Part shown: positions 1 through 64,000 of the stretch, piece after piece | Layout of the letters: each line of letters starts with the position of its first letter | How positions within the stretch are numbered: position 1 is the stretch's first letter | Assembly: GCA_029260265.1 (NCBI GenBank) | Contig: JAJDDO010000024.1 | Location: 186,001-250,000 of the forward strand | DNA: 64,000 bases | Reading direction: 5' to 3' | DNA from: Phycisphaerales bacterium | GTDB taxonomy: Bacteria > Planctomycetota > Phycisphaerae > Phycisphaerales > UBA1924 | Position numbers and translations under genes: made by a program | The notes under the pieces: model-generated | Seen by the model: the letters and a program-made list of their open reading frames with translations, nothing else | Told to the model about the DNA's origin: nothing | Database searches by the model: none

Positions 1-795
1 GTAGATACGCCCGTCTGCGCCAAGTGTTGCCTCGTGGTCTGAGAGGGCAACGGGCATGTTTGCGTTGGCGGTTGTAGACCAGCTGTTGGTTGCAAGATCA
101 TACTGGAGGACTTCGTTGGTGCGAGAGAACCCATCTGGTGAGACGCCGCCGAAGACGAGGATGTGCCCGAGCCCGTCGATGGTCGCTGCGGCGTTGCTCA
201 AGGCGATGGGCATCGGCGCGATCTGTTCCCAGAGTTCTTGTGGTCCGATGTAGCGTTCGCAGTAGGTCGAGTTGGGGTTCGCGGGTGTGGCGGATTCGCC
301 GGGGCCTCCACCGAGTGAATAGATCCGTCCTGCGTCATCTGTGCAGAAGGCGAAGTTGCTCGGCGGGGCTTGAGAGCCGCGGTCTGCGTGCTCGTGCCAG
401 GGCCCTTCGAGTGTGTTCCATTCAAAGGGGGGCTTATCGAAGTTGCCCGGCTCGGAGGGGTCGTCGCCGCCGAAGATGATGATGCGTCCGAGCGCATCCA
501 CGCCACCGCGTTGACCGAGCACATACCCGTACCCGTCGAAGCCGATTTCTTCGGTCCAGACTGGAGCGTTGATGGGTCGGGAGTAGACGGTCGCGTCTTC
601 TTGGTCGCTGGGGTTCATCCACGGTGTGCCCCCAAGGATGAAGATCGTTCCATCGAGTTCAAGCCCGAAGGCGTGTGCTTTGGCCGCACCGTTGGTGGGC
701 AGTGCGCCCTCGTCTTGCCATGTTCCCCAGGGCTGGGCGGTTGCGGTGTTGAGCAGCGATGCAGCGATGGTTAGCTGTGCGAGTGTATTGAGCAT
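1..795 (-). CDS. Kelch-repeat-like secreted protein (partial, runs off window start)
   Basis: Minus-strand frame open from ATG at 795 to position 1: MLNTLAQLTIAASLLNTATAQPWGTWQDEGALP...; repeated 'GRI(Y/I)xxGG' kelch-like blades. Absent from ORF track because it has no stop in the window. Confidence 0.75.
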   Translation of the reverse strand, partial: MLNTLAQLTIAASLLNTATAQPWGTWQDEGALPTNGAAKAHAFGLELDGTIFILGGTPWMNPSDQEDATVYSRPINAPVWTEEIGFDGYGYVLGQRGGVDALGRIIIFGGDDPSEPGNFDKPPFEWNTLEGPWHEHADRGSQAPPSNFAFCTDDAGRIYSLGGGPGESATPANPNSTYCERYIGPQELWEQIAPMPIALSNAAATIDGLGHILVFGGVSPDGFSRTNEVLQYDLATNSWSTTANANMPVALSDHEATLGADGRIY

Positions 796-2000
796 CAGTT
801 CTTCTCCGTGGGTTTCGTTGGGCAGCCGGCGTTGAATAGATCGAGGTATGCAAAGAGATCCTGGAGATTCAGGGTGTTGTCGTTGGTCATCTCGGCGGTG
901 GGGTCTGATGAGTTGAATAGTTTGAGATAGGCAAAGACATCTTGAAGGTTGAGGATGCCGTCGTGTGTGAGGTCTGGCGGGCATACATCTGTTGGTGTGA
1001 GCAAGAAGGCGCGGAAGGGGTCACCTGCGAGTGAGCCGACACCGACGATCTGTCCTGATTCATTGATTGCTTTGGCGGTGTTGAGTATCCAGGGCGAGCC
1101 GGCGTCGATCAGCGTATTGAGGTCGCTCATGGTTCCGTCTTCCCAGACGAATGCGCGGTTGTCTGATGTCCCAACAACAATGCCCGCGTCATTGATCGCC
1201 AGTGCGGAGGAGTACTGCTGGGCGAGCACGCCGAGGTCTTTGCGCGTGATGACACCGCCGGAGCCGTCGAGTGTGTAGCGGAAGGCGTGCGTGTCACCGT
1301 TGCTGATTTGGGAGATCCCGACTACTTCGTTGGCGTTGTTGATATCGTGTGCTTGTGACCAGGCACCACCGAGCGTGCCGAGGTCGGTGGGGGTTGTGCC
1401 AACCCAGAGCGTGGCGGTCGGCACGATTGCAGCGGGACGAGTTGCACTGCCGACCGCCCACCCTGAGTTGTTTAGGGACTTTGCGATGGAGTGTGATCCG
1501 CCGTTGAGCTGATCAAGCATGATCAGGCTGCCCATTTCCCAGAGGCATGCCTGCTCGTTTTGGTATCCGCCGGGAGCGGTGACGAACTTTGAACCGACGA
1601 TCTGGAGGCTGGTGTTGACTGATTGAGGCATGAACTCGGCGATCATCATCGGCATGCCGTTCTCATAGATCCATGCGTTTGAGCTCAGGTTGCCGAGCAT
1701 GTAGGAGGCAACGATTGTTTGATCGGTGTCCGTGATGGCGATTGCTTGCGCTTGAGAGTTCGGGCCCATTGTTGTGATCGTCGAGAATACACCGTTGTCG
1801 GAAGTGAAGCCGTGGTAGCGGTAGAGCAGGTCCACGGCGTATCCGGCCGCGACGCCGTGAGCATTGATCGAGGATGCGGCGGTGGCATCGCCGAGGGTTC
1901 CAAGATCGGTTACCGCGTAGTGGTCTGCGCCGTGCGCGAGCGAGAGAACCATCGAGGCTGTGGTGCATCCGAGCAGGAGTGGTCTTTGTGTGGCGTACAT
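795..2000 (-). CDS. Extracellular HAF-repeat protein with C-terminal dockerin-like tail
   Basis: MYATQRPLLLG signal peptide; repeated 'DLGTLGG...AxxINxxGxVVG' motifs; C-terminus LNLQDVFAYLKLFN...LNLQDLFAYLDLFNAGCP. ORF start trimmed to the signal-peptide Met. Confidence 0.8.
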   Translation of the reverse strand: MYATQRPLLLGCTTASMVLSLAHGADHYAVTDLGTLGDATAASSINAHGVAAGYAVDLLYRYHGFTSDNGVFSTITTMGPNSQAQAIAITDTDQTIVASYMLGNLSSNAWIYENGMPMMIAEFMPQSVNTSLQIVGSKFVTAPGGYQNEQACLWEMGSLIMLDQLNGGSHSIAKSLNNSGWAVGSATRPAAIVPTATLWVGTTPTDLGTLGGAWSQAHDINNANEVVGISQISNGDTHAFRYTLDGSGGVITRKDLGVLAQQYSSALAINDAGIVVGTSDNRAFVWEDGTMSDLNTLIDAGSPWILNTAKAINESGQIVGVGSLAGDPFRAFLLTPTDVCPPDLTHDGILNLQDVFAYLKLFNSSDPTAEMTNDNTLNLQDLFAYLDLFNAGCPTKPTEKN

Positions 2001-2011
2001 ATTCTGCTCCT

Positions 2012-3256
2012 TCAATCTTCGACCCGGTGGAAGAACGGTTCGTCGGGTGTTTGTGTGTGGCACACCGTGCAATCGGCGATGATCCCGGCCGATCCTTGGT
2101 GGAGGATTGCTTGGAGGTTGTCGGCTTGCGTGGTTGCCGGGGTGATTGCGTGGGGGCTGCCGTGACAGGCGAAGCATGAAACGCCGCCGTGCCCGATGGA
2201 GTTTCGATAGAGGGTGTTTGGTTGCTCGAAGTCAAAGCCCGGGCGTGTGTGGCAGTCTGCGCACCGTGGCTCATCGACCCAGGGGATCCGCGATGGGTCT
2301 GCGACCTCACTCATGCCGCCATGGCAATCCACACAATCGAGCCCGGCGGTGGAATGGATATCACGCTGACACTGCGCACGCCGACCCGGGTGACAAGAGT
2401 AGCAGTCATTCCCAAAGTCCACCGGGAGATCGTCAAGGCGATCCGCATGTGCGCCGTGCATCGCCGAGGAGAAGCTCGATATTCCGGGTTGCCCGGGGGC
2501 GCCCAATGCGGGATCGGAATGGCATGAGGCGCAGAACACGGGCTGGTTGGCTTCGAGGTTGGTGTTGTGAATCCGATCATGGTCACGGAGCACATCGATC
2601 TCGACATTGGACCCGGGTTGCGGGTCGCCGTGGCAAACATTGCAGGAGAGTTCCCAGGATACGGGGAGCACGGTTTGCGTCTGTGCGACGAGCCCTGTGC
2701 CTTCTTTGTGGACGGTGATTGTTGCGAGCTGGTAGGGGTTGATTCTGCCGGCATCGTCCTCGGGTGTGATCGGTATGCCGGTGACTTCCCATTTGTCTTG
2801 GTGCGGGGTCATGGTGCCGCTCATCGCGTTTCCGGTGAGCCCGACATCGGCAGGGAGATCAACGCCGAGCAGGTCTTGATCGTACTTCCAGAAGTTGGAT
2901 TTGGTTGACGAGTGTGTATTGCCCGGGATTGAGTATTCGAGCGTGAAATCGCTGCCCTCAGAGACATCGATGATATCCGGCCCGTCCCCGCGTTTGATGA
3001 CTACCGCTTGGACGGTGTTGAATGGGGGGAGGATCATGAAGTGCGAGAAATCCCGCATCATGCAGTGCATCCCGAGGTCATTGTTTGCGAGGACCACGAA
3101 GCTGTCGGACCCGCGATCATCGGGGGTTGCCATTCCGGCGAGGGCGGTGATGGCAATGACACCCCCGCCGAGGATGTACGCGAGGATCGTGCGTTTTTGT
3201 ATGCGGTTCCTTCGAGGTCCTTGCGAGGGGTTGGGTCTGCGTGGTCGAGTAATCAT
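2012..3256 (-). CDS. Multiheme c-type cytochrome (7 CXXCH)
   Basis: CNVCH, CASCH, CYSCH, CVDCH, CADCH, CFACH, CTVCH; N-terminal TM segment ILAYILGGGVIAITALAG. Confidence 0.85.
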   Translation of the reverse strand: MITRPRRPNPSQGPRRNRIQKRTILAYILGGGVIAITALAGMATPDDRGSDSFVVLANNDLGMHCMMRDFSHFMILPPFNTVQAVVIKRGDGPDIIDVSEGSDFTLEYSIPGNTHSSTKSNFWKYDQDLLGVDLPADVGLTGNAMSGTMTPHQDKWEVTGIPITPEDDAGRINPYQLATITVHKEGTGLVAQTQTVLPVSWELSCNVCHGDPQPGSNVEIDVLRDHDRIHNTNLEANQPVFCASCHSDPALGAPGQPGISSFSSAMHGAHADRLDDLPVDFGNDCYSCHPGRRAQCQRDIHSTAGLDCVDCHGGMSEVADPSRIPWVDEPRCADCHTRPGFDFEQPNTLYRNSIGHGGVSCFACHGSPHAITPATTQADNLQAILHQGSAGIIADCTVCHTQTPDEPFFHRVED

Positions 3257-3435
3257 GAATGAACTCCTGTGCCAGGGCGTGTTCCTGTGCACGGAGTATG
3301 TGTTGCAACTCGTGTGCCAAAGTCGACTGTGAGCTTGGCGATGAGTAGGGCAGGGTGTGAAGATGAGATGGCCACGCGGGGCCACATGTCGGCGTGAGCA
3401 TGGCCAGCATTCACCGATACAGGAAGGCCGGAAGG

Positions 3436-4896
3436 TCAGGGACACCCGGCGTTGTAGAGCGCGAGATAGGCGAAGATGTCCTGCAGATTGAAGAGCCCTT
3501 GGCCGGTGAGATCCGCGATTGGATCTTGCGCGTTGAACAGATCAAGGTAGGCGAAGAGGTCCTGCAGGTTCAGCAACCCTTCGCCGGTGATATCGGCGAA
3601 GCAGTCGGTGAGCGGGATGTCCTCGGGGGAGATCACGCCGTCGTAGTTGAGATCGAAGAAATGGAACTCGAGCCCGAAGCTTTCGATGCCGATCGAGCCG
3701 TTCACCGTTCCGTCGTTATCATGCGATGATCCGTCTTCATCGTGGATGTATTCTTCGATGACTTCAGCGTCATTGGCATCATGTATTTCGTTGAGATCAA
3801 GGTCGGCGTAGTGTTCGTTGAATCCGGTGTCGGTCCAGATGTAAAATGATGAAGGCTGTGGAGTGGTGGGGGCGGTACCGATGAGAGCTGTGGCTTTCCA
3901 GTCGCTTGGGTTGTTGAACTCGTCGAAGTCTTTATCCCGCCAGTCGTCGGTCAGGCTCGCGAGCGGCCCGGTTGCGAAATCTGCTCCGATGATCAGATCA
4001 TCAATTGCTTCTTCGAGGGAGGTGTGGTTGAGCAGGCTGAGATCGATCGGCTGTTTGGGTTCACCGGCGAGCATTCCTGCTCCGGTGTTTGTGATCGGGA
4101 AAATGAGTGTGATGGTTGTTTTGTCGGTGATCGTGCTGTGGACAAATCGGAGATTGACCACTGGATCGAAGAGCCCGAAGTCCGAACCGCCGAAGGTTGC
4201 TCCGAGGGGCTGAAATGATTGGAAGCGTTCGAAGAATCGACCGGAGACAACCCATGATTCCCCAGCATTAAAGAGCGAGTCCATATTGCCATCTTGGGAG
4301 ACAATCGTCGGCGAAAAGCAGCCGCACAAAACAAGTGAGAACTCTGCACCGGTCCGTTCGAACTGGGGGGAGGAGTAGAAGTTTGAATCGAGGTCTGATC
4401 CGCTCTGGATCATTCTCTCAGCGATTGAACCGCTCGGGCTGTTGCCGAACCGCGCGACATTGGCGAGGTACCGGTTGCGGGCGAGGGGCATCAGCTCGCC
4501 GCCGGAGTCTTTCTGGTGGTCGATATCCAACTCGATAAAGCCTGTGAGCGGGCGGGGTCCGAATCGCGCGGGGTCGTAGGCGAAGCCGTTGAGCCCGATT
4601 GGGCCCGGCGGCGAGATGAGCCCGTCGAGCACGACCTCGATACGGAGGATGTCCGCATCGCCGGCGTTGATTGAACCGATGTATGGATCGATGGCTGGGT
4701 TGATCGGCGACCAGCCCTGGGTCGAGACCGAGAGCAGATCGATCGGGGTGAATCCGATCGGCAGTGGTGCGTCGTTGCCTAGATCGGTGCGGCGGATGAG
4801 GGCATCGCCCTGTAGGTCTGTCCAGATGCCCGATCCTGCAAGGGAGCATGTTGCGATGGATGCGAGGACCGCCAATGTGCATGCGAGGGTGTTCAT
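3436..4896 (-). CDS. Secreted hypothetical protein with dockerin-like C-terminus
   Basis: Signal peptide MNTLACTLAVLASIATCSLAG; tail LLNLQDLFAYLDLFNAQDPIADLTGQGLFNLQDIFAYLALYNAGCP. Confidence 0.75.
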   Translation of the reverse strand: MNTLACTLAVLASIATCSLAGSGIWTDLQGDALIRRTDLGNDAPLPIGFTPIDLLSVSTQGWSPINPAIDPYIGSINAGDADILRIEVVLDGLISPPGPIGLNGFAYDPARFGPRPLTGFIELDIDHQKDSGGELMPLARNRYLANVARFGNSPSGSIAERMIQSGSDLDSNFYSSPQFERTGAEFSLVLCGCFSPTIVSQDGNMDSLFNAGESWVVSGRFFERFQSFQPLGATFGGSDFGLFDPVVNLRFVHSTITDKTTITLIFPITNTGAGMLAGEPKQPIDLSLLNHTSLEEAIDDLIIGADFATGPLASLTDDWRDKDFDEFNNPSDWKATALIGTAPTTPQPSSFYIWTDTGFNEHYADLDLNEIHDANDAEVIEEYIHDEDGSSHDNDGTVNGSIGIESFGLEFHFFDLNYDGVISPEDIPLTDCFADITGEGLLNLQDLFAYLDLFNAQDPIADLTGQGLFNLQDIFAYLALYNAGCP

Positions 4897-6341
4897 AGTT
4901 GATTCACCTTGTGCTCGCTGGTCATGATGTCGTAGCGTGTGATCCGGTAGCGGAAACTCGAACGCTGCATCCCGATGAGCTTGGCGGCACGCGATACATT
5001 CCCCTGGGTGTATTCGAGTGCCTGGATCATCAGTTCCCGCTCGATTTCCGAAGCGGTGTGGATGCCCGCCTGGAAATCGAAACGGATTCTCTCTCCGCCA
5101 TTGGGATCTATTTGTGTGGCGCTTGTGTCAACGGAGCGGAGGGCTAAGTCTTGGATTGAGATGACATTGGTCTTTGCGAGCATGGCTGCTCGCTGGACCG
5201 CGTTGAATAGCTCGCGCACATTGCCAGCCCATTCATACTGCGCGATTGCTTGCTTGGCTTCATCGCTCAGGGTTGCGGTGGGGAGCCCGTATTCTGAGCG
5301 AAGGGAGTTGAGCATCGACTCTGCGATCAGCACGGCGTCTTGACCACGGTCTCGCAATGCGGGCAGCGGGATCGAGAATGCGTTGATCCGGAACAGCAGA
5401 TCTCCGCGGAACTGTCCAGATTTTACCATCTCGTCGAGGTATTTGTTGGTGGCTGCGATGACTCGCATTTTTACTGGTCTGGATTTGCTTGCGCCGACCC
5501 GACGGATGAGCCCGTGTTCTATGACGGAGAGCAGCTTGCTTTGCAAAGCAAGGTCGAGGTCCCCGATCTCATCGAGGAAGAGTGTGCCGCCGTCTGCCAT
5601 CTCGAAGAGCCCATCGCGTGAGTCCTTTGCATCGGTGAATGCGCCTTTTTCATGGCCGAAGAGCTCGGATTCGATCAATGATGCGGGCAGGGCGGTGCAG
5701 TTGACATGCACGAATGGTCGATCGCGCTCGGGGCTTGCATCGTGGATGTACCTGGCGAGGACACCTTTCCCGGATCCTGTTTCGCCCGTGACCAGTATGG
5801 TCATCAGCGCTCCGCCCGGTGCGTTGCTCAGATCCAGTGTCCGATTGGTCACCGGGATCTGGGCGAGGCGTTTGGCAAGCTCGACGGATTCGATCCAGTT
5901 TGGGGATTGCCCCAGCGGGAGATCGGTGTTGCGTTGGGCGCGATCGAGGCGTTGATAGAGCCTGAGCCGACGGGTTTCATCTAGGCGGTGGATTAATCGT
6001 TCGGTGGTGAGCAGGAGTTGCTTGAGTTGGACTGGCTTTGAGAGGTAATCGTCTGCGCCGTGCTTCATTGCGAGCACGGCATCGTCAACGGTGGCGTAAG
6101 CGGTCATCATGATGATCCCGCCGCGGTACCCGTTATCGCGGAGTTCCTTGATGAACTCGATCCCCGATTCGGATCCTAGATTGACATCAGACAAGATCAG
6201 GTCGAAGTGGGTTTCGGTGAATGCTTCGCGTGCGGCCGTGATGGAGTCGGATTCATGCACCCAATAGCCGGCTTTGCTCAGTGCTCGGGCAATGGCTAGC
6301 CTGAGGTTTTCATCATCTTCGATGAGCAGAATATTGGCCAC
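4893..6341 (-). CDS. Sigma-54-dependent NtrC-family response regulator
   Basis: Receiver MANILLIEDDENLR; AAA+ GETGSGKGVLARYIH, ESELFGHEKGAFTDA; C-terminal Fis-type HTH. Confidence 0.93.
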   Translation of the reverse strand: MANILLIEDDENLRLAIARALSKAGYWVHESDSITAAREAFTETHFDLILSDVNLGSESGIEFIKELRDNGYRGGIIMMTAYATVDDAVLAMKHGADDYLSKPVQLKQLLLTTERLIHRLDETRRLRLYQRLDRAQRNTDLPLGQSPNWIESVELAKRLAQIPVTNRTLDLSNAPGGALMTILVTGETGSGKGVLARYIHDASPERDRPFVHVNCTALPASLIESELFGHEKGAFTDAKDSRDGLFEMADGGTLFLDEIGDLDLALQSKLLSVIEHGLIRRVGASKSRPVKMRVIAATNKYLDEMVKSGQFRGDLLFRINAFSIPLPALRDRGQDAVLIAESMLNSLRSEYGLPTATLSDEAKQAIAQYEWAGNVRELFNAVQRAAMLAKTNVISIQDLALRSVDTSATQIDPNGGERIRFDFQAGIHTASEIERELMIQALEYTQGNVSRAAKLIGMQRSSFRYRITRYDIMTSEHKVNQL

Positions 6342-6371
6342 TTGGTTCCTTTATCGGCCAGGGTTGGCCAT

Positions 6372-7832
6372 TCATGCTTTCGGTTTGGATGAGGAATCCA
6401 TCGGGATCATCATCTCAAAGGCGGTTCCGGTCTGCTTGGTGGTACTCACGGGTGATTCCACGGTGATCTGTCCTTGATGCTGATCGATCACGCGTTGACA
6501 TACTGCAAGCCCGATGCCAGTCCCGGATTTGCGTGTAGTGAAGTATGGTCGAAAGATAGCTCGGTGCAAGTGTTCGGGGATCATCGGGCCATCATCAACG
6601 ACTCGCAAGGTCCAATAATCTCCGGAATCGGCGGTATCAAGATGGGCCAGAATCTCGGTTGATTCGTTTGCGAAATCGATCGCGTTGCTCAGCAGTGTTG
6701 TGATCGCGTGCTCGAGGTGGTGGGGGTCGCCGATCGCGGATTGGGGGGCGTGCCCGATGGTGAATCGGAGCGATCGCCCGCGCGATTCACAGGCGGAGAG
6801 GTGGGTATTGATGACTCCCTGGACGAGTCTTTCTGGGGAGTATTCTCCTAGGTGCATTTCAAGTGGAGCGGATATGCGGAGCATCTCTTTGAGCCAAGAC
6901 TCGAACCGATCTACGGTGGAGATGATGCGTTGCTGAAGATCTTGCAGATCTGAATCGGGGTCGAGTTCGTCCTTGGTGGTTTCTGCCAGTGCGCGGATTC
7001 CCGCGAGCGGGGTCCGCAGGTTGTGCACCGTCATCTGGGCCATCTCGCCCATAGCTGCGAGCCGTTCTTGCTCGATCCGTTGGTCTTGCATCGTGAGGAT
7101 CAGGCTGCCCATCCGGTTGAACTCTTCGCTCAGAAGTCCGAGCTCATCGGTTGATTCAACCGGGATTTTATGATCGAACTCGCCGGAGGCGAACCGGTCT
7201 GCCCCTTCGCGGAGGCGTTCGATCGGGGCGAAGACCCATCTACGGATGAACATGACCATGACCAGCCCGATCGCGATTGCGCCGATGAGTGAAACGAGGA
7301 GAATGGAGTAGATGTTTCTCTGCAACGCGGTGCTGTAGTCCGCGGCGAGCTTTGCATCTTCGAGTATCCGCCCCTCGACGCGTTCGATGAGTTCGTGGCG
7401 TTGATCGAGGGCGGAGATGAGCGCTTCGGCATCAGCTCTGCTCTCTGTGTTTTCCCAGCGGTCGGTAAGTTGGGTGATTGCAGCCGAGCGGGTCCGCATG
7501 TTGTGTATCGTGTTGATTCCGGATCGGAGGCTTGTGGTGGGCAGAGACTCAAGGATTCGGAGAATGTCGCCGCTTTGTTGTTCGAGCAATCGGAGAGAGC
7601 GGGCGTGCTCGGCGATGTCTTGGTTGTGTGTGGTTTGTGTAGCGATGTCGATTTCTTGTTCGCCGAGCCGCTTGATTGCGTGCAAATGATGCATCACGGA
7701 CTGGATAGATTGCAATGGGTTTGCCAGCTCTCGTTCCAAGAAACGGATGCTCCATACACTGACTGAAACATTGACCGCGAGTGTGAAGACGAGCAGGGCG
7801 AGCACGAATGAGAGTTTGGTTCGTAGGCGCAT
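6372..7832 (-). CDS. Sensor histidine kinase (HAMP, HisKA, HATPase)
   Basis: MAQMTVHNLRTPLAGIRA H-box; VVDDGPMIP, GTGIGLAVCQRVIDQHQG; adjacent to NtrC-like regulator. Confidence 0.92.
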   Translation of the reverse strand: MRLRTKLSFVLALLVFTLAVNVSVSVWSIRFLERELANPLQSIQSVMHHLHAIKRLGEQEIDIATQTTHNQDIAEHARSLRLLEQQSGDILRILESLPTTSLRSGINTIHNMRTRSAAITQLTDRWENTESRADAEALISALDQRHELIERVEGRILEDAKLAADYSTALQRNIYSILLVSLIGAIAIGLVMVMFIRRWVFAPIERLREGADRFASGEFDHKIPVESTDELGLLSEEFNRMGSLILTMQDQRIEQERLAAMGEMAQMTVHNLRTPLAGIRALAETTKDELDPDSDLQDLQQRIISTVDRFESWLKEMLRISAPLEMHLGEYSPERLVQGVINTHLSACESRGRSLRFTIGHAPQSAIGDPHHLEHAITTLLSNAIDFANESTEILAHLDTADSGDYWTLRVVDDGPMIPEHLHRAIFRPYFTTRKSGTGIGLAVCQRVIDQHQGQITVESPVSTTKQTGTAFEMMIPMDSSSKPKA

Positions 7833-7835
7833 GGT

Positions 7836-8621
7836 TTATCGCGTGGGCTGGAAATCCCATCGCCATCCAGGCTCATGCTCTGGGTCTGATGAGGATGCGA
7901 CATGCCCGTCCATGAATGCGGCATTCGCGTGCCCGTTGTGGCGTGTGCCTGGGAACCAGACGCGATCGCCCGCGTAGGGGCCGCGTGAATCCAGCGAAGG
8001 CGCTGTGTAGAGGGGATTCACACCGAGCGTGAGGGCTTGTTGCCCGTCGATATCGATCAAGAGCGGGACGCTCGACTGCTGGAGGATTGATGAGCGCAGT
8101 CTGGCCTTGATCGCGCGGGGGCGGCCGCGTGAATCGAGTACCTCGATGCGGTTGAGGCGGGCGTTGAACCCGAAAGAGACGCCCTGTGGCGGGCCGATGG
8201 CTCCGGCGCTGCATGCGAGGTTGTTTCTCAGTGTCACGGATTGGGACACGCTTGGGCATCGCATGGGGTCGTTGCCGTTGGAGTCGGGGGTTTGGTGCGC
8301 AGATTGATCTTGGCCCCATCTCCAGAACTCATCGACGCCGTACTGGCTTTCTTGGAAGGTCTCGATCTGGAAGGTCGTTCTATCGTGATCATCCCCGCGA
8401 TCGCCGTGGAGTTCATTGTCGGCGAAGATCTGGAAATCAAATGCGACCGCGCGTTGGGCCATCTGGCATTGGTAGCTGCGTGCCCGCTCGAGCGAAGCGG
8501 AGAGCATCGGGAGAAGAACTCCAAAGAGTGCGGTGACCAACGCGATGACCACGAGCACTTCGATGAGGGAGAAGCCCGCATGTGTTCGCAGCGACGCAGA
8601 ATGGTTTCCGGAGACCCGCAT
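7836..8621 (-). CDS. Prepilin-type N-terminal cleavage/methylation protein (DUF1559-like)
   Basis: AGFSLIEVLVVIALVTALFGVLLPML; C-terminal HNGHANAAFMDGHV. Confidence 0.88.
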   Translation of the reverse strand: MRVSGNHSASLRTHAGFSLIEVLVVIALVTALFGVLLPMLSASLERARSYQCQMAQRAVAFDFQIFADNELHGDRGDDHDRTTFQIETFQESQYGVDEFWRWGQDQSAHQTPDSNGNDPMRCPSVSQSVTLRNNLACSAGAIGPPQGVSFGFNARLNRIEVLDSRGRPRAIKARLRSSILQQSSVPLLIDIDGQQALTLGVNPLYTAPSLDSRGPYAGDRVWFPGTRHNGHANAAFMDGHVASSSDPEHEPGWRWDFQPTR

Positions 8622-8788
8622 GCCGCGAGTTTAGCACGGATCGCGGGGGATAGAAAAGGAATATGTTGGATAAACCTCCGCATTCCGGATGATCGAGATC
8701 CGGTAAAACGATCTCTCCTGACTCATTTTTACGGTGGGTGGGCGGAACCCGGACGTTTATTCGACTGAGGCATAGGTGTGAGAACTGG

Positions 8789-10252
8789 TCATCCGGAAGG
8801 AACTTGAATCTCTGGATTTGGGATCTGGAGGACAAGGATCAGTTGCTTGGTTGCCGCGTCGATGTGGGCGCTGAGTGTTGATGGCAGGCTCTGGGCGAGG
8901 GTTTGGGCGACGGCGAGCCCCATGCCGAAGCTGCCGGCGGATCGAGAGGGGTCCGCTTGCCAGAAGGGTTCAAAGATACGCTGAACCAATGACTCATCGG
9001 GCGATTCGGTCGTGTTTGAGAACCGGATCTCGATGGCGTCGTGGGCGCGGCAGCATGTGATTGTTGCGTCCGTGTTCGGGGTCGCGTAGCGTGCGATGTT
9101 TGAGATGAGATTGTTGATGATGCAGGTGACGACCTCGTGGTTTGATTTTATTGTGAGGAGATCGGGGGCGTTGATTTTCAAGCGGATCTGGTTCTCTTCG
9201 AGGGCGGAGCGGTGATTGGCTGCGGCGGCATTGATGGTGTCAACAATATTGAACTCGGTGGTTGAGTGTTGGGTGCGTGGTGATTGGCCGCGGGCGATGC
9301 TGAGCAGTTGTACGAGCAAGGATTCGACTTCAGCGGAGGCATCCACGACTTCTTTGAGCGCGGGTGCGGCGGAGCCGGTCTGGTTTTCGCGGAGGGCGAC
9401 CTCGGCGATGGTCCGGATCTCGGCGAGCGGTGTTCGCAGCTCGTGGGCTGCGGCGGCGGTGAATCGCTTTTCTTTGGCGAATGCCTCCGCGAGCCTGGCG
9501 AGCAGGTCGTTGATGCGGTGGGCGGAGTCCACGAGTTCGGTCGGCATGTGTGCGATATCGAGGCGCGCGTCGAGTGAGTGGGCGTCGATCGAGCGGATCT
9601 CTCGGTTCATTTGGTGCAGCGGGCGAAGCCCGTGGCGGACGGACAGAAGGATGACCAGAGGTATGATGAACGCGAGCATCGCTCCCATCGCGAGAAGCCA
9701 CCATCGAACCGCAGCGGTTGTCTGGAGCATTGGCTCTTTGGTCACCACGACGACAACGAGCCCGGCTGCGGAGTCGATCGGTTCGAGTTGGTGTGGATCG
9801 GTATCGTGATCTTCATCGTCGAGGTTCTCGTGTTCAAGCTCGAATCGAAGGGAGACCGCCCTGCCCGGGCGTCCATCAGGGAGGGGCATGTCCCAGTAGA
9901 GCGCGGAATCTGGTGGTTGGGTCTCGGGGTGGGTGATGATCGGATCGAGTTGGGACCGGGCTGACCATGTCAGCGAGGTGCCCGTGGAGGTATCGACCCA
10001 GAGTTGGAAGTGGGCTTCACTTTCGTCGCCTTCGAAGAGTGAGTTTCGATCCGCAGAATATTCGAACTCGATGATGTCTTCATCGATGTTGGTGAGTGAG
10101 GCGAGGGCGAGGGCGTGTGATTCGAGGGTCTGGTCGAGTTGATGGTGCATCATGGCCCGGACGCCGAAATAGACGCCTGCGCTCGCTGCCGCGACACTGA
10201 TGGTGAGCACTATGAGCGCGGTCAGCGCGATCTGATGGGCAATTGACTTCAT
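8789..10252 (-). CDS. Sensor histidine kinase
   Basis: MKSIAHQIALTALIVLTISVAAASAG; AAAHELRTPLAEIRTIAE; GSFGMGLAVAQTLAQ. ATGA overlap with upstream regulator. Confidence 0.92.
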   Translation of the reverse strand: MKSIAHQIALTALIVLTISVAAASAGVYFGVRAMMHHQLDQTLESHALALASLTNIDEDIIEFEYSADRNSLFEGDESEAHFQLWVDTSTGTSLTWSARSQLDPIITHPETQPPDSALYWDMPLPDGRPGRAVSLRFELEHENLDDEDHDTDPHQLEPIDSAAGLVVVVVTKEPMLQTTAAVRWWLLAMGAMLAFIIPLVILLSVRHGLRPLHQMNREIRSIDAHSLDARLDIAHMPTELVDSAHRINDLLARLAEAFAKEKRFTAAAAHELRTPLAEIRTIAEVALRENQTGSAAPALKEVVDASAEVESLLVQLLSIARGQSPRTQHSTTEFNIVDTINAAAANHRSALEENQIRLKINAPDLLTIKSNHEVVTCIINNLISNIARYATPNTDATITCCRAHDAIEIRFSNTTESPDESLVQRIFEPFWQADPSRSAGSFGMGLAVAQTLAQSLPSTLSAHIDAATKQLILVLQIPNPEIQVPSG

Positions 10253-10956
10253 CGCGGTCCTCCCGCGGATGATGGGTGTGCGGGTGCGTCGGGCTCGATG
10301 GTGTAACCGATTCCTCTGCGGGTGTGGATTATTTTTTCGATCCCCTCCGCCTTGAGTTTTTTGCGTACAGCGGAGACGGCGGAATCGATCGCGTTGCTCC
10401 ACGGCTGGCTCTCGCCGTTGTAGATATGCTCTTCGAGTTCGGCCCGGGTGACCACGGCGCCCGCACGCAGGGCGAGGTATTCGAGCAGGGCGTATTCTCT
10501 GCGGGGGAGGTCAAGGGGATGGTCTTGCACGCGTGCGCGTTTGGCGGCCATATCAATCTGCAGCTCGCCGATTTTGATGATCGGAGACATTGCATCGTGC
10601 AGTCGCCGGGCGAGCGCTTCGATGCGGGCCAGCAGTTCTTCGAAGGAGAACGGCTTGAGGAGATAATCGTCGGCGCCGGTGCGTAACCCGAGCACGCGGT
10701 CATCGACCGTGTCGCGGGCGCTCAAGATCAGCACCGGGGTATTGATCCCGCGGTTGCGGATCTCGGTGAGCATTTCGAGCCCCGACAGCTTTGGCATCAT
10801 GATGTCGAGCACGATGACATCGTAGTCGGAGGTCTGGGCGTGCACGAGCCCCTGCTGCCCATCGCAGGCGGTGTCTACAGCATACCCCTCAGCGGTCAGG
10901 CCTTTGGCAATCGCGGTTCGCAGGCGGACCGAGTCTTCGACAACAAGAATCCTCAT
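10249..10956 (-). CDS. OmpR-family response regulator
   Basis: MRILVVEDSVRLRTAIAKGL; DVIVLDIMMPKLSG; winged-helix RREYALLEYLALRAGAVVTR...IHTRRGIGYTIE. Confidence 0.95.
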   Translation of the reverse strand: MRILVVEDSVRLRTAIAKGLTAEGYAVDTACDGQQGLVHAQTSDYDVIVLDIMMPKLSGLEMLTEIRNRGINTPVLILSARDTVDDRVLGLRTGADDYLLKPFSFEELLARIEALARRLHDAMSPIIKIGELQIDMAAKRARVQDHPLDLPRREYALLEYLALRAGAVVTRAELEEHIYNGESQPWSNAIDSAVSAVRKKLKAEGIEKIIHTRRGIGYTIEPDAPAHPSSAGGPR

Positions 10957-11065
10957 GTGCGTAGCGTACTCCATTCAGGGCCTGGCGAGAATATTTTTCT
11001 GTGATTCCATGGGCATTGGTGGGCAGCGGTGGTCGTGAAAAGATGAAGATTCGCAGGCATACTCA

Positions 11066-11887
11066 CTACTTGCGTAGTTCAGATTTCTCGCGCACCGATC
11101 TGGGGAGGGATCGGGTGATGATCTTTGCTGCGACCCAGCCTGCGAGCGCGCCTCCAAAGACATCGGATGCGTAATGGGCTCCCATCAGCATGCGGGTTAC
11201 GCCGCATCCCAGGGAGAGGAGCACCAGCCAGAACCGGAGTTCACGGAAGAAATAGGCGAGCATGAAGCATCCACCAAAGGCAACGGCGGTATGGCTCGAG
11301 GGGAAACCGAGGTTTTTTCCGGTTGCGTAGAAGCCGGAGAAGATGCCCCGGAACCGGTACCCGCCGTCTTGAAGCACGCCGTCGATCATGGGGCGTTCAC
11401 GCGCCACGATGAGTTTCACTGTTTCGGCGATGAGCCCGGCGAGCCCCGCCGAGAAGAGGACGGCTGTTCCGCGGTGTCGGTGTCGATCGTACACGATCAG
11501 CAGCAAGCCGACGGTGATCCAGGTGCCAAGGTACCCGAATAGGCGGAAGAACCAGTATGAATCGGAGCCAACGAGCCCGCGATCGGCTGGGACATAGATC
11601 AAATGCACGAGCGGGATGTCGATGAGGAGCGTGAGTGCAAAGCCTGCGCTTATCAATAGGAGAATCTTCGCCCGCGTGGTGAGTAGCTGCGGGGCTTGCT
11701 TCTCGATCGATCTGTTGTGCGTGTGTGCGAGTTTCAATGCAACGAGCGCCCGTCTGTTTGTTTTTTTGGGTGGTGGAATGTTCCGCCCTTCGGTGATCAA
11801 TGGATCAGCATACAGCGAGCCGGTCTTCAAACATGATGAGAGTATGACGGGGGGGTGGAATCTTGGATTGAGGGGCTGGTTGATCAC
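11066..11887 (-). CDS. PAP2-superfamily phosphatase, membrane
   Basis: KLIVARERPM, FPSSHTAVAFGG, GVTRMLMGAHYASDVFGGALAG. Confidence 0.88.
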   Translation of the reverse strand: MINQPLNPRFHPPVILSSCLKTGSLYADPLITEGRNIPPPKKTNRRALVALKLAHTHNRSIEKQAPQLLTTRAKILLLISAGFALTLLIDIPLVHLIYVPADRGLVGSDSYWFFRLFGYLGTWITVGLLLIVYDRHRHRGTAVLFSAGLAGLIAETVKLIVARERPMIDGVLQDGGYRFRGIFSGFYATGKNLGFPSSHTAVAFGGCFMLAYFFRELRFWLVLLSLGCGVTRMLMGAHYASDVFGGALAGWVAAKIITRSLPRSVREKSELRK

Positions 11888-11917
11888 TCATTGCACAGGA
11901 AGCATGTGTCAATAGTA

Positions 11918-11947
11918 AAAGACCCCGATCAATCGATCGGGGTCTTT
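11918..11947 (-). terminator. Rho-independent terminator-like hairpin
   Basis: Perfect 13-bp arms AAAGACCCCGATC / GATCGGGGTCTTT with 4-nt loop; T-run in minus-strand sense; downstream of the exporter operon. Confidence 0.85.
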
Positions 11948-12036
11948 GGCACAGGGGTGTGTTGATGCGCTCGCCTTCGCGGCTCAGTTGGTGTGGATCA
12001 GGAATCGGGTGCGGGCTTGATCATGCACTGTGTTGT

Positions 12037-12564
12037 TTAGCCGTCGGCGAGGTAGATCCCGGTTGCGCGGATGGTGAATACTTCATCGGTTGGGCGCGGG
12101 CCGACGGTGCCGATGAGGATGACTTCGTCGAGGGCTTCGAGGCCGGCGGCGATCGGGTTGACGGTGTTCTCTGTGATGAGTTGAACGGTCGCGGAGTTGT
12201 TGGTGATGGTCGACTTGGTCTCGCAGCAGTAATCCCAGGGTGTTGGGCACCCGTCATCGTCATGCTGACCGCAGTAATCAAGCCCGAGATCTACAATGGT
12301 GAAGATTGGGCTGTCTGCGCTGATGGGTGAATGCCGCCCGCCGATTCGTCCGCGGATGACCACGGTGTCTCCCTCTTTTCCGTTTGCTCTCGCTTGGGTG
12401 ATTGAGACCGCTCCCTCGGGGGCGTTGGTCAAGAGCCAGGCGTTTTGATCTGCTTGTTGAGCTGGCGTTGTGGTCTGGCTTGATTGCTCGGAGGTTGCTT
12501 GTTTGCATCCGGAGATGGCGAGAAGAAGCCCGGTTGCGGCGGTGAGGAGCAGGGTGCGGTTCAT
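12037..12564 (-). CDS. Small lipoprotein, OB-fold-like hypothetical
   Basis: MNRTLLLTAATGLLLAISGCKQ lipobox; GDTVVIRGRIGG. Confidence 0.7.
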   Translation of the reverse strand: MNRTLLLTAATGLLLAISGCKQATSEQSSQTTTPAQQADQNAWLLTNAPEGAVSITQARANGKEGDTVVIRGRIGGRHSPISADSPIFTIVDLGLDYCGQHDDDGCPTPWDYCCETKSTITNNSATVQLITENTVNPIAAGLEALDEVILIGTVGPRPTDEVFTIRATGIYLADG

Positions 12565-12613
12565 GATGATCTCCTTGATCAGGTATGGGTATCAGTTTCA
12601 AGTTTACATACAT

Positions 12614-13786
12614 TCAGTGTGATTTGAGCGCCTCGGTAATCGGTAGGCGAAGACATCGGATTGCTGGCGGGATGGCTCCGATGAGCCCGACGAGCAGCCC
12701 GCCCAGGATGCCGATCAGCAGCACGGGGGCATCGATCGTGATGGCAAATGCGCCCATTGAAAATCGGATTGCGAGCCCGTTCAAGAGCAGAAGCCCGAGC
12801 GCGGCCCCGATGAGCGCGCCGCACGCGGAGGCGAATAGAGACTCTTCGGTGAGGTTCAGCACAATCGCACGCCTGGTGTACCCCAGGCTCTGGAGCATCC
12901 CGACTTCGCGGACGCGGGCGGCGAAGGCGGCGTACATGGTGTTGAGCCCGCCGAGGATCCCCCCGCTGGCGATCAGTGTTGCGGTGATGATGATCATGAT
13001 GCGGATGGGGCCGTAGAACGCGGCGATTGAAGCATAATAATCGCTCTCTCGCATCGCGGTGATCTCAAGATCGAGGCGGCTTTTGGCGAACAAATCGGCA
13101 TCGGCGAAAAGAGCATCCTCGAGCGTGATGAGCACGCAGGAGAGCGATGATTCGCGGTTGGTCGCGATCTGGAGATCGGTGAGCGGGATCCAGATCTCGG
13201 CGTTCATGACCGTGTTGGGGGCTGAGAATCGGGCGACGATGGTCCAGTCTCGATCGTCGAAGTACAGGGTCTGTCCGATTGCAAGCCGTTCGTCGGCGAG
13301 CCCGAGGCGCGTCGCGGCCAGTTGTCCGACCATGAGCTCGTCGAGCCCCTGGCGTGGGAGGTGCCCCTCGGTGATCTCGATTTCGGGATGGACGAGGAGC
13401 GCTTCTGTGCGGATACCGCGCATGACCGCGGGGTGGTCGGAATCATGCTGGGCGGATTCGCGCACGGGGAGGGCGGCGTGGATTTCCGGGGAGACATAGA
13501 GCACTCCTGCGCGTTGCTTGATCCCCGGGATGCTTGCGCCGGCGATGCCCGCGACGGAAGCGTCGATCTGGGAGCGTTCGACGCCTTCCTCGCTGCCGGT
13601 GCCGAGGATCATGATGTTTTCGTTGAGTGGTTTGTCTTGGGTGAGTGTGCGTTGCATACCGCGAACAAAGCCGCCGGCGGCGAGGATAAGCAGAACAACG
13701 AGCGTTGATCCAAGCAGCGACGCGAAGAGGCGCACGCGGCTGCGACCGAGATTCCTGAATGCGTATTGGAAGGGGAGCTGTCTCAT
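12614..13786 (-). CDS. ABC transporter permease (FtsX/MacB-type)
   Basis: FRNLGRSRVRLFASLLGSTLVVLL; C-terminal FtsX TM region VREVGMLQSLGYTRRAI. Confidence 0.9.
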   Translation of the reverse strand: MRQLPFQYAFRNLGRSRVRLFASLLGSTLVVLLILAAGGFVRGMQRTLTQDKPLNENIMILGTGSEEGVERSQIDASVAGIAGASIPGIKQRAGVLYVSPEIHAALPVRESAQHDSDHPAVMRGIRTEALLVHPEIEITEGHLPRQGLDELMVGQLAATRLGLADERLAIGQTLYFDDRDWTIVARFSAPNTVMNAEIWIPLTDLQIATNRESSLSCVLITLEDALFADADLFAKSRLDLEITAMRESDYYASIAAFYGPIRIMIIITATLIASGGILGGLNTMYAAFAARVREVGMLQSLGYTRRAIVLNLTEESLFASACGALIGAALGLLLLNGLAIRFSMGAFAITIDAPVLLIGILGGLLVGLIGAIPPAIRCLRLPITEALKSH

Positions 13787-13796
13787 GGAGAATACC

Positions 13797-14948
13797 TCAT
13801 GCGGCCCTGAAACATGCGGCGATTTCGCGCCTTGATGCCTGCCATGCCGGTACGAGCCCGGCGACGACTCCGATCAATCCGCACACCGCCATGCCCCAGA
13901 GGAGCAGCGAGGTGCTGGCAACAATGGGGATGGTGGTTCCTTCTACTGAGAGGGCGAAGCTCCCGTATCGGGCGACGATAATGGCTGCAACCGCGCCCAT
14001 GGCGCCACCTAAAACGGAGAGGAGTACGCCCTCGACCACAATCAACGCTGCGACGAGGCGTCCGGAGTACCCGAGTGTCTGCAGCACCGCGTGCTCGGAG
14101 ACCCTGCTCTGCACGCCGAGGATGATCGAGTTGGCGACGAGGGCCATGACCGCGGCGAGGCATCCGAGACCGAGCCAGCGTGCGAACCCAACGAGCTCGA
14201 TGATGTCATCGGCGACGCGCCCGATGAAGGCTTTTTCGGTGAAGGTGGCGGTGGGTTCTTGGGCGGTGCTGAAGAGTTCGTCGATGTCCTTGGCGACGCG
14301 ATCGAGCTGGGAAGAATCGGTGACCTTCACATTGAACTGGGTCACGATACCGAGCTGATCTCGCCCGGCGAGCTGGACGAACTCGAGCGCGGTGTAGGCG
14401 ACATTCTGGTCTTGCGGGTTTGGCGAACGGACAACGCCGGCGACATACGCGGTGATCCCGGCGGCGTCGAACATCATTCCGGGCTTGAGTCCTCGGCGTT
14501 GGGCGAGGGTTTCACCGAGGAGCGCGGCGTCCGTCCTTGAGTACCATTCATCGATCGATCCATCCATGATGGTCATCTTTGAGCCTGGGCCTTGCATGAA
14601 CTCGTGCCTCTGGACACCCCGGAAGGTAACGACATCAAGGCTTGTTCTGCAGTTGGAGACGACGATCTTCATCGGGGTTGCGTTCTCTACGCCTGCGATG
14701 CGTTCTATGCGAGATTGATAGTCCTGCGGCAGCTGGCTGGTTGCGGGGCAGTAACGGTCTTCGCGATAGACAACGAGGGTTGTGTCGTTCGCGGTGGCGG
14801 TGGTCGCGATGGTGACACCTTGGTTCATTGCCTGGACTGAGGTGAACAGGAACATGGCGATCGCGATTCCCAGGATAGTGAGCAGGGAACGGACCGGGTT
14901 CCGCATGATCTGCTTGAGCACATAGGGGAGGCAGTTGAGGGTGTTCAT
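13797..14948 (-). CDS. ABC transporter permease (FtsX/MacB-type)
   Basis: IMRNPVRSLLTILGIAIAMFLF; SRVSEHAVLQTLGYSGRLVAALIVVEG. Confidence 0.9.
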   Translation of the reverse strand: MNTLNCLPYVLKQIMRNPVRSLLTILGIAIAMFLFTSVQAMNQGVTIATTATANDTTLVVYREDRYCPATSQLPQDYQSRIERIAGVENATPMKIVVSNCRTSLDVVTFRGVQRHEFMQGPGSKMTIMDGSIDEWYSRTDAALLGETLAQRRGLKPGMMFDAAGITAYVAGVVRSPNPQDQNVAYTALEFVQLAGRDQLGIVTQFNVKVTDSSQLDRVAKDIDELFSTAQEPTATFTEKAFIGRVADDIIELVGFARWLGLGCLAAVMALVANSIILGVQSRVSEHAVLQTLGYSGRLVAALIVVEGVLLSVLGGAMGAVAAIIVARYGSFALSVEGTTIPIVASTSLLLWGMAVCGLIGVVAGLVPAWQASRREIAACFRAA

Positions 14949-15649
14949 ACTCCGGCCTCCTGCCGTTGGGCGGTGGACTGCTCGACGAGGCGGCCCTTGT
15001 CGAGGTGGAGGGTTCGCTGTGCGTATTGCGTGGTTTTGGGGTCGTGGGTGACCATGATGATGGTTTTTCCGAGTTCTTGATTGAGAGTCTGCAGCAGCTG
15101 CATGACCGCGTGAGCGGATGGTTTATCTAGGTCGCCGGTTGGTTCGTCGGCGACGATGATATCGGGATCGGTCACGATGGCACGAGCGATCGCGACGCGT
15201 TGTTCTTGCCCGCCGGAGAGTTGCCGTGGGAAGTGATCGCTGCGGTCATCGATTGCGACGCGCTGGAGTGCGGTCGTGATGCGCCGGTGGCGTTCGGCTC
15301 GGCTGAGTTTGTGCAAGAGCAGTGGGAGTTCGACATTCTCGTATGCGGTGAGCACCGGGACGAGGTTGTAGAGCTGGAAGACATACCCGACATGTGTTGA
15401 TCGCCAAGCCGCGAGTTGATTCCGTGAGAGTGTGCCGATATCGGTCCCGTCGATGCTGAGCGAGCCTTGCGTGGGGGAGTCGATCCCGGCGATGAGATTG
15501 AGGAGCGTGGTCTTCCCGCTTCCGCTGGGGCCCATGAGCGCAAGGAAGTCCCCTCTCGGAATATCGAGATCGAGCCCATCGAGCGGGCGGATGGTTGTCT
15601 CACCTTTTTGGTATTCTCTGGTGAGTTGTTTGCATGTGATGAAACTCAT
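14945..15649 (-). CDS. ABC transporter ATP-binding protein (LolD/MacB-like)
   Basis: [45 protein letters not shown]. Confidence 0.95.
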
Positions 15650-17217
15650 GATTCGGCTCCTTGCGCAGGGCTCAATCGCACGCGTTCGCCTTGAACGCAT
15701 CCGATGGGGTCTGCGGCGATTATCGCGCCGGGTTGCAGTTGTCCTCGGACGGTGGTCCAGTCGCCCTGTGTTTCGATGGTTGTTACGGGGACGGGCTGGA
15801 GCACGCCGCGGGCGTTGTTGCGATCGATGATCTGCCACACTCTCGGCGTGTCGCTCGTGCCATCGATCGCGGCGCGTGGGACGCGCACGGTTTGGTCTGT
15901 GGGCTCGGTGTTCTGACTGGTTGATGTGCCCGTGCTTGCATTGTCGGGCATGAACTTCACACGCGTGAGCATCTCTGGGCGGAGCAACGGATCAGGATCA
16001 ATCACGCGGACCTTTACTTGGAGCGTGTTCTTTTGCAGATCTGCCTCGTGGGTGATGCGGAGCACTTCTCCGACGAATGTGCGATCCGCAAGCACCTCGA
16101 CGACGACCTCGCAATGCTGCCCGAGGTACACCTCTGATGCGTCGGCGAGGGGGACATCGACGCGGACCTGGAGCTTCGACGGATCGTACAGGTGAGCGAT
16201 ATGAGCTGAGTGCGGTGCGTCCATCATCCGAACGACCTTGTCTCCGGGGGCTTTGAGGCGGCGTTGGATGTAGCCCGAGATCGGAGCTTTGATCGTCATG
16301 CGATCGAGCTCGAGCTTGGATTCATCGCGTTGGGCTTGGCGGAGTGCTGTCAACGCTTGGGCATGATCGAGCGATGCCCGTGAGGCATCGAGGCGGGCGC
16401 GGTCGTCGATCCTGAGTTCCAGAGCACGCTCGGAGGCGTGCAGATCGGATCGGATCCGGGTGATTGCGGAACGGAGGATGGGTTCTCGCCCTTGGATTGC
16501 TTCTCGGCGGGCTTGCTGGGCGATGGTTCGCTCGCGAGCGGTGATCAACTCGATCTCTGCGGCGGCGTCTGCATTGAATGCTTGCTCGATGGTGTTGAGT
16601 TCTTCTTGGGCCTGCACGAGCATGGCTTCTTCGACGCGGATTAATGCCGAGAGTTGAGCGAGTTCTGCTTGGCTTTCCTCCAGCGATGCACGCCCGCTCG
16701 AGACAGCACGCTCGAGCTCATATGGAGCGGCCCAGTTTTGTTCTGCGGCGCTCAGTGCTGCGCGGGCTTCAGCGAGCGTTGCGTGAGCGCGCAAGAGTTC
16801 TGCTTCATCGCGTGCGAGTCGAAGCTTCGCGTCGTCGTCGACCATGCGGGCGAGGACATCGCCGGATTGGACATGATCGCCCTCGAGTGCGAGTATCTCT
16901 TCGACCACGCCATCGGCGAGGGCGGTGGCGGCGGTGTAGAAGGGTTCGGCTTCGAGCCATCCGGCTGCTTGCACGGTTCGGGTACTCTTGGGGGGTGTGG
17001 CATGGGTAGTTGATGGGTTTGAATCGGGTGCGGGCGCCGAGTGCTGCACATGCACGGCTTGGGCGATGTCGATGGACCGGCTCGGGCGGACCACGGGCCA
17101 CAGGCTCCAGAGCATCAGGACCAGAGTGCACGCAAAGACCGCCGATGGGATTATCACAGGCACGAGGGCGCGTTTCGGCAGGGCAGCCGATGCGCGCGGA
17201 TTTGGTATGGTTGTCAT
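15646..17217 (-). CDS. HlyD/MacA-like efflux periplasmic adaptor subunit
   Basis: AxGWLEAEPFYTAATALADGVVEEILALEGDHVQSGDVLARM; coiled-coil; KAPISGYIQRRLKAPGDKV. Confidence 0.9.
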   Translation of the reverse strand: MTTIPNPRASAALPKRALVPVIIPSAVFACTLVLMLWSLWPVVRPSRSIDIAQAVHVQHSAPAPDSNPSTTHATPPKSTRTVQAAGWLEAEPFYTAATALADGVVEEILALEGDHVQSGDVLARMVDDDAKLRLARDEAELLRAHATLAEARAALSAAEQNWAAPYELERAVSSGRASLEESQAELAQLSALIRVEEAMLVQAQEELNTIEQAFNADAAAEIELITARERTIAQQARREAIQGREPILRSAITRIRSDLHASERALELRIDDRARLDASRASLDHAQALTALRQAQRDESKLELDRMTIKAPISGYIQRRLKAPGDKVVRMMDAPHSAHIAHLYDPSKLQVRVDVPLADASEVYLGQHCEVVVEVLADRTFVGEVLRITHEADLQKNTLQVKVRVIDPDPLLRPEMLTRVKFMPDNASTGTSTSQNTEPTDQTVRVPRAAIDGTSDTPRVWQIIDRNNARGVLQPVPVTTIETQGDWTTVRGQLQPGAIIAADPIGCVQGERVRLSPAQGAES

Positions 17218-17278
17218 TGGGACTCCAGGATTTCAGTGTGATGGATGCACTCGGCGCGCACAAGAGCGCGCCGCCGGC

Positions 17279-17677
17279 TCACACTGTCCTGGGAGGGCGC
17301 TTCAGGCGAAGCAGATGCGGATGTCCAAGATCAATCTGGATGCATGGCGACAACACCGAGGTGACCCGGAACGAGCGTTGGAGCCTGTTCGGCGTGGGCA
17401 ACGCGAATGCTGGGTGTGCGGTGGTCACACAGCAGGTCATCGGGCAATCGTCATCATCGCAGGGCGCGGTGGGCTCGGGTTGGTCGTCCTCGGTCTGTTC
17501 CGATGACAATGAGCAGCACCGGTCGATGGGCTGGGCTTGGTCCACATTCGTTGCGAAAGTATCTTGGTCAGTACAACAGCAGTCGCGATCCGATAATCCG
17601 AACCCGCTGAGCGGCAGGGCGACCAGAGCGTTGACAAGCAGGATGACGACGAAGAGCCGCATGAGGGTAGTATACAC
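17279..17677 (-). CDS. Small secreted Cys-rich hypothetical protein
   Basis: Signal-like MYTTLMRLFVVILLVNALVALPL; DRDCCCTDQ, RCC, CDDDDCPMTCC; directly upstream of exporter operon on same strand. Confidence 0.6.
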   Translation of the reverse strand: MYTTLMRLFVVILLVNALVALPLSGFGLSDRDCCCTDQDTFATNVDQAQPIDRCCSLSSEQTEDDQPEPTAPCDDDDCPMTCCVTTAHPAFALPTPNRLQRSFRVTSVLSPCIQIDLGHPHLLRLKRPPRTV

Positions 17678-18147
17678 TTTGATCGCTCAGATGCGAATAA
17701 AAAAGAGCCCGGGGACTGGTGATTTGCCCTCTTGTGAGTTCCCACGAAAGGGATCCAGTTGCCTTTGGGTGGCTCGATTCGGGCAGATGCTCCATGATTT
17801 CTGATCCAAGGACGCTCGCTGATGCCGAAACTTCAGTCGATAACGCATGGGTGTGATCGGATTCGCAGAGCACCTCGTCACAGGACTTGGTAGAGCGCTG
17901 AGTGTCGCGGTGCTCTTTCGGTGAACGAGTGTGCGTTACTTGATTCCGAACGCTTCACGGATCTGGCGGGTGCGGGTTTATCGGCACCGTCTACTCGGCA
18001 GATGTTGGAGTAGCGTGTTCTGGAGGGCATTTCTCTGTTCATCGGAGTTCCTCGTTGGATTCGTTCATGGTTTGCAGGAACGCGCGAGTCCGAACAAGTA
18101 CAATCGTGGCGTGAGGGTGGTCGTTTTCATAGATGAAAGGGGTTGGA

Positions 18148-19113
18148 ATGAGTGAGCAGTTGCCTTGCAAACACGCCTTTGAGCTTGGTGGGTCTCGTGA
18201 AGTTGGGTGGGAAGAGGCGAAGGATTGGTCGCTTGAGCGGGGGGACCTCTGGCTTCATCTGGACCGAACCTCGGAATCGAGCCGGGCTTGGCTGCATACT
18301 GATTCAGGGCTTGGGGCTCATGTGGTGGATGGGCTGCTCGCAAGCAATACTCGGCCGCGGATTGAAGCGGTGGATGGCGGGCTGCTGCTGACCTTGCGGG
18401 GTGTGAACCTCAATGAGAACGCCGAGCCTTCGGATATGATCTCGCTTCGGATCTGGATCGATTCGCATCGGTTGATATCTCTTGAGCGTGAGCATCTTCG
18501 ATCTGTTGCGGCCATCGCGGACCGAATCAGGAGTAAAGAAGGTCCCCGATCAACGGGGGAGTTGCTTGTCGAGCTTTTAGGCGGGCTCACAAGCCGCGTC
18601 GGACCGATTGTGGATCGGGTGAATGAGCAGTTGGATAATCTCGAGGACCAGATACTGAGCCCTGATTTTTATGATGACCGGAATGAGTTGATTCTGCTTC
18701 GTCAGCAGGTGATTATGCTGCATCGGCATATCAAACCTCAGGCCGAGGTGCTTGTTTCCCTGCACCAGCTCAATCATGAGTTGATTGACGATGGTCGCCA
18801 GAGGTCGCTGAAAGATGCGATCAACCGGAATCGTCGGTATGTCGAGGACCTTGAAGCTGCGAAGAACCGGATGCAGGTTCTTCAGGATGAGCTCTCGAAT
18901 CAGCTCTCCGAGAAAATCAATCACAGGATGTATGCAGCCACCATGATCGCGGCGATCCTGCTGCCGATGACCATCCTGACCGGGTTGCTCGGCATCAATG
19001 TGGGGGGGATACCGGGCGCAGATTCACCCGCTGGATTCTTGGTGGTGTGCGTCATCCTTGCCCTGATGGGGGTTGCGGGGTTCTGGGTAATCCGCTGGTG
19101 TAAATGGTTGTAG
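18148..19113 (+). CDS. CorA/ZntB-like divalent metal transporter
   Basis: Start trimmed to MSEQLPCKHAFELGG; C-terminal TTLLGINVGGIPGADSP-type loop between two TM segments, as in ZntB GMNVGGIP. Confidence 0.9.
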   Translation: MSEQLPCKHAFELGGSREVGWEEAKDWSLERGDLWLHLDRTSESSRAWLHTDSGLGAHVVDGLLASNTRPRIEAVDGGLLLTLRGVNLNENAEPSDMISLRIWIDSHRLISLEREHLRSVAAIADRIRSKEGPRSTGELLVELLGGLTSRVGPIVDRVNEQLDNLEDQILSPDFYDDRNELILLRQQVIMLHRHIKPQAEVLVSLHQLNHELIDDGRQRSLKDAINRNRRYVEDLEAAKNRMQVLQDELSNQLSEKINHRMYAATMIAAILLPMTILTGLLGINVGGIPGADSPAGFLVVCVILALMGVAGFWVIRWCKWL

Positions 19114-19128
19114 CGGCGGTTGGGTTGT

Positions 19129-22100
19129 TCAGTTCTTCTCGGGTGGTTTCACATCTCGATCGACAAGCTTGCTCAAGTCTCCGATTGAACGGATATGCAG
19201 ATCGCGCTGAGGGAAGGCGATTTCGATTCCTGCTTTCTTGAAATCTTTGTAAATTGAGTTGTGCAGTGCATGGCGAACAGGTACATAGAAGTCGATGTGC
19301 GGGATGAATACCCGGAGCTCGAAGTTGAGCGTGCTATCGCCGAACTCTTTGAACAGGACCGTCGGCTCGGGCGTGTCGAGCACGACTGAGTTTTTCGCGG
19401 CAATCTTATTGAGTAGCTTTTCGACCTTGTCGACATCTGAAGAGTAGCTTACCCCAACCGGGATCCTTACCCGGAGGGTCGAGTCGGTGAGCGTCCAGTT
19501 GATGACATCGCCGGTGATGAAGGTCTTGTTGGGGATCACAAGCTCTTTCCGGTCCCAATCGGAGATGGTGGTTGCTCGCATCCTGATCCGCATCACCGTC
19601 CCGGTTACGCCTCCGACGGTGACGGTATCGCCGAGTCGGATTGGGCGTTCGGCGAGGATGATGAGTCCGGAGACAAAGTTGGCAAAGATTTCTTGGAGCC
19701 CGAACGCAAGCCCGAAGGTCAATGCAGCGGCGAGCCATTGAACATTTGACCACGATATCCCGATCGATTGAAATGCGATAACTGTGCCGATAATCGCGAT
19801 CAGGTATCTGATAATGGTGCTCAGCGCGTACCGGCTCCCGGCGTCGAGCGGGAGGCGCTGGAGGACCACGATCTCGATCAGCCCGGGGATGTTTCTGAAT
19901 GCGATCCAGGTTGCCATCAAGATGATGATGGAGAATCCGATGTCAGCGATTGTAATAGAGACCTGCGCTGGGTCAGGCGATTGGCCTGCTTGGGTGTCTG
20001 CTTGCAGGAGGGTTGCGCCCGGGATCGGCATGGCGGCGGTGCCGCCATTCTCGGGTTGTGTCGTTTGTCCCACGGGGGCGGGGTTGTGCAGTGTTGAAGG
20101 GGTTTGATCTGTGCTGGTCTCTAGGATCTGAACAGTGGGCCAGACCTGTACAAGGTCAAACATCCGTAGTGCCGGAAGGGCTTGGGCCCAGATGACGAAG
20201 AGGCCGATGATGGCAGAAACGGCGATGGAGGTCCGAAATATTTGCCTGGTCTGCTCGCTCAAGGCGGGGAGGTCAACTTTTTCTTCGTCGATCGTGAACG
20301 ATGCGGGGGCGGGTGATTCGCTTGATCCTTGGTCAGCCTCTGCATCTGCGTCGGCTTGCGCTCTGCGGCGTTTGGCATCTTCAACCGCGACCCGGCGTCG
20401 GGCGACATACAACCAGCGATGGAGGACATCGTTGGCGACGACCAGGATGAGGGCAAGGACGAGTGATTGTTCAAGCCGGGATTGGAGTTGGAGTGCGGTG
20501 TAATGGAATCCAAGCCAGCTCAAGACCGCGAATACAAGTGGAAGTGTCACCGCAAGCAGGTACCAGATATGGCGTGTTTTGTAGATCCACCCGCCAGAGT
20601 TCTGATCGATGAATCTGCTGAGAACCAGGCCGGTGGGGCGGAGGATTTTGTGCAGAAAGACGGTGAACACAAGAAGCTCTAAGGTGAAGAGGATCCGCCC
20701 GAGCGAGGCGTTGGCGGACTCATCGCCGCCAAGGTCAATCGCGGTGACGAGCAGGACGAGTGGGATCACCGCGGGGATGAACCATCGCAGGCTGATGCGG
20801 ATTGGTTTGGCGGATTCTTTCGACCATCTGAAGTGGGAGATCGCTAAGCCGCGCGGGCGGAGAAGGTGGCGAAAGAATGCGAGGGGGTACAAGAAAAACG
20901 CGGCGGCATAGAGCCCGGTTCCTGCTGCGCGGGCGATCTCGACTTGATCTGTTGGCGCTCTGAGGAGCCAGCCGGCTGCGAGGAGTGCTGCTGCGCCTGG
21001 AGCGGCCATCACAACGGTGATGAGTAGGGCCAGAAGTGTGTACCGGAATGAGTCGGTTGAGTACCGCGATACGCGTTCGCTGAGCCCTTTCAACCAGTGG
21101 CGGCAGCGGATACTGATAATCCAGAGCAACAAGAGGAATGCCACGCCGGTGAGCAGCACAGTCCATCGGGATTCGACATAGGATCTTGTGCTGATCCAGG
21201 ATTGCTTCCAACTGGAGGGATCTGTAATCCAGCTGGCGGTGTCCTTGAGTTCGGCCACGCGTGGTGCTCGCCCGCTTGAGATACTCCGGACCCATAGAAT
21301 GCGTTCTTCGATGAAATCGCTGTATGACTTTGCGGTGAGGGTCGTCTCTCTGAGTGTTGTGTTGAGTTCAACAAGACTGTTAAAGTTGTTTGATGCGTCG
21401 CCGATGAGTTTGTCGAGTAGGTCGCGCCTTGCCGAGGCGAGTTCTCTTGCGATCTGGAGGATCTCTGGGCGATCAACGCCGAGCTCGTCGATTGGCATCT
21501 GTGCAATGAGCGCCTGGGCAACCTGATCGACATCTCCTGCTTCTATCCGTTCTTCTTGGAGCTCGATGAGTGTGTAATCTAAGTTGTCGAGCGAGTTCTG
21601 TGTGGATGCTACTTCTTTGCGCAGCTCGGCTAAATCGGGGATGGATTCGTACTGATGGCGGAGAAGCAAGCCGGTGGCTCGGTTCAGACCTGAAGCGTTG
21701 AGCCTGCTTTGGATTGATGCGAAGCGTGACTTGAGCGACTCGAGCTCAGATCGTGAGCGAACCAACCGCTGGGCATAGTTCTCATTGGTTCCGTTTGTGG
21801 GTTGGGTGCTGATCAGCGTGTTTGCGAGGGCGACGGATTCTTCGGCGAAGTTTTTGAGCACGGGGTGCTGCCTTGCGGCATCGCGGCGGAGTTTCTTGGC
21901 TTCCACAACTGCTTGCTCGGCCTCGACCTGTCGGCGAGCGGCGAGCACAAGCTGCCACGCTTCAACCAGTGCTTGGGCTTCGGAGGCACGGCGTTGTGCC
22001 CGATCACGCCTGGCGGGGAGGAGCTCTCTTCGGGCATCATAACTGCCGATTTCGGCTTCGATCGACTCGATCTCTTTCTCATGCACGATGACGGATGCCT

Positions 22101-22683
22101 GGCGGAGGGTCGCTTGAGCGTCCGTAAGCTCTATTGACATTTCCGGCTGTGGACCGATCTCACCCAGGCTCTGGATGTCGACCAGTTCTTGTCTGAGTTT
22201 GACGAGGCGTTCGGTGAGTGCGGTGCGTTGTTCATCGCGGCGGGTTGTTTCTGCTTGGAGATCGGAAAGAGTCTGGCGCGCAGCTTGGAGTGCAGCTGTT
22301 CTTTGGGCCATCGATTGCTCAAGCTGTGCAAGGGTGGTGCCTTCGGGGATGGTGACGGTGGGGTTGGTTGGCGGGAGGCTGAGCTCGTCGCGGATGGTTG
22401 CCAAGAGCTGCGGGGCATCCTTGGCGAGTTGTCGATACTCGGATGATTTGCTGGAGAAATCGGCCGCTTTTTTGAGCATTTCTGCGGCGGATCTGAGCGT
22501 CTCGATGACGGATGCTTTGGCGGATTCGTCAAGCTCGGGTGAGCTTTGAATTTCGGCGATTCTCGCTTCAACAGAGGCGGTGCTCGGTGTCTCGGGTTGC
22601 CCGCCGAAAGAAGGCATCGTAAAGCAAGCCAGAAGAGCGAGCCAGAGTATTCCGGCGATGAGATGACGGGGTGCTGATTTCAT
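19129..22683 (-). CDS. Large mechanosensitive ion channel (MscS/MscK-like) with N-terminal coiled coil
   Basis: ALTFGLAFGLQEIFANFVSGLIILAERPIRLGDTVTVGGVTGTVMRIRMRATTI MscS core; long coiled-coil N-terminus. Confidence 0.93.
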   Translation of the reverse strand: MKSAPRHLIAGILWLALLACFTMPSFGGQPETPSTASVEARIAEIQSSPELDESAKASVIETLRSAAEMLKKAADFSSKSSEYRQLAKDAPQLLATIRDELSLPPTNPTVTIPEGTTLAQLEQSMAQRTAALQAARQTLSDLQAETTRRDEQRTALTERLVKLRQELVDIQSLGEIGPQPEMSIELTDAQATLRQASVIVHEKEIESIEAEIGSYDARRELLPARRDRAQRRASEAQALVEAWQLVLAARRQVEAEQAVVEAKKLRRDAARQHPVLKNFAEESVALANTLISTQPTNGTNENYAQRLVRSRSELESLKSRFASIQSRLNASGLNRATGLLLRHQYESIPDLAELRKEVASTQNSLDNLDYTLIELQEERIEAGDVDQVAQALIAQMPIDELGVDRPEILQIARELASARRDLLDKLIGDASNNFNSLVELNTTLRETTLTAKSYSDFIEERILWVRSISSGRAPRVAELKDTASWITDPSSWKQSWISTRSYVESRWTVLLTGVAFLLLLWIISIRCRHWLKGLSERVSRYSTDSFRYTLLALLITVVMAAPGAAALLAAGWLLRAPTDQVEIARAAGTGLYAAAFFLYPLAFFRHLLRPRGLAISHFRWSKESAKPIRISLRWFIPAVIPLVLLVTAIDLGGDESANASLGRILFTLELLVFTVFLHKILRPTGLVLSRFIDQNSGGWIYKTRHIWYLLAVTLPLVFAVLSWLGFHYTALQLQSRLEQSLVLALILVVANDVLHRWLYVARRRVAVEDAKRRRAQADADAEADQGSSESPAPASFTIDEEKVDLPALSEQTRQIFRTSIAVSAIIGLFVIWAQALPALRMFDLVQVWPTVQILETSTDQTPSTLHNPAPVGQTTQPENGGTAAMPIPGATLLQADTQAGQSPDPAQVSITIADIGFSIIILMATWIAFRNIPGLIEIVVLQRLPLDAGSRYALSTIIRYLIAIIGTVIAFQSIGISWSNVQWLAAALTFGLAFGLQEIFANFVSGLIILAERPIRLGDTVTVGGVTGTVMRIRMRATTISDWDRKELVIPNKTFITGDVINWTLTDSTLRVRIPVGVSYSSDVDKVEKLLNKIAAKNSVVLDTPEPTVLFKEFGDSTLNFELRVFIPHIDFYVPVRHALHNSIYKDFKKAGIEIAFPQRDLHIRSIGDLSKLVDRDVKPPEKN

Positions 22684-22780
22684 GGGGTGATTATAGCTTG
22701 TGGAGAAAGCGGCTCTCGGTGGCGATCTTGTTTGAGTTGGATCTCCATCTTGGTTTTAGGACACCGCGGTATCCCTATAC

Positions 22781-23830
22781 TTGAGCGCCGGACCCATTGA
22801 AGAACTCGCGGGTGCGGCAGATGCGGAGAGACTGATGCCCGAGCGTTTGATAGAGATTGTGGTTTCATCTGATGACGCCGATCGGGTTTGCGCGATAGTT
22901 CAGGAGGGCGGGTACCGGTGCTTTGGGGATCCGTCGGATTGCAACCCGGTGCGTTTTCAGGTGCTCGTTCAGGCGAGTCAGGTTGAGGGGTTTATCGAAG
23001 CGACCGCGCCGGTGTTCGGTAGATCAGATACATCAAGAATGGTCGTGTTGCCGGTCGAAGCATCGTACCCACGCGATGATCAGGGCGTAGGTTTGGAGGG
23101 TGAGATCACTCCCGCGTCTGTCTCCCGGATCAGCCGCGATGAGTTGTACGCGGACATCAACGAGTTTGCCGACACCAACTGGACCTTCGTCACCATGACG
23201 GTCTTGTCGAGTATTGTGGCGGCGGTTGGATTTTCCAGAAACAGCCCGGCGATCATTATCGGTGCGATGGTGATCGCTCCCTTGCTTGGTCCAAACATGG
23301 CGTTGGCATTGGGCACGACTCTGGGAGATGCGCGGCTCACGGTGCGGGCGTTGAAAACGAATCTCGTTGGGGTCAGCATTGCCGCGGTGACTGGGGCATT
23401 GTCCGGGCTCATCTGGCCGCTTGATATCGTTCACAATGAGATCGCCACGCGTACCAGCAGTTCATTTGGCGAGATTGCGCTCGCGTTGACCACGGGTGTT
23501 GCTGGTGCGCTCGCGGTGACTTCTGGGCTGGCGAGTTCGCTTGTCGGCGTGATGGTGGCGGTTGCGTTGTTGCCTCCAATTATTATCGCTTCGATGCTGG
23601 CTGTTCAGGGTTCGGTGAGCGATGCTGGCGGGGCAGTTCTGCTTGTGGCGATCAATGTGATCTGCTTGAATCTAGCAAGCGTAGTGACTTTTCGGCTCAA
23701 GGGGATCAAGCCGAGCGTGTGGTGGGAAGCCGAGCAGGCCAAGAGGTCGACCAAGATCGCGATGATGATCTGGATCGTGCTGCTCGGCGTGGTCGCCACG
23801 CTTGTTGCGTTGTCCAAGCTTGCCCATTGA
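22781..23830 (+). CDS. DUF389 / TIGR00341-family membrane protein
   Basis: FSRNSPAIIIGAMVIAPLLGPNMALALGTTLGD; GLASSLVGVMVAVALLPP. Confidence 0.88.
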   Translation: MSAGPIEELAGAADAERLMPERLIEIVVSSDDADRVCAIVQEGGYRCFGDPSDCNPVRFQVLVQASQVEGFIEATAPVFGRSDTSRMVVLPVEASYPRDDQGVGLEGEITPASVSRISRDELYADINEFADTNWTFVTMTVLSSIVAAVGFSRNSPAIIIGAMVIAPLLGPNMALALGTTLGDARLTVRALKTNLVGVSIAAVTGALSGLIWPLDIVHNEIATRTSSSFGEIALALTTGVAGALAVTSGLASSLVGVMVAVALLPPIIIASMLAVQGSVSDAGGAVLLVAINVICLNLASVVTFRLKGIKPSVWWEAEQAKRSTKIAMMIWIVLLGVVATLVALSKLAH

Positions 23831-23837
23831 TCCTGGG

Positions 23838-24917
23838 TCAGTCGGAATCGGAATCAGATTCTGTAATCCGCATGCTGCTGGCGAGCTCTTCGCGGACGCG
23901 GTGATGCAGCGCGTCGTCTTTCAGCTTGTCCACGGCTTTCTCTACCTTCCTGAGCACACCCTTGCGGGGGTAGGCGAGGTGACAGATCGGGTCTCCGGGA
24001 GCAACTGAGGGCAGGGTTGTCATCCCGAGCACAATCGCATCACGCGGGGAGAGGATTACATTCTGTTCATCGCCCATGAGGTCCGTGTTGGTTGCCAGGG
24101 GTTGGTCTTTCTCTACAATATCGCCGGGCGAGACATGGAACTCGAGGAATCCGCCTTGGGCGGCGCGGATCCATTTGGTGGTCTTGGTTTCAATCCTGAA
24201 GGCGGGTTTCACGGGCTCGCCTTGGGTCATTTTGAGATGGCGGAGGCAGTTGGTTACGCCTCGCACCGCGTATTCGACCACGCCCGGCTCTACTTTCCAT
24301 ACCTCGCCGGCTTCGAGGATGAGCGTCGCGCACCCTTCCTTGCATGCGCTGGACCGCAGCGAGCCCTTTGGGCCTTTGCTATCAACGATGACTTCGGCAC
24401 CGAACGCGCGAGCAAACTCGGCGAGTTGACCGTTCGAGATATCTGCCCGGACATTGGGAAAGTTTGTTCGGCGGACCGCGGCGGTGTGCAGATCGATGCA
24501 GTAATCACATCGGCGGATGACCTGATCGAAGACAGACCTCGCCATCCTGCTTGCTAGCGAGCCCTCATTCGAGCCCGGGAAGCTCCGGTTGAGGTCGCGA
24601 CGATCTGGGAGGTAGCGTGAGTGGCGTTCGAACCCGAGCATGTTGATCACGGGCACGAGAACGAGTGTTCCCGAATCAAGCACGAACGGTCGTTCGCGGA
24701 TGATGTGACGAATCGTTCCGGTGCCGTTGATCTCATCGCCGTGAACGGCAGCGGTAATTGCGAGCGTTGGGCCGTCGGCTTTACCGCGCCAAACGCAGAC
24801 CGGAATCGAGACATCCGTGCCGGAGTATCCTTCGGAAATGACCATAGAGAGCGACTCGGAGGTTCCGGGTGCGACCACTCTGCCAAACCAGCTGTGGTCG
24901 GGGTTCTTGGTGCTCAT
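23838..24917 (-). CDS. Succinylglutamate desuccinylase/aspartoacylase-family protein
   Basis: TAAVHGDEINGTGTIRHI; CDYCIDLHTAAVRR; DLNRSFPGSNEGSLASRMA. Confidence 0.9.
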   Translation of the reverse strand: MSTKNPDHSWFGRVVAPGTSESLSMVISEGYSGTDVSIPVCVWRGKADGPTLAITAAVHGDEINGTGTIRHIIRERPFVLDSGTLVLVPVINMLGFERHSRYLPDRRDLNRSFPGSNEGSLASRMARSVFDQVIRRCDYCIDLHTAAVRRTNFPNVRADISNGQLAEFARAFGAEVIVDSKGPKGSLRSSACKEGCATLILEAGEVWKVEPGVVEYAVRGVTNCLRHLKMTQGEPVKPAFRIETKTTKWIRAAQGGFLEFHVSPGDIVEKDQPLATNTDLMGDEQNVILSPRDAIVLGMTTLPSVAPGDPICHLAYPRKGVLRKVEKAVDKLKDDALHHRVREELASSMRITESDSDSD

Positions 24918-26122
24918 TCGATTGGTCCCAGGTCTTCGATGAGTTGAGGATTGAGTTTCTTGGCTTTCGCTTTGCGTTTTCGTCTCTTCTTCTCTGGGAT
25001 GAGGTCGCGCATTGAATCCAGTTTCCCGTAGCAAAGAAGCCGATCATCCGCTTCGAGCACGCGAGACCCCTTCGGGTTTGAGATGACCTTGACTCCTTGG
25101 TGGACATTGAGGACCGTGAAGTCACGATCTCTTAGCCCGGATTCGGAGATGGTCTTGCCCACGAGATCGGAGCCTTCGGGGATCAGGAGTTCGGCGACCC
25201 CAACCCCCTTTGAGACGGTCATCCGTTGTCGGATGTCAATCTCGGGGAAGTTGACTTGGCTTGCCATGTAGTCGATCACTGCACCAGCGATATCAAGCCC
25301 GGTCGCGCCCTCGATCCCTTCGAGCCCGGGTGATGAGTTGACCTCCATGACCTGTGGCCCATCGTCGCCTTCGAGCATGTCGACGCCCGCCACACGCAGC
25401 CCCATGATCTGTGCGGCGCGAACCGCGGTCTCGATATATTCTGGAGAGAGATTGATCCGTTCGGTTTTGCCCCCGCGATGCACATTGCTGCGGAACTCAT
25501 CGCCTTGGGCGACCCGCCTCATCGCGGCGACAACGGTATCGCCGATGACAAACGCGCGGATGTCCTTGCCCTTGCTTTCCTCGATGAACCTTTGTACGAG
25601 CACATTTTGCTTGGCGTTCTGGAGTGTTTCGATGATCCCCTCGGCGACCTTCGTGGTTTCGGCGAGGATGACCCCGACACCCTGGGTGCCCTCGAGGATC
25701 TTGATGACGACCGGAGCGCCCCCGAGGCGTTCAATCGCGGGGAGCACATCGGCGCGGTCACGCACGAAGGTTGTGTGCGGTATCCCGATTGCGTGGCGGC
25801 TCAGGATTTGCATCGAGCGGAGTTTGTCGCGGGAGTTGGTGATGCCGTTGGCGGTGTTTGGGGTGTACACATCCATCTGCTCGAACTGGCGCACCACGGC
25901 GGTTCCAAAGTACGAGATCGATGCACCGATCCTTGGAAGGATGGCGTCGTACTCGCTGAGCACCTTGGAGCGGAAGTACAGGTCCGGCTCGCCCTCCTCA
26001 AGCTCGAGTGTGAACCGCAGCGTGTTGAGCACCTTGACTGTATGGCCCCGTTCTTCGGCGGCTTGTTTGAGTCGACGGGTGCTGTAGCAACGGGGTGCGG
26101 TTGAGAGGATGCCGAGTTTCAT
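24914..26122 (-). CDS. rimK: RimK-family ATP-grasp ligase with C-terminal RCK_C/TrkA_C-like domain
   Basis: MKLGILSTAPRCYSTRRLKQAAEERGH; VVIKILEGTQGVGVIL; MEVNSSPGLEGIEGATGLDIA; C-term ELLIPEGSDLVGKTISESGLRDRDFTVLNVHQG. Confidence 0.92.
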   Translation of the reverse strand: MKLGILSTAPRCYSTRRLKQAAEERGHTVKVLNTLRFTLELEEGEPDLYFRSKVLSEYDAILPRIGASISYFGTAVVRQFEQMDVYTPNTANGITNSRDKLRSMQILSRHAIGIPHTTFVRDRADVLPAIERLGGAPVVIKILEGTQGVGVILAETTKVAEGIIETLQNAKQNVLVQRFIEESKGKDIRAFVIGDTVVAAMRRVAQGDEFRSNVHRGGKTERINLSPEYIETAVRAAQIMGLRVAGVDMLEGDDGPQVMEVNSSPGLEGIEGATGLDIAGAVIDYMASQVNFPEIDIRQRMTVSKGVGVAELLIPEGSDLVGKTISESGLRDRDFTVLNVHQGVKVISNPKGSRVLEADDRLLCYGKLDSMRDLIPEKKRRKRKAKAKKLNPQLIEDLGPIE

Positions 26123-26580
26123 GGTTGATCCTTGGGGGTTGTCTTTGGTTTTTTCTTTGTGATGACATACTTTCGCGAAGAATCAACAAGAAGCCGCCCC
26201 GCAAGCGCTGATCGCCCGATCAGCATCCTGCAGAGCATTCCCTTGCGGCAGACCAGCCCGATTTCGGCATCATACTCGAAGTCCCCGATCCGGATCCGGG
26301 TGTGACAGATGACCCGCTCGGCGGGTTGCCCGTGGCTTGGCTTGATGTTGGTGACCCGGTGGCATTTGGCCTCGACCCATCTTGTCTTTCTTTCTGGAGA
26401 CACACGGTACACAATCTCGAAACGAACATGCTCGTCGTCAATCATCTCGAACTGGGCGACATCGATCGCGCTTGTCCGAGCACCGGTATCGAGCTTTGCT
26501 CGAACGCGCCGTAGCCCCCATTCGGGGATGTCTACCCGTTCACGCCATCCTGCTATCTCTGGAGTTGTCATGTGTGCCAC
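26119..26580 (-). CDS. RimB-like/ATP-dependent zinc-protease-family (retropepsin-like) protein
   Basis: VRAKLDTGARTSAIDV and IGRSALAGRLLVDSSRKYV motifs; overlaps rimK. Confidence 0.85.
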   Translation of the reverse strand: MAHMTTPEIAGWRERVDIPEWGLRRVRAKLDTGARTSAIDVAQFEMIDDEHVRFEIVYRVSPERKTRWVEAKCHRVTNIKPSHGQPAERVICHTRIRIGDFEYDAEIGLVCRKGMLCRMLIGRSALAGRLLVDSSRKYVITKKKPKTTPKDQP

Positions 26581-26880
26581 GCCTTGCTTCGGGTTGAGCC
26601 CGTCTGGAATCTATTCCACGCGAATCATTGGTATGCCCGTTTCATTTGACTGGGAATGGATACCGAGATTCTCGAATCTGATTGGGTGTTCGTCGGAGTG
26701 GGGGCGTAGACCAGATTCGATGAATGATATGACCATGAGGCGCGGGATCCGAATGCAATGGTTCAAAGAGGCTGCATGAACAGATGGTTTCTTGGGTCAC
26801 GCAAAATAAACGGACAATAAAGTCTGAATTGATCGACCGGCTCGTCTGTCGTTCATAGAATCGTATAAACAGAGGAGATC

Positions 26881-28641
26881 GTGATGAACAACGAGACCTA
26901 CCTCAGCATCCCACGCCCTGCAATCGCCCTGATCACCAATCATGGTTACGCCGGAGTCGACATCCCTATCGGCGGGGCTGCTGATACGGGCGGGCAGAAC
27001 CTGTATGTCAACTCCCTCGCCGAAGCGCTCGAGAAGCTCGGCTACAAGGTGACCATTTTTACTCGGGGCGGTTTTCCGCACTTCGAGGGGGATCGGATGC
27101 GCAATGAGCCGGAGTTCCTCACGGAGTGTATCCGGTACATCTTTATTCCAGGCGGGCCGAGTTCGTTCATCCATAAGGAAGAGATCGCGATCGCGCTCGA
27201 CGAAGAAATCGATTGGGTCTATGGGTTTATCAACGAAGAAGCGGTGCAGGCTGGGTGTGATCCGTGGCGTCTCTATGAGTTTGTCAACTCGCACTATTGG
27301 GACGCTGCCGTGATCGCTGTGCGACTGATCGAACGCTGGCGGAATGACATCGCCGCCCGTGATCTCTCTACGGTTCTGGCGAGCGTCGTTTCGCAGGACA
27401 CCATTGATGAGATGAACTCTGAACGCCACTGGCTTGCTGTTGGGGACGCGCCGGGGTACACCCTCGGTCGATTGCTTCTCTCAATGGTGCCCGAAGTTGG
27501 CGTATCCATCATGGACCGAGTCCGCGCCGCCGCCTCGCGTTGGGTGGCCGTGCGAGGGGGGACTCATGAATCCGAAACTTATCTTATTGATACCGTTCAG
27601 CTGGTCGTCGATGAGGTCGGGTCACATTTCCCGCCGGACCTTCTGCCGATCTTGGCCGCCAACACGCTCGGGCCGGCTGCTCTTTCCCAGTGTCCTGATA
27701 TCGACGCCCGGCTTGCTGCGGATCTTCAGCTCATTGACACCCATGTCTGGACTCCGCATTCACTCGGGGAGCTCAAGGATTCCAACTTCCGGAATCGCAC
27801 CATCGAGAGCCGGCGGGATCTCAAGTTCTGCGAGCGTCGCGATCATGAGCGGATGGTCTGTTCGAGAACGCGGGCCTTTGCATCGACCTCGACCGAAATG
27901 GCCGAGCAACTCTGGACGCATTACCGCGTGCCGGTCAGCAACACCTTCTACTTCCCGCCTTGTCTGGATACCGAACGGTTTCGGGTGTATGAAGAGCATG
28001 AGTTGAGCGCGACCTATCAATACCTCGCCGATGCCACCTCGCTGCCCATCGAACGCCTCACATCCGTGACCATCATCTTTGAAACCAGCCGAATGGATCG
28101 AACCAAACGAAAGGATGTGGTCATCGCGGCATTCGAAAAGGCGGCGGCGGACCATCCGGACGCGATCCTTCTTATTGGCGGCGGTCCAAAGAGCGAGATC
28201 CACAATGCGCTGGCTGAGCTGATTGAGAATAATCCGGCCCTCAATCGGCGCGTGTTCCTTTTGGGACCGATTCCAGATGAGCACATCGGCCCGCTGTTCT
28301 CGATGGCCGAGCTTTATGTGACCCCCTCAGAGATGGAGGGATTCGGGATGTCGGCCTCGCAGGCCGCCGCGGCAAGCACCGCGCTGATCAGCTCGGACAT
28401 GGTCCCGTTCGCGGTGAATCATGTGCCCAACGATGCGATCATCTGCCCGGCGGGCGATGTCGGCTCTTTCGCTCGTGCCATCGGTGCCCTTCTCGACGAT
28501 CCTGAGGACCGCCATAACCGGGCCGGTCGGCTCGCCCAATGCGTTGATCAGTTCAACTGGGTGAATGCTGCAGAGCAGTTTATAAACCACCTCCGCGAGC
28601 ATTGCTTCCGAATACATGAGGGGAAGGCTGGATGGCGGTGA
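26881..28641 (+). CDS. GT4 glycosyltransferase, sucrose-synthase/sucrose-phosphate-synthase-like
   Basis: GGAADTGGQNLYVNSLAEALEKLGYKVTIFTRGG; TPSEMEGFGMSASQAAAASTALISSD. Confidence 0.85.
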   Translation: MMNNETYLSIPRPAIALITNHGYAGVDIPIGGAADTGGQNLYVNSLAEALEKLGYKVTIFTRGGFPHFEGDRMRNEPEFLTECIRYIFIPGGPSSFIHKEEIAIALDEEIDWVYGFINEEAVQAGCDPWRLYEFVNSHYWDAAVIAVRLIERWRNDIAARDLSTVLASVVSQDTIDEMNSERHWLAVGDAPGYTLGRLLLSMVPEVGVSIMDRVRAAASRWVAVRGGTHESETYLIDTVQLVVDEVGSHFPPDLLPILAANTLGPAALSQCPDIDARLAADLQLIDTHVWTPHSLGELKDSNFRNRTIESRRDLKFCERRDHERMVCSRTRAFASTSTEMAEQLWTHYRVPVSNTFYFPPCLDTERFRVYEEHELSATYQYLADATSLPIERLTSVTIIFETSRMDRTKRKDVVIAAFEKAAADHPDAILLIGGGPKSEIHNALAELIENNPALNRRVFLLGPIPDEHIGPLFSMAELYVTPSEMEGFGMSASQAAAASTALISSDMVPFAVNHVPNDAIICPAGDVGSFARAIGALLDDPEDRHNRAGRLAQCVDQFNWVNAAEQFINHLREHCFRIHEGKAGWR

Positions 28642-28768
28642 GTCGGCTGTGGTCGGCCCCGATCGGGTGACCTTGGTCATCGAATCCTGCAAGGTCTGCC
28701 CGTCGTAAAGCAAGATATGCAACAAGGGCTGGAGGCTTGTTTTCCAAGAGAAACTGTTTGCACCTACA

Positions 28769-28963
28769 ATGGATGCGATGCCAACTGAAGACTCTGAAGA
28801 AATCCAACGCCTTACCCAGAGCGTGGCTCAAGGCGACGAGGCATCTGCAAGCAGGCTCATGCAGCTGGTTTACGCCCAACTTCGCGCCGCTGCAGTCGAA
28901 CGCAATGCATCAGGTATCCCACACAAACTCACTGGCCCCCCTGCTCTGAGAGCTAGACTATGA
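28769..28963 (+). pseudogene. Truncated N-terminus of an ECF sigma factor
   Basis: ITRLTQSVAQGDEASASRLMQLVYAQLRAAAVERNA...-type N-terminus (actual: EIQRLTQSVAQGDEASASRLMQLVYAQLRAAAVERNASGIPHKLTGPPAL) ends abruptly where mobile sequence begins. Confidence 0.65.
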
Positions 28964-28964
28964 G

Positions 28965-29068
28965 GCCGATACCGCGTACCTCGCCCCAAAACGGCCGAAA
29001 CGGCGTCTTCTCAGGGACGCCGTTTCGTATACCTTTTGTTCAAACGGGGTGAGATCCCACATATGGCA
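28965..29068 (+). repeat. About 100-bp imperfect direct repeat, copy 1 (contains perfect 11-bp-arm hairpin)
   Basis: CCGATACCGCGTACCTCGCCCCAAAACGGCCGAAACGGCGTCTTCTCAGGGACGCCGTTTCGTATACC...; arms 28996-29006 and 29015-29025. Confidence 0.85.
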
Positions 29069-31642
29069 TCCCGTCTCTCGGCCTCTCTCCGGTCCCGGTA
29101 TTACGAGCCTCTTTGCCCCGTACCGTGGGGGGCCAGCAGTTTGTTGTGGGCTTTGATGTCCGTTTTGTCCGGTTTTTTGAGCGACAAATGGCGTTGAATC
29201 CCGCTAGAATCGGCCATGAATGGGTCAATACCAACGATTTCGAGCGATATCAACCCTGTCCAAACGCCGAGACCTGGACATCGCAAAACCCGGCGTGTGT
29301 CGCCTGATTCGCGGAGTTTGTGGCACCTAATTGAGTCGATTGCGATCGCCATAGCTCAAGGATACGGGCTTGCTCGCACTCGTGCACTCTCCCATGCGGC
29401 TCCAATGACAAGAATGTTGGGACAGCGTGATCATCTCTATACAGAGACGGCAATGCTTGAACGGGAGGTGGCCATATTTCGGTCGCAACGGATGGCGAAA
29501 GCACCCCGAAGACGGCCTCAGTTCGATCCCAGACAACGGGCTGAGATCTTGCAACTCTCCGTACTCAGAGGGTGGAGTTCGAAGCAAACAGCTTTGAGGT
29601 TTGGAGTGCATCCCAACACGATCCGGAACTGGCGCCGATCCCTGCGTGATAAGGGACAAGCAGAACGATTACTCGGCGAGCCGCCATGGAATCGGCTTCA
29701 TGAAGCGGTAAGGTGGACTGTTCATGAGATTCGGCGGATATGTCCTGAGCGTGAGTTTGGCACGAGGACCATTGCTCTCCACATGATCAGAGCAGGGATC
29801 CAGATCAGTCGAACATCGATACGACGAATCCTTGAAGAAGAGCGATGTAAAACCGATCGATGGCAACGGCATGTCCCCATACCGAATGCTGGGGATGCCA
29901 CCCATCTCATGAATCCGAAAACTCCCCACTTCGTCTGGCACACCGATATCACTGAAGTCAGGGTGCTTTGGAAACGGTTTGAGATTGCCGCTGTGCTCGA
30001 TGGGTATTCTCGGAAACTCCTGGGAATCAAAGCGTTTAATCGGCGAGTAACGACGAGTGACATGGTCAGACTTATCAATGAAACTGCGGTGCAATCTGGC
30101 ACAACACCTGGGCTCAAACAGCTGCTCGATGATATCGACCGGGGCCGAATCGATGTCGTCGTGGTGTACAAGGTCGATCGCCTGAGCCGCTCGCTGAGCG
30201 ACTTTGCGAGGATGATGGAGGTATTTGACGAGAAGCAGGTCTCTTTTGTATCCGTGACCCAGCAGTTCAACACGACGACCTCGATGGGCCGGTTGACGCT
30301 CAATATGCTCCTGAGTTTCGCCCAGTTTGAGCGTGAGGTTTCGGGCGAGCGTATCCGTGACAAACTCGCGGCGACCAAGAAGAAGGGCTACTGGGTCGGT
30401 GGCCAGCCGCCGCTTGGGTACCGGCTCCAATCGGGCGAAGAAACGAAAGGGCTCTTCATCATCTCGGAGCAGGCTGATCTCGTCCGCACAATTTTCAATC
30501 GATACATCGAGCTGTCATCCCCGGTCGCTGTGGCCAATGAACTCAACGAAGCCGATCACACTACGAAACAGTGGACGAGCAAGAATGGGAATGCTCACGG
30601 CGGCAAGCCGCTCTCTCAGAAATACATCCACAGCATCCTCACCAACATGTTGTACATCGGAAAGATCACGCACACCCGTGGTGACCACACTGAGATTTAC
30701 GACGGCTTGCATAAACCCATCATCGATCAGGCGATATGGGACACCGCTCAGAAGCTGATGACCAAGCAGGATCGCAAGAGCCTGCACCGCTGGACGCACC
30801 CGCATCTGCTCAAGGGAAAGCTGCGCACGAGTGATGGATTTGCGATGAGCCCGACCTCCACGCACCGACCATTGACCAAGAAGAGTGCGACCAACCAGAA
30901 GCGGCTCGTGCGGTACTACATCAGTCAGAAGGCGATCAAGCACGGCTTCAAGAATTGCCAGATCAAGACCATCAATGCTGTGCATCTCGATGAACTGGTC
31001 CGAGGGCTGGTGCTCGGATACCTCAATCACAGCGATCTTGACCGGCAGTCAACGGAGGTCCGGGACCGATGGATCCGAAAAACAATCCACGAGATCATGC
31101 TCGCGCCGGACTCTATCACGGTCCGGCTTGATACCAAGAAGATCGAGCAACTCAACCGGCATTCCTTCAAATCACCGCCGAATGTCATCCCGTCGCGTCC
31201 GGTCTGCCTGCGAACACCAGAGGTCGATGACCGCGGAGAGCATATCGAGCTGAAACTGCAGCTCCAGATCAAGAAGCTCGATGGTCGCCGGTTGCTTCTC
31301 AGCCCCGATGGCCATGACCTGATCATCCCCTCAACACCCGAGCCCAGACAGCACTTCGTCGATGCGATCGGTCTGGCGTATCGGTGGCACGACGAACTCA
31401 TCAAATGCGGACTCCAAATCCGAGCCTTTGCGAAGGAGCAGAGTATCGCTCGCTCCCGCATCCTGCAGTTGCTCCCGCTGACCCAGCTCGGCCCGGAGGT
31501 CCTGCGCCATGCTCTTGCTGGGACACTCCCGAGCACTATCACGCTCGATGATCTGCTCACCGCATCGAAGCAACTCGACTGGGATCGACAAGCCGCTGAA
31601 CTCGGGATCAACGCCGCGCCACGCCATCTCCAAACCGCATGA
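29043..31642 (+). mobile_element. Chimeric element: IS left end + transposase 5' half fused to serine recombinase
   Basis: Left-end repeat CGTGGGGGGCCAGCAGTTTGTTGTGGG (29124-29150) resembles IS terminal repeat GCGGTGGGCCAGSAGATTGTG; ORF 29216-31642. Confidence 0.7.
29216..31642 (+). CDS. Chimeric ORF: DDE integrase N-terminal half fused to large serine recombinase lacking its N-terminal catalytic region
   Basis: First ~290 aa align with the 456-aa transposases (GWSSKQTALRFGVHPNTIRNWRRSLRDK; WHTDITEVRVLW); then LLDDIDRGRIDVVVVYKVDRLSRSLSDFARMMEVFDEKQVSFVSVTQQFNTTTSMGRLTLNMLLSFAQFEREVSGERIRDK (serine recombinase). Confidence 0.85.
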   Translation: MNGSIPTISSDINPVQTPRPGHRKTRRVSPDSRSLWHLIESIAIAIAQGYGLARTRALSHAAPMTRMLGQRDHLYTETAMLEREVAIFRSQRMAKAPRRRPQFDPRQRAEILQLSVLRGWSSKQTALRFGVHPNTIRNWRRSLRDKGQAERLLGEPPWNRLHEAVRWTVHEIRRICPEREFGTRTIALHMIRAGIQISRTSIRRILEEERCKTDRWQRHVPIPNAGDATHLMNPKTPHFVWHTDITEVRVLWKRFEIAAVLDGYSRKLLGIKAFNRRVTTSDMVRLINETAVQSGTTPGLKQLLDDIDRGRIDVVVVYKVDRLSRSLSDFARMMEVFDEKQVSFVSVTQQFNTTTSMGRLTLNMLLSFAQFEREVSGERIRDKLAATKKKGYWVGGQPPLGYRLQSGEETKGLFIISEQADLVRTIFNRYIELSSPVAVANELNEADHTTKQWTSKNGNAHGGKPLSQKYIHSILTNMLYIGKITHTRGDHTEIYDGLHKPIIDQAIWDTAQKLMTKQDRKSLHRWTHPHLLKGKLRTSDGFAMSPTSTHRPLTKKSATNQKRLVRYYISQKAIKHGFKNCQIKTINAVHLDELVRGLVLGYLNHSDLDRQSTEVRDRWIRKTIHEIMLAPDSITVRLDTKKIEQLNRHSFKSPPNVIPSRPVCLRTPEVDDRGEHIELKLQLQIKKLDGRRLLLSPDGHDLIIPSTPEPRQHFVDAIGLAYRWHDELIKCGLQIRAFAKEQSIARSRILQLLPLTQLGPEVLRHALAGTLPSTITLDDLLTASKQLDWDRQAAELGINAAPRHLQTA

Positions 31643-31919
31643 TCGGCTGGCTGATTCCCTGCTCGTTCCCTGTTATCACGCGCAGGGAAATTCGGGCAAT
31701 TCATGCCAAAAGATGCCATTTCCATGCGATGAATGGGGGGCATCTCTGGGATGAGTGGTGCTTTGCTCCCTGTTTTTACTGAGAGTCCCTGTTAATACCC
31801 CTCGAACAGGGAACTCAATCCTCGCGCGGGGACATCCCTCAAATCGCCACGAGAGACACTCGCTGCAATTTGGGCACATGTTGGCTGATCTGATCAGAGT
31901 TGGAAATCTCGGAGACGCG

Positions 31920-32016
31920 CCGAACCGCGTAGCTCGCTCCAAAACGGGCGAAACGGCGTCTTATCAGGGACGCCGTTTCGTATACCATTTAAGTCAACGG
32001 AGTGTGTTCTGGCATA
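31920..32016 (+). repeat. About 100-bp imperfect direct repeat, copy 2
   Basis: CCGAACCGCGTAGCTCGCTCCAAAACGGGCGAAACGGCGTCTTATCAGGGACGCCGTTTCGTATACC...; same hairpin arms at 31950-31960 / 31969-31979. Confidence 0.85.
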
Positions 32017-32191
32017 TGATCTTTCGTAGGATTCGAATCGGCTCGTTGTTTACAGAGCCCCGCGTACAGAGCACCTCTTTGATCCCAACGAGAATCAGCC
32101 TTGAGTTCATTGGTTTGTTGTTGACTGCACCGTTGTCAATCTTATCTGTGCTGCAACTATTTGTATGTCGAGCACATGGTTCCTGTGGCGG

Positions 32192-33550
32192 TTATTCCTC
32201 GACTGACATGGTTCCCGGAATGCCTCTGAATCCCTTGATGATCTGGTTGTCGCCGGCGGCCCCCGCGTGGTAGTGGTACCCGCGGATTGGGTCCGCGTGC
32301 CCGCCGCACTCGTCGAGATCTGAGGGGGCTGATCCGTCTTGATTTGTGTGAGCATACAAGCCGTAGCCGTCCATCATGTAACCGATCATCGGTGCATGCC
32401 CGTCGGGCTGGGGGATCTCTTTCGTGTGCCCGGTGACGGCGTGGTAGTGGTAACCGTTGTGAGGGTTGATGTGCCCGCCGGCATCATCGAATGGCGCGAG
32501 GGTGTGGGCGGCCAAGATTGCATCGACGGGTGCGGGCGGCTCGAAGTTTACGCCGTTGAAGGCAATCCCGAGCGCGGTGATCACAGGGCCGCCTCGTTGA
32601 CGATCAACTGCATCGCTGTCTCCATTGCCCCGCGATGGGGGCGGTCCGTCGGGGCGTGCCCCGCGCGGGGGACGACCGCCTTCTGGGCGCCCAGTAGGAC
32701 GGATATCAGGTCGGGTAAGCATCGTTGGATCAGCTTGGTCGATTGGCTGCACGGGGATGACATACACGAACACATTGCGGTCGATCCACTCGGGGCGACC
32801 TTCGACGACATAGTTGTTGTATTCCGGATCGACATCGGGGCGAGCAGCGGCTTCGAACGCCTCTTTCGTATCGGTCACGCGGATTGATCCGTCTTCTCGG
32901 TACAACTTCCACTCTGGATCATCATAAAAATCGGCGATGTCACGAACGAAGGAGCCATCGACATCGAAGACTTTACCGTCATCGAGCCAGATCCCGCCCT
33001 TATCTGCATCGTCATCAATGTGGGTGGGTGCCCAAGGCCCCATCTCGTGCTCATGGGGCTCCGAGTAGGTGCGGATCACATAGCACATCGCTTTGGTGCC
33101 ATCCGAAAGTGTCCGTTCCTCTTTTACAATCGGCGAGGCAAGCGCCTCTTCCATGAAGAACGCGGGATTCACAGAGAGAGCATGGGATCTGCCGGTTTCG
33201 TTCAAAGCCGATGGTGCATTTTGTGAAGAGCGGGGATCAACATCGCGTCGCGGCGGCGGCATTTCATCTGGTCCGCCGCCTGGTCCGCCCGGACCTCTGC
33301 TCGAAACGCTCGGATCAGGCGCGCCGATCCATGTCCGTTGGATAGACGGGAACGCATCGGTGATGACAACGGGTTCTGGCAGCTCGATCTCTTCTATTGG
33401 GTGACCGCGTCGATCTTGAAGATCCGAGCCATCGTTTACCGGATGCTGGTGCTCTGGTTGGCTCTGCGAGGCATAACAACCAGACGCAGCGATGCAGAAC
33501 ATGGCGAGGGACAGTGTTCCGAGTTGTCTCAGGTGTGGAGGGAAAGCCAT
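32192..33550 (-). CDS. YHYH-domain-containing secreted protein
   Basis: Lipobox-like MFCIAASGCYAS; INPHNGYHYHAVTGH and DPIRGYHYHAGAAGDN motifs; start trimmed to MAFPPHLRQLG. Confidence 0.82.
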   Translation of the reverse strand: MAFPPHLRQLGTLSLAMFCIAASGCYASQSQPEHQHPVNDGSDLQDRRGHPIEEIELPEPVVITDAFPSIQRTWIGAPDPSVSSRGPGGPGGGPDEMPPPRRDVDPRSSQNAPSALNETGRSHALSVNPAFFMEEALASPIVKEERTLSDGTKAMCYVIRTYSEPHEHEMGPWAPTHIDDDADKGGIWLDDGKVFDVDGSFVRDIADFYDDPEWKLYREDGSIRVTDTKEAFEAAARPDVDPEYNNYVVEGRPEWIDRNVFVYVIPVQPIDQADPTMLTRPDIRPTGRPEGGRPPRGARPDGPPPSRGNGDSDAVDRQRGGPVITALGIAFNGVNFEPPAPVDAILAAHTLAPFDDAGGHINPHNGYHYHAVTGHTKEIPQPDGHAPMIGYMMDGYGLYAHTNQDGSAPSDLDECGGHADPIRGYHYHAGAAGDNQIIKGFRGIPGTMSVEE

Positions 33551-33649
33551 TCGTCGGTCTCCTTGATGCTCAGCATCAATGTGCTTTGTGCAGTTCTGTT
33601 CGTTCGTCATCTCAGTGGTACGGGCGAGGGACACCCGTGCCCGCGGGCA

Positions 33650-34702
33650 TCATGGGATCGGTGGTGAGAACTCGCTGTCGGCGAGATGAATGGGCTCAAC
33701 GCGTTGAAAAACAATTCGCTGTGGTGGCGGGGGATGATGCCCCGATCCGAACTGCGGCGGGTTCAAGAGCAGTTGCGGATGCATGTGAGATGAAGTGGCT
33801 TCTCTCATAGGTGGATGCTGGGGATTGGGGGGACGGCGATCGCCGCTAGGTCCGGGTGGTCCATCCTTCTGTTCAGGTCTGTTGGGCTGGCGATTCGCCG
33901 CGGAGGGTTGGTTCCAGTGTAGTTCAAGACGATCGACGATCGAAGTGTCAGCCGTGATCCAGATCTTGACCTGCTCGGGCCCGGGTTTATTGATGCCGGC
34001 AAGCCGTGTTGCAATGATCTGTGGTGTGAGTTCTTTCCCAGATTGCGCATCCGTTGATGCCACTTCTTCCACTGCGTAATCATTTCGCAACTGGAGAAGC
34101 ATCTCATCGAGCGAACCCACCAAGATGGTGCTTTCTCCAAGGTTGATCCATCGGGGTGCCGCGCCTCTCGGGTTGATTCGTTCCACGCTGCCGTCGCGTC
34201 GAAGTGACCAGTCGCCCTCGTGATCGCGCCCCATGACAAACGCGTTTTCATTGGGTGTTTCAACTTGCACCCGCAAGAGCTCCCCACGCATGTCAAGAGT
34301 CCCGAGTTTCATCAGTTGATCGTTGTGGTCCTGATCCAGTATCTGGATCTCGTAGCGAAGCTCCGAGGCGGAACGGGTTGCCTCTATGGCCGCGTTGACC
34401 ATCGCATACGCGGCCGGTTGGGGCGCAAGAATAAAGATGGAAAACGCCACGAGGGTAATCGCGGCGGCGGTTGCAAGCGGGACAACTCTGGTAAACAACT
34501 GTCGGTGAGGTGGGCGTGATGTTCGGCTACCTGATCGGATCTGCTTCATGACCTTGCCAACTCGATCATTTCGTGTCGCGGGCGAATCTCGGTGTGTGAA
34601 CTCGAGCAGGCCGTGGATGAAACGGTCATCAGCGATCGAATCGTGATCATCTGGGTTGCCGCCGGCAGCGGTTGGTGGGACTTCGTTGTTCGTGCTCTTC
34701 AT
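33650..34702 (-). CDS. Single-pass membrane protein, putative anti-sigma/sigma-associated
   Basis: Overlaps the ECF sigma ORF; TM VVPLATAAAITLVAFSIFILAPQ; periplasmic LolA-like region and Pro-rich tail. Confidence 0.6.
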   Translation of the reverse strand: MKSTNNEVPPTAAGGNPDDHDSIADDRFIHGLLEFTHRDSPATRNDRVGKVMKQIRSGSRTSRPPHRQLFTRVVPLATAAAITLVAFSIFILAPQPAAYAMVNAAIEATRSASELRYEIQILDQDHNDQLMKLGTLDMRGELLRVQVETPNENAFVMGRDHEGDWSLRRDGSVERINPRGAAPRWINLGESTILVGSLDEMLLQLRNDYAVEEVASTDAQSGKELTPQIIATRLAGINKPGPEQVKIWITADTSIVDRLELHWNQPSAANRQPNRPEQKDGPPGPSGDRRPPNPQHPPMREATSSHMHPQLLLNPPQFGSGHHPPPPQRIVFQRVEPIHLADSEFSPPIP

Positions 34703-35241
34703 TGATTGACCCCCGCGTTCTGCAAGCATTCGCGGAGCCGGGTCTTCGCACGCTGTGCTCGTTTTCGTATCGTCTCTTCCTGCTCTTCGGTAACCCTCGC
34801 AATCTCTCGATACGACATCTCCCGTCCATAGCCAAGCTCGATCACCTGTCGGAGGCGTTCAGAGAGTCTCTGGATGCATGTCAACAAAGGCTCGACCCGA
34901 TCCCGGAACGAATCGCCGGCGTTGTTTGATAGTTTTTCGAAGCGTCGATCAATTTCTTCAAGCACTTCCGGCGTGCACCAGATGGGTCCTGATGCTTTTT
35001 TACGATAATGCGCAAGGATGAGTTTCCTTGCGATGCCGCGGAGCCAAGGGCCGAATGGTCTGCTCCGGTCGTAGTCGCTTAGACGGCGCCAAGCGACGAC
35101 CATGGTTTCTTGGAACAAATCATCGACATCCGATGAACTGCCCAGCGAGCTGCGCAGGTACGCCGTGAGCATGTCCGCGTTTTCATGCACCAAAATCTCA
35201 AAGATATCTTGCCCGGATCGGGCGTGCGGTCGCAACGGCAT
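34699..35241 (-). CDS. ECF-family RNA polymerase sigma factor
   Basis: DVDDLFQETMVVAWRRLSDYDRSRPFGPWLRGIARKLILAHYRKK; SERLRQVIELGYGREMSYREIARVTEEQEETIRKRAQRAKTRLRE. Confidence 0.92.
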   Translation of the reverse strand: MPLRPHARSGQDIFEILVHENADMLTAYLRSSLGSSSDVDDLFQETMVVAWRRLSDYDRSRPFGPWLRGIARKLILAHYRKKASGPIWCTPEVLEEIDRRFEKLSNNAGDSFRDRVEPLLTCIQRLSERLRQVIELGYGREMSYREIARVTEEQEETIRKRAQRAKTRLRECLQNAGVNQ

Positions 35242-35458
35242 TGTTCTCTCCGTGCCCTGATCAGTTGGATGATGAGACAAGAGCACATGACTGATTGTCG
35301 AGCTGCCCGCGAGGTGGGACATGGGTTTTCGTACTTTGGGCTTGTTTTTTAATTATAATTTTGTAAAATTGGGAGGAAGAGGTCACGAAAAGGGGGGACG
35401 CTGACAATCCATCTATGGCAGCGTCTATTTCTACTTGTCAAATCCACCGGAGTACAGA

Positions 35459-37339
35459 ATGAAACAACGAAAAAATGAGAGAACAGTGTTCATCGCCGCC
35501 CTCGGGATCGGGCTCTTGGGCACAAATGCTCTTGCCCAAGACTCTGATCCAGAGAACCCGCCGAAGCGTTCCCCTGTCCAACGAACCATTGATACGCTGG
35601 GGGACCGAGAAATTCCCGCTGCCCGTCCGGGCGGTCTTGCGGTGTTTCCATTCGATTTCCGCCCGATCGATGGCGTTGCCAACAATACACTGAATCCAGA
35701 GTGGGGAGCCTCTGGCATCGAGTTCATCCGTGCTCTTCCCGCAGACTACGCCGATGGCGTCGGATCTCCGAGTGGTGAAAATCGTCCGAGTGCTCGAATG
35801 ATCAGCAACCTGGTTGCAGCACAAGATGGCACCGACATACCAAACCAACTTGGGTACTCTGACTTTATCTGGCAGTGGGGCCAGTTCCTCGATCACGATA
35901 TCGACGAGACCCCGATCGGTAGCCCGAGCGAGGCGTTCGATATCTCGGTGCCGGTCGGAGACGCATGGTTTGATCCATCGAGTACCGGCATCGCCACCAT
36001 CCCGCTTGACCGCTCGGCATGGACCATGGTTGATGGTGTTCGCGAGCAGTTGAATCTTATCACCGCCTACATTGATGCGTCAAATGTCTATGGATCCGAA
36101 GAAGCGCGGGCACTTGAACTCCGCTCGCTTGACGGAACGGGCAAGCTGAAGACGAGCGATGGTAATCTCTTGCCCTACAACATCAACGGCTTTTCGAACG
36201 CACCAACCGGAGCCGATCCGTCGTTCTTCCTTGCCGGAGATGTCAGGGCCAATGAACAGGTTGGGTTGACAGCGATGCATACGCTCTTTATGCGTGAGCA
36301 CAACCGGCTTGCTGAGCAGATCGCCGCTGAGCACCCCGCGTTTTCGGGTGACCGGATCTACGAGCATGCTCGCGCCATGGTGGTTGCGGAGATGCAGGCG
36401 ATTACCTTCAATGAGTTCCTCCCCAAACTCCTCGGGCAACGCGCGATGCCTCGCTACCGCGGATACCGTCCGCGTGTAGATGCGAGTATCGCCAATGTCT
36501 TTGCAAACGCGGCGTACCGTGTCGGACACACGATGCTTTCGACCCAGATCCTTCGTCTCGACGAATCGGGCCAGGAGATCGAGGCGGGGCATCTCGATCT
36601 TGCTGCAGCTTTCTTTGTGCCAAACGAGATCGTTGAGAATGGAATCGACCCGTTGCTCCGCGGATTGGCGAGCCAGCACGCGCAAGACATTGATTCATAT
36701 GTGATCGACGATGTACGCAACTTCCTGTTCGGTGCCCCCGGCGCCGGCGGGTTCGATCTGGTTTCGCTCAACATCCAGCGTGGACGCGATCACGGGCTGC
36801 CGAGCTACAACGCGGTTCGGACTGCATTCGGACGCCAGCCGGCTACAAGCTTCGCACAGGTGAATCCAGATCCTGTGGTCATGCAGAGGCTGTCCTCCGC
36901 GTATGACAGCGTTGACGATATCGACGCCTGGGTCGGGTTGCTCGCAGAAAAGCACCGCCCCGGTGCGTTCGTAGGCGAGACGCTCCTGCGTGTGCTTCGA
37001 GATCAGTTCACCCGCCTGCGTGACGGAGACCGTTTCTGGTACCAGAGCTACCTGCCACGACACTTGGTGAGGCAGGTTAATCGAACATCTCTCGCGGACA
37101 TCATCCGGCGCAACACCGGAATCGGGAACGAGATCCAGGACGATGTATTCAAGGTTCAGACCCGGTGCTTGGCAGACCTTGCCGAGCCCCACGGAGTGCT
37201 CAACTTCTCTGATGTTGTTGAGTTTATTCGATTGTTCAACGATGGAGATCTCGCGGCTGACTTTGACGGCAATGGCGTGCTCGGCTTTGGCGATGTCATC
37301 GCCTTCATCCAAGAGTTCACGCAGGGATGCGGTAACTAA
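35459..37339 (+). CDS. Animal-type heme peroxidase family protein with dockerin-like C-terminus
   Basis: QWGQFLDHDID; TAMHTLFMREHNRLAEQIAAEHP; NAAYRVGHTML; NIQRGRDHGLPSYNAVR; tail GNGVLGFGDVIAFIQEFTQGCGN. Confidence 0.92.
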   Translation: MKQRKNERTVFIAALGIGLLGTNALAQDSDPENPPKRSPVQRTIDTLGDREIPAARPGGLAVFPFDFRPIDGVANNTLNPEWGASGIEFIRALPADYADGVGSPSGENRPSARMISNLVAAQDGTDIPNQLGYSDFIWQWGQFLDHDIDETPIGSPSEAFDISVPVGDAWFDPSSTGIATIPLDRSAWTMVDGVREQLNLITAYIDASNVYGSEEARALELRSLDGTGKLKTSDGNLLPYNINGFSNAPTGADPSFFLAGDVRANEQVGLTAMHTLFMREHNRLAEQIAAEHPAFSGDRIYEHARAMVVAEMQAITFNEFLPKLLGQRAMPRYRGYRPRVDASIANVFANAAYRVGHTMLSTQILRLDESGQEIEAGHLDLAAAFFVPNEIVENGIDPLLRGLASQHAQDIDSYVIDDVRNFLFGAPGAGGFDLVSLNIQRGRDHGLPSYNAVRTAFGRQPATSFAQVNPDPVVMQRLSSAYDSVDDIDAWVGLLAEKHRPGAFVGETLLRVLRDQFTRLRDGDRFWYQSYLPRHLVRQVNRTSLADIIRRNTGIGNEIQDDVFKVQTRCLADLAEPHGVLNFSDVVEFIRLFNDGDLAADFDGNGVLGFGDVIAFIQEFTQGCGN

Positions 37340-37349
37340 CACACCTCCG

Positions 37350-37385
37350 CTGCCCCGCCCGCAAACCCGGACGGGGCAGTCTTTG
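37350..37385 (+). terminator. Rho-independent terminator-like hairpin
   Basis: CTGCCCCGCCCG caaacc CGGACGGGGCAG followed by TCTTT, just after peroxidase stop. Confidence 0.75.
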
Positions 37386-37632
37386 CTTATGGTCCTGAAG
37401 GACACAATGGCAATATCGAACTCGCGCCCAAGCCCAGGCCGTTGGTTGTCGATGCATGGGAGGGCGATCCATGTGATGTCCATCAGCCGCTGGTGCTGGC
37501 TCAGAGTAGGACGGCATCATCGCGTCCCTCACATGATGCCCATCGATGTTGAATAATCTTGTGGTTAGTCCGGTCGCGATTTGATTGCTTCAAAGCTGAA
37601 GAGTTCTCCGCTGACGGATTCTGCATACTGAA

Positions 37633-39196
37633 CGGGGGGCGATCCAAGATATGTCAAACAGTCTCTCGTGCCGCTTCTCAGTGATGCGGCTTCAGTCCCC
37701 TGAAGTGGCGTTGGATGTCAAACTGGGTCGAGATCGGGCGAATTCGCTCATCCTGATGCCCCACCGCGGTGGGCCAGGAGATTGTGGTGGGTCTTGGGAG
37801 TCAATTTGGGTGTCCTTTTTGTCCACCAATTCCACTCCAAAAGATCGTCTAAGCACTTCATGGCACATATCTTACCAGATTCCGGATGTGCATACCCGGA
37901 CATCTGGAGATCTAGAATGAAACAGCATGAACGATCCGTCTGGGATCTCGTCGAATCGGTCTCTATCCTCTTTATGCGCAGCTATCTTGCTGCCCGAGCC
38001 CGGGCATTCGAGCACCCCATGCACGTGGTGCGATTGCTTGCCCAGCGGGATCACGCCCATTCAGATTGTGTGCTCCTGGAACGCGAACTCGCTATCTACC
38101 GCTCCCAGCGCCAACGCAAGCCCGCCAAACACCGCCCCCACTACGCGCCGCAGGAACGGGCCGAGATCCTTCAGTTGATGAGACTACGAGGATGGTCATG
38201 CAAAGAAGCCGCTGCTCGCTTCATAGTCCACCCCAACACAATTCGGAACTGGAAGCGGGCGCTGCGGTACAAACTCAGAGCGGATCAGGTTGTCGGTGCA
38301 CCGCCCTGGAACAAGTTGCACGGAGGCGTGCGATGGCTGGTGCACGAGATGCGTCAGCTGTGCCCCGAGCGAGATTTCGGAACGCGCACCATCGCCAGAT
38401 ACATCATGCGATCCGGAATCCAGATCAGCAGGGCTTCAGTGCGCCGGATCCTCGAAGAAGAGCGATCACCAAATCCATACCACGGAACGCTATCAAACCG
38501 GACGAACAGGACTGCACCCGCACACCTGATTCACCCTCGTAGTCCTCATCATGTGTGGCACCTGGATATCACCTCAATACGAGTGTTGTGGCTGAAGCTC
38601 GAAGTTGCTGCCATTATCGATGGGTGTTGCAGGAAGATTGTCGGGATCAGGGCCTTTGCGAAACGACCGACAACCGCTGACATAGTCAGGCTTATCGATG
38701 ACTCGATCTGCTCGAACACCAAACCGCGGTTCATCATCACCGATCGCGGCTCGCAGTTTCAACGAGCATTTCACTCAGCACTGATCCAGCGAGGGATCAC
38801 ACAAGCCCGATGCCCGGCGCGTGTCTGGCAGTTCAACGCCAAGGTCGAACGGCTGTTCTGGAGTCTAAAAAGATGGTGGCGGGTATCACTCGTCCCGCCC
38901 AACCTGTCAACGATCCAGAAGCGGCTGGAAGACTTTGCTACATGGCACAATCTTTACCGGCCACATGCATCACTTGGTACAATGACGCCGAGTGAAGCGG
39001 AGCTCGGGCTTCGTAAACAAGAGCCAATACGCTATACGGAAGGAGGTGAACTCGAACCCAGGATCACGATCAAGCGACAGCATGTCGGCGATGATCCGCG
39101 ATTACTCTATCCGGTGATCAAGGTGAGGCCGAAACATCACTTTGCGGCGTGATATTCGCCGTATGGGCGGGTATCACAATCTGCTGGCCCCCCGCT
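37633..39196 (+). mobile_element. IS copy A (DDE integrase family)
   Basis: Inner left repeat GCGGTGGGCCAGGAGATTGTGG (37766-) and right end CACAATCTGCTGGCCCCCCGC (to 39195) are inverted; an additional outer CGGGGGGC repeat at 37633 is shared with copy B. Confidence 0.85.
37917..39152 (+). CDS. IS transposase, HTH + integrase core (DDE)
   Basis: MKQHERSVWDLVESV; GWSCKEAAARFIVHPNTIRNWKRAL; WHLDITSIRVLW (D), ITDRGSQFQRAF (D), FNAKVERLFWSLKRWW (E); ORF track start 37782. Confidence 0.9.
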   Translation: MKQHERSVWDLVESVSILFMRSYLAARARAFEHPMHVVRLLAQRDHAHSDCVLLERELAIYRSQRQRKPAKHRPHYAPQERAEILQLMRLRGWSCKEAAARFIVHPNTIRNWKRALRYKLRADQVVGAPPWNKLHGGVRWLVHEMRQLCPERDFGTRTIARYIMRSGIQISRASVRRILEEERSPNPYHGTLSNRTNRTAPAHLIHPRSPHHVWHLDITSIRVLWLKLEVAAIIDGCCRKIVGIRAFAKRPTTADIVRLIDDSICSNTKPRFIITDRGSQFQRAFHSALIQRGITQARCPARVWQFNAKVERLFWSLKRWWRVSLVPPNLSTIQKRLEDFATWHNLYRPHASLGTMTPSEAELGLRKQEPIRYTEGGELEPRITIKRQHVGDDPRLLYPVIKVRPKHHFAA

Positions 39197-39248
39197 GTGA
39201 GTGCAATTTTTTGCTAAGTCAGTTTTTGAAAGCTGTAAAGGAATGCTC

Positions 39249-39806
39249 ATGTCCATGACGATCGATGCTGCGAGTAGAGATTTGTTGCTGCTGCATAAGC
39301 GAGTGGTTTATTCTTCCTTGAGGAGGAGGCGGCGGTGCAATGCTGACTGGTTTGTTTATGCCACTCGGGGTATGTGGCTGAAAATCTTTGTTGTCGCAAT
39401 TGCTTGTCTTTTGATTTGCGTAACTTTTTCTGTAGGCGGCAAGATTGAGTTGTACGACTTGCTTGGAATTGTGTTTTTCTCTACTGTAGTTTGTTTTTTA
39501 GTTTGGCTTAGCCACGATAGAGTAACGGTGTCTTTTTCCAGGGATAGAGTTAATGTGACACTTGGGTCAATGATTCATGCAAAACACAGTGTTTCGTACC
39601 CTTTTGTTGTGAGTTCAAGTGATTCCATAATTGATTCCCGTTCTTATCCTGTTGTGTGTGTTCAATGGTCAACTAATGAGTGTCGATGGTTAGTGTTAGA
39701 TAATCCTCGATCAGCTAATCAGTTGCAAAAATGGATTGGCATAGCCTGTGTACAGTTTTGTCCATCTGAACAGGTTAAGGTTACAAGTTTTTTGTATGGG
39801 GCATAG
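39249..39806 (+). CDS. Hypothetical two-TM membrane protein (orphan cargo between IS A and B)
   Basis: IFVVAIACLLICVTFSVGG and LLGIVFFSTVVCFLVWL TM segments; visibly lower GC than surroundings. Confidence 0.6.
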   Translation: MSMTIDAASRDLLLLHKRVVYSSLRRRRRCNADWFVYATRGMWLKIFVVAIACLLICVTFSVGGKIELYDLLGIVFFSTVVCFLVWLSHDRVTVSFSRDRVNVTLGSMIHAKHSVSYPFVVSSSDSIIDSRSYPVVCVQWSTNECRWLVLDNPRSANQLQKWIGIACVQFCPSEQVKVTSFLYGA

Positions 39807-40089
39807 CCGGGTTCGGCGAGAGCAGTGGGGGGTAAGGAAAGACCGCCCATGTAGTGTGTACAAAATAATCGATGAAGAAGAGCTGGTTTGCCACTTTGAA
39901 TTCAGAGGAATCAATTTGCTTGGTGTGCAAAAACTCTATCCGCGCCGATTGGGGGGGTGCTTCGGCGGCGTTCGATCGGCAGATGCACATCGAGCTACAC
40001 AACGGATAGTGAATCGTCCGGCATGATATCAGATCGGACGTACGAAAACCATTCGCGATCATGACCTGCCCCCATTGTTTGTACCACAA

Positions 40090-41651
40090 CGGGGGGCGAT
40101 CCAAGATATGTCAAACAGTCTCTCGTTCCGCTCTGATCAGAGCGGCCTTACTCCCCTATATCGGCGGTGGATGTCAAACTGGGTCGAGATGAGGCAGGAT
40201 CGCCCCTCCCGAGGCCCCACCGCGGTGGGCCAGGAGATTGTGGTGGGTCTTGGGAGTCAGTTTGGGTGTCCTTTTTGTCCACCGATTCCTCCCCGTGTTA
40301 GCGCCTAACTGCCTCATTGCACATATCTTACCAGAATCCGGCTGTGCATACCCGGACATCTGGAGATCTGGAATGAAGCAGCATGAACGGTCCGTCTGGG
40401 ATCTTGTCGAATCGGTCTCCATCCTCTTTATGCGCGGGTACCTCGCCGCCCGAGCGCGGGCTTTCGAGCACCCCATGCCCATGGTGCGACTGCTTACCCA
40501 GCGGGATCACGCCCATTCGGATGCTGTGCTGCTCGAGCGTGAGCTCGCGATCTACCGCTCCCAGCGCCAACGCAAGCCGGCGAAGCAACGCCCCCACTAC
40601 GCACCGCAGGAGCGAGCCGAGATTCTTCAGTTGATGAGACTGCGAGGATGGTCATGCAAAGAAGCCGCAGCCCGTTTCATCGTCCACCCCAATACGGTCC
40701 GCAACTGGAAACGAGCGTTGCGGGACAAACTCAGAGCGGATCAGATTGTCGGTGTACCGCCATGGAACAGACTCCACGGGGGCGTGCGATGGCTGGTGCA
40801 CGAGATGCGTCAGCTGTGCCCCGAGCGAGATTTCGGAACGCGCACCATCGCCAGATACATCATGCGTTCAGGGATCCAGATCAGCAGAGCATCTGTGCGC
40901 AGGATCCTCGAAGAAGATCGATCACCACATCCATTCCACGGAACGCAATCAAACCGGACGAACAGGACTGCACCCGCAGACATGATGCGGCCTCGGAAGC
41001 CCAACCATGTGTGGCACCTGGATATCACCTCGATGCGTGTGTTGTGGCTGAAGCTCGAAGTTGCTGCCATTATCGATGGTTGCAGCAGGAAGATTGTCGG
41101 GATCAGGGCATTCGCCAAACGACCGACGACCGAAGACATGGTCATGCTGATTGAGAGCTCAATTAGAACAAACTCTGTACCACGGTTTATCGTCACGGAT
41201 CGAGGCTCACAGTTTCAGCGAATGTTTCATACCGCCATGATGCAACGAGGGATCACGCATGCACGCGGACCGGCTCGCGTGTGGCAGTTCAACGCCAAGG
41301 TCGAACGGCTCTTCTGGAGCCTGAAGAGATGGTGGCGGGTATCACTCGTACCACCCAACCTCACCTCGATTCAGAAACGACTGGAGGGCTACGCGATCTG
41401 GCACAATCTCTACCGCCCGCACGCATCTCTTGGTATGCTGACACCATGCGAGGCTGAGCTCGGATTGCGTCGGCCGGAACCAATACGCTACACGGAAGGA
41501 GGTGAACTCGAGCCCAAGATCACGATCAGACGATATCATGTCGGTGACGATGCGCGATTACTCTATCCGGTGATCAAGGTGAGGCCGGAGAGATGTTTTG
41601 CGGCGTGATATTCACCATATGGGTTGGTGCCACAGCCTGCTGACCCTCCGC
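40090..41651 (+). mobile_element. IS copy B (DDE integrase family)
   Basis: Left CGGGGGGC / GCGGTGGGCCAGGAGATTGTGG (40222-) and right CACAGCCTGCTGACCCTCCGC (to 41651); 18-bp palindrome CCGCTCTGATCAGAGCGG at 40128-40145. Confidence 0.85.
40373..41608 (+). CDS. IS transposase, HTH + integrase core (DDE)
   Basis: 456-aa ORF from 40238 closely matches copy A; WHLDITSMRVLW, VTDRGSQFQRMF, FNAKVERLFWSLKRWW. Confidence 0.9.
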   Translation: MKQHERSVWDLVESVSILFMRGYLAARARAFEHPMPMVRLLTQRDHAHSDAVLLERELAIYRSQRQRKPAKQRPHYAPQERAEILQLMRLRGWSCKEAAARFIVHPNTVRNWKRALRDKLRADQIVGVPPWNRLHGGVRWLVHEMRQLCPERDFGTRTIARYIMRSGIQISRASVRRILEEDRSPHPFHGTQSNRTNRTAPADMMRPRKPNHVWHLDITSMRVLWLKLEVAAIIDGCSRKIVGIRAFAKRPTTEDMVMLIESSIRTNSVPRFIVTDRGSQFQRMFHTAMMQRGITHARGPARVWQFNAKVERLFWSLKRWWRVSLVPPNLTSIQKRLEGYAIWHNLYRPHASLGMLTPCEAELGLRRPEPIRYTEGGELEPKITIRRYHVGDDARLLYPVIKVRPERCFAA

Positions 41652-41679
41652 TGTAAGCACTTTCCAGAAAAATTAACAA

Positions 41680-42360
41680 ATGCCAGATGACCCTGCCCAC
41701 CGTGATCATGACTTCCACATCAACCCAGAGGTTGTGCCGGGGTTATTCGATCGTATGGCATATGGACTGGATCTGATGAACATTTTGGACCGGTCGGCAT
41801 ACGACCGGCTCGTAGAGCTCGGGGCGTTCTCGATGGCCAAATCAGTTCTCGAGATCGGGAGTGGCACGGGCGGATTCGCAGATCGACTGCTCAAGCGGGA
41901 ATTGCAAGGCGATACATTGTATCAACTGACAGAAGTGAGCCCGGTGCTTACGAAACGATTAGAACGGCGCTTCGCGGGGTTCAGCAACCAAGTCCGTGTG
42001 CAGTGTGTTGAAATGAATAACCCGTACCCGTTTACAGGTCCGTTCGATCGGATCGTGTCCGCTTATGTCCATGACACTATGCCACTTGAAGATCTGCAAT
42101 GGCATATGGATGAGCTGCACAGGCTGCTGGCACCAGGGGGTAAATTGTGCATGGCGATAACGGGAGGAGGGACCAGCAAACGAGCACGCCTAATGATGAG
42201 GGCATGGCACGGATTGTTCTCTCTAAACCCGAGCCTGGTAGGCGGAAGCCGAGTTGTTGATCTGGTAAAAATGCTCGATTCGAAGAAATGGGAGCAGGTG
42301 GAATCCGAAGATGTAGACGGGCTTGGCTTCGCTAGCCGAGTAATTATTGCTACTAGGTAA
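41680..42360 (+). CDS. Class I SAM-dependent methyltransferase
   Basis: VLEIGSGTGGFADRLL motif I; DRIVSAYVHDTMPLEDLQWHMDELHRLLAPGGKLCMA. Confidence 0.88.
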   Translation: MPDDPAHRDHDFHINPEVVPGLFDRMAYGLDLMNILDRSAYDRLVELGAFSMAKSVLEIGSGTGGFADRLLKRELQGDTLYQLTEVSPVLTKRLERRFAGFSNQVRVQCVEMNNPYPFTGPFDRIVSAYVHDTMPLEDLQWHMDELHRLLAPGGKLCMAITGGGTSKRARLMMRAWHGLFSLNPSLVGGSRVVDLVKMLDSKKWEQVESEDVDGLGFASRVIIATR

Positions 42361-42393
42361 TATAATACCTTTACCGTCTTCTTTCTCCCAGCG

Positions 42394-43299
42394 GTGGCGA
42401 TCATGCTCCACTTTCTGTCTGGGTGCATTTTGACATGTTGCAAGATTGGAGAGACCGTGAACTGGATTTCGATGATCGGTGATTCCGTATTTGGAGTACT
42501 AACAAGGATCTCTGTGCTAGGTGTGCATGGATACCGGCTGTGGATTTCACCAAAACGACGCAAGCGTTGCGCAAGCGGGGTGCTACACGGGTGGGAACAT
42601 TCGTGTAGTACGGTCACACTTGAAGCGCTGCGAGAGGATGGCTTGCGTGGAGCTGCGCCGAAGGTGCGGGCGCAGTTCGCAAAGTGTGCATTGGCGGCGG
42701 AGACAATCGATTCGAAGGATGGCGATGCCAATGCGACTGTGCCGCTTGCAGCGGGGGAAGAAGAAGCATGCTGCGAACTCGATCTGCATGCGGAAACAGC
42801 TCGGAAGATGATTATCGAATTGTTCACAGTTTGGTGTGTAGGCAAGTACCTGATGGCCGGAGCTTTTCATGCGGGGATGCTGGAGGGCTGGATTGAAGGC
42901 TTTTTATACAACCTGCTTGGACCGATGTTCATGGGATCTGCAGCATCAATGCTCTGGCCACTAGTGGTCCTCTCCTTAGTGATGGATTCGTTTGCCGTTT
43001 ACGCCTTGTACAAGCGTGAGGATGCCGCCCCATACCTAGTAGGGAGTTTCGGCTTGTCAGCGTTCGTGATGTTCTTTGACCCGTTCCTTGCGAGCATGGT
43101 GAACCTGGACTGGTTCGGCTCGGCGTGGAATTTGAATGAAATGACAGGGGAAATCGCAGATGCAGGCGCCGGAAAAATCTGGCACAAGGGATTGTTTGGG
43201 ATAATCTGGCCGAAGAAGTTGGCTGTGCTCATAGTCTGGGGGGCGTCATTATTCATGCTCTTGGCTGTCAGCGAGCTCTCGAGATCGTGCGATGACTGA
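42394..43299 (+). CDS. YidD-like domain fused to C-terminal multi-TM region
   Basis: LGVHGYRLWISPKRRKRCASGVLHGWEHSCSTVTLEALREDGLRGAAPKVRAQFAKC resembles YidD (YQxxISPxxxxxCRxxPSCSxYxxEAxxxxGxxxG); then several hydrophobic helices. GTG start in ORF track; true start uncertain. Confidence 0.65.
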   Translation: MAIMLHFLSGCILTCCKIGETVNWISMIGDSVFGVLTRISVLGVHGYRLWISPKRRKRCASGVLHGWEHSCSTVTLEALREDGLRGAAPKVRAQFAKCALAAETIDSKDGDANATVPLAAGEEEACCELDLHAETARKMIIELFTVWCVGKYLMAGAFHAGMLEGWIEGFLYNLLGPMFMGSAASMLWPLVVLSLVMDSFAVYALYKREDAAPYLVGSFGLSAFVMFFDPFLASMVNLDWFGSAWNLNEMTGEIADAGAGKIWHKGLFGIIWPKKLAVLIVWGASLFMLLAVSELSRSCDD

Positions 43300-44977
43300 A
43301 CCTAGCGCGCTGCCGACTCGAGAAGCGGTCCGTAAACTGTCAATTTCCACAGTTGAATCATTCAATCAGTGGCGTTCGGACGCAGAGTCACTGGATCGTG
43401 GTAGGCGAATTGTACTTGATGAAGTCCGATCGATCGCGCGATTCTATGAGCGCCGACAATTCCATAATGCATTCGAGACACTAGTCAAGCCCGGGGGATG
43501 GTCAGGGTATCTGGCATCCGTTTTCCTGTCGTACCGACAGCGGGACGCCATGCTCGGATACTTGAGATTTCAAGAGTGCGCCGGCGAGTTTGAAGGGGAG
43601 CATGATCCATTAGAAAAAGTCAATCAGCTACTAAACACGGACCTTCGGCGGTTAGGGACTCGATCTCTTTCTCTCTTCGGGGTAATGGTGGATACGGGCG
43701 AGGGACGGCGACGGCGAGTTCGACTGCCCATTGACCCATTCGCATGCCATCGGCGGGTGTACACAAGAATTCTCCGGGCAAGACGAACCGGTATTGGGCA
43801 GCGGGCCCGGGTGTTGAACTTTGTCGATCGACATCGGGCGCGATGTGAGCTTGCCCTTTTGAAGTTGGCCTGTCGAGTAATGGTTCGGATGAACTGGATA
43901 CCACTCAAGGGCGAGACCATCGTGGCGGAGCTCGGCGAGGTATTCGGGTGTGCGGAATGGGGTGAAAATGAGAAGCGAAAGTTTAAACACGAAATGGAGA
44001 TGTTCATAGAAGGGGATGCATGGGAGATTCTAGAACATACATCCGAGGACGCATGGTTAAACGGAGGAGCTGGCAAGTTCGTGAAGCTGGCGATCGGGAC
44101 AATGCTGGGTTGCGTAGAAACGAATCAGGCTCGCGGAGATGCGGATGTGGATTCGGTAATCCGAGCTATGAAGACTGTTTTCTACTGGGCTTTGACATAC
44201 CCCCTGGTGGATGATGTGCTTGACCAAGGCGAATCTTCGTTGGCGGATCGGCAATCGCTAGCCCGTACAATGCGTGAGGCACTTTCAGCTGGCGGAGAAG
44301 AGGATGAGCCAACAAACGATGTTCCCCCAATCGCGATAGCCATGCGTCGCCTGCTATCGATCCCCGGGATAAATCGAAAGCGCGTATCAACAGCGATTCT
44401 CGCAGTACTCGAAGCCCATGTGGACGGGGCGACGCCGCGGCTTGAATCGGTAATTGAGGAAGGGGATCTGTATGTATGGCTATCGCTGGAGAAATCGCTA
44501 TTGGTGCGAGTGGCTACATCAGAGATCAGCGGGATCCCGGTGCCATGGAAGGATTACCAAGAGATGGCAGGGGTAGCATACTTCAATCAGTTGGGGGATG
44601 ATCTGTGGGATGCAGAGGAGGATCTTCGAGACGGAGCAATCACGCCAGTGACTATGTGGGCTCGTGGACTTCGCCGAGAAAACCCATCACGAATGTATGT
44701 AGATTTCGGAGCATGGCTTTCCGATGAAGCAGGAAACGAGCAGACTACGAGGGGGATCGCACTGGCGATCGTGCACACATTCAGTTTATCTCGCGGGGCA
44801 GGACCATTGACAGATTCGATGCTGGAGATGGAGCTGGAGGGGGCGTTCCCAGCGTCGTTGATGGACGCGGTACCACACATCGATCCGGATTCGATGCTGT
44901 TCGAGTTCGAGCGATTAGCGGTGCGAGAGTACAAGCGATGGGGTACTCGTAAGCGATCGACCGTAGGGCGGGTATAG
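43292..44977 (+). CDS. Class I isoprenoid-synthase-like protein (polyprenyl synthetase fold, putative)
   Basis: Two Asp-rich motifs at expected order: YPLVDDVLDQ (DDxxD) and FNQLGDDLWDAEEDLRDG (second Asp-rich motif); 8-nt overlap with upstream ORF. Confidence 0.65.
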   Translation: MTEPSALPTREAVRKLSISTVESFNQWRSDAESLDRGRRIVLDEVRSIARFYERRQFHNAFETLVKPGGWSGYLASVFLSYRQRDAMLGYLRFQECAGEFEGEHDPLEKVNQLLNTDLRRLGTRSLSLFGVMVDTGEGRRRRVRLPIDPFACHRRVYTRILRARRTGIGQRARVLNFVDRHRARCELALLKLACRVMVRMNWIPLKGETIVAELGEVFGCAEWGENEKRKFKHEMEMFIEGDAWEILEHTSEDAWLNGGAGKFVKLAIGTMLGCVETNQARGDADVDSVIRAMKTVFYWALTYPLVDDVLDQGESSLADRQSLARTMREALSAGGEEDEPTNDVPPIAIAMRRLLSIPGINRKRVSTAILAVLEAHVDGATPRLESVIEEGDLYVWLSLEKSLLVRVATSEISGIPVPWKDYQEMAGVAYFNQLGDDLWDAEEDLRDGAITPVTMWARGLRRENPSRMYVDFGAWLSDEAGNEQTTRGIALAIVHTFSLSRGAGPLTDSMLEMELEGAFPASLMDAVPHIDPDSMLFEFERLAVREYKRWGTRKRSTVGRV

Positions 44978-45147
44978 CACGATCTTAAACTACCCAGCCA
45001 GTCCTAGTTGAAGCGGTTCTGTAAAACTCACTACCCAATCCCACAACTCGTTTATCCCATCTATCCGTCAAACCGCAATGATCCGCAACCAAATCTTAAC
45101 CTGCTGATCCATGCTAATGCGATTAGCTGTTCCCCGATGCAGAACGG

Positions 45148-46764
45148 TTACCAACGACGCCGATCGATTATTGCACGTGAATGAAAGCGAACTGAAATCA
45201 GTGATACCGGAGCTGCTGCGACACGCTCAACCTCTTCGATGAATTGGAGACTATCTTTTGTTAACTGCTCAACTCGATTTGCCTTCCGATTCTCTATGGA
45301 TAGATAATCAGCAAATGTCAATGCGATGTCAGTTGGTGCATTGAGCGACGCCGACATACGCAATTGTGCCCAATCAAACTCCCCAACACGCCGCTTCCGC
45401 TTAGTCGTAGATGTCTTTTCAACTTTTTGAAGCTCACTAATCGGTACTCCGGACCGATCAGCGACATCTACCCAATTAATCTCTCGCGACATGGGTCCTG
45501 ATGTGCTGCCCTTGGGGCTCTCCACCCGTATGGGATACGTCCTGCAAACCATCAACACTTTTCGAACCCTGCTCGGCGAAATCCCCGCGTCAGCGAGGCA
45601 CCCTGCAACTGTCGTATCTCTCGAAGTGACGTAGGGGTACTCACCATGATACAGGCTCAAACTCGTACCTTGGGTCCCCTCTAGCATGACTGCCCGATTA
45701 TTGCCGAACGCATCATCAAGAACTTCACATGCCGGTCGCACGAACGGCTTGAGTTCCTTGATGTTTGCCGCAATCGTGAGCCTATTGATCGCCTTATCAC
45801 GATCTAAGATTCTACGAGCTGTGGCCGCACCTACCCCTTGGCCCGTAGAGCCCATTGCATCTGTAAATCTTGACTCACTCGCGATGTCATCATCACTGAT
45901 TACCATCGCGTGTGGATCGATCGTTAATCGATCATAATCTACATTACAATCTGCGATCTCCTTCATCAGTGATTCAACGCGAATAACCGCCCCTGCACCA
46001 AGCACGAGCATTGCGTTCGGATTCCGTCGAGTGCCGCTGGGTAAGTGGTGGAAAGTGTATGGATCCGGATGTTCCCAGACAGTGTGCCCTGCGTTCGGGC
46101 CGCCTACACGAACAAGGAGATCGTATTCTGAGGAAAGATGCGCCGCGACCTGCCCCTTCCCTTCGCTTCCATACTGACCTCCAACTATCACATCGACCGT
46201 GCGAGAATACGTTCTTCCGAATACACCAATATGACTCGCTGCACGTAGTAGAACATCATCTTCTGTGCAACGTTCGGTTGAAATTACCACATCCGCAAGC
46301 TGGCCAAGCTCCGCGACCTGCCGTTCAGTCTTGTTCTCCAGCAACTTTGAATAGTCATCAAGCTCTTTGATACTCGCGTCACGATCCTTATACCGCTTAG
46401 ACAGTTCGGATTCAGGTGCCTCCAGATGGATGTGGATAACACCGTTCCCATACCCCTCGCGTATTGCCTCAATTTGCCCTTGAATCCGAACGGCGTCAAG
46501 CACCACAAGCTTTTCACCATCGGCATTGAGTTCATCCAATCTTTTTCCAAGCGCATCCCGTACCCATGCCCCCTTGGTCTTTCGATCAAGCTTCTCGCCG
46601 GCGGCCTGCAATGCAACCCGTTCTAAGGGGATTGTGCTGTCCAGAGCACTCAAACATTCGCGTGTCTTAATGTGAAACGCCCCATACTGCTTTGAGAGCA
46701 TCACCGCTAAGGTGGTTTTACCTGTACATACCTGACCAGATAACAAGACAATTCTTCGACGCAC
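45148..46764 (-). CDS. P-loop nucleotide-kinase-like domain fused to PurA/PurZ-like adenylosuccinate synthetase
   Basis: N-term RRIVLLSGQVCTGKTTLAVMLSKQYGAFHIKTRE (Walker A); C-term VIVGGQYGSEGKGQVAAHL, VGGPNAGHTVWEH, MGSTGQGVGAATARRI, MLEGTQGTSLSLYHGEYPYVTSRDTTVAG (adenylosuccinate synthetase family). Confidence 0.88.
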   Translation of the reverse strand: MRRRIVLLSGQVCTGKTTLAVMLSKQYGAFHIKTRECLSALDSTIPLERVALQAAGEKLDRKTKGAWVRDALGKRLDELNADGEKLVVLDAVRIQGQIEAIREGYGNGVIHIHLEAPESELSKRYKDRDASIKELDDYSKLLENKTERQVAELGQLADVVISTERCTEDDVLLRAASHIGVFGRTYSRTVDVIVGGQYGSEGKGQVAAHLSSEYDLLVRVGGPNAGHTVWEHPDPYTFHHLPSGTRRNPNAMLVLGAGAVIRVESLMKEIADCNVDYDRLTIDPHAMVISDDDIASESRFTDAMGSTGQGVGAATARRILDRDKAINRLTIAANIKELKPFVRPACEVLDDAFGNNRAVMLEGTQGTSLSLYHGEYPYVTSRDTTVAGCLADAGISPSRVRKVLMVCRTYPIRVESPKGSTSGPMSREINWVDVADRSGVPISELQKVEKTSTTKRKRRVGEFDWAQLRMSASLNAPTDIALTFADYLSIENRKANRVEQLTKDSLQFIEEVERVAAAPVSLISVRFHSRAIIDRRRW

Positions 46765-46774
46765 ATAGTTCCAA

Positions 46775-64000: not shown

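Follow-up and report, generated by a model that had tools for sequence, protein, structure and literature searches.

The third gene of a three-gene set in this IS-rich planctomycete region encodes a 561-aa protein that, judged from distant sequence kinship and a modelled fold, is on balance probably a highly diverged, non-canonical (class-IB-like) terpene synthase or a closely related prenyl-diphosphate enzyme. The class I assignment follows from profile homology to a domain that occurs fused to farnesyl-diphosphate (FPP)-synthase-type domains, together with matches of the predicted all-alpha fold; it agrees with a sequence-only reading of this DNA, which had called the protein class I isoprenoid-synthase-like with both Asp-rich motifs. 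The fold evidence is consistent with this assignment and stops short of proof. The gene set itself is real and is unique in the data searched; a joint function of its members is putative. If active, the 561-aa protein would add to a bacterial class I family, missed by curated models, a third and very divergent lineage, and its link to an accessory YidD would offer a first way into the function of such YidD proteins.

The gene set and its surroundings

The genome comprises 2.93 Mb in 41 contigs, and the window (the whole stretch of 64,000 nt analysed here) carries the set as three consecutive genes with open reading frames (Table 1), an arrangement already described in the sequence-only reading and borne out by the list of open reading frames. 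The YidD-membrane and 561-aa genes share exactly 8 nt (43292-43299, ATGACTGA), in line with the overlap claimed there; same-strand overlaps of 8 nt are typical of co-translated genes. At the 5' side, the set is bounded by the right end of an insertion sequence that we take, from reading its transposase, to be IS481-like. The methyltransferase gene begins 23 nt downstream of this end, so upstream operon members, if there were any, may have been lost. The three IS481-like copies of the region form direct repeats. The methyltransferase gene overlaps at its end with a weak terminator-like stem, such stems occurring here at near chance number. Rfam and tRNA searches found no feature. The kinase-synthetase fusion downstream scored 273 bits against NCBIfam PRK04293 and 213 bits against PurZ, both under the cut-off.

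Table 1 Coordinates of the gene set and neighbouring features in the window
Feature	Position	Strand	Length	Remarks
IS481-like copy	37631-39201
IS481-like insertion sequence	40088-41657	+		transposase ORF 40238-41608
Class I SAM-dependent methyltransferase gene	41680-42360	+	226 aa	Pfam Methyltransf_25
YidD-membrane gene, longest ORF	42394-43299	+	301 aa
YidD-membrane gene, likelier start GTG 42457	42457-43299	+	280 aa
Isoprenoid/terpene-synthase-like gene	43292-44977	+	561 aa	probably non-canonical class I
P-loop kinase domain fused to PurA/PurZ-like adenylosuccinate synthetase	45148-46764			beside DarTG-like pair
Divergent DarTG-like pair	46775-48775			M78 peptidase + macro/DarG-like fusion, opposite DUF7002 (weakly DarT-like) gene
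Truncated type I restriction HsdR	49663-51562			IS-end-like remnants 51150-51194, 51502-51562
IS481-like copy	53609-54493
Type III restriction enzyme + methyltransferase-like gene running off window end	60130-63999			PADLOC E 1e-223

By its sequence matches, the 226-aa protein, read from the letters as a SAM methyltransferase, is a generic class I SAM-dependent methyltransferase: Methyltransf_25 scored 42.2 bits against a cut-off of 27, and the best NCBIfam match, CpaM, reached 37 bits, far under its cut-off of 180. An identity as mad2 (PADLOC, 46.7 bits) was set aside; the match covers 136 of 492 positions and was read as a generic SAM domain. Bacteria are known to C-methylate prenyl diphosphates before cyclisation (PMC13022886), so the methyltransferase of the set could act likewise, and methylation of a membrane terpenoid is a possible, putative role for this generic enzyme.

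The YidD domain of the second gene is, on sequence criteria, real but divergent, with TIGR00278 scores of 38.2 bits (E = 9e-10) in the NCBIfam search, against a cut-off of 40, and 41.5 bits in a genome-wide search. Hydropathy placed about four hydrophobic segments C-terminal to it, and these two results together uphold the proposed fusion of a YidD-like domain to membrane helices. The GTG at 42457 is the likelier start because GGAGAG stands closely before it. The genome holds a canonical YidD on another contig, beside an ORF that is presumably rnpA, as read from its sequence; the YidD of the set is a second, accessory YidD fused to a membrane domain. It has an accessory-type C...HG..SCS loop, longer than the canonical one and common to accessory YidDs of other planctomycetes and of Vibrio/Loktanella plasmids; none of the accessory YidD matches in planctomycetes and plasmids reaches into the C-terminal membrane domain. 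An accessory YidD subfamily with the longer inter-Cys loop and Cys-rich tails, sometimes plasmid-borne, was seen at L012:8167-8544, L171:6001-6354, and L172:6010-6414; we know of no role assigned to it.

Conserved linkage of the three genes, to which the sequence-only reading had tied its proposal, was not found in neighbourhood searches of planctomycetes, relatives' loci, plasmids, and phages, collections that were partly sampled, and no second locus with any two of the genes appeared in the data searched. The 561-aa protein, its profile, and the YidD protein, used as queries against 395 planctomycete genomes, gave no second linkage, nor did the profile against 189 genomes of each of two other phyla; the inspected loci of relatives, plasmids, and phages showed no second YidD or methyltransferase linkage. 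The YidD query found nothing in 27 genomes holding class I-like relatives, a search run without a positive control, and no class I gene stood near the YidD relatives of planctomycetes or of Vibrio/Loktanella plasmids. Scans of viral contigs yielded no match to the profile, to the YidD protein, or to the methyltransferase.

GC3 is 0.57 in the methyltransferase gene, 0.60 in the YidD-membrane gene, and 0.55 in the 561-aa gene, compared with 0.64-0.67 in upstream chromosomal genes, and none of the 394 other planctomycete genomes sampled gave a match to the 561-aa protein. Together with the IS boundary, this rarity in the phylum and the reduced GC3 point to a single lateral event, and the gene set was probably acquired laterally. 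No empty site can be defined, since the region's flanks lack synteny within the genus.

Kinship and predicted fold of the 561-aa protein

The first Asp-rich motif of the 561-aa protein, DDVLD, occupies residues 307-311 and the second, GDDLWDAEEDLRDG, residues 435-448, with DDLWDAEED at 436-444. Both lie in a core of approximately residues 233-523 and align with the motifs of relatives, and a predicted metal- and diphosphate-site pattern is kept (D307, D308, D311, K401, D436, D437, D440, E443, D444). The protein had no sequence match in Pfam, NCBIfam, or PDB, and no curated terpene-synthase or prenyltransferase model recognised it. Single-sequence searches of 395 planctomycetes, plasmids, and phages gave no relatives, peptide-pattern scans of genome and viral contig collections gave none either, and a profile search of PDB sequences returned unrelated helical proteins only. 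One weak match in a genome of the same genus (L002, E = 0.006) was dropped, as it falls in an unrelated envelope-chaperone-like protein.

Relatives were obtained with the second motif written as a degenerate DNA pattern (Q-hydrophobic-x-D-D-x2-D-x2-E-D-x3-G), which matched only this gene in 299 genomes of the class and gave at least 120 loci in a species-level genome collection. Within a small set of these pattern loci, phmmer placed Bacillus/Paenibacillus proteins of ~800 aa first, by their N-terminal domain (6.5e-12). Such proteins, mostly from these two genera, form a first group of relatives: their N-terminal part matches the 561-aa protein, and they end in a complete polyprenyl_synt (FPP-synthase-type) domain (Pfam E = 2.8e-49 in L072), both C-terminal Asp-rich motifs being present in eight full-length members. 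The second group consists of ~415-aa orphans in Bacteroidota, Acidobacteriota, and Clostridia.

A profile of 12 first-group relatives, built with the 561-aa protein left out, matched that protein with 47.7 bits (E = 5.7e-13 at Z = 10000), and still with 21.9 bits (E = 3.8e-5) when the 16-residue scan region was masked, the best of 500 shuffles reaching 1.7 bits. As the motif-masked score exceeds all shuffles, the homology goes beyond chance, and hhalign gave 97.5% probability over residues 247-489. Kinship to the second group is weaker (21.8 bits; 6.8 with the motif masked, not significant alone; hhalign 95.5%). In the core alignment, K401, D307, D311, Y303, and T451 are invariant and P304 nearly so. 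The invariance of Q433, D436, D437, D440, E443, D444, and G448 was preset by the search pattern; since relatives were picked by the second motif, its conservation is no evidence, and D307, D311, K401, Y303, P304, and T451 are the independent positions. Identity to the relatives is 15-21%, and in the tree the protein stands alone, in an unsure position, on a branch of 5.9 changes per site, a length at which activity may have changed or been lost.

AlphaFold2, run on the alignment, predicted a protein that is helical throughout and whose core (residues 233-523) reached pLDDT 73.6 and pTM 0.71, the N-terminal ~240 residues being poorly modelled. When the core was compared with PDB by Foldseek, all 50 among the matches listed were class I isoprenoid enzymes, terpene synthases dominant, with E values of 0.003-0.04 (best 0.0029), TM of ~0.5, and large rmsd. 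The full-length model had the class IB terpene synthase 6loo as its best PDB match and also matched 5yo8. The all-alpha isoprenoid fold anticipated by the sequence-only reading is therefore what model and overlay point to, at E values of 0.003 or worse. Class IB enzymes carry the catalytic motifs DYLDNLxD and DY(F,L,W)IDxxED (PMC11234867). DDLWDAEED has the D-x3-D-x2-E-D spacing of the second, and the third Asp of the first is absent (S315). The NSE/DTE second motif of canonical class I cyclases (N-D-x2-S-x3-E) was not found in the 561-aa protein, which has D-x3-D-x2-E-D instead.

Several other architectures came to light among the loci. Bacterial ~790-840-aa fusions of a class I-like domain followed by a complete FPP-synthase-type domain with both Asp-rich motifs were seen at L072:768-3155 and at L057, L068, L076, L086, L096, L144, and L106, and partial ones at L043, L084, L104, L121, and L161. 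By architecture, these fusions can be likened to fungal chimeric terpene synthases, which PMC8307374 describes as fungal only; a limited literature search found no report of the bacterial ones. L079:5585-7666 shows an apparent fusion of a class I-like domain followed by a squalene-cyclase-like domain (NCBIfam matches), and in Patescibacteria-type proteins such as L065:4667-6655 a squalene-cyclase-like domain seemingly precedes the class I-like domain (by eye). Most motif matches on viral contigs fell to a phage-encoded metallopeptidase-like protein and were rejected; one, L033:1394-4187, on a contig filed as viral, is a class I-like gene overlapping a sensor histidine kinase gene.

Possible roles of the set

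In a class-IB-like enzyme of this kind, Mg2+ would be held by D307/D308/D311 and D436/D440/E443/D444, and K401 together with Mg2+ would bind the diphosphate group on a prenyl diphosphate supplied by the host. The 561-aa protein would then remove the diphosphate and turn the resulting cation into a hydrophobic terpenoid, both catalysis and substrate being putative. The YidD-membrane protein might position the enzyme, or what it makes, at the membrane, a partnership for which the gene overlap is the one ground, and the methyltransferase, linked to the enzyme by adjacency alone, might decorate the prenyl diphosphate or the product. It seems unlikely that all this amounts to a translationally coupled module, in which the YidD-membrane protein would dock a new-lineage terpene synthase at the membrane or insert it there and hand on its product, perhaps methylated, to the bilayer; such a module, if true, would to our knowledge be the first case of a YidD domain acting in something other than membrane-protein insertion.

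The same residues could serve prenyl transfer rather than cyclisation, in which case a prenyl group would go to a lipid, a protein, or a small molecule located at the membrane. The YidD-membrane protein would then be the acceptor or a platform, and the methyltransferase would cap the product. The fold is common to class I isoprenyl transferases, whose second motif is likewise of the DD..D type, not NSE; UbiA homologues and a membrane-bound prenyltransferase are among the full-model fold matches, and a membrane acceptor would agree with the overlap between the 561-aa gene and that of a membrane protein. We nevertheless consider transfer rather unlikely, given that the core fold matches listed are mostly terpene synthases, that the relatives are fused to prenyl-diphosphate makers, as PMC8190136 has it for chimeric terpene synthases, and that no acceptor is known.

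The genes may also have no common task. A serious possibility for the set, though less likely than not, and compatible with the enzyme assignment, is that unrelated cargo came together by chance on an IS-rich lateral segment, with YidD and methyltransferase as passengers and an enzyme that may be decaying. The lack of a second instance of the arrangement in the data searched would fit this, as would the methyltransferase start so close to the IS end, the IS copies and restriction fragments of the region, the very long branch of the enzyme, and the weak stem at the end of the first gene, near chance number as such stems are; three open frames, intact metal-site residues, and an overlap typical of co-translation argue against it. 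That the set serves in conflict or in defence against phage through a membrane-active lipid, the YidD-membrane protein being its effector or immunity component, appears quite improbable: the DarTG-like pair, truncated HsdR, and type III restriction enzyme nearby are circumstantial, and although the segment looks mobile, such islands hold many passengers, neither the YidD-membrane nor the 561-aa protein had a PADLOC match, the mad2 match of the methyltransferase was read as generic, and the enzyme's relatives occur elsewhere without evident defence context.

Comparison with known systems

Among known enzymes close to the putative terpene synthase are class IB enzymes of the BalTS/YtpB type, which supply its top full-model fold matches (6loo, 5yo8) and with which it shares the spacing of motif 2; it differs in having no Pfam match, in missing the third Asp of motif 1, and in its length of 561 versus ~350 aa. 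We know of no YidD partner for class IB terpene synthases. With the fused Bacillus/Paenibacillus proteins (L072, 796 aa) it shares a homologous N-terminal domain and the same motifs, whereas it has no fused isoprenyl diphosphate synthase, is only 15-21% identical, and sits on its own branch. The likeness to fungal chimeric (PTTS) terpene synthases, by architecture alone, lies in the apparent pairing of class I cyclase and prenyltransferase in the relatives, a fusion absent from the 561-aa protein. The YidD-membrane protein, for its part, differs from YidD (TIGR00278) in its longer inter-Cys loop, its added membrane domain, and its location away from rnpA, and shares with it the ISP...C...SCS...C signature at 38-41.5 bits.

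Follow-up and report, generated by a model that had tools for sequence, protein, structure and literature searches.

A kinase-fused PurZ-type synthetase in a conserved three-gene module with predicted ADP-ribosylation partners

Introduction

The window analysed here, a stretch of 64,000 nucleotides from a Phycisphaerales bacterium, encodes a homologue of adenylosuccinate synthetase with a serine in place of the catalytic aspartate of PurA. Synthesis of 2-aminoadenine is a means by which phages evade host nucleases and, in the literature searched, synthesis of its deoxynucleotides has been described solely for the modification of phage genomes. A first-pass annotation had likened the homologue to the phage enzyme PurZ and suggested a (d)GMP-like substrate. 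Is this a cellular PurZ and, if so, what might a cell use it for?

Results

The gene, here termed K, is an open frame with a GTG start on the reverse strand (45148 to 46764) and encodes a kinase-PurZ fusion protein of 538 amino acids. The interval first assigned to the enzyme, 45148 to 46200, does hold the synthetase domain, but the frame opens about 190 codons further upstream, and this added part encodes a P-loop kinase domain, which the first-pass annotation overlooked together with the operon and the breadth of the family. The N-terminal domain (approximately residues 1 to 180; 46225 to 46764, reverse strand) is an adenylate-kinase-like P-loop NMP kinase according to Pfam (AAA_18), an AlphaFold2 model and Foldseek. 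The C-terminal domain (residues 189 to 538; 45151 to 46200, reverse strand) is placed among the PurZ-type (2-amino)adenylosuccinate synthetases by PHROG 1211, NF038379 and a phylogenetic tree. A canonical PurA is encoded separately in the same genome (G000:C17:1105545-1106843; 555 bits to PF00709), in agreement with the earlier remark that K has no purine-biosynthesis context, and is also present in 12 other genomes bearing the fusion.

The synthetase domain matches PF00709 (E = 6.8e-56) and, with an E value of 2.5e-71, PHROG 1211, annotated as '2-aminooxy adenylosuccinate synthetase'. K reaches none of the NCBIfam equivalog cut-offs for the three relevant models, scoring 273 bits against short archaeal PurA (368 needed), 213 against PurZ (NF038379; cut-off 300) and 208 against PurA (396 needed). 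The replacement of Asp by Ser in the GDEGKG motif, as first noted, is borne out by the open frame: Ser200 (codon 46165 to 46167, reverse strand) lies within GGQYGSEGKGQ (residues 195 to 205; 46150 to 46182), and all 92 kinase-fused homologues have Ser at this position. This invariance is not an artefact of the scan pattern, because several loci lack the pattern's Gln and were caught via VGGPNAGH alone, and because plain tblastn recovered nine full-length homologues on plasmids, all of them with Ser. The second proposed signature, GPNAGHT, is present (residues 222 to 228; 46081 to 46101) but is not diagnostic, since the Asp-type PurA of one archaeal genome (L192) has GGPNAGHT too; we therefore discarded it as a mark of PurZ. 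The remaining catalytic residues, on whose retention the first-pass reading depended, are kept: Lys203, Asn224, His227, Thr307, Gln365, Arg458 and Asp486 are invariant (92/92) and Arg317 is found in 87 of the 92, at positions taken to correspond to the catalytic residues of the E. coli enzyme. The first-pass statement that phage PurZ departs from PurA at the aspartate also held: a published survey reports that all 147 phage PurZ sequences (100%) have Ser there, and that 99% of the PurA group have Asp (PMC12884076).

Phylogeny, the check proposed at the outset, places K outside PurA; with the mapped catalytic residues kept as well, neither of the refuting outcomes named in the first-pass annotation came about. 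In a maximum-likelihood tree of 65 rows (IQ-TREE), the kinase-fused family forms a single clade (100/99) inside a Ser-type clade that also contains phiVC8-type PurZ, the PurZ0-type phage enzymes and enzymes from viral contigs; Asp-type PurA, short archaeal PurA and a plasmid enzyme from a deazapurine cluster fall outside (split 100/100). The family sits between PurZ and PurZ0 with support of 87/85. We initially took this nesting as proof of dGMP use and have withdrawn that argument: in AU tests, trees that group the phage and viral enzymes without the fused family were not rejected (p = 0.119 and 0.345), so the family may instead branch as the sister group of these enzymes as a whole, and the case for dGMP is strong rather than bracketed. 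The family also has the PurZ-only PIRV motif in the alignment, and it shares a GTSG/GNSG loop insertion with all seven named phage enzymes aligned, which is absent in PurA. In PurZ of phage S-2L, a valine is brought close to the sugar's C2' by this loop insertion (PMC8342488). The tree and these sequence features make it fairly firm that the synthetase domain belongs on the PurZ side rather than within PurA, and dGMP is probably its substrate, being the likeliest candidate.

The kinase domain has the motifs G10-x4-GKT and D90-x2-R93-x3-Q97, and its profile search gave an E value of 1e-11. Its AlphaFold2 model (pLDDT 94.4) found as best Foldseek match SSO1041 (3lw7; 8.8e-8), an adenylate-kinase-related protein whose structure was solved with AMP, and then human AK1 (2.4e-7). 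The Arg-x3-Gln of adenylate kinase holds AMP, with the Gln contacting the adenine; the D90-x2-R93-x3-Q97 motif aligns to Arg97 and Gln101 of human AK1, and Gln97 is invariant in the 92 fused homologues. An AK1-like Arg-x3-Gln suggests an adenine-like NMP substrate, such as the product of PurZ and PurB, and whether the domain phosphorylates that product seems to us evenly balanced. It could alternatively act upstream, from nucleoside to dGMP, or serve as a sensor. A divergent fusion on a viral contig (L176:5283-6767, forward strand) lies amid a phage-like replication cluster, with replication genes on one side and a family A DNA polymerase on the other, the polymerase and helicase being assigned by reading of the sequence rather than by profile search. 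This position beside a polymerase supports a joint nucleotide pathway, and L176 is possibly a Z-genome phage with a built-in kinase.

Ten base pairs upstream of K, in the order usual for the family, lies a gene (M; 46775 to 48094, reverse strand) for a 439-aa protein that combines an ImmA/IrrE (M78) metallopeptidase (PF06114, 1.1e-9) with a macrodomain. The protease part matches the PADLOC capP profile (3.5e-22) and has a conserved HExxH at residues 98 to 102. The macrodomain (residues 286 to 439; 46778 to 47239, reverse strand) is of the BT1257/SCO6735 subclass (2fg1/2afc, about 1.5e-30) and, with a match to 5e3b at 2.4e-23, belongs to the ALC1-like class that includes DarG. SCO6735 strips DarT-made ADP-ribose from DNA and requires Gln85, where DarG and TARG1 have a lysine (PMC9411070). 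Q367 is conserved in M and is presumably the counterpart of this catalytic Gln85.

The third gene, D (48155 to 48775, forward strand), encodes a 206-aa DUF7002 protein (PF22531, 2.1e-25) and in the window is divergent from M, 60 bp away, instead of following K. An AlphaFold2 model, computed from an alignment from which plasmid rows were left out, has a pLDDT of 93.4. Its first seven PDB matches in Foldseek are DarT structures, although the similarity is weak, the best being DarT1 (8baq; E = 3.7e-3, probability 0.92, TM 0.38); after these comes KptA, whose fold likewise serves ADP-ribosyl transfer. The best sequence match to the D profile is likewise DarT1 (E = 0.074); the DarT profiles of PADLOC and NCBIfam did not match D. 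Eleven positions are invariant in the family, including His17, Arg53, Arg69, Asn149 and Glu183, and the window protein keeps all of them, even though it is a divergent member (20 to 41% identity). From the modelled fold, D is quite likely a DarT-like ADP-ribosyltransferase. DUF7002 is also found in the absence of K, and D is therefore not exclusive to the module. One K-less genome from the same family has a DUF7002 gene (L240:5741-6508) that adjoins a frame of 1590 aa.

Among 85,488 species genomes scanned there were 430 relatives, of which we retained the best 80, at 79 loci. These 79 loci (74 bacterial and 5 archaeal, in 16 phyla) encode nearly exclusively full-length kinase-PurZ fusions, and together with 9 plasmids they supply the full-length homologues of K. 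Viral contigs searched with K alone as the query yielded no relative; an alignment-based query recovered relatives. Neighbours were counted at 96 loci, which are those from the genomes, that of the window and the copies from plasmids and viral sequences. D is present in at least 83 of the 96 (82 by clustering, plus L016 by Pfam) and M in 67, and exactly M, K and D occur together in 62, mostly in the order M-K-D. Gaps in M-K-D or D-K arrangements are a few bases, or the genes overlap by 4 to 7 bp, K and D often doing so; large overlaps between frames reflect start choice, because starts were assigned mechanically. The kinase-PurZ fusion, the predicted DarT-like protein and the macrodomain-protease are thus a conserved three-gene module, usually an operon.

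At 12 Hyphomicrobiales loci, chromosomal or on plasmids, a YfbR-like HD protein and a protein of about 470 aa take the place of M, so that not every locus has a macrodomain brake; an M-related peptidase is nevertheless encoded close by at one of the 12. This YfbR-group HD protein shows no more than weak similarity to phage DatZ, and we rejected an identification with it. The 470-aa protein has no Pfam match and no solved structural relative, and an impression from reading that it resembles PEP synthase was not borne out. Proteins like dCTP deaminase or dUTPase are found near some copies of K. A family of about 258 aa (MQNRYVGDIGDFGKYGLLR...), without a PADLOC match, lies near the fusion at L050:4366-5142 and eight other loci, five of the nine being from Chloroflexota and four archaeal. 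On a Sinorhizobium medicae plasmid (L025:5317-9958), a Ser-type synthetase without a kinase has three neighbours, resembling YfbR (an HD protein), dCTP deaminase and ThiF; this may be another system of the Ser type. A Rhizobium leguminosarum plasmid (L026:5372-12935) has a cluster resembling 7-deazapurine biosynthesis, with FolE, an Asp-type short synthetase, PurB, QueE, IMPDH, nitrile hydratase, QueC and a phosphoribosyltransferase.

In the window, beyond D, the reverse strand encodes a YgjP-like metallopeptidase (48929 to 49666; PF01863, 8.6e-53) and a type I restriction HsdR of which the frame covers the C-terminal part alone (49663 to 51345; PADLOC REase_I, 3.4e-63, profile positions 588 to 1020 of 1099), a setting of the defence-island kind. 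End repeats of insertion sequences have short matches at 51150 to 51194 and 51502 to 51562, and three related transposase copies flank the region (37782 to 39152, 40238 to 41608 and 53632 to 54444, the third truncated at its 5' end). Two long frames of 561 and 544 aa (43292 to 44977 and 51662 to 53296) have no Pfam match. The G+C content of the region is 0.50 to 0.53, against 0.55 to 0.61 to its left. HsdR-like genes are found near 9 of the 79 genome loci (1.32 Mb), and 8 PF22679 matches in 57.2 Mb from 12 host genomes served as background, which gives an enrichment of about 49-fold that is rough, since the two counts come from different detectors. GajA/GajB, HsdM and HsdS are also nearby at several loci. 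We found no description of the module in PADLOC 2023 or in the literature searched, outside which most subscription papers lie.

Discussion

The module has the look of a defence system not yet described, rather than of a part of purine biosynthesis, and a role against phages seems to us rather likely. As a cellular PurZ, K would join (d)GMP, most likely dGMP, to L-aspartate at the expense of an NTP, yielding N6-succino-2-amino-(d)AMP, which host PurB would convert to the 2-aminoadenine nucleotide. The kinase domain would then most likely convert dZMP to dZDP; a kinase acting on dZMP would mean that K alone supplies two steps around PurB. D would transfer ADP-ribose from NAD+ onto a nucleic acid or nucleotide, and M, with its protease and a macrodomain of the ADP-ribosyl-hydrolase type, may act as brake or sensor. 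A base-modified deoxynucleotide made during infection might license or feed D, and the whole module would be mobile. That M-K-D is a conflict module coupling synthesis of such a nucleotide to NAD-dependent ADP-ribosylation is our preferred reading, at about even odds. It is possible, if somewhat doubtful, that the modified nucleotide signals to D or serves as its substrate; the fuller proposal, in which cells make 2-aminoadenine deoxynucleotides for this purpose and M senses or erases the ADP-ribosylated product, is more tentative still. Both the immune role and the order of action within the module are inferred.

Two other explanations are both unlikely in our view. The module may starve phages, with K draining dGMP and dGTP, D draining NAD+ and the modified nucleotide a by-product. 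Anti-phage dGTPase and dCTP deaminase offer parallels, the kinase domain is weakly similar to the P-loop region of the latter (NF041025, E = 0.002), YfbR-like 5'-deoxynucleotidases substitute for M at the 12 variant loci, and dCTP deaminase/dUTPase-like genes lie close to some copies of K; yet a kinase-PurZ fusion fits nucleotide production better than the draining of a pool, each turnover spends aspartate and an NTP, and the D/M pair is left without an obvious part. Alternatively, D and M or its substitutes may be a toxin-antitoxin pair, for which the DarT-like D, the DarG-class macrodomain and the frequent overlaps of 4 to 7 bp between K and D would speak, and K merely a regulator sensing a deoxynucleotide with both domains. 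The strictly conserved catalytic residues of both domains suggest turnover instead, and K-D is retained where M is absent. It is very improbable that K is an accessory purine enzyme acting on (ribo)GMP or IMP, or part of a nucleoside-antibiotic pathway: the short archaeal PurA profile does score highest, and 7-deazapurine-like clusters such as L026 house some of the short synthetases of Asp type, but the Ser-type clade stands apart from PurA, K has the PurZ-specific sugar loop, a canonical PurA is present in this and 12 other K-bearing genomes, and K has conserved, predicted partners in ADP-ribosylation and a location in defence islands.

If synthesis of a modified nucleotide by K is accepted, cells too would make a 2-aminoadenine nucleotide, probably for defence, and a cellular PurZ could bear on the origin of the phage enzyme. 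M-K-D would be a testable three-gene system occurring in 16 phyla, and DUF7002 would gain a likely fold and activity from the model.

Among known systems, K resembles the phage PurZ and PurZ0 enzymes (phiVC8, S-2L, Arthrobacter and Gordonia phages) in its Ser, PIRV motif and sugar-loop insertion, in lacking the PurA-specific insert and in its side of the tree (100/100); it differs from them in being cellular, fused to a kinase and under the NCBIfam cut-off for PurZ. No DatZ, MazZ or DpoZ-type partner lies beside K, the conserved neighbours at the 96 loci being M and D. With bacterial PurA and short archaeal PurA (5k7x), K shares the fold and the other catalytic residues, whereas the Ser in place of Asp13, the sugar loop, the tree position and the separate PurA in the genome set it apart. 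DarTG (DarTG1 for guanine, DarTG2 for thymine) has in common with the module the ALC1-like macrodomain of M and possibly, from the weak match of the model, the fold of D; in contrast to DarTG, D is too remote for DarT profiles, the macrodomain is fused to an ImmA/IrrE protease, there is a third gene, K, and a variant locus lacks M. The anti-phage dCTP deaminase consists of a P-loop domain and a nucleotide-modifying domain, an architecture that K shares, though its catalytic domain is a different one and its P-loop is only weakly similar. In Kongming, dITP is produced by a deaminase, and KomA, KomB and KomC are deaminase, HAM1-like and SIR2-like proteins, none of which occurs among the conserved neighbours of K. 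Kongming thus differs in its non-synthetase producer, in using a phage kinase where that of K is fused, and in its NAD+-using effector, with no homology shown. Kongming uses dITP as an immune signal and depletes NAD+ (PMC12948488), and the proposed M-K-D system would, in the same way, pair a base-modified purine deoxynucleotide from a nucleotide enzyme with an NAD+-using partner.
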